Of a stretch of DNA of 32,385 nucleotides, positions 1 through 32,385 are shown in pieces (the first letter of the stretch is position 1; every line of letters begins with the position of its first letter). The stretch is from Anaerolineaceae bacterium (lineage in GTDB: Bacteria > Chloroflexota > Anaerolineae > Anaerolineales > Villigracilaceae). A program made the position numbers and the translations under genes. Where the stretch lies: positions 1-32,385 of the forward strand of contig VFJR01000134.1 of the NCBI GenBank assembly GCA_009885945.1, in the 5' to 3' direction. The notes under the pieces were generated by a model that did not search any database, had not been told where the DNA came from, and worked only from the letters and a program-made list of their open reading frames with translations.

Positions 1-1221
1 AGAAATTTCTGATGCGTATTCATTTACAAAAAGAGCGAATTCATAAGAATAGTATCGATTTTTATCAAAGATCGTTTCGGTCGTTAGATAATATCGCTCA
101 TCAAATGCGGCGGCATTTAAACGCTCTACTAATTTCTCAAGCGCTTCACTTTTAGCGGCTTCTATTATTTTAGAACGTTCTTGCGCAGATACATTACCAG
201 GCAGTGTGCGATCCAACCTTTCAACCACTGAAACTTTCAATTGTTCAAGCGCGCCTAAAATACTGGAACTGCGCGATTGCTTCACTAAATTTCCTTTTTC
301 ATCCATGCCAAATGGAATGAACATCATGCGCGCAGGCAATGGCGGCAAGTTTTTCTCTATATCCGTATCAATGTCTAAGATCGCCGCAACATCATAATAG
401 CCCGCAGCAGTTTTCAGCGTAGGCAATGAATCGTTCTTTTTTTCATAAGGTTGATTTTTAAAAGCGAGCCAGCTATGGGACTCACCCCAGCTAAATTCCC
501 ATTCAAAGCATATATCGCCGCGCAGTATAGATTTAATTTCTTTGACATTTGCGCGCGGCATATTTTTTAAAACAGTTGGTATATGCCCCAAAACACCTTG
601 CATATACTTACCCGTATAATCAATAAAAACCTTATGCACATCAGGCGGCAAATGCTGAATATCCTTATCAGCCCACCATTGAATAATTGCAAAATTAGAT
701 TTTACTTGAACAACACGCAGGTCAACATCTGCCACTTTTGCGCTTAATCGCGGCAACAAATTAAATACCTGGCTTATTGGAAGCGGTCTGGCAAAAAATG
801 CAACCGCATCTGGAATGCCGCGCGTTCCACGATTAAAATGAAAATCAGGGTCGCCAGACAATCCTTCGCAAATCTTACTGAGGTAAACATCAAACTCAAC
901 AGAATAACTATTCCCTTCGTCTAGCAAATAATCCATGCTCACGTAATAAGCGGGATCATCAATAGCAGTATTCAAACAATCCAACAAAACCTCACTCGCC
1001 GCATCACGAGCTTTCCCGATACGAGCAGTACGTGAACTCTTCCGCGCATCTTCCATTGCGTTTTTTTCAACACTCTCAAGCATATACAAAACTGTTGATC
1101 GTACAATAGAACCTTTGGTCCGCAATAGTTGTTTACCGTCTTTACCAACCCCAAATGGCCTGTCACTCATACGAGTCGGTAACCCAAATCCAATTAATTT
1201 TGCTGCAGCTTGTTGATCCAT
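1..1221 (-). CDS. Sensor-like protein with two tandem homologous units (partial, 3' end off window)
   Basis: This is an open frame of 407 codons that runs off the left edge, so the C-terminus is missing. It starts at ATG 1221, with AAGGA eight bases upstream and an in-frame stop nine codons before. I do not recognise a named family. Two units repeat: residues around 22-125 and around 285-400 both begin with PFG plus a G-K/G-N stretch, continue with a long charged helix, and reach LNxAxxDxxYY and then a YSxEF motif. The first unit ends in a segment with GDICFEWEF, which recalls the end of small-molecule-binding V4R-like domains; that link is only a resemblance. No membrane segment was seen, so it is probably cytoplasmic. 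The missing C-terminus could carry an output domain such as a kinase or cyclase. It lies in the same direction as, and downstream of, the hybrid kinase gene, about 165 bases away. Confidence 0.8.
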   Translation of the reverse strand, partial: MDQQAAAKLIGFGLPTRMSDRPFGVGKDGKQLLRTKGSIVRSTVLYMLESVEKNAMEDARKSSRTARIGKARDAASEVLLDCLNTAIDDPAYYVSMDYLLDEGNSYSVEFDVYLSKICEGLSGDPDFHFNRGTRGIPDAVAFFARPLPISQVFNLLPRLSAKVADVDLRVVQVKSNFAIIQWWADKDIQHLPPDVHKVFIDYTGKYMQGVLGHIPTVLKNMPRANVKEIKSILRGDICFEWEFSWGESHSWLAFKNQPYEKKNDSLPTLKTAAGYYDVAAILDIDTDIEKNLPPLPARMMFIPFGMDEKGNLVKQSRSSSILGALEQLKVSVVERLDRTLPGNVSAQERSKIIEAAKSEALEKLVERLNAAAFDERYYLTTETIFDKNRYYSYEFALFVNEYASEIS

Positions 1222-1288
1222 CAAAAAATGTCCTTGTAGAATTACTTAATTAGACCTCTTGCAGTATTTTTAGCCAAAGATTTCACGG

Positions 1289-1326
1289 ATACTTCGACAG
1301 GCTCAGCGATGAGTCTTCTGTCGTAT
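1289..1326. repeat. Imperfect inverted repeat containing CTTCGACAGGCTCAG
   Basis: The arms ATAC..GACAG (1289-1300) and CTGTCGTAT (1318-1326) enclose a second small palindrome, CTCA-GCGA-TGAG (1302-1313). The core CTTCGACAGGCTCAG resembles half of a dispersed intergenic repeat found in many environmental bacterial genomes. It lies between the hybrid kinase and the sensor-like gene. There is no T-tract, so it is a poor terminator. Confidence 0.4.
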
Positions 1327-1385
1327 TGGTCTGAGTTTTTTTAACTACTATTCAAAACAAATTAGAATACATTCTGACGCACTTC

Positions 1386-3620
1386 CTATCCCAACAAAGA
1401 CTCGCCTACGCGTTCCAATGCGCTCTGCAATTCTTTGATCTGGATGGGCTTGCTAAGGTAGTCATTCATTCCTGAATCCAAACAAACTTCCCGGTCACTT
1501 TTCATTGCATTGGCTGTCATTGCCACAATTTGCGGTTGGACGATAAGGGATAAGTCTTGACGGATTTTACGTGTAGCTTCCAGTCCATCCATCTCTGGCA
1601 TTTGAACATCCATGAAGATAAGGTCATATTTTTGACGCTCAAGTGATTCAAGAACCTCAAGCCCGTTCGCTACGACATCCACACGATAGCCCATACGATC
1701 AAAAATACGAATCGCCAATTTCTGGTTAACCACATTATCTTCTGCCACCAAAATTTTCATGGGGTAACGCGCAGCCAGACGTGAATCAAACTGCCCATCC
1801 ACAGGCGCAGCACGCTTCATCTCTTTATCTTGTGTAAATAATGCGCCAACAATCGCGTTATATAAGTTCGATTGCTTAACCGGCTTGGTTAAAAAGGAGG
1901 AAAAATGAACTGTATCGCCCGCATCACGCCAACCTAAAGAAGTTAGCATAATCAGCGGAAGTGAAGTGTTACGTTTACGTATCTCATTAGAGAGCGTTAC
2001 TCCGTCCATTTCGGGCATGTGCATATCTAAAATGCCAAGGTCGTAAGACTCGCCGCGCTTGATCGCCTCAAGCGCTTCAAGCGGATTTGCAAATGCAAAT
2101 GGAATCATTCCCCATGACTGCGCCTGCAAAGTCAGGATGCGACAGTTTGTTTCGACGTCATCCACAATTAACATGCGCTTTCCATTCAAATGCGGAACGA
2201 CCACTGGCTTTTCTGAGTGCGGCAATGTGGAAGCCTTTGCATAAATAGTAAATTGAAATGTAGAACCAACGCCTTCTTCACTTTCAACCCACATTCTGCC
2301 ACCCATCAGTTCGCTCAACCGTTTGCTAATCACTAGGCCGAGACCCGTGCCGCCATACTTACGCGTGGTCGAAGAATCGACCTGTGAAAAAGATTGAAAG
2401 AGACGAGTGAGGCTTTCCTTTGGAATACCGATCCCTGTATCCTGCACAGAAAAATGTAACGTTGTTTTCGATGGGTCGGGCTGCGTCTGCTCTTGTACAA
2501 GCTTAACACTCAAGACGATCTCGCCTCTTTTTGTAAACTTAACTGCATTGCTCAACAAGTTGACAACAATCTGGCGCAAACGTGTCTCATCACCCACAAT
2601 CGCTTGCGGCACATCGAGTTCGATCACGCAGCCAATTTCAATCCCCTTCTCGGTTGTTTTCAACGCAAGCAAATCAATGGCTGACTCTAAACAATCACGC
2701 AGGTTAAACGGTTGAGACTCAAGATCAAGTTTTCCCGCTTCGATCTTTGAAAAATCCAAAATATCATTAATGATTGTTAAAAGCGATTCGCTGCTGGTGC
2801 GAATTGTTTCAGTAAACTCGTGCTGTTCCGCCGAAAGCTGTGTGTCGAGCAATAAACTGGTCATGCCCATCACGCCATTCATCGGCGTCCGAATCTCATG
2901 ACTCATACTTGCCAAAAAAATTGACTTGGCGCGAGTCGACTCGAGCGCTTGATCGCGCGTAATCGCCAACTCTTTATTTTTACTTTCCAAATCAGCCGTG
3001 CGCTGCGACACGCGCGCTTCCAAATCTGCTTTAATGGTTAACAATTCAGCATTTGCTTTTTGCAACTCATTCGAATTTTCAAAAAAACGATTCAGCGCAC
3101 TTTCCAACGAAGCCGTCACAAGCCAAACAGTAGCGCCCAAAGCAACCGCCAAACTAATCGTGGTGGGGTTTGGCGGAAGCACACCTGCAAACGTTACAAC
3201 GGCAATAATAAAGCCAGCCCATGAAGCAATAAAAGAACTGCCAAGCAATGCCATGAGTCCCAGGATGATGCCGCCGCCAGTTTCTGATAACACATCCATC
3301 CCCAACCCAAATCGAACAAACAATGTTCCAGTGATAACTAAAAACCAACCAGCAACTTTCGGGTTACGCGCAGCCAACCAGCGTGCGCCAACAGTGATTA
3401 AAATACCGATCAAACCAAAAAAAGCATCTTGCGGTGAAACGACAGCATCCCCCAGAAAAGCAAGAATTGAAACAACGATCAACAAATTAAGATAAATGAA
3501 AACGATCCGTTCGCGCCATGCATCTGGCGCATCGGGATCACGTAAACGGACACTGCGTTCAAGCAGATTTTTAATTCGCAGAATCAACGGAAGAGAAAGA
3601 AAAGAATGAATCATGCTCAT
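1386..3620 (-). CDS. Hybrid sensor histidine kinase with two receiver domains
   Basis: A membrane-bound phosphorelay kinase. Residues below are counted from the farthest in-frame start, a TTG at 3650. The N-terminal ~180 residues hold about five hydrophobic segments with little outside loop. A coiled coil (190-240) leads to the HisKA domain with [12 protein letters not shown] (phospho-His H251). The HATPase domain has the N-box NLLSNAVKF (364-372), DTGIGIP (404-410) and GGTGLGL (433-439). Two receivers follow: REC1 (492-604; Asp542 in [13 protein letters not shown] Lys589) and REC2 (631-748; Asp681 in [13 protein letters not shown] Lys734). Both keep their key residues. No Hpt domain is present, so a separate phosphotransfer partner is expected. 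I prefer ATG 3620 over the TTG at 3650; neither has a strong ribosome site. What it senses is unknown. Confidence 0.93.
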
Positions 3621-3650
3621 ATAAGTTAAGTTTCCAAAAAAAGTGCGCAA

Positions 3651-3953
3651 CGCATTAACTCTAAAACTCGGGAGTGGATGAGCTAGTGCAGCAAACGAGC
3701 AACTGAAGTCGCCAGTACCGAAACCCTGAAGTTGACAGTCCTATTTAAACCTGAATCAGCTTAGCGCAAAATAATTCTAATGCACATCGACATTATCTGA
3801 ATTTTTATAATGGTATCATTATTTTGCAGGTTGAGAATGAAAAAAGCTCAAAATCCGCCCTGCAAAACTGTTTGGTTTTGCAGGGCGGACAGAATTAGTG
3901 TTACAAGCAAACCACGAAAGAAATGTATCTATATAAGCATCTATTTTTCAATT
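3651..3953. other. Divergent intergenic region
   Basis: About 300 bases lie between the leftward kinase gene and the rightward acetyltransferase gene. It holds the perfect hairpin at 3854-3889 and AT-rich stretches that could host promoters in both directions. A TTGACA at 3733 has no convincing -10 box at a normal distance. I see no gene here. Confidence 0.5.
3854..3889. repeat. Perfect 15-bp hairpin with 6-nt loop
   Basis: The arm TCCGCCCTGCAAAAC (3854-3868) is an exact reverse complement of 3875-3889, with loop TGTTTG. On the plus strand no T-tract follows. On the minus strand the stem is followed by a T-rich stretch (ATTTTGAGCTTTTTT). It is a dispersed palindromic repeat or a structured leader of the acetyltransferase mRNA. 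Confidence 0.75.
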
Positions 3954-4463
3954 ATGGACATCACGATTCGACAAGAACTTCCAAAAGATATTGAGGCAAT
4001 TGTACGGATCACCTTTGCTGCATTTGAGGGCAAGCCTTATGCTGACGGAACGGAGCCGTTGATTATTGAGCGATTACGCAAGGCAGAAGCTTTATCGCTT
4101 TCGCTTGTTGCAGAATTAGATAAAAAGCTTGTGGGGCACGTGGCTTTTTCGGTAGTGACAATCGATGGAAAAAACAAAAACTGGTATGGGTTGGGACCTG
4201 TTTCAGTGTTGCCTGAATTACAAAAACAGGGCATTGGCACAAAACTGATTAAACAAGGATTATCATTAATTCGTGATAAAGGCGCAAAAGGTTGTGTATT
4301 GGAAGGCAGTCCCATATACTATCAAAGGTTTGGCTTCAAGACATATCCCGCATTATTTTATGAAGGCGCGCCTGCCCCGGAGTATTTTATGGCATTACCT
4401 TTTTACGTGGACATACCGCAGGGAAAAGTTCAATTTCACAAGGCGTTTTATGCAGATATTTGA
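3954..4463 (+). CDS. GNAT-family N-acetyltransferase (YhbS-like)
   Basis: A 170-residue protein covering one GNAT domain, which moves an acetyl group from acetyl-CoA to an amine. The start ATG 3954 is chosen because MDITIRQ begins the usual first GNAT strand; the frame is open further upstream, but that part is low-complexity and crosses the hairpin at 3854. The acetyl-CoA loop is LQKQGIGTKL (Q/R-x-x-G-x-G type), and the C-terminal VLEGSPIYYQRFGF matches the YhbS-type pattern of a hydrophobic strand followed by YYxRFGF. The substrate cannot be told from sequence. No clear ribosome site precedes the ATG. It may be a lone gene. Confidence 0.88.
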   Translation: MDITIRQELPKDIEAIVRITFAAFEGKPYADGTEPLIIERLRKAEALSLSLVAELDKKLVGHVAFSVVTIDGKNKNWYGLGPVSVLPELQKQGIGTKLIKQGLSLIRDKGAKGCVLEGSPIYYQRFGFKTYPALFYEGAPAPEYFMALPFYVDIPQGKVQFHKAFYADI

Positions 4464-4508
4464 TATTAGGTTGCAGGAAATAAACCATGATCGTTCACCA
4501 AGAAAACC

Positions 4509-4583
4509 ATGACAAATCTATTTGACTCAACTAAGACTGTAAAAACTGAATTATCAAACCAGAAATATATCGCATCTGAATAA
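4509..4583 (+). pseudogene. Remnant of a second moxR gene (N-terminal 24 codons, then stop)
   Basis: From ATG 4509 the frame encodes MTNLFDSTKTVKTELSNQKY and then IASE before TAA at 4581. The first 24 codons match the start of the intact moxR at 6341 with only N/T, T/S and E/D replacements, and most of the base differences lie at third codon positions. That pattern means the copy diverged while still under protein-level selection and was cut off later. Everything after codon 24 is gone. The adenylation-enzyme gene now sits between this scar and the intact moxR. It could also be a live 24-residue peptide, but the weak ribosome site argues against that. Confidence 0.8.
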
Positions 4584-4636
4584 AGTTGCAAACTTAAAAA
4601 CCGCCATAAGACGATATTAAAAATAGGAATTATCTC

Positions 4637-6244
4637 ATGTTAACTCTGCCTCATCGCTACAATTCTCGTTTGGAATTCATCAAATCCACCGAATCTCAAA
4701 TCCCGAATTGGTTTGAGATTGAAACGGAAACTTTAAGTTCATGCTTGAGGCGACAAGCACAATTAAAACCTCAGGCGATACTTCTGCAAAACCTTGAACA
4801 GGCATGGACTTTTGAAGACGTTGAACACGAGGCAAATCGCATCGCCCAAGCAATTTTAATTTCCTTGCCCAGCAATAAACCTTGTGCAATTGGCATATTA
4901 GCGGAGGAAATGTCAGAACAAGTAAACGCTGCATTGGGGATTCTAAAAGCTGGACATTACTTTGTGGCGCTTAATCCGGAAAATCCTTATTCGTATTTGC
5001 AATCAATTTGCGAGGATTGTGAAGCAATGCTTATTATTAGCGATAGTGAACACAGCTCACTTGCAGAAAAATTGTGCCGCACACAAAAAATTTTATGCTT
5101 AGTAACAACCAGCATTGCTGAGCAAGGAAACAACCCTATTATCAATATAAATTTCTCACCTGATAGATATGCATGTATTTTGTATACATCGGGATCAACC
5201 GGCATATCAAAGGGTGTTATCTACACCCACCGTACACTGATTTTTACAGCCATTGAGGAAATGGAAAATTTCCCGCGAACTGAAAATGATCGTATTTTAG
5301 AAATCATGGATATGCTGTTTTTTCCAGGTCCAGTTCGCCTAACGGGCCAGATCATTCAAGGTATCTCATTCACGTTTATACATCCGCGTGATGTTTCCAT
5401 TGGATTAATTCGTGATGTATTGTATCGAAAAAAAATCACTCATTTCAACACATATCCATCAATGTTTCGGACGGTGTTTAATGAATTTGAAGTGGACGAT
5501 ATCTTTGAAAACTTAAGGGTTATTCGCGCTGGAGGCGAACCTGTTTATAGGGCTGATGTCGCACTATTTCAATCTCACGTACCAGAAGGATGGTTGTTTA
5601 TTCATTCGATGGGAATTTCTGAAATCGGTTATGTCGGATATTCTTTCATTCGTTCTCTTAAAGAAATCACCACATCTCAATTGACACTTAATACAGCATC
5701 TCACAATAAGCAGATTCAAATATTAGATGAAACTGGAAAACACGTCGGGACAGACATAGAGGGAGCATTATATATTCAGGTTTCAAAAGCGTATCAAGGC
5801 TATTGGAACAGAGAATCATTGAATGCCTTAAGTTTTATCCCTGACCCTACAGATGACAGTTTACTTTTGTATCACACACACGACCGTGTCAAATATATTT
5901 CGGATGGCTCAATGTTACACTTAGGCAGAAGTGATCAAGCTGTAAAAGTTCGCGGTTATCGCGTGGACACAACGAGTGTTGAAGCGCAATTACTTTTACA
6001 TCCCCAAATTAAACAAGTGATTGTATTGATCTCTGAAGGTGAAACTTTAAACCCTCAACTAATTGCTTATATCGTCCCACAGGTCATAGACACTCCACCT
6101 TCGCGATTGTCATTACGAAAATATCTTGCGGAATTAATGCCATCCTATATGATACCGTCACAATTTAAAATGATTGAACAAATTCCTCTAAAGCCGCATG
6201 GCAAATTAGATAGATCCGCATTAGCAACAGCGAAACCAATTTAA
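4637..6244 (+). CDS. Stand-alone NRPS-type adenylation enzyme / AMP-dependent ligase
   Basis: A 535-residue ANL-superfamily enzyme that activates a carboxylic or amino acid as an acyl-AMP. Core motifs are visible: A3 YTSGSTGISKG (about residues 183-193), an A5-like HSMGISEIGY, A7 as YHTHDRVKYISDG where most enzymes have Y-[RK]-T-G-D, A8 LGRSDQAVKVRGYRVD, and A10 PLKPHGKLDR with the catalytic Lys. The His in place of Gly in A7 is odd. There is no carrier, condensation or thioesterase domain, so the acyl-AMP must go to a separate carrier, to CoA or to a small acceptor. ATG 4637 has AGGA nine bases upstream. AT-rich and inserted between a moxR scar and moxR, it was probably acquired. The substrate is unknown. 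Confidence 0.87.
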   Translation: MLTLPHRYNSRLEFIKSTESQIPNWFEIETETLSSCLRRQAQLKPQAILLQNLEQAWTFEDVEHEANRIAQAILISLPSNKPCAIGILAEEMSEQVNAALGILKAGHYFVALNPENPYSYLQSICEDCEAMLIISDSEHSSLAEKLCRTQKILCLVTTSIAEQGNNPIININFSPDRYACILYTSGSTGISKGVIYTHRTLIFTAIEEMENFPRTENDRILEIMDMLFFPGPVRLTGQIIQGISFTFIHPRDVSIGLIRDVLYRKKITHFNTYPSMFRTVFNEFEVDDIFENLRVIRAGGEPVYRADVALFQSHVPEGWLFIHSMGISEIGYVGYSFIRSLKEITTSQLTLNTASHNKQIQILDETGKHVGTDIEGALYIQVSKAYQGYWNRESLNALSFIPDPTDDSLLLYHTHDRVKYISDGSMLHLGRSDQAVKVRGYRVDTTSVEAQLLLHPQIKQVIVLISEGETLNPQLIAYIVPQVIDTPPSRLSLRKYLAELMPSYMIPSQFKMIEQIPLKPHGKLDRSALATAKPI

Positions 6245-6278
6245 CCTAAACAAGAACTAAATATCCAAACATGCTCAA

Positions 6279-6295
6279 ATTACCTAATAGGTAAT
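6279..6295. promoter_or_regulatory. 17-bp palindrome upstream of moxR (possible operator)
   Basis: ATTACCTA-A-TAGGTAAT is a perfect 8-bp inverted repeat around one central base, 46 bases before the moxR start. Its size and symmetry fit a dimeric repressor site. No regulator gene is adjacent, so the role is inferred. Confidence 0.4.
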
Positions 6296-6340
6296 CAGAT
6301 TGAAATAATTTCTTAGAAGCTACTAGAGGACAAGGTGAAT

Positions 6341-7306
6341 ATGACAACTTTATTCGATTCAACAAAAACTGTAAAATCTGAATTGTCGAATCAAAAATAT
6401 ATCGCGTCTGATGAAATTGCGACGATCGTGTATCTCGCGCAGAAGCTTGGCAAGCCGCTTTTGGCAGAGGGACCTGCAGGCGTAGGTAAAACTGAATTGG
6501 CAAAAGCAATTGCAGGCGCGACAGGACGCGAGTTGATCCGTTTGCAATGTTATGAAGGCTTGGATGAATCCAAGGCTTTGTACGAGTGGGAATATTCAAA
6601 GCAATTGTTATATACACAATTATTACGCGATAAATTAAATGATACTGTCGGCAAGGCAAACACATTAAGCGAAGCGGCGGATAAATTAGCAAAAGAGGAA
6701 GATGTGTTTTTCTCCAGCAGATTTTTACTACAACGTCCGCTGCTCAAAGCAATTTTGAGCGAACAACCAACCGTTTTATTAATCGATGAAATTGACCGCG
6801 CTGACGCAGAATTTGAAGCGTTTTTGTTGGAGATATTAAGTGATTTTCAAGTCAGCGTTCCAGAGTTGGGCACACTCACCGCGAAACATAAACCGTTCGT
6901 AATTCTCACATCAAACAACACCCGCGAACTTTCAGAAGCATTAAAGCGGCGCTGTTTGTATTTATTTATCAACTATCCCAATTTAGAAGAAGAACTGGCG
7001 GTGGTGCGCTTAAAAGTTCCAGAATTAAACCAAAAGCTCGCGCAACAAGCTGTGGAGTTTGTTCAAAAATTACGTAAGTCTGACATGCGTAAATCGCCGT
7101 CTATTAGCGAAACTTTAGACTGGGCAAATGCGCTGGTGGCTTTGAATGCATCTAATTTAGATAAGGAAACATTGCAAGACACGCTTTCAGTATTATTAAA
7201 GCACGAAGCCGATTTGCAAAAAGCAAAAAGACAGTTACTGTCTCCCCCTCCTCAGCAACCAAAGCAAAGACCGCCTGATGACTTTGGAAAGTTTTCTGGA
7301 AATTAA
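6341..7306 (+). CDS. MoxR-family AAA+ ATPase (CoxD-like)
   Basis: A 321-residue AAA+ chaperone of the MoxR group, which with a VWA partner remodels or loads metal sites in client proteins. Walker A is GPAGVGKT (44-51), Walker B VLLIDEID (145-152), and the sensor-1 region has ILTSNN; the segment ELIRLQCYEGLDESKALYEW is typical of CoxD-like members. The C-terminus is a Pro/Gln-rich tail ending DDFGKFSGN. ATG 6341 is chosen over GTG 6335 because the moxR remnant at 4509 starts at the same residue; AAGGTG lies just upstream. The usual VWA partner is at 10276, separated by a sulfotransferase and a reversed membrane protein. No cox structural genes lie in the window, so the client is unknown. Confidence 0.9.
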   Translation: MTTLFDSTKTVKSELSNQKYIASDEIATIVYLAQKLGKPLLAEGPAGVGKTELAKAIAGATGRELIRLQCYEGLDESKALYEWEYSKQLLYTQLLRDKLNDTVGKANTLSEAADKLAKEEDVFFSSRFLLQRPLLKAILSEQPTVLLIDEIDRADAEFEAFLLEILSDFQVSVPELGTLTAKHKPFVILTSNNTRELSEALKRRCLYLFINYPNLEEELAVVRLKVPELNQKLAQQAVEFVQKLRKSDMRKSPSISETLDWANALVALNASNLDKETLQDTLSVLLKHEADLQKAKRQLLSPPPQQPKQRPPDDFGKFSGN

Positions 7307-7345
7307 ATTTCAACTATTTCAAAAATACTTTACAGGTGATAAAAA

Positions 7346-8242
7346 ATGAGCAACCAAGAAAGCTATACACGCCCGACAAATATTGAGGACATGCACGAGC
7401 GCTTGAATAATTTTTCGACCGAAGAAGGCTGGCAAAAAGGACTAGCCTATAAACCTGATCCAACTGATGTTTTCATTGTCACGCCGCCAAAATGCGGAAC
7501 AACCTGGATGCAACAGATTATCCACGGACTACGCACGCGCGGCTCAATGGATTTTGACGACATTAGCCGCGTAGTGCCGTGGCTCAACATGGCGCACGAC
7601 ATGGGCATTGATATTTACGCACCGCAGGTTGCCGCTCCGCGCGCCTTCAAAACACACACACCGTTGAATGAACTCCCTCAAGGTGGAAAATATATTGTTG
7701 TATTGCGCAATCCCTATGATGCCCTGCTTTCGCACTATCATTTTTTTGAGAATATGTTTTTCGAAAAGGGGTCTATTGATCTGGCAACTTTTGCAAGAGA
7801 GCATTACGTGCCAGGAAAACAACTTGTGAAACATATTCTGGCAGTGTGGAATCATCGCAAGGATGACAATGTGCTTGTATTTTGCTTTGAAAATATGAAG
7901 GCAGATTTGACGGGGGCTATTGAGAAAGTTGCCAAATTTATCAACATTCCGCTTGATGATGAATTAAAGCAAATTATTATGACGCAATCAGATATAAAGT
8001 TTATGCAAAAATATCAAGAGCAATTTGAAGATTCTATCATCCGCGAAAAACGATTTGCCGCGATGAAGCTTCCTGCAGATGGAAGGCTGCACAAAGTCAG
8101 AACGGGAAATGTTGGGGATGCAAAACAGGGTGTACCTGTTGAGATCAAAAAAGAACTAGACGAGATCTGGCAGAAAGAGATTAAGCCTATAACGGGTTTG
8201 AGTTCTTATGACGATTTACAGAAAGAGTTGGCAAGCATATAG
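7346..8242 (+). CDS. PAPS-dependent sulfotransferase (Sulfotransfer_1 family)
   Basis: A 298-residue cytosolic-type sulfotransferase that moves a sulfuryl group from PAPS to an alcohol or amine. The 5'-phosphosulfate loop is TPPKCGTTW (46-54, usual form YPKSGTTW). FKTHTP carries the likely catalytic His104. The 3'-phosphate site is LRNPYDALLSHYHF (120-133). The C-terminal KVRTGNVGDAKQ resembles the RKGxxGDWK loop but lacks its Trp. The length matches the family. No signal peptide is present. AGGTGA lies upstream of ATG 7346, and the gene follows moxR by 39 bases, so co-transcription is likely. The substrate is unknown; the nearby adenylation enzyme could make an acceptor, but this is a guess. 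Confidence 0.92.
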   Translation: MSNQESYTRPTNIEDMHERLNNFSTEEGWQKGLAYKPDPTDVFIVTPPKCGTTWMQQIIHGLRTRGSMDFDDISRVVPWLNMAHDMGIDIYAPQVAAPRAFKTHTPLNELPQGGKYIVVLRNPYDALLSHYHFFENMFFEKGSIDLATFAREHYVPGKQLVKHILAVWNHRKDDNVLVFCFENMKADLTGAIEKVAKFINIPLDDELKQIIMTQSDIKFMQKYQEQFEDSIIREKRFAAMKLPADGRLHKVRTGNVGDAKQGVPVEIKKELDEIWQKEIKPITGLSSYDDLQKELASI

Positions 8243-8251
8243 GAAGTATTT

Positions 8252-10183
8252 TTATTTATGCTGATACACCCGTCCTTCATTATCTTCATACAGAATGGAC
8301 CACTCATCATTCCAAGACGCAGTCTCTAACTTGGGCGGATAATTTTCTTCTTTTCCTTTTTGCCATGCGGTTCTAAGAATCACTATATAGTCCGCAGGTT
8401 TAAGTAAAGAAATAGAATTTGTAAATTCGGGTCCGTATAAATAAAAAGGCAGTCCATTCTCGATCCGCACGACTGAATTGCGAACATTTTTATGCAGATA
8501 ATCAAAGGGGCTATTATAGCCATCCACCCCTACGCTCTCGCTATACTGGTCTTCAAGCACATTGAGATTTGATAAAGTCGGTAAAAAATACGAGCGGCGC
8601 TCCCATACTATTAACAAAGCCAAACAACCTATTATGCTAAGAAAAATCAAGTTGGTTTTGGGTGAGCTAAACATCTGCTTATATATTTTAACAAGCCAAG
8701 GTTCAAACTCTACAACAATAGCAATGAATAAAAAGGTCAATAAGGCAATTCCAAACCTCCATGAGAAGTACGGCTTTACATCTGCTGGGTGAACAAATCC
8801 AGAGGCTGGGGTTGCTATAAAACTTATAAAAAGGATAAGAAAAACGATGCTGAAAGCCCAAATTGATCGTTTACGATAGATCGCCATGCAAAAAGACCAG
8901 ATTAAAACTCCAAGAGTCGCTATCATTGCAAAAGGAATATTGCTAAACAAATTCGGATTCATTAAATTATTTAAAATGCTTTGATCTTGCAGTTTTAGAG
9001 CCGCTGAAGAAAAAATCATGTCTTGGGCGATAACATTCCTTAATATCCAAAGAAGCCCAGGGAGAATCAAAATAAAATACCCTGCAAGGTTTTTGATCTT
9101 TAAAATAATATTCTCTCTGGCTGAGCTTTGCAGGTAAAGGTAAATAGCATAGCCCCAGGCTGGAACAACGACAAAGACCGCATTGGGCTTTACGCTTAAT
9201 GCGATCATCGTTGTCATTGCCATACCCAACGGATACCAAGAATACTCTTTGGGTTTGGCGCTAACAGGCGCATGTAATATTACTGCTAGTATGCTAGCCG
9301 CCAAAAACAAGTCGTTTTTACCGATGGCGTCATAAAAAACCAAGCGGTATATCCACCAAATATTTAAACTTTTATCGCGCCAGACCAATCCGCTAACAAG
9401 CAAGCAAATTACAACCAAAAAACTAAATCCAACAGGAAGGTTTGTATATCTACACAGAAGAAACCAGAAGGTCAAAACAAAGAACAAGACCCCTAATGCA
9501 TGCATTGACCCAAACAATATTCCACTTTTGGTTAAAAGCACAGCAAAAGAAAACAAAGACTCATAGCCAAATGGATACTCACCATAAGGAATTGACAAAT
9601 CCCAAATAGATGCGGTGTTCGCAAGTTCGATGGCTTTAGGGAAATGATATAACCCAACATCCCAGGCTAATATCGGATTAACTGCTGAATAGGGCCAAAT
9701 GATAAGAGGCACAAGGATTACGAAGACCAAAATAAACATGCCAAACCCAAGCAAAATATATTCTGTTAAATGTAGATCACTGGCGCGGCGAAAAATAATT
9801 TTGTGAAAATCTTTAAACCAGTATTTGGTATAAAAAAAATAAACCACTGGCGTTAAGCATAAAACAAACGGCAGAACAAGCTCAATACGGTATATTTTCA
9901 AATACCCAAACACTTGAGCAGAGCCTATGGCGCTGTATAGAAACGCTACTATAATGGCATATATCCTAACCCAATTAATTTCATAGTTGATCCAAGCCAA
10001 TACGATAAGAGCAAGAACGCAGAAGAGCACCCGAAAAACAATTGCAGTTGAAGGTGTTAAAAAACTAAGGTCATTGTCCGTTGACAATCCATCAAAAAAT
10101 AATTTGAGCCAGCTAAATGGTAAAACCATCAAGGTTAAAAGAGCAGATGAAATAGAAACAGCGCCCCACTTAAAAATTTTCAT
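8252..10183 (-). CDS. Polytopic membrane protein, GT-C glycosyltransferase-like
   Basis: A 643-residue protein with about a dozen hydrophobic segments and a short soluble C-terminal part of about 110 residues. After the fourth or fifth membrane segment comes WDVGLYHFPKAIE, an Asp-bearing outside loop like those in GT-C (PMT/ArnT-type) enzymes, which use lipid-linked sugars. Overall similarity to a named family is not evident, so the function is inferred. The start ATG 10183 has AAGG seven bases upstream. It is AT-rich, points against all its neighbours, and ends nine bases from the sulfotransferase stop with no terminator visible between them. It separates moxR from its VWA partner and was probably acquired. 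It could instead be an O-antigen or teichoic-acid-type polymer enzyme. Confidence 0.7.
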   Translation of the reverse strand: MKIFKWGAVSISSALLTLMVLPFSWLKLFFDGLSTDNDLSFLTPSTAIVFRVLFCVLALIVLAWINYEINWVRIYAIIVAFLYSAIGSAQVFGYLKIYRIELVLPFVLCLTPVVYFFYTKYWFKDFHKIIFRRASDLHLTEYILLGFGMFILVFVILVPLIIWPYSAVNPILAWDVGLYHFPKAIELANTASIWDLSIPYGEYPFGYESLFSFAVLLTKSGILFGSMHALGVLFFVLTFWFLLCRYTNLPVGFSFLVVICLLVSGLVWRDKSLNIWWIYRLVFYDAIGKNDLFLAASILAVILHAPVSAKPKEYSWYPLGMAMTTMIALSVKPNAVFVVVPAWGYAIYLYLQSSARENIILKIKNLAGYFILILPGLLWILRNVIAQDMIFSSAALKLQDQSILNNLMNPNLFSNIPFAMIATLGVLIWSFCMAIYRKRSIWAFSIVFLILFISFIATPASGFVHPADVKPYFSWRFGIALLTFLFIAIVVEFEPWLVKIYKQMFSSPKTNLIFLSIIGCLALLIVWERRSYFLPTLSNLNVLEDQYSESVGVDGYNSPFDYLHKNVRNSVVRIENGLPFYLYGPEFTNSISLLKPADYIVILRTAWQKGKEENYPPKLETASWNDEWSILYEDNEGRVYQHK

Positions 10184-10275
10184 GGCTAAACCTTTCTTCT
10201 ACACAAGCAATTTCGCAATTCGGGCATATGAACATAACTGATTATAACTAATCGAGCGCACAGTAGGAAAAAACT

Positions 10276-11652
10276 ATGGAATCTCGCATCTTACAATTGA
10301 TTGCCGCATTACGCGCCAGTGGAGTGCGTGTGTCATTAGCAGAATCGGCTGAGGCATTTTCGGCTGTGGATTTGATGGGGGTTCAAAACCGCGAAGAATT
10401 TCGTTTATCACTGCGCGCCACGTTAATCAAAGATTTGAAAGACATGCCGACGTTTGAAAAATTGTTTCCGCTGTTCTTTGGGTCGGGGCAGCCGCCTGAG
10501 ATGGGCGGAAACCCTTCGGATGAGATGACGCCCGAAGAAGCGCAGATGTTGGCTGAGGCGTTGAACCAGTTTGCGCAGAGTCTTCGTCAGCGAATGGAAA
10601 GGCTGATGGACGGCGAACAGCTTTCCCGCGCGGAGCTTGAGGCGCTGGGTCAGATGACTGGGCTGAATCAGGCGCAGAATCTCAGTTATCAAAACTGGAT
10701 GGCACAGCGCATGATGCGCGCGATGGCGTTCCCTGAAGTTCGACAGGCGATCAAAGAGTTGCTGGAACAGCTTGCGCAAATGGGCATGAGCCGCGAACGT
10801 TTGGAACAGATGCGGCAGATGATCCAGCAAAATATGCAGGGCATGCAGATGCAAATGGAGCAATTTGCAGGAGAACGCATTGCTGAAAATTTAAGCGAGC
10901 AACCGCGCAATGAAAATGTTGATGCACTGCTTAATCGCCCCTTTGAATCTTTGTCAGATTCAGACAAGCAACTTTTACAACGCGAGGTAAAAAAACTTGC
11001 CGCCGCGCTACGCACACGCATTGCATTACGGCAAAAACGCGCCAAGAATGGAAAGATGGATGCCAAAGCCACTATCCGCGCCAGCATGAAATATTACGGC
11101 GTGCCGATGGAAATTAAATTTCGCAATCGCATTCACAAACCAAAGATCGTGGTCATCTGTGATGTGAGCACGTCTATGAGATTTTGTTCGGAGTTGATGT
11201 TGAGTTTTCTTTTTGCTTTGCAAGGACAAGTGCGTAAGACGCATGCCTTTGCATTCATTGACCATCTTGAATCCATCTCGGAGGACTTCAGCGGCTCGAA
11301 TGCAGATGAAGCGATCCAGTCTGTTCTGTGGCGCATGCCCAGCGGACATTACAACACCGATTTGGGCTGGGCATTAAATAATTTTAACAATGATTATATG
11401 GATACATTAAATAGCGGGACAACGCTGATCATCGTTGGAGATGGACGCAACAACTATAACGATCCACGCCTCGACATTTTCTCACGCATGTCCCGCCGCT
11501 CCACACGTACCATTTGGCTGAATCCTGAACCCGAGCATTTGTGGCACGGTGACAGTGACATGGCAAAATACAAGCCCCTGTGCAGTAATGTGTTGAAGGT
11601 CAGCAATTTGAGAGAGTTGGCAGATGCGGTGGATGATTTGATGACGGGGTGA
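10276..11652 (+). CDS. VWA-domain protein, CoxE-like partner of MoxR
   Basis: A 458-residue cytoplasmic protein. The N-terminal ~85 residues resemble the CoxE-like lead region (LRASGVRVSLAESAEA). Residues 88-200 form a Met/Gln/Glu-rich helical region with several QMxQM-type runs. The VWA domain starts near residue 288 with the metal site DVSTSM (296-301), and the later MIDAS Thr/Asp positions plausibly lie in HYNTDLGWAL and IIVGDGRNN. Such proteins work with MoxR ATPases to remodel client enzymes. ATG 10276 has AGGA eight bases upstream. The gene is followed at once by the composite inverted repeat at 11654. The MoxR gene lies 2.97 kb upstream instead of next to it. Confidence 0.88.
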   Translation: MESRILQLIAALRASGVRVSLAESAEAFSAVDLMGVQNREEFRLSLRATLIKDLKDMPTFEKLFPLFFGSGQPPEMGGNPSDEMTPEEAQMLAEALNQFAQSLRQRMERLMDGEQLSRAELEALGQMTGLNQAQNLSYQNWMAQRMMRAMAFPEVRQAIKELLEQLAQMGMSRERLEQMRQMIQQNMQGMQMQMEQFAGERIAENLSEQPRNENVDALLNRPFESLSDSDKQLLQREVKKLAAALRTRIALRQKRAKNGKMDAKATIRASMKYYGVPMEIKFRNRIHKPKIVVICDVSTSMRFCSELMLSFLFALQGQVRKTHAFAFIDHLESISEDFSGSNADEAIQSVLWRMPSGHYNTDLGWALNNFNNDYMDTLNSGTTLIIVGDGRNNYNDPRLDIFSRMSRRSTRTIWLNPEPEHLWHGDSDMAKYKPLCSNVLKVSNLRELADAVDDLMTG

Positions 11653-11653
11653 G

Positions 11654-11758
11654 AGACCCCCTCCCAGCCTCCCCCAAATACGACAGTTGAGCGCTTGATA
11701 ATATAAAAAGTTTATATGTCGTATTTGGGGGAGGTGCCCGATAGGGCGGAGGGGGTCT
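11654..11758. repeat. Composite inverted repeat with T-tract (MITE-like element or terminator)
   Basis: Two nested arm pairs are exact: 11654-11664 (AGACCCCCTCC) with 11748-11758, and 11668-11685 (18 bases beginning CCTCCCCC) with 11717-11734. Between arms on the right is a small hairpin, GCCC-GATA-GGGC (11736-11747), and the loop holds another, TATAAA..TTTATA. On the plus strand the last arm runs into TTCTTTTTTG, so it can end VWA transcription. The symmetry and GC-rich arms also fit a non-autonomous mobile repeat. No transposase gene is in the window. Confidence 0.75.
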
Positions 11759-11800
11759 TCTTTTTTGTTGGTAAAATCAATCATTCATATGGGAGAGACA

Positions 11801-14800
11801 ATGACCTTTAGCAAAGAAGAAGCTCGAATCAAAATTGCAAAGCTTGTGGAAGATTTTCGTGCGCATGAAACTACGCTAGAGAAAGCAGCTGAGGCGCAGA
11901 TTGAGAATAATTTTATTCGTCCGTTATTTCGTTATTTGAATTGGAATACGGAGAATGAGGGGCTTTCGCACGCGCATTATGAATTCAAGGTACAGGTCAC
12001 AAATAAAAAGGGACTGCGACCTGATTACATTTTGAATTTGGACGGACGCGATGTATTGGTGATGGATGCCAAGCAGGTCAAGTATTCCATGAAAGACCCG
12101 CGCTGGCTGTATCAAGTTTATTCATACGCATATTCCACACAGAACAGCAAGCCTTCTGAAAAAATGGACTTTGCCATTTTGACAGACTTTCAGGAATTCA
12201 TTGTTTTGGATTGCACATTATTCGCGGCAAAGCCCGAAGCGGTGAATAATTTCAGGGTAATTGATTGGACGTATAACGATTACGTGGATAAGTTCGATGA
12301 GTTATGGGAGTTGTTTGAGCGGAATAATGTTTTGAATGACAGCCTTCCGCATGTCATTGCGAGCCGTTCTTTGGCGAAGCAATCTGTCACAGATGAGGGG
12401 ATTGCTTCGGGGCAAAGCGCGCCCCTCGCAAAGACATCACGCGGACTTTGGTCTCGTTATCTTTCCCCGCAAAAAGTAAAAGCGAATCGCATTTCACCAG
12501 ACAAAGCCTTTCTCGCAGAAATGGATGATGAGAAAACTGGCTGGCGTGTTTTGCTTGCAAAGGATATGAAGAAGCGCAATCCGTCAGCCGACGGGGAACT
12601 CATTACGGCAGCTGTGCAATTATTAATTGACCGCCTTATTTTTATTAAAGCCCTTTCAGATCGTGAAGTAGACAAAGATTATCTTGCTGAATTGGCAAAA
12701 GTTGTTGAAGAAAATGGTTTGGCAGATAATGATACAGGTTGGTTCAAAGCCTGCAAAAACATTTTTGATGAATTGAACAATTTTTACAACGGCAGTATTT
12801 TTCAGGAACGGCGCGAACTGGAAAATATCATTGTTTCAAATAAAGTCGTTCGCTCGGTAATAACAGATTTACAGCCTGAGAATTCACCGTATAACTTTGC
12901 GGTTCTGCCCGTGGAAATTCTCGGCACGATCTACGAACGCTTTTTGGGGCGTGTGGTTCGCACGACCGACAAGCAAGTCAAAATTGAAGAGAAGCCCGAG
13001 GTACGCAAAGCGGGCGGCGTGTATTACACCCCGCAATACATCGTGGATTATATTGTCGAGAACACACTTGGAAAACTATTAGAAGATTGCAAAACTCCCA
13101 TTGACGTTTCCAAATTAAAAATCCTTGACCCAGCCTGCGGATCGGGTTCATTTTTGCTGGGCGCGTACAGCAAGTTGATCGAATGGCACAAGGATTATTT
13201 TGCGCGCGCTGGCAAAGAAAAGCGTGACCGTGAATCTTTTTACAAAGACGAAAGCGGAGGCATTCGATTAACCGCCAAACTCAAGCGCGAAATATTAAAG
13301 AACAACCTCTTCGGCGTGGACATTGACCCGCAAGCCGTGGAAGTAACGCGCTTCTCGCTTTCGTTGAAGGCGCTGGAAGATTTGCGTGAAGGCGAACTGA
13401 CCGAGGAACGCTCACTCTTTCACCAGACCGTTTTGCCTGATTTGAGTCAGAATATCAAGAATGGGAATAGTTTGATTGGGTCGGATTATTTTGCGGGGCA
13501 ATTAATGCCAGATATTGAAGAAATGAAAACAATTAAAGGGTTTGACTGGAAAAGTGAGTTTTCAGAAATCTTTCAGAATGGTGGTTTTGATGTGGTCATT
13601 GGAAATCCGCCATACGGAATTGTGTTTAAAGAAGAAATAAAACCTTATTTAGAAAACCGATACCCATCATTTGTCAGAAACAATGATACATACACAGCCT
13701 TCACTGAGAAATGTCTATATCTTCTGCGTGAAGAAGGTCAGTTTGGTTTTATTATTCCCAACACGTATCTACTCGGACCATATTTTGACACATTAAAAAC
13801 AAAAATACTATCCCTTGCAAGCGTTCAAGAAGTTATTGATTTTGGAACAAATTCAATATTTGAACAGCCCAATGTTTTTACAGGGTTATTGTTCTTCGAG
13901 AAAAAGAATTTACCAAACGCTACATCATCTCGTTTTGCAAAAGTACTGGATGTGTCATCCTTCCCTAATGGAATAGTGTTCACAGAAATAAACACCGACG
14001 TACTGCAAAGTTTACGCTGGTCTCCTGTAAACCCAATAGTTGCGAAAACTTTATCTACCAATGTCAAGTTAGCAAGCCTAGCATGGGTAAAAGATGTTGG
14101 ATTAAATTACTGGACACAAGGAAGAGGAAAAACACGCGGAGGCTCAATCGCAGACAGAGTTATGTATGATGGCGAGAAACAAAACCAAAACGACAAACCT
14201 TACCTAAAGGGAAGAGATATCGAAAGATATGCAATTAAATTTGGGAATCACTGGCTTAGACATGATTACAAAAATATGCTTGACCCAAAAGTAGATACTT
14301 TACGGTTTAGCTCAGAGTTTTTGGAAAGAGAAAAGATTGTTTATAGACAAACAGCAGATCACCCGATTGCGTCGCTTGATCAAAGCAAAATACTAACAGA
14401 CAAAACCGTTCACGTTATTGTCCTTCACCAAGAGTTGGAATCCACTTTAAATTTGCGATACTTGTTAGGTATTTTAAATTCTCAGCTACTAAACTATATT
14501 TACAAGTCAGTAGCACAAGAAGAAGGAAGAACTTTTGCTCAAGTCAAAATTTTTCGGATTAAAGAGCTACCCATCCGCACGATTGACTTCACGGACCCTG
14601 CCGAAAAGTCTCAGCACGAGAAGATGGTCGTGCTGGTGAGTCAAATGCTGGAGTTGCACAAGTCCAGGGCGGGCGCGAAGACTCAATCTGAAACAGATGT
14701 GTATGCGAGGCAGATCAAGTCTGTGGATGAGTCTATTGATACTTTAGTCTATGAATTGTATGGGTTGACGGAAGAGGAAATAAAGATTGTAGAAGGGAAG

Positions 14801-14803
14801 TAA
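11801..14803 (+). CDS. Type IIG restriction-modification enzyme (Eco57I-like), nuclease and methylase in one chain
   Basis: A 1000-residue fused enzyme. N-terminal PD-(D/E)xK-like nuclease: RPDY (73-76) then VLVMDAK (85-91, Asp89/Lys91). Helical middle region, then an N6-adenine methylase with YYTPQYIVDYIV (408-419), SAM motif ILDPACGSGSF (441-451) and catalytic NPPY (602-605). A target-recognition region of TaqI-C type follows (about 770-900, with YLKGRDIERYAIKFGNHW). Start ATG 11801 has GGGAGAG close upstream; an in-frame TTG at 11765 would add 12 unlikely residues. Residues 184-213 are encoded by an inserted palindromic repeat. The recognition region, about 13600-14570, is AT-richer than its flanks, which suggests domain exchange. 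Two bases separate it from the HEPN gene. Confidence 0.92.
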   Translation: MTFSKEEARIKIAKLVEDFRAHETTLEKAAEAQIENNFIRPLFRYLNWNTENEGLSHAHYEFKVQVTNKKGLRPDYILNLDGRDVLVMDAKQVKYSMKDPRWLYQVYSYAYSTQNSKPSEKMDFAILTDFQEFIVLDCTLFAAKPEAVNNFRVIDWTYNDYVDKFDELWELFERNNVLNDSLPHVIASRSLAKQSVTDEGIASGQSAPLAKTSRGLWSRYLSPQKVKANRISPDKAFLAEMDDEKTGWRVLLAKDMKKRNPSADGELITAAVQLLIDRLIFIKALSDREVDKDYLAELAKVVEENGLADNDTGWFKACKNIFDELNNFYNGSIFQERRELENIIVSNKVVRSVITDLQPENSPYNFAVLPVEILGTIYERFLGRVVRTTDKQVKIEEKPEVRKAGGVYYTPQYIVDYIVENTLGKLLEDCKTPIDVSKLKILDPACGSGSFLLGAYSKLIEWHKDYFARAGKEKRDRESFYKDESGGIRLTAKLKREILKNNLFGVDIDPQAVEVTRFSLSLKALEDLREGELTEERSLFHQTVLPDLSQNIKNGNSLIGSDYFAGQLMPDIEEMKTIKGFDWKSEFSEIFQNGGFDVVIGNPPYGIVFKEEIKPYLENRYPSFVRNNDTYTAFTEKCLYLLREEGQFGFIIPNTYLLGPYFDTLKTKILSLASVQEVIDFGTNSIFEQPNVFTGLLFFEKKNLPNATSSRFAKVLDVSSFPNGIVFTEINTDVLQSLRWSPVNPIVAKTLSTNVKLASLAWVKDVGLNYWTQGRGKTRGGSIADRVMYDGEKQNQNDKPYLKGRDIERYAIKFGNHWLRHDYKNMLDPKVDTLRFSSEFLEREKIVYRQTADHPIASLDQSKILTDKTVHVIVLHQELESTLNLRYLLGILNSQLLNYIYKSVAQEEGRTFAQVKIFRIKELPIRTIDFTDPAEKSQHEKMVVLVSQMLELHKSRAGAKTQSETDVYARQIKSVDESIDTLVYELYGLTEEEIKIVEGK
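12351..12437. repeat. 87-bp palindromic repeat inserted in frame in the RM gene
   Basis: The left arm ATGTCATTGCGAG..GAAGCAATC (12351-12384) is mirrored by GATTGC..CTCGCAAAGACAT ending at 12437, with mismatches in the middle of the arms. The length is 29 codons, so the frame is kept; it encodes a stretch beginning HVIASRSLAKQS. The CATTGCGAG/GAAGCAAT core is characteristic of dispersed palindromic elements in several bacterial groups, some of which (Rickettsia palindromic elements) are known to sit in frame inside genes. It lies in a linker between nuclease and methylase regions, where extra residues would be tolerated. Confidence 0.85.
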
Positions 14804-14805
14804 AA

Positions 14806-15360
14806 ATGTCTGAAATAAGCAATAATTCTGCTATTTTAATTGCTACAAGTTTTCAAGCCTTAAATCGGGCTAAAGCTGGCGATAAATCCACAATACTTTG
14901 CAATTGTACTGTGACCATATTATTCGCAAGTTTTTTTATTGAAGAGAATCTTGATGTCATAATAAAAAGAATGAACAAAGATCACGAAATGAAAAAATTC
15001 TTGATGATAAAAAAACACGAACACCCTGGTTTATTGGATAAACTTGCTTGGTATTTCAATTACTACTCTGCCAATCCAAAAGCAGATAGACGAGAAAAAT
15101 TATTCACAAATAGACTCGAGGGAAGATTAAATAAAAGATTTCCAGGATTTAAAAGGATTTATCAAATCCGAAACGACGTAGCACACGGGAAAATTAATCG
15201 TCACTTAAATCTCAAAGAGACTGAAGAGTTGAGAGTTAAAGCAAAAGCCGTTGTTGATGATTTATTAGATATTGCTGCGATTGCTGGCTGTAAAATCCAA
15301 AGAAACATTACATATGAAATGGCAATTGCAAATAGCTCACAACAACTCACAGACAGTTAA
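14806..15360 (+). CDS. Small HEPN-motif protein downstream of the RM gene
   Basis: A 184-residue, mostly helical protein. The segment RIYQIRNDVAHGKIN (117-131) holds R122-N-D-V-A-H127, matching the HEPN signature R-x4-H with a polar residue after Arg; in HEPN RNases this pair is catalytic. The rest fits a helical bundle, but I cannot place it in a named subfamily. Start ATG 14806 lies two bases after the RM stop, and the ribosome site (AGAAGGGAAG) is inside the RM gene end, so translation is probably coupled. No nucleotidyltransferase (MNT) partner is near. Role inferred: an RNase or toxin guarded by the RM enzyme, or simply a HEPN binding protein. AT-rich compared with its neighbours. Confidence 0.75.
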   Translation: MSEISNNSAILIATSFQALNRAKAGDKSTILCNCTVTILFASFFIEENLDVIIKRMNKDHEMKKFLMIKKHEHPGLLDKLAWYFNYYSANPKADRREKLFTNRLEGRLNKRFPGFKRIYQIRNDVAHGKINRHLNLKETEELRVKAKAVVDDLLDIAAIAGCKIQRNITYEMAIANSSQQLTDS

Positions 15361-15365
15361 ATATG

Positions 15366-15428
15366 ATGATTAGAAACTTTTCGCAAATGCTGGAGTTGCA
15401 CAAATCCAAAGCGGGCGCGAAGAAGTGA
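15366..15428 (+). pseudogene. Leftover duplicate of the RM gene C-terminal coding segment
   Basis: The frame MIRNFSQMLELHKSKAGAKK then stop repeats the RM segment SQMLELHKSRAGAK encoded near 14638-14680. At base level 15383-15422 matches 14641-14680 at 36 of 40 positions. The RM gene continues for about 40 codons after this point, but the copy stops. It lies directly behind the HEPN gene, so the HEPN gene is flanked by two copies of an RM tail. This is best read as a recombination scar, not a working gene. Confidence 0.75.
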
Positions 15429-15474
15429 TGAAAGTCATCTTACATCTGAAAATTTTCCCTGGGACGGAATTAAA

Positions 15475-15891
15475 ATGACAAATTCAATTTTCTCTTACAC
15501 TCTCATCATTCCAAAAAGCGCCATTGATGTAAACGGTCACGTCAACAATGTGGCATACCTGCAATGGATGCAGGACGCGGCAGTGCGCCACTACACCACC
15601 ATCATCGGTGCGCAGGCTATGGGCGCTACCGAAACCTGGGTTGTACGCGAACATCGCATTGAATATTTATTGCCTGCTTTTGTTGGCGAAGAAATAGAAG
15701 TGCAAACATGGATTGCGAACGCACGCCGCATCCGTTCACAAAGACAATATCGCTTCATTCGCAAGTCAGATCGTCAATTGCTGGTGCGCGGCGAAACCGA
15801 TTGGGTCTTTGTGGATATAAAAAGCGGAAAGCCTGTTGCCATCCCAAAAGAAATCATCAGCCTTATGCCTGTGATGCCAAACGAAACGTAA
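15475..15891 (+). CDS. Acyl-CoA/acyl-ACP thioesterase, 4HBT hotdog fold (YbgC/FadM-like)
   Basis: A 138-residue single hotdog domain that hydrolyses acyl thioesters. The motif DVNGHVNNVAYLQWMQDAA (residues 18-36) is the typical helix-start signature: an Asp near the start, GHVNN, then a tyrosine. The following strands (REHRIEYLLPAFVGEEIEVQTW) match the fold. Chain-length preference cannot be read. ATG 15475 has a GGA eight bases upstream. A two-way terminator follows at 15890, so this gene probably ends its own transcript. It may serve fatty-acid salvage or a lipid product. Confidence 0.9.
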   Translation: MTNSIFSYTLIIPKSAIDVNGHVNNVAYLQWMQDAAVRHYTTIIGAQAMGATETWVVREHRIEYLLPAFVGEEIEVQTWIANARRIRSQRQYRFIRKSDRQLLVRGETDWVFVDIKSGKPVAIPKEIISLMPVMPNET

Positions 15892-15924
15892 AATAAAACC
15901 GACCCTCAAGGTCGATTTTATTTT
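15890..15924. terminator. Two-way terminator after the thioesterase gene
   Basis: AAAATAAAACCGACC (15890-15904) pairs with GGTCGATTTTATTTT (15910-15924) around the loop CTCAA, with one mismatch. Poly-A before and poly-T after the GC stem are typical of an intrinsic terminator; its first bases overlap the stop codon. Confidence 0.85.
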
Positions 15925-15964
15925 AAGGTACACTTGCCATAAATATATTTCACCGGAGAATATC

Positions 15965-17083
15965 ATGTCAGAAGTTAACACCATCATTATCGGCGCGGGC
16001 GCGGCAGGCTTGGCAGTCAGTGCCTGTCTTAATCAAGCGGGTGTTTCAAATATAATTCTTGAACAAAATAGCAATGTTGCGTCCACTTGGCGCAGACATT
16101 ATGACAGACTGCATCTACATACCGATAAGAAAAAATCTGAACTGCCTTTTATGCCATTTCCAAAAGAATATCCGCGTTATATCTCGCGCGATCAATTGGT
16201 CAAGTACATGGAAGAATACGTTCAAAAATTTAATGTAGATATCCGACTCAACCAGCAGGTTCAAAGCGCCAAGCAGGATTCTGGTCACTGGCAGGTACAA
16301 ACCCAAACAGCGCTTCATACTGCGCCCAATCTTGTTGTGGCGACAGGATACGCTCGCGAACCCCTCAGCCCCACCTGGAAAGGCATGGAAACTTTCCCCG
16401 GCAAAGTCATGCACAGTTCAGAGTATAAAAACGGGGCTGAGTTCAAAGGCAAAAATGTTTTAGTAGTTGGTTTTGGGAATTCGGGCGGGGAGATCGCCGT
16501 TGATCTTTATGAGCATGGCGCAAAACCCAGCCTTGCTGTAAGAAGCGCCGTCAATGTAATTCCGCGTGAGTTATTTGGTATCCCCATTTTATCGATCGGC
16601 ATTGTAATGAATTTACTACCACCCAAAATCGCAGACATGGTCAACGCGCCGATTTTACGGGCAGTTCTGGGCGATATTACCAAGCTGGGCTTGCGCAAAT
16701 CAGCTTATGGTCCAGGGATGCAAATCCGCGAACAAAAACGCATTCCGTTGATTGACGTGGGCACGATTAAATTAATCCGTGCAGGTCACGTCACAGTCTA
16801 TTCAGGCGTGGATTCGTTTGCAGGAAACAGGATCAAGTTTGAGGGCGGGAAAGAAGCGGCGTTTGATGCGGTGATTCTAGCAACGGGCTACCGTCCACGC
16901 GTAAATCAATTTCTGCAAGATGCCGCACAAGCAGTAGATGAGCACGGCACGCCTACTACTACAGGAAAAGAATCTGCGCTTTCTGGTTTATATTTTTGCG
17001 GATTCTATGTTTCACCAACAGGCATGCTGCGCGAAATCAGCATTGAAGCAAAACAGATCAGCGCGGCTATTTCGTCAAAGTAG
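15965..17083 (+). CDS. Flavin-containing monooxygenase (YUCCA/CzcO-like)
   Basis: A 372-residue class-B flavoprotein monooxygenase using FAD, NADPH and O2. FAD site GAGAAG (10-15); the region HYDRLHLHTDKKKSELPFMP is typical of YUCCA-like enzymes; the FMO identifying motif FPGKVMHSSEY (144-154) is intact; NADPH site GFGNSG (169-174); ATGY motifs at 126 and again near the C-terminus (ILATGYRP). The length fits short bacterial members. YUCCA enzymes make indole-3-acetate from indole-3-pyruvate, but bacterial relatives oxidise varied substrates, so the substrate is open. ATG 15965 sits 41 bases after the terminator, behind a CGGAGAA ribosome site. The acyltransferase follows 11 bases later. Confidence 0.92.
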   Translation: MSEVNTIIIGAGAAGLAVSACLNQAGVSNIILEQNSNVASTWRRHYDRLHLHTDKKKSELPFMPFPKEYPRYISRDQLVKYMEEYVQKFNVDIRLNQQVQSAKQDSGHWQVQTQTALHTAPNLVVATGYAREPLSPTWKGMETFPGKVMHSSEYKNGAEFKGKNVLVVGFGNSGGEIAVDLYEHGAKPSLAVRSAVNVIPRELFGIPILSIGIVMNLLPPKIADMVNAPILRAVLGDITKLGLRKSAYGPGMQIREQKRIPLIDVGTIKLIRAGHVTVYSGVDSFAGNRIKFEGGKEAAFDAVILATGYRPRVNQFLQDAAQAVDEHGTPTTTGKESALSGLYFCGFYVSPTGMLREISIEAKQISAAISSK

Positions 17084-17094
17084 TAATTTTCAAG

Positions 17095-18168
17095 ATGGTT
17101 CACATGCGTCAACGCTTTATACACATTGATATCGCAAAAGGGATTGGGATATTATTTATTGTCTTTAGCCATAACTGGATTCTCGCAAATTACAAAGGGG
17201 AGTTAATTCAAGTAGCATATTCATTCCCAGTGGTTATGTTTACCGCCTTATCTGGGATATTTTTCAACGCCGGTCTGCCTTTCTTAAAAACGTTGATCCA
17301 AAAAGCGGACTCTTTGATCAAACCATATTTCGCCACTCTGATCATCGTTGAACTTTTGTTTCATCTTTTCACTGTTCAAGAAAAAAGCTTGGGAGAAAGT
17401 TTCTTTGGCATTTTGTACGGCACAGGCAATCTGCTTCGATATCCCGCATTATGGTTTTTACCTAATTTGTTTGTAGTAACTATTTTTGCATGGCTTTATA
17501 TCAATATACTTAAATTAGACAGATCAAAAACTATTTTAAATTTTATTATTCTTTCTATCATGCTTGCTGTTGGAGTTTATTTCATCCGTGAGTTTTGGGG
17601 GGTGATCTTCACCATCAACGGAAAACCTCTCAAGCGCTTTGACCTGCCTTTTAGTAAATTATGGGGTCTGCCTTTTGGTATAGACGTAGTGTTTATTACG
17701 GGCTTTTATTTCATTCTGGGCTACGTGTTACGCCCTGCCATCGAATCGATAAAATTCAATATAGTTGGCTTTATGACCTGCCTAATCGCCTTTATTTTAT
17801 TAAATTATTTCTCAACTGACGTTATGGATATCAATATTCGGAAGTACGGCTCGCTGATTCCCACTACTGCGATTGCCCTGCTGGGCATTTATTTAACTCT
17901 CTCGTTTTCTGTGTTGATTTCACATTTTGGAAAAGCTGCATCTGCGCTTACACTGCTCGGCGAAAATAGCCTGGCAGTGTATTTATTTCACACATCTTTG
18001 CAGGAATATACTTTTAGCATTCTTAATGTAGTAGGCTCTTACAAAACCCTGAATGCATTAATTGCCTATGCAGTTGGCATCATCATCCCATTACTTTTGG
18101 TGCAAATCATCAAGAGGATTTGGGTATTAAGGATTCTTCTTTTGCCTATTCAGCGGGCTAAAAACTGA
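17095..18168 (+). CDS. Membrane acyltransferase (Acyl_transf_3 / OafA-like)
   Basis: A 357-residue protein with about ten membrane segments. It starts RQRFIHIDIAKGIGILFIVFSHNW, in the family pattern in which a His in the first membrane segment (FSHNW) is catalytic, and it ends with the LxxLGENSLAVYLFHT motif typical of this group. It moves an acetyl or other acyl group onto a sugar or lipid at the membrane. Translation may begin at ATG 17095 or at ATG 17104; neither has a strong ribosome site. Only 11 bases follow the monooxygenase stop, so co-transcription is likely. A two-way terminator ends the unit at 18268. Confidence 0.88.
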   Translation: MVHMRQRFIHIDIAKGIGILFIVFSHNWILANYKGELIQVAYSFPVVMFTALSGIFFNAGLPFLKTLIQKADSLIKPYFATLIIVELLFHLFTVQEKSLGESFFGILYGTGNLLRYPALWFLPNLFVVTIFAWLYINILKLDRSKTILNFIILSIMLAVGVYFIREFWGVIFTINGKPLKRFDLPFSKLWGLPFGIDVVFITGFYFILGYVLRPAIESIKFNIVGFMTCLIAFILLNYFSTDVMDINIRKYGSLIPTTAIALLGIYLTLSFSVLISHFGKAASALTLLGENSLAVYLFHTSLQEYTFSILNVVGSYKTLNALIAYAVGIIIPLLLVQIIKRIWVLRILLLPIQRAKN

Positions 18169-18190
18169 CCTTGCACAATCTAAGGATACC

Positions 18191-18242
18191 GTCCCGCAGG
18201 TTTGAGCGGTTCAACAAGGTGTTTCAAGGAACCCTGCAGGAC
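18191..18242. repeat. Imperfect palindromic repeat downstream of the acyltransferase
   Basis: GTCCCGCAGGTTT (18191-18203) pairs with AACCCTGCAGGAC (18230-18242) at 11 of 13 positions, and inside it GGTTC (18208-18212) pairs with GAACC (18229-18233) as an alternative stem. CCCTGCA is shared with the hairpin at 3854, suggesting a related dispersed element. Confidence 0.5.
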
Positions 18243-18267
18243 GTTCTACGTAAGGTGAGTTAATTAA

Positions 18268-18309
18268 ATCAAAAAGCCGTCATCTTTGCAAAGATGACGG
18301 CTTTTTGAT
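18268..18309. terminator. Perfect palindromic two-way terminator
   Basis: Arms 18268-18288 and 18289-18309 are exact mirror images (ATCAAAAAGCCGTCATCTTTG and its complement), giving a GC-rich stem flanked by A5 and T5. It sits between two convergent genes and serves both the acyltransferase and the lipoprotein gene. Confidence 0.93.
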
Positions 18310-18327
18310 ATTTTGGTTTAGCAAAAG

Positions 18328-18744
18328 TTAATTGACAGTGAAGTTTAAGGTGTGAATCAAAGCGCCATTAAGATATAGCTCTGCTTGAAAATCACCCGCG
18401 GGCCATTGTGTGTCGCTAGTGAGTCTAAAATTTACCGTGCCGGTAAAGTAATCCTCTTCAATGGTTATAGAACTGCCATCTTCAGGTGTGATCTCACCAG
18501 CTTCAAACCCTTCAGCGCTCGTTAAATACCATCTCACTTCAACGATCGTACCTTTTACAGCATTATTCAACTCTGCAACTATGATAAAGTCATCAACGCT
18601 GGAATAGCTGGTAACGATTTGTGTGCCGGCTTCATCTGTTGCCATGCGGGCATTATCAAGGCTTAACTCACCGGTTCCACAAGCCAGCGTTGATGCGATC
18701 AACGCCATAATGGCTAAAAGTACGGACAATTTTCGAGATTTCAT
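18328..18744 (-). CDS. Predicted lipoprotein, paralogue of its neighbour
   Basis: A 138-residue exported protein. The signal peptide runs MKSRKLSVLLAIMALIASTL and then Ala-Cys24; the lipobox T-L-A-C is not ideal but fits loose lipoprotein signals. After Cys comes LDNARMATDEAGTQI, then a beta-rich domain ending WPAGDFQAELYLNGALIHTL, an Ig-like strand pattern. It shares this layout with the gene at 18806. ATG 18744 has AGGAG eight bases upstream. The function is unknown; a cell-surface role is inferred from the signal. Confidence 0.78.
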   Translation of the reverse strand: MKSRKLSVLLAIMALIASTLACGTGELSLDNARMATDEAGTQIVTSYSSVDDFIIVAELNNAVKGTIVEVRWYLTSAEGFEAGEITPEDGSSITIEEDYFTGTVNFRLTSDTQWPAGDFQAELYLNGALIHTLNFTVN

Positions 18745-18805
18745 AATATTTTCTCCTGATGCTAAAAAGGGAAGGCTACGACGATGAAATTATAATCGAT
18801 GTTTC

Positions 18806-19213
18806 TTACTGAATTTGAAAAAATACCACATCAATCAACGCATCATTTAAATATACTTCGACCATATATTTACCCTCAAGCCAGCCACTTGCCGGGAAAA
18901 CAAAATCAAAATGCAAGCTATAGGAGCCGCTCTGCTCAACTACAATATCCGTCTGGTCTAATAAAAAATCAGGTTCTATCCCGCGCACATCTTGCGCGTA
19001 CCATTTCGCTGAAACTTTATCACCGACAGTTCCATTAGCAAGGTCAGCGATCACATAAACAGCATCTGACTTTGAAAATACTGTGCTCAATTGCTGTCCG
19101 CCTTGATCCATAGCAGTGCGCAGGTTATCCAAGTTTGACCTACCTGAGCAGGCATTTAATATCGCACAAATAAGAACCCCTATCAAAAATATTTTCGAAA
19201 ACTGATTGGCCAT
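18806..19213 (-). CDS. Predicted lipoprotein, tandem paralogue
   Basis: A 135-residue exported protein with signal MANQFSKIFLIGVLICAILN and then Ala-Cys22. The mature part starts LDNLRTAMDQGGQQLSTVF and ends WLEGKYMVEVYLNDALIDVV, aligning with the downstream lipoprotein at both ends but diverging in the middle. The second of two adjacent ATGs (19213) is chosen: AGGA lies six bases before it but only three before 19216. The two genes are about 60 bases apart in the same direction and probably form one unit. The function is unknown. Confidence 0.76.
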   Translation of the reverse strand: MANQFSKIFLIGVLICAILNACSGRSNLDNLRTAMDQGGQQLSTVFSKSDAVYVIADLANGTVGDKVSAKWYAQDVRGIEPDFLLDQTDIVVEQSGSYSLHFDFVFPASGWLEGKYMVEVYLNDALIDVVFFQIQ

Positions 19214-19317
19214 CATGCTTCCTGAACATCAAATTTGATTAGTGAATTAATCACTGACCTTACGCATATTTGATTATAGCTGAGAGATTAATGTTTGATT
19301 AGAGTTTGGTAACTTGC

Positions 19318-19346
19318 TTGACTTTGGATGCGGGATTTTGTATAGT
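19318..19346 (+). promoter_or_regulatory. Sigma-70-type promoter of the ABC operon
   Basis: TTGACT (19318-19323), 17-base spacer and TATAGT (19341-19346). Transcription should start near 19353, leaving a leader of about 80 bases with the strong ribosome site AAGGAGAG before ATG 19435. Confidence 0.75.
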
Positions 19347-19434
19347 AATTCTCGGCAGACAGTATAGAGGCATATCGCCAGCGGCGCTGTGCTTTTTGTT
19401 TGCCAATCTACATGATTCTTTTTAAGGAGAGCAA

Positions 19435-20364
19435 ATGATCCGAGTCAGTGGCTTGACAAAACAATATGGAGCACGCCGCGCAATTGACAATTTGACCTTC
19501 GAAGCCGAACAGGGTGAGGTTCTTGGCTTTTTGGGTCCTAATGGTGCCGGCAAAACCACTACAATGCGCATCCTGACCGGCTACATGCCCCCCACAGACG
19601 GGGAAGCAATTGTCGCTGGTTTTGATGTGGTGTCCGAATCTCTTGAGGTACGCCGCCGCGTTGGGTACCTTCCGGAAACCGTTCCGCTGTACACAGATAT
19701 GACCGCTTTTGATTATCTGAAATATATGGCTGATCTGCGCAACTTACCCACAGCAGAAAACCGCGTAGACGAAGTTTTAGAAATGGTCGGATTAAGTGAC
19801 CGCGGTTCTGGCTACATAGGGAATTTATCCAGAGGCATGCGCCAGCGTGTTGGGCTAGCGCAAGCATTATTGCACAAACCAGAAGTATTGATTCTAGATG
19901 AACCTACTGTCGGTCTTGACCCAAATCAAGTTGTAGATTTTCGTAAATTAGTGCGCGATATCGGAAAAGAGCGCACAGTTTTACTTTCCACACATATCTT
20001 AAGTGAAGCGCAACACATTTGCGACCGTGTACTCATTATCAATAAAGGGAAAATTATCGCCGAAGATACTCCTGAGAACTTGCAAGCACGCCTTGTAGGC
20101 GGCGAAAAAGTTTCTTTGCGTGTGCGCGGCGATGCAGACGGTTTGGAAAAAGTCATCAGCAAAGTAAAAGGCACAAAAGAAGTCACCATGAAAGACAGCA
20201 ACACCGCAGAATTTGAATTTGCACCCGGCAACGATATTCGCCCAGAAGTTGCCAAGACGATCATCAAAGAAGGCTATGACTTGCTGGAAATGCGCGCGGT
20301 CGGCATGAGTCTGGAAGAAATCTTCCTTGAATTGACCAACACTGAAGTGAAGAAAAAGAAGTAG
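19435..20364 (+). CDS. ABC transporter ATP-binding protein (GldA-like)
   Basis: A 309-residue ABC-2 type ATPase. Walker A GPNGAGKTT (34-42), signature LSRGMRQ (131-137), Walker B VLILDEP (151-157) with the catalytic Glu, H-loop STH (185-187). A C-terminal ~90-residue regulatory domain with GEKVSLRVRG is usual for this subgroup. AAGGAGAG lies upstream of ATG 19435. It begins a four-gene operon with a permease, a GldG-like auxiliary protein and a DUF4340 protein (gaps of 7, 0 and 2 bases). In other bacteria such sets drive gliding or export of surface material; the cargo here is unknown. Confidence 0.94.
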   Translation: MIRVSGLTKQYGARRAIDNLTFEAEQGEVLGFLGPNGAGKTTTMRILTGYMPPTDGEAIVAGFDVVSESLEVRRRVGYLPETVPLYTDMTAFDYLKYMADLRNLPTAENRVDEVLEMVGLSDRGSGYIGNLSRGMRQRVGLAQALLHKPEVLILDEPTVGLDPNQVVDFRKLVRDIGKERTVLLSTHILSEAQHICDRVLIINKGKIIAEDTPENLQARLVGGEKVSLRVRGDADGLEKVISKVKGTKEVTMKDSNTAEFEFAPGNDIRPEVAKTIIKEGYDLLEMRAVGMSLEEIFLELTNTEVKKKK

Positions 20365-20371
20365 AGGAACT

Positions 20372-21115
20372 ATGAAAAATATTTGGACAATTGCAAAAAG
20401 AGAATACGATCTCTATTTCATCAGCCCGGTTGCGTACGTAATCGCCTTTGTAATGCTGTTCTTTTTGGGCATCGTTTTCATTTTTGGGGTATTAAGCGCT
20501 ACCCAAAACCCATATGGTGGAGGCCAGACACCAGACCTGCGAATGGTTAATGTTTGGTTTGGCTATCTGCTTATCTTTGGCGCACCCGCCTTAACGATGA
20601 GATTGATCTCAGACGAAATACGTATGGGTACAATGGAATTATTACTGACGGCACCAATTCGCGATTCAGAATTAATTATCGGCAAATGGCTGGGAGCGCT
20701 GTTTTTCATTTTGAGCATACTTGCACTCTTGCTGATCTACCCGATCATATTAAATTTCTTTATCGTTGACCCTGGTATCGACCAAATGTTGATGCTTTCT
20801 TCCTTTTTAGGAATGATACTGCTTGCCTCAACCTTTCTAGCGCTTGGCATTGGCATTTCTGCCATGTTCAGCAACCAAATTGCCGCGTTCTTCGTTACCC
20901 TTTTCCTGTTCTTGGGATTATGGTTCCTCGCAGGCGTGCCAGCCTTCTTCATTACATCAGGCGCTGATTTTTTCAGATTCCTGCAATTCGGCACCCATTA
21001 CGAAACCATCATTGGCGGCACTTTAAATGTCAGTGATGTTCTTTATTTTGTCACTCTCACTGTCTTGGGCTTGTTTGTTGGCACAACAGCAGTTGAAATG
21101 CGGAGATGGAATTAA
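20372..21115 (+). CDS. ABC-2 type permease (GldF-like)
   Basis: A 247-residue membrane protein with six predicted membrane segments. It begins MKNIWTIAKREYDLYFISPV, the usual amphipathic start of ABC-2 permeases, and holds LISDEIRMGTMELLLTAPI, the conserved E-x-x-x-G-T coupling region. GAGGAAC precedes ATG 20372. It works with the ATPase just upstream; the next gene starts on the base after its stop. Confidence 0.93.
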   Translation: MKNIWTIAKREYDLYFISPVAYVIAFVMLFFLGIVFIFGVLSATQNPYGGGQTPDLRMVNVWFGYLLIFGAPALTMRLISDEIRMGTMELLLTAPIRDSELIIGKWLGALFFILSILALLLIYPIILNFFIVDPGIDQMLMLSSFLGMILLASTFLALGIGISAMFSNQIAAFFVTLFLFLGLWFLAGVPAFFITSGADFFRFLQFGTHYETIIGGTLNVSDVLYFVTLTVLGLFVGTTAVEMRRWN

Positions 21116-22732
21116 ATGGCTAAGAAAAAGAAAAACCCAAACGCAGCCTATGCGTATATTGGCTTGGTTATCTCCCTAGTAGCTTGTGTAGCTACCGGCT
21201 TTACAGGGGTTATACAAGCTATTATCAAAGGCGGACTTTACACCCCCGCAAATCCAGAGCTATTCCCGCAATTAATTTATGCAGGACTCGCATTAATCTT
21301 GCTTGGGCTTGCAACTAATGGATTATTAGATCCCGATAGCGTTCGCCGCTTTTTCACAGGGCGTCAATATCGCTACGGCTCTAATTCGCTCATCCTTACA
21401 ATTGCAATGCTAGGTATTTTGGTCGTCGTAAATTACATCGTCTACAGCAACCCTCTCGACTGGGACATGCAAGTAGATATGACCGAAGATAAATCTAACA
21501 CTCTTGCGCAAGAGACTTTACAAGCCTTAGCAACCCTGCCAGATAAAGTAACCGCTATCGGCTTCTTCTCTCAAGGATATGATACAACCAGCGCTTTGGA
21601 GCTTTTAGAAGACTTCAAAGTGAACTCCAGCGGAAAGTTTGATTACCAAACTTTTGACCCAGATCAAAACCCGGTTGCCGCTCGCGAAGCAGGTATCACA
21701 GGTGACGGAAAGATCCTTTTGCAAATGGGCGATAAAAAAGAAATCGTTTCCTATGCAGACGAAGCCGAAATGACACAAGCGCTCATTCGTTTGATCAACC
21801 CCAACCCTCGCGCCGTATACTTCTTAGTGGGTCATGGTGAGGCAGATATCGAAAATACTGAAACTGGTATGTCAATTGCCAAAAGCACCTTGGAAAGCAA
21901 GAATTACACCGTCGCTTCTTTAAATCTTTTGGCTGAAAAAGAAGTCCCAGAAGATGCTCTCTCCATTATCATTGCTGGACCGCAAAAACCTATTTCGAAC
22001 AATGAAGCAAAATTATTAAAAGAATACGTGGAAAATGGCGGCTCTCTGATTGTCTTACAAGACCCAACATTATTTACCGAGTTTGGTGATGCCAACGACC
22101 CACTAGCAGATTACTTGACCACTACCTGGGGTATTCAATACGACAATGATTTAATTGTTGACCTTAGCAGCGGACAAGCGCAGGAATTTATTGCTGTTTC
22201 TGCGATTGCTAATTCTCACCCCATCACTCAAAACATAAGCGGAAACTATGTTGTCGTCATGCAGCGCGCGCGCAGTTTAAGTATCGAAGAAGGCAAAGAG
22301 AACATTACGCAAACCCCGCTTATCCTTACCTCTGAAAACTCATGGGGCGAAACATCTGCTGCCAACGAAGATGGCAGCATCGCACTCGAACGAAACGACG
22401 GTGAAGATATTCCCGGCCCATTGAACATGGCAGTAGCCGCAGAAAACCCTGCTACCAACGCGCGCGTTGTAGTCTTTGGAAATTCTCTGTTTGCCACAGA
22501 CCTAGGATTTGACGCCTACGGCAATGGCAATATGTTCGTAAATTCTATAGACTGGGCTGCCGAGCAGGATAATTTAATCAATATTACCCCGCGCGAATCT
22601 ATCATCCGCAGCGTTAGACCAATTTCAGGCACAACCAACCTATTGATCATCTTATTCGTTGTTTTCATTTTGCCTGGGCTAATTGTTGCCGCCGGCATTG
22701 CCGCGTGGATTTCACGTCGTAGGAAGGGTTAA
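21116..22732 (+). CDS. GldG-like ABC auxiliary protein
   Basis: A 538-residue protein with N-terminal membrane segments (near 15-35, 50-68 and 90-110), a large outside domain, and a C-terminal membrane segment (about 512-532) followed by the basic tail SRRRKG. The domain carries the YFLVGHGEADIE motif usual for GldG/ABC_transp_aux proteins and a Rossmann-like VVVFGNS segment near the end. It probably couples the ABC pump to a periplasmic or outer partner. The ATG at 21116 directly abuts the permease stop, so translation is coupled. Confidence 0.92.
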   Translation: MAKKKKNPNAAYAYIGLVISLVACVATGFTGVIQAIIKGGLYTPANPELFPQLIYAGLALILLGLATNGLLDPDSVRRFFTGRQYRYGSNSLILTIAMLGILVVVNYIVYSNPLDWDMQVDMTEDKSNTLAQETLQALATLPDKVTAIGFFSQGYDTTSALELLEDFKVNSSGKFDYQTFDPDQNPVAAREAGITGDGKILLQMGDKKEIVSYADEAEMTQALIRLINPNPRAVYFLVGHGEADIENTETGMSIAKSTLESKNYTVASLNLLAEKEVPEDALSIIIAGPQKPISNNEAKLLKEYVENGGSLIVLQDPTLFTEFGDANDPLADYLTTTWGIQYDNDLIVDLSSGQAQEFIAVSAIANSHPITQNISGNYVVVMQRARSLSIEEGKENITQTPLILTSENSWGETSAANEDGSIALERNDGEDIPGPLNMAVAAENPATNARVVVFGNSLFATDLGFDAYGNGNMFVNSIDWAAEQDNLINITPRESIIRSVRPISGTTNLLIILFVVFILPGLIVAAGIAAWISRRRKG

Positions 22733-22734
22733 TC

Positions 22735-23316
22735 ATGGTTAAAAATCAAACTTGGATAGCCATTCTCATTTTTGCCGCGCTCGTTGGCGGAATGATTTGG
22801 CTTAACAAAGAAAAAGAAACTAAGGAAGCAGAAGCAACCCCATCAGCAGAAGAAATTACGCTGGTCTTTAATGCCGAAGAAGGTATAGTTTCCTCAGTGC
22901 AGATAGACACAGCCGCTGGAGAAACTGTCAGCTTGGAAATTAGCCCGGATAATGCCTGGATTGTGAAAATGCCCATTGAAGGCGCCGCAGAACCGGGTCA
23001 GGTGGGCGCCGCTGTTTCTCAAATCTCCAGCCTAAGAAATCTCGGCTCAGTGGACGCTCCTCTGGACGTGCTAGGACTGGACAAGCCCGAATATGTGATT
23101 ACTGTGAAATTCACTGGCGGAAAAACGCATAAATTAGCCATTGGCTCGATTACGCCCACCCAAAATGGGTATTACGCGCAACTTGATGACAATCAGGTGT
23201 TTATAATCAACGAGGACGGAATCGCTTCGCTGACTCCGCTGGTAGCTGCTCCACCCTATTTGGCGACACCAACACCTCAGCCAGCCATTGTGCCAGCAAT
23301 AACGCCAACACCATAG
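22735..23316 (+). CDS. DUF4340-containing membrane-anchored protein
   Basis: A 193-residue protein with an N-terminal membrane anchor (about 6-22) and an outside beta-rich domain (35-165) with LGLDKPEYVITVKFTGGK, the typical DUF4340 strand pair. The C-terminus is a Pro/Thr-rich tail (ATPTPQPA...ITPTP), probably a spacer. DUF4340 proteins often end GldG-type operons. AGGAAGGG precedes ATG 22735, two bases after the GldG stop. The function is inferred only from context. Confidence 0.85.
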   Translation: MVKNQTWIAILIFAALVGGMIWLNKEKETKEAEATPSAEEITLVFNAEEGIVSSVQIDTAAGETVSLEISPDNAWIVKMPIEGAAEPGQVGAAVSQISSLRNLGSVDAPLDVLGLDKPEYVITVKFTGGKTHKLAIGSITPTQNGYYAQLDDNQVFIINEDGIASLTPLVAAPPYLATPTPQPAIVPAITPTP

Positions 23317-23369
23317 ATGTAATACATTTGCATAACAACGCGTCAAAGGCGCATGGTGGGTATTGAATT

Positions 23370-23398
23370 TTGACGAAAAAAAGTGTATTCTATATAAA
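23370..23398 (+). promoter_or_regulatory. Sigma-70-type promoter of the sigma-factor gene
   Basis: TTGACG (23370-23375), 17-base spacer and TATAAA (23393-23398). The predicted start at about 23405 falls at the first bases of the hairpin at 23403. Confidence 0.8.
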
Positions 23399-23402
23399 AT
23401 CA

Positions 23403-23430
23403 ACTTCGGAAGTCATTAGACTTCCGAAGT
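23403..23430 (+). promoter_or_regulatory. Perfect 12-bp hairpin at the 5' end of the sigma-factor mRNA
   Basis: ACTTCGGAAGTC (23403-23414), loop ATTA, GACTTCCGAAGT (23419-23430). It lies 16 bases before ATG 23447 and just before the AAGGAC ribosome site. It could protect the transcript end or control initiation; it has no real T-tract, so it is a poor terminator. Confidence 0.75.
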
Positions 23431-23446
23431 CTTTAAGGACAAATAA

Positions 23447-24661
23447 ATGGATGTAGATAAGATAATAATCGCTGACGAAGAAGAAGAATTTCCTGCCATT
23501 GCGCGGCTGATCGAAATGGGCCGCCAAAAATCATATGTAACCCTCGATGACATTTTGCACTTCTTCCCAGAAGCTGAGCAAGATGTAGAACAACTTGAGG
23601 AAGCCTTTTCTGCTTTACTTAGCGCGGGTATTCCATTTGTAGAAGACGCCGCTCAAGGCGAACCTTCGGAAGACGAACTGGTTGCGGTAGAAGAAAGCGG
23701 CGACGCCGAACCCGAGCCAGATTTGGGGTTGGATGACTATTTAGCCAACATTGATACAGACGACACCATCGGCTTGTATCTCAAAGAAGTCAGCCGGGTG
23801 CCCCTGCTCACCGCTACTGAGGAAGTTCAACTTGCTCAGCGCATTGAACGCGGACGCTCTTCCCGTGAAGAACTTGCCAAGGGAAATGCTGTTCCCAAAC
23901 GCCGAGGCGACTTACGTCATCAAATTGAAGACGGCTGGGCGGCTCGTGAACATCTAATTACCGCCAACTCGCGCCTCGTGATCTCAGTTGCTAAAAAATA
24001 TATGGGGCGCGGTGTGCCATTCCTTGATCTAATTCAGGAAGGTAACATTGGTTTAATTCGCGCCACCAAAAAATTTGATTATCGCCGCGGGCATAAATTT
24101 TCCACCTACGCAACCTGGTGGATTCGCCAAGCGGTAACTCGCGCCATTGCAGACCAAGGACGCACGATTCGCGTGCCTGTGCACATGGGCGATCAAATCA
24201 ACAAGTTATTACGCGTTCAACATCAATTGACCCAAAAACTTGGGCGCGAACCCAGCGTTGAAGAACTTGCCGAGGCATTGGACGTGCCGCCAAAGAAAGT
24301 CGAAAATATGATTCAAGTGGCGCGCCGTCCTCTTTCACTTGAGACACCCACCGATGACGAAGAAGATTCGGTGCTGGGTGATTTCATTGAAGACGATGAA
24401 GCTCCTCCACCCGATGAAACTGCTACCTACAATTTGTTGAAGGAGCATCTCGGCGAAGTGCTTAATGGCTTACCTCCCCGTGAAGTTCGTATTTTGCAAT
24501 TGCGCTACGGATTGCTTGACGGTCAAGCGTATACCCTTGAAGAAGTAGGACGCAAAATGGGCGTTACGCGCGAGCGCGTAAGACAGATTGAAGCCCAGGC
24601 TTTGAGCCGTTTGCGCCACCCATCCATCCGCAGGAAACTGCGCGATTATTTGGGTGAGTAA
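23447..24661 (+). CDS. rpoD: Primary RNA polymerase sigma factor (sigma-70/SigA)
   Basis: A 404-residue sigma-70 factor that directs RNA polymerase to promoters. Residues 14-66 resemble a short region 1.1; 67-105 are acidic. Region 1.2 is IGLYLKEVSRVPLLTATEE (108-126). Region 2 contains NSRLVISVAKKYMGRGVPFL (174-193) and the -10 reader KFSTYATWWIRQAVTRAI (217-234). Region 3 follows to about 320. Region 4 has LPPREVRILQLRYGL and the helix-turn-helix YTLEEVGRKMGVTRERVRQIE (362-382). The length and full set of regions point to the housekeeping factor. ATG 23447 has AAGGAC upstream. The gene has its own promoter, 5' hairpin and terminator. Confidence 0.95.
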   Translation: MDVDKIIIADEEEEFPAIARLIEMGRQKSYVTLDDILHFFPEAEQDVEQLEEAFSALLSAGIPFVEDAAQGEPSEDELVAVEESGDAEPEPDLGLDDYLANIDTDDTIGLYLKEVSRVPLLTATEEVQLAQRIERGRSSREELAKGNAVPKRRGDLRHQIEDGWAAREHLITANSRLVISVAKKYMGRGVPFLDLIQEGNIGLIRATKKFDYRRGHKFSTYATWWIRQAVTRAIADQGRTIRVPVHMGDQINKLLRVQHQLTQKLGREPSVEELAEALDVPPKKVENMIQVARRPLSLETPTDDEEDSVLGDFIEDDEAPPPDETATYNLLKEHLGEVLNGLPPREVRILQLRYGLLDGQAYTLEEVGRKMGVTRERVRQIEAQALSRLRHPSIRRKLRDYLGE

Positions 24662-24682
24662 TAAAAAAAATATTTCACATAA

Positions 24683-24726
24683 AGTAAAAAAGACTGGCGA
24701 CCAATTGGTCGCCAGTCTTTTTTACT
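24683..24726. terminator. Perfect two-way terminator between sigma-factor and pyrophosphatase genes
   Basis: Exact mirror arms 24683-24704 and 24705-24726, with GC-rich core GACTGGCGACC and six A/T on either side. It stops both convergent genes. Confidence 0.95.
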
Positions 24727-24744
24727 AATATAGAATAGCTACGT

Positions 24745-27099
<2,355 letters not shown>

Positions 27100-27133
27100 A
27101 TTTAGTTAATCCTCTCAACGAGTATAAGAATAA

Positions 27134-27147
27134 AAGGCTTACGCCTT
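27134..27147 (-). promoter_or_regulatory. Small hairpin in the leader of the pyrophosphatase mRNA
   Basis: AAGGC-GTAA-GCCTT on the minus strand lies near the predicted 5' end of the hppA transcript, followed by TTATTCTT. It could be a weak terminator for the amidase, a 5' protective stem, or both. Confidence 0.5.
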
Positions 27148-27157
27148 AAGCGAATGG

Positions 27158-27186
27158 ATTTTACAGGCGGGCAGATGATGTGTCAA
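27158..27186 (-). promoter_or_regulatory. Sigma-70-type promoter of hppA
   Basis: On the minus strand TTGACA (27186-27181) and TAAAAT (27163-27158) are 17 bases apart, an ideal spacing. It starts 14 bases after the amidase stop and gives a leader of about 50 bases. Confidence 0.8.
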
Positions 27187-27199
27187 GCAAAATATTTTC

Positions 27200-28612
27200 T
27201 TACAATGCTATTTTCGGATGGCGCTTCCAAAGCTGGGTGGCTTGCTCGAAGGCATAGCCAAGTTGCAACACGCCCCAGTCATCACGATGACGGCCGACGA
27301 TCTGTATACCTACTGGTAATCCTGTTTGTGCATCAAATGCGCTAGGCACGGATAACGCAGGGTTGCCCACTACAGAGATGTAATAACATGATTTCATCCA
27401 GTCAATATAGGTCAGCATTTTTTGACCATCAATCTCTGTTGGATAGGGCTGGTTGACATCAAAAGGCAAAACCTGACTAACGGGCATAATCAGAAACTCA
27501 TATTTTTCCATGAACTCGCGCAAACGATGAAATAATTGAGTGCGCCTCATCTCTAAGCCCGCTAACTGCGGGCCGATAAGAGGTAAGCCTTGCTCTATGT
27601 TCCAAATAATTGTGTCTTTTAATTTATCTTTATGGAAGGCATATTCTTCAGAAAGACCAGCTTCAAAATTCCACGCCCGCAATGCTTTGAAGATTTCATC
27701 CGCATCTGAAAAATCGAGAGCAACTTCATCAATTACACATCCGAGGGCTTCAAACGTTTTCCGTGTTGAATTGAGCGCCTGAGTTACTTCGGTTTGATAA
27801 GGCAGACCAAAATCAACCCAGGCAACGCGCGTCCCTTTAAAATCACGCCCTAGGGGTTGAGCAAATATTTCTGCAGGTTCAGCCAAAGAGATAGGAGAAC
27901 GCGCATCAGCGCCTGCAATAGCAGATAAAACAAGCGCAACATCTGCAACTGTACGCGCCATTGGACCATCTACCGAAAGCGTAAACCAAGCATTTTCAGT
28001 GGGCCATGAGGGCACACGTCCAGGCGAAGGTCTTAGCCCAACCACATTGCAAAAACTAGCTGGGTTGCGCAAAGAACCACCCATGTCGCTTCCGTCTGCA
28101 ATCGGGATTAATCCGCAAGCCAATGCAGATGCCGCCCCTCCGCTGCTGCCTCCGCTTGTGCGTGTCAGATCATATGGATTGCGAGTAGCCCCAAAGATGG
28201 GATTAAAAGTCTGCGAACCCGCCCCAAATTCAGGAACATTCGTTTTCCCGAGCATGATTGCCCCTGCGCGTTTAAAACGTTCCACCAAAAGAGAATCCTC
28301 TTCAGGAATGTTATCTTGATAAATAGGGGAACCGAAGGTAGTGCGGATTCCACGCGTTGGCTGTAAGTCTTTATGCGCAATCGGCAAACCATGCAAAGGA
28401 CCAAGAACTTCGCCACGCATTCTGGCGGCATCAACCAATTCTGCATCTGCCAAGGCGCGCTCAGCTACCAGGGTGATGATTGCATTGATCTGCGGATTGA
28501 CGCGCTCAATCTGTGCCAAATGCGCCAACACAACTTCTCGGGCAGATATTTCTTTATTGCGTAAAAGCTGAGCCAATTCAGTTGCTGGCAAAAAACAAAG
28601 AGTAGTTGACAT
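27200..28612 (-). CDS. Amidase-signature family amidohydrolase
   Basis: A 470-residue enzyme with the Ser-cisSer-Lys triad: Lys81 in LPIAHKD, Ser156 in TSGGSSGGAAS, and Ser180 in DMGGSLRNPA (Asn replaces the more common Ile/Tyr before Pro). The 24-residue gap between the two Ser residues is the family norm. It hydrolyses an amide; the substrate is not evident. It lacks neighbouring GatB/GatC genes, so a free amidase is more likely than a GatA subunit. ATG 28612 has AGGA eight bases upstream. It reads toward hppA and is probably transcribed separately from it. Confidence 0.9.
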   Translation of the reverse strand: MSTTLCFLPATELAQLLRNKEISAREVVLAHLAQIERVNPQINAIITLVAERALADAELVDAARMRGEVLGPLHGLPIAHKDLQPTRGIRTTFGSPIYQDNIPEEDSLLVERFKRAGAIMLGKTNVPEFGAGSQTFNPIFGATRNPYDLTRTSGGSSGGAASALACGLIPIADGSDMGGSLRNPASFCNVVGLRPSPGRVPSWPTENAWFTLSVDGPMARTVADVALVLSAIAGADARSPISLAEPAEIFAQPLGRDFKGTRVAWVDFGLPYQTEVTQALNSTRKTFEALGCVIDEVALDFSDADEIFKALRAWNFEAGLSEEYAFHKDKLKDTIIWNIEQGLPLIGPQLAGLEMRRTQLFHRLREFMEKYEFLIMPVSQVLPFDVNQPYPTEIDGQKMLTYIDWMKSCYYISVVGNPALSVPSAFDAQTGLPVGIQIVGRHRDDWGVLQLGYAFEQATQLWKRHPKIAL

Positions 28613-28728
28613 AAGAGGAATCCTAAGAATGATATTTTGAGACCATCATTGCCTATCTTGTCAACGCATATTCATCATGATCGACAGTGGCAAAACCTCA
28701 AAGATTAGGCTTTAGTCATTTTGCTGGA

Positions 28729-30045
28729 TTATGCTCCTGCTTTTTTTATATATATATTCATAATCTGCTGAGCCAGCTTGGCAGAATCGTGCCGCCAGGG
28801 ATGTCCGTCATCAATTAGATCAGCATAAACAGTGTGCTCGTCCGAGAGTGTTTTGGTATCTGCACGCACCCATTGCGAAGATTCACCAACATCGCCTTGG
28901 TAATTATTATTACACAAAACGTAATCGAAAACTCTCTCGCCGACATGGCTTTCCAAAGCAACTATATGGTCGTGCACAGTGTACGAATCTGTTTCACCAG
29001 ATTGTGTGGCAATATTGCTGACATATATCTTTACCCCACGACTAACGCGAATCGCAGATAAAAGATCATGCACTAGCAAGTTAGGCAAAATACTTGTATA
29101 CAAACTGCCAGGTCCTACAACAATAATATCTGCGTTAAGGATAGCTTTGATCACTGGCGGATAGGCATTTGCATTATCAGGTTCAAGCCACACACGCCGA
29201 ACACGCCCCGCCATATTGGGAATCTTACTCTCCCCTTCTACACGCACCTCATTATTTGAATGCGGCAATTCCATACTTGCCACCAAGTTTACATTGTGTA
29301 ATGTAGATGGAAGTACGCGTCCATTCACCGAAAGCACGCGCCCAGATTCTGCTACTGCGGATTCAAAACTACCCGTAATGTCTGCCAATGCCGTAATAAA
29401 AAGGTTTCCAAAGGAATGTCCATCCAACTCAGACGAACCGCTAAAACGATATTGAAAAAGCTGAGTAAGCATGTCTTCATCGTTTGATAATGCCGCAAGG
29501 CAATTGCGAATATCCCCCGGCGGAAGTATCCCAAAGCTCTCGCGTAATCTCCCTGATGAACCGCCATCATCTGCCACAGTGACAACTGCGGTCAAATTAC
29601 GGGTATGATTTTTCAAACCGCGCAACAATGTAGAAAGCCCATGCCCCCCGCCAATAGCCACAATATGCGCGCCACTCTCCCGTAGACGAAAATCTGTCAG
29701 CTGATCAAATAAATCGGAGCCGGGGCGGATAAACGGTCGCAATAAAGAACGATTAAGTTGATAAATCCCGACGATCACTAGGCTAATTCCCAAACCGCCG
29801 AAAATAATCGCCCTCAACAGCCTTGGAAAAAAACGTAATGAAATATAAGATAGGATCGTTAACAAAGTTGGATTAGTAGAATCCGTGCGGTATAGATCCA
29901 ACAATGCAATGGCAAAACCAACCCCCAGCATAGTGATGCCAGCTAGGATCATCGCATACCATCGCTTAATCCCTAATCCGGGTCTTAACCAACGCAAAAG
30001 GTCACGTACATCAGAACAAAAATTCGTAAAAATATCTTTAATCAT
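28729..30045 (-). CDS. yvcK: YvcK/CofD-like UDP-GlcNAc-binding factor with membrane anchor
   Basis: A 438-residue protein. Two membrane segments (about 31-50 and 79-97) come before the CofD-like domain. That domain has IGGGHGLSTLLRGLK (131-145), ADDGGSSGRLRESFG (158-172) and LPPGDIRNCL (174-183), the YvcK signatures; YvcK binds UDP-GlcNAc and supports cell-wall growth and gluconeogenic carbon use. The anchor is an addition compared with the soluble form. There is no ribosome site before ATG 30045, and TATTAT ends six bases before it, so the message may be leaderless. A weak hairpin (28690-28724) lies downstream. It is divergent from the ROK kinase gene. Confidence 0.92.
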   Translation of the reverse strand: MIKDIFTNFCSDVRDLLRWLRPGLGIKRWYAMILAGITMLGVGFAIALLDLYRTDSTNPTLLTILSYISLRFFPRLLRAIIFGGLGISLVIVGIYQLNRSLLRPFIRPGSDLFDQLTDFRLRESGAHIVAIGGGHGLSTLLRGLKNHTRNLTAVVTVADDGGSSGRLRESFGILPPGDIRNCLAALSNDEDMLTQLFQYRFSGSSELDGHSFGNLFITALADITGSFESAVAESGRVLSVNGRVLPSTLHNVNLVASMELPHSNNEVRVEGESKIPNMAGRVRRVWLEPDNANAYPPVIKAILNADIIVVGPGSLYTSILPNLLVHDLLSAIRVSRGVKIYVSNIATQSGETDSYTVHDHIVALESHVGERVFDYVLCNNNYQGDVGESSQWVRADTKTLSDEHTVYADLIDDGHPWRHDSAKLAQQIMNIYIKKAGA

Positions 30046-30051
30046 AGAAAA

Positions 30052-30057
30052 ATAATA
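30052..30057 (-). promoter_or_regulatory. Extended -10 box giving a leaderless yvcK transcript
   Basis: On the minus strand TGG-TATTAT, with six bases between TATTAT and the ATG, puts the start site at or next to the start codon. No good -35 was seen, but the upstream TG fits an extended -10 promoter. Confidence 0.6.
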
Positions 30058-30093
30058 CCATATTCGCCTTTATTCCCGCGTTGGTCACTACGG

Positions 30094-30099
30094 TATAAT
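30094..30099 (+). promoter_or_regulatory. -10 box giving a leaderless ROK-kinase transcript
   Basis: A consensus TATAAT ends seven bases before ATG 30107, so transcription should begin at or next to the A of the start codon. There is no ribosome site. The -35 region is weak. Confidence 0.65.
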
Positions 30100-30106
30100 A
30101 GCTGTT

Positions 30107-31048
30107 ATGAACAATGTTATTGCTGTAGATATTGGCGGCACGCACTTGCGCGCCGCTTGTTATCTCAACGGACAAACCAAACCTTCCGCGCAAAATCGAA
30201 TCCGAACACTTGCAGACCAACCAGGTTCCTTCAAGCGCTTGCTTGAAACCATCGAGTCAGTCTTCCCGAAAAACGATTCCGTTTCTGCCATTGGTGTTGC
30301 ATCTCCCGGTCCTTTAAACCCACATAGCGGAGTATTGATTTCGCCTCCAAATAACAAAGAACTGCACAACTTTCCGTTAACAGAAAAACTTGCCGAACAT
30401 TTTGGAGTTCCTGTTTTTTTGGACAATGATGCCAACCTTGCCTGCCTCTCAGAGTGGAAGTTTGGCGCTGGTCAGGGACATGCCAATGTTTTATATTTAA
30501 CCGTCAGCACTGGTATTGGCGGCGGTGCTATTGTCAATAATCAGTTACTACAAGGGTTTCACGGGCTTGGCGCAGAACTTGGTCACATCATCATTGACCC
30601 AAACGGACCTTTATGCGGATGTGGCAAACACGGGCACCTGGAATCCTTTTCAAGCGGACCAGCCATAGTACGCTACGTCCGCGAACAAATAGAAGTTGGA
30701 ACAAAAACAACGCTTCTATCTGACCCGAGCCTGTCTCCGCTTCAAATAGCAGAAGCGGCGCTGAAAGGGGATGCGCTTGCAATTTCCGCCTTCGATCGTG
30801 CGGGCTATTATCTAGGCATAGCCGTCGCCAATTTTCTCGCCTCTTTCGATCCCTCTATTTTAATCTTTGGAGGCGGCGTTTCTCAAACTGGTGACTTGCT
30901 GTTCAAACCATTTCACAAAAGTTTGAAAGAGCATATATTTGACTTACATTATTTAGAAAATCTGATCATTACGAAAGCCGCACTCGGCGATGATGCAGGG
31001 CTGTATGGCGCACGCGCACTAGCAGAAATGAAGCTAAATTCTATTTAA
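30107..31048 (+). CDS. ROK-family sugar kinase (glucokinase-like)
   Basis: A 313-residue kinase that phosphorylates glucose or a related sugar with ATP. The phosphate loop is VDIGGTHLR (7-15); sugar-binding and catalytic residues are in LDNDANLACL (Asp108) and GAELGHI (Glu157, His160). The zinc motif reads CGCGKHGHLES (170-180), so the usual third Cys is His177; the zinc site may still work. The DNA-binding N-terminus of ROK repressors is absent, so this is an enzyme. It is divergent from yvcK, which acts in cell-wall sugar and central-carbon supply. No ribosome site was found; the message seems leaderless. Confidence 0.9.
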   Translation: MNNVIAVDIGGTHLRAACYLNGQTKPSAQNRIRTLADQPGSFKRLLETIESVFPKNDSVSAIGVASPGPLNPHSGVLISPPNNKELHNFPLTEKLAEHFGVPVFLDNDANLACLSEWKFGAGQGHANVLYLTVSTGIGGGAIVNNQLLQGFHGLGAELGHIIIDPNGPLCGCGKHGHLESFSSGPAIVRYVREQIEVGTKTTLLSDPSLSPLQIAEAALKGDALAISAFDRAGYYLGIAVANFLASFDPSILIFGGGVSQTGDLLFKPFHKSLKEHIFDLHYLENLIITKAALGDDAGLYGARALAEMKLNSI

Positions 31049-31117
31049 CAGTACCAAAAAGTCAAAGACCCTCACACTTACAAATAAAAGTTTAACAAGT
31101 TAACTACAGGAGAATTT

Positions 31118-32385
31118 ATGACCCAAAAGAACCTACCCGGCCCCAAAGCCAAAGCAATGATCGAACGTGACCAAAAAGTGATCTCACCTTCTTATCCGCG
31201 CGGATATCCCTTCGTGATGGATCACGGCAAAGGCAGTGAAGTGTGGGATGTAGATGGAAATCGGTTTCTTGATTTCATGGGCGGCATCGCCGTAGTTTCC
31301 ACAGGCTATTCCCATCCAAAAGTAGTGAAAGCCATTCAAGAACAAGCCGAAAAATTTATTCATATTTCTTCAGATTTTTATCATGAAAATTGGGTACGGC
31401 TCGGTGAGAAGTTAGACGAGATCGCGCCTTTCAAAGAAGACGCACTTTCATTCATGACCAACTCCGGCACTGAAGCAGTAGAGACCGCCATTAAATTAGC
31501 GCGTTACCACACCGGGCGTACAAACTTTATCGGTTTTACTGGAGCATTTCACGGGCGCACCATGGGTGCTGTTACTTTCACTGCCAGCAAGGCAAAGTAT
31601 CATAATGGTTTTTATCCATTGATGAACGGTGTTACTCATGCGCCATTTCCCAATCCATACCGCCCTGTTTTAGAAAGACGCAAAGGCGAAGATTATGGCG
31701 AAGCAGTGGTACGTTATATAGAAGAAGAGATACTTGGTCAAATTCTGCCAGCCGATGAAGTAGCCGGCATTTTAGTTGAAACTATACAAGGAGAAGGCGG
31801 ATATATTGTCCCGCCTGATGGTTTTTACCCTGCCCTGCGCAAATTATGTGACCAACACGGCATCTTAATGATTCTAGACGAAGTGCAAAGCGGGATGGGA
31901 CGCACCGGCAAATGGTGGGCGATTGATCACTTTGGCGTTGAACCCGATATGATCACCGCCGCAAAAGGCATTGCTTCAGGAATGCCCCTTGGAGCTTGCA
32001 TTGCACGCAAATCCGTCATGGACTGGGAGGCGGGCACGCATGGCAACACCTATGGTGGAAATCCAATCTCCTGCGCAGCAGCATTGGCAACCATTGACTT
32101 AATCGAAACTGGTTTTATGAAGAACGCCGCTGAAGTTGGTCAATACGCCTTAGATGCGCTTGAAGAAATTCAACAAAGACATCCAAGCATTGGTCAAGTG
32201 CGTGGTAAGGGGTTAATGATCGGGGTTGAATTTGTCAAAGACCGCGAAACCAAAGAACCAGCCAAAGAACTCACCGACCGTGTTGTTGACCTTGGCTACG
32301 AAAGGGGTTTGCTCATGCTCTCCTGTGGCAAGAGCGTCATCCGCATTGCTCCGCCATTATCCATGAGTAAGTCTGAAATGGACGA
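31118..32385 (+). CDS. Class-III PLP aminotransferase (GabT/ArgD-like, partial, 3' end off window)
   Basis: 422 complete codons are visible; the family is usually about 440-450 long, so only a short C-terminus is missing. It moves an amino group from an omega-amino acid or ornithine-type substrate to 2-oxoglutarate. SFMTNSGTEAVETAIKLAR (111-129) binds the PLP phosphate, ILDEVQSGMGRTGKWW (252-267) holds Asp254, and Lys283 in TAAKGIASGMPLGA is the PLP Schiff-base lysine. The pattern is closest to 4-aminobutyrate/acetylornithine-type enzymes; the exact substrate is not clear. AGGAGA lies just upstream of ATG 31118. The gene starts 69 bases after the ROK gene, and no terminator is seen between them. 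Confidence 0.92.
   Translation, partial: MTQKNLPGPKAKAMIERDQKVISPSYPRGYPFVMDHGKGSEVWDVDGNRFLDFMGGIAVVSTGYSHPKVVKAIQEQAEKFIHISSDFYHENWVRLGEKLDEIAPFKEDALSFMTNSGTEAVETAIKLARYHTGRTNFIGFTGAFHGRTMGAVTFTASKAKYHNGFYPLMNGVTHAPFPNPYRPVLERRKGEDYGEAVVRYIEEEILGQILPADEVAGILVETIQGEGGYIVPPDGFYPALRKLCDQHGILMILDEVQSGMGRTGKWWAIDHFGVEPDMITAAKGIASGMPLGACIARKSVMDWEAGTHGNTYGGNPISCAAALATIDLIETGFMKNAAEVGQYALDALEEIQQRHPSIGQVRGKGLMIGVEFVKDRETKEPAKELTDRVVDLGYERGLLMLSCGKSVIRIAPPLSMSKSEMD

Follow-up and report, generated by a model that had tools for sequence, protein, structure and literature searches.

A Type IIG restriction-modification (RM) gene of an Anaerolineaceae bacterium is followed by a HEPN-like gene and then by a second, partial copy of its own 3′ end. 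The window in which this is seen is the whole stretch of DNA analysed, 32,385 nucleotides of contig VFJR01000134.1. The second copy, at 15384-15423, is probably a scar of gene turnover, in which the RM-anchored arrival of a new 3′ end with a passenger gene stranded the end of an earlier RM gene. The repeat itself is plain, copies of the same kind recur among relatives on one side and one strand of the RM gene, some of these orphan gene ends derive from foreign alleles, and one pair of genomes can be compared at the same site.

The repeated gene end and its surroundings

Loci (L) and genomes (G) are cited by our own numbers, and the features of the window are as follows.

10276-11652, + strand: VWA/CoxE gene, left border of the variable interval (Pfam VWA_CoxE)
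11801-14803, + strand: Type IIG restriction-modification gene, 1000 aa (Pfam Eco57I 7.7e-39, TaqI_C 7e-25; PADLOC REase_MTase_IIG 1.5e-139)
11801-13614, + strand: RM body, conserved with L031, L032, L033, L046 and L047 (blastn, protein sliding windows)
13615-14560, + strand: exchangeable recognition-domain segment, related to L045 (blastn, protein sliding windows)
14560-14803, + strand: resident (functional) RM tail, grouping with the body clade (tail profile 1-59 at 14621-14797)
14642-14681, + strand: first copy of the 40-nt repeat, within the resident tail (repeat search)
14806-15360, + strand: cargo gene, HEPN-like 184-aa protein (weak Pfam HEPN_MAE_28990, RNDVAH motif)
15384-15423, + strand: orphan tail remnant, putatively the displaced end of a former RM gene (37 of 40 bases shared with the resident tail)
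15426-15428, + strand: in-frame TGA behind the remnant, distinct from the RM stop (sequence)
15475-15891, + strand: thioesterase gene, right border (Pfam 4HBT_2)

An earlier note on this DNA had paired 15383-15422 with 14641-14680 at 36 of 40 bases. The repeat is real but its register was one base off: the copies lie at 14642-14681, in the RM gene, and 15384-15423, agree at 37 of 40 bases (93%, three differences) and form the longest direct repeat reported within 10000-18000. When the organism's own genome (95.68% complete) was searched with 15366-15428, it returned, besides the query, the RM copy (E 2e-10) and no third copy of the repeat. The remaining seven matches span 14-22 bases at E 0.35 or worse, so that chance or a dispersed repeat can be ruled out as the source of 15384-15423, the RM copy being its only match of any length.

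The remnant corresponds to codons QMLELHKSKAGAK of the RM tail and matches positions 5-20 of the 59-position tail profile, the last ~40 codons of the tail being absent. The same note had the copy end in a stop, which does not hold for the stop of the RM gene. The codons that follow in frame are AAG and then TGA (15426-15428), which adjoins the matched stretch; it is not a retained RM stop, because the equivalent position in the RM gene is mid-gene, with some 40 tail codons still ahead. Among 61 RM tails the remnant scores best against that of L033, the window's own tail coming second by a small margin, and the 40 bases of the window cannot by themselves tell which tail is older.

The gene between the two copies encodes a protein that falls below the Pfam cut-offs for HEPN families (HEPN_MAE_28990, 19.6 vs 26.8 bits; a second match, 15.4 vs 28.4 bits), and its translation contains RNDVAH, comparable to the Rx4-6H motif of HEPN proteins. 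Its structure model is all-helical and of low confidence (mean pLDDT 61.9); no PDB match was found at E ≤ 0.001, and two HEPN structures are among the weak matches. Around its homologues in G292, G081 (a copy with one in-frame TAG) and G298, the 11-13 kb fetched hold no RM tail on the strand of the homologue, and the idea that the HEPN gene is an obligate RM partner was rejected on these grounds. It is likely to be an independent passenger, with a predicted RNase or abortive-infection type function by analogy with its family. In L190 and L191, from two genomes, a homologue stands directly before one further gene, presumably an asparaginyl-tRNA synthetase, and the place is a candidate insertion hotspot.

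The VWA and thioesterase genes that border this region occur on one contig in G067, G057, G041 and G029 (four of 20 fetched loci), 1.25 to 6.9 kb apart. Because this spacing varies, the RM and HEPN genes of the window sit in a variable interval. Two repeat-like sequences were also noted here. Between the VWA and RM genes, 11668-11734 is a MITE-like inverted repeat with 33-nt arms that are 79% complementary, and L031 is about 75 nt shorter at this place; within the RM gene, 12344-12442 holds an in-frame insert of ~84 nt with a REP/MITE-like look, which adds ~28 residues relative to L033, L034 and L046.

Orphan gene ends among relatives

The RM protein, used as query against 150 relatives, gave matches in 77, with short tail matches behind some of the RM genes. 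A profile of the tail (A1, 59 positions, built from 32 tails) was matched in 75 of 301 genomes of the order Anaerolineales. The order-wide search listed 137 places, of which 62 lie in frames of at least 450 aa, taken as possible RM genes and not individually checked, and 64 in frames of at most 160 aa. Of the 64 short-frame tails, 19 have a long-frame tail within 5 kb, and every one of these lies downstream of it on the same strand; 11 of the 62 long frames are followed in this way. The other 45 have none within that distance, and many are therefore without a visible parent gene.

The fetched loci give the same picture for 57 RM genes, a survey that excludes the duplicate contigs L130 and L145 as well as L035, lacks L038 because the contig cuts its gene, and kept the window remnant at a looser cut-off (E 0.07) than other orphans (0.01). 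Twenty-four downstream same-strand tail matches are spread over 15 of these genes and the other 42 have none; the 233 kb downstream hold no orphan tail on the opposite strand, and the 139 kb upstream none on either strand. Dissociated 3′ fragments lying downstream in the orientation of the intact gene, the criterion of the rhs type, are thus seen in 19 of 19 and 24 of 24 cases. Since 23 of the 24 matches begin past profile position 3 and 19 extend to position 57 or beyond, the typical orphan is a 5′-truncated gene end, and the window remnant, which lacks the gene end, is atypical. The 5′ ends vary along the tail, with profile starts from 2 to 45. In L036 and L038 the frame of the orphan is open and its start overlaps the end of the cargo gene. 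That orphan tails in general are selected peptides is unlikely, as those of L108 and L032 are frameshifted.

A phylum-wide search of 301 genomes gave a tail match in 53 and added cases outside the order: G585 has three tails behind one RM gene, one of them in a 214-aa frame, and G609 has one. The distal tail match of L195 (8638-8706) lies in a transporter-like ORF and was not counted as a scar. At L124 (4305-4574, − strand) and L107 (5671-5850) the RM body is missing, the first ~40 codons being fused in frame to the RM tail, with cargo genes following.

Stranded ends are also found behind other genes. Orphan 3′ ends of the VWA gene lie downstream of it in five of 20 fetched loci (L166, twice, L167, L168, L169 and L175), four of which were fetched for their known orphan (G053, G016, G023, G092), giving an unpicked rate of 1/16 (L175). 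In L166 and L167 an MNT and HEPN pair stands between the VWA gene and its orphan end. A scan of 756 ORFs in 103 loci, themselves chosen for RM, VWA or tails, counted 40 orphan ends downstream on the strand of their gene and none on the other strand, along with 11 matches upstream, again on the same strand. The 11 upstream matches, in L108, L115, L054 and L126, look like repeats or antisense ORFs, and three of the 40 (L175 2850, L176 6598, L108 4152) are doubtful for the same reason; 12 further matches fall within long ORFs and do not count as orphans. A few further genes have orphan ends downstream, in L034, L033, L051 and L139. At L034 1-1209 a 403-aa gene upstream of the RM gene is followed by two orphan copies of its own 3′ end before the RM gene begins.

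Duplication of a gene end with the gene restored is the hallmark of site-specific integration, and the layout of the window would fit a recombinase acting at the 3′ end of the gene, with the HEPN gene as what is left of a degraded element. The variation of the orphan 5′ ends leaves no fixed core, and because the truncation points vary a fixed attachment site is disfavoured; scars also stand behind VWA and a few other genes. We regard such an origin as very improbable and favour turnover of gene ends.

Orphans as probable older alleles or local copies

If orphans are ends of earlier genes, they should not simply be copies of the resident tail. Between 21 orphans (the two frameshift-split orphans of L108 each counted once, L112 excluded) and their resident tails there are 162.5 synonymous and 131.5 non-synonymous differences, with pS 0.371 and pN 0.087, a divergence about four times greater per site at synonymous sites. 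The non-synonymous share is 45%, compared with 77.5% expected without selection (binomial p 9e-34, the rows not being fully independent). In 20 of 21 orphans pS exceeds pN; by plain count, six of the 21 have more non-synonymous than synonymous differences, which speaks against this reading. L043 was left out of the comparison as well. On balance these figures support the view that orphan and resident tails differ in the manner of separately selected alleles. The orphans of L108 and L032 are frameshifted and yet carry the synonymous bias, so that selection, at least there, acted before stranding.

When each of the 21 orphans was scored against 61 RM tails, its own resident tail was best for 12 and the tail of another genome for nine. 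The foreign tail is clearly better (score margin above 10) for six, those of L113, L110, L111 (two), L108 6507 and L032, and the own tail ranks 51st of 61 for L113, 22nd for L110, and 6th and 23rd for L111. Judged by their letters, the orphans of L113, L110 and L111 come from another RM lineage than the resident gene. Status as another allele, not a copy, is clear for six of 21 orphans, with the own tail best for 12 of 21, and the 40 bases of the window do not decide for either.

The arrangement could instead have begun as a local tandem duplication of the RM tail, by slippage or unequal crossing, with the HEPN gene inserted between the copies later. Such duplication does occur: at L112 3439-3816 the end of the RM gene, spacer included, is present as a 123-nt tandem duplication with units 94-96% identical. 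In L106 two orphans lie about 200 nt apart with no gene between them, and at 6826-7203 the 60 nt after the resident tail, which include an inverted repeat, are identical to the 60 nt after the first orphan, the tails themselves being different; these spacers would speak for local duplication or a mobile spacer at that locus. The 12 orphans that match their own resident tail best are likewise expected from local duplication or gene conversion. Against this stand the per-site bias towards synonymous change, which is present despite the frameshifts in L108 and L032 and places the divergence before the orphaning, and the orphans of L113, L110 and L111, which belong to other RM lineages. A third argument comes from genomes compared at one site.

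L052 (G077) and L062 (G072) match on both flanks of the RM gene. The two share 87-92% identity block by block over the RM body and 88% over the resident tail, with the recognition segment in between replaced. The flank into which the L062 gene end runs is found in L052 behind the orphan (96.6% identity over 1087 columns that include the orphan), and the orphan thus occupies the place of the gene end. The earlier note had proposed to look in sister genomes for a single tail joined to the RM body at the site of the orphan, and such a junction is found at this other site, where the L062 gene end leads into the flank of the L052 orphan. The stop position of the L052 orphan reads CAG, not TAG. The L052 resident tail ends about 110 bases earlier, followed by a stretch bounded by an inverted repeat. 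Two points limit the comparison: just ~100 bases and no gene lie between resident tail and orphan, and the letters of the orphan are closer to the L052 resident tail than to that of L062, though the flank is that of L062, as gene conversion, or a crossover inside the tail, would produce. At L052 5800-5914 and in L032 the same ACCTGACAGGTTT-type repeat stands directly after the RM stop, and small inverted-repeat elements may be common at such junctions.

For the window's own locus no empty site was found, the four fetched contigs with VWA and thioesterase genes having other genes between them. L031 shares the left flank of the window (ATPase, VWA, RM) and has one tail, no HEPN gene and a different right flank.

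Local duplication is insufficient as a general cause, given the synonymous bias and the foreign best matches, and stays a rival at single loci; for the window we consider it unlikely, though the foremost alternative. Orphans are in good part old gene ends, because the layout recurs, synonymous change prevails, foreign tails match best in some cases and the L052 orphan leads into the L062 flank, even though some loci look like local duplications. Of what the earlier note proposed, displacement of an older RM tail agrees with the recurrence, with the allele-like divergence and with this shared flank; the other part of its proposal, a single cassette, fares less well.

Unit of movement and a proposed mechanism of turnover

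The RM gene of the window is of type IIG, with an adenine-type methyltransferase fused to a TaqI-like specificity domain (Eco57I and TaqI_C both above cut-off); for a putative nuclease domain in the N-terminal region there is a weak match to HSDR_N (13.2 vs 25.1 bits). It is also a mosaic. DNA similarity ends at 13614-13615 against L031, L032, L033, L046 and L047 and at 13491 against L034 (blastn), and picks up again at 14560-14570 in L031, L032, L033, L034 and L047, not in L046. In the protein, aa 1-580 are mostly 65-100% identical to L031, L033 and L047, with lower values or no data at the insert (181-220). For aa 601-920 identity to these three falls to 7-45%, as against 52-85% to L045 (25-27% at 701-760), and for aa 921-980 it is 72-82%, as against 50-60% to L045. 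Among the seven compared, the recognition domain (aa ~600-920) is thus nearest to L045, and the body and last ~80 aa are nearest to L031, L033 and L047. As body and tail are of one lineage and the recognition domain is of another, the domain has been exchanged between them. A different kind of rearrangement was noted in L074 (G114:C8), where two N-terminal RM half-copies lie ~6 kb apart without a tail, their last 60 residues identical.

The earlier note had supposed that recognition domain, new tail and HEPN gene entered as one cassette. In favour of this, the recognition domain does not belong to the body clade and the HEPN gene starts 2 bases past the RM stop, and a later swap of the recognition domain alone would give the same picture as separate arrival; but the tail groups with the body and not with L045, the relative of the recognition domain. 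A second comparison comes from L036, L050 and L129, of three genera, which share a block from the RM tail through a RhuM gene at 81-86% DNA identity. Their RM bodies are less alike (67-79% in matched pieces), and no DNA match was found among the three over the recognition segments. Past RhuM they have no common right flank, and L036 and L129 have no common left flank, the L050 contig starting at the RM gene. Directly behind the RhuM stop stands a tail remnant, which the profile detects in L036 and L129; in L050 one is visible by eye, not by profile. Since tail and RhuM are common to the three genomes and the recognition segments are unrelated, tail and cargo travel together and the recognition domain does not. 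Linkage of recognition domain and cargo is not supported by these loci, nor by the window, where aa 601-920 resemble L045, and we think entry as one cassette improbable, more so than local duplication. Turnover by tail and passenger, with separate exchange of the recognition domain, is the reading we retain.

Passengers are varied. The cargo of L036 is RhuM, that of L049 a DUF559 protein, and that of L108, on the opposite strand, a protein just under the HEPN_AbiU2 cut-off. L107, with no intact RM gene, holds a series of tail, AAA ATPase with DUF4276 (HEC-01-like), tail, DUF3800, tail, unknown gene and tail. Most other scanned cargo (L037, L038, L067, L106, L110, L111, L113 and L107 9139-9918) gave no family match above cut-off, and a defence character of the cargo is therefore shown for a part only.

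In the mechanism that we propose, incoming DNA would recombine into the RM gene, anchored in RM homology, and would bring a complete 3′ end followed by a passenger gene, which in the window is HEPN-like. The 3′ end of the earlier RM gene would be stranded downstream and decay there, and repeated rounds would build an array of tail, cargo, old tail, older cargo and older tail. Swaps of the recognition domain would be separate events, in which the segment lying between conserved body and conserved tail is exchanged. Joining could proceed by one-sided homology with illegitimate joining, or by a single crossover of a circle that carries tail plus cargo. We infer both this joining and the order of events in the window.

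The closest known events are C-terminal displacements at rhs and type VI secretion system (T6SS) loci. According to Jackson et al. (2009, PMC2935791), displacement at rhs loci was proposed to occur by a single crossover of a circle. Like the RM loci, rhs loci there have a conserved core, an exchangeable C-terminal part and dissociated 3′ fragments downstream of the intact gene, with homologous recombination in the conserved part, as proposed here (PMC2935791). Unlike rhs, where Rhs C-terminal tips are displaced (PMC2935791), it is here the end of a restriction-enzyme or VWA gene, with separate passenger genes in between. For T6SS arrays, a 2017 paper (PMC5361080) proposes homology-facilitated illegitimate recombination, with successive insertions that push older downstream genes away, much as we suppose for RM loci. 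The T6SS arrays retain immunity genes (PMC5361080), whereas here a broken gene end is retained and the cargo can be unrelated to the RM gene. Exchange of recognition domains in type I and IIG RM genes (for example PMC3077401) is also a movement of sequence in RM genes and comparable to the swap at aa 600-920; by itself it would not be expected to leave a second gene end with cargo in between. In the open-access literature searched, no description of gene-end displacement at RM genes was found. We therefore see a new setting, the RM gene and the VWA gene, of a known kind of event.

The observations suggest that new genes, partly of defence type, are slotted in at the end of the RM gene and the older end is left behind. 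To our knowledge, it is poorly resolved by what route individual defence genes that bring no transposase or integrase of their own come to accumulate in islands. We prefer to regard stranded gene ends as a readable record, which marks the event, gives its direction and can identify the earlier occupant. A more speculative and rather doubtful extension is that Chloroflexota would offer, at the ends of their restriction and housekeeping genes, landing platforms that need no recombinase, where a passenger's copy of the platform end would act as the homology arm that restores the gene, giving integron-like, time-ordered defence arrays by general recombination alone. If turnover of this kind is general, the history of insertions would be readable from single genomes, and the ends of RM and VWA genes would be places to look for unrecognised defence genes.
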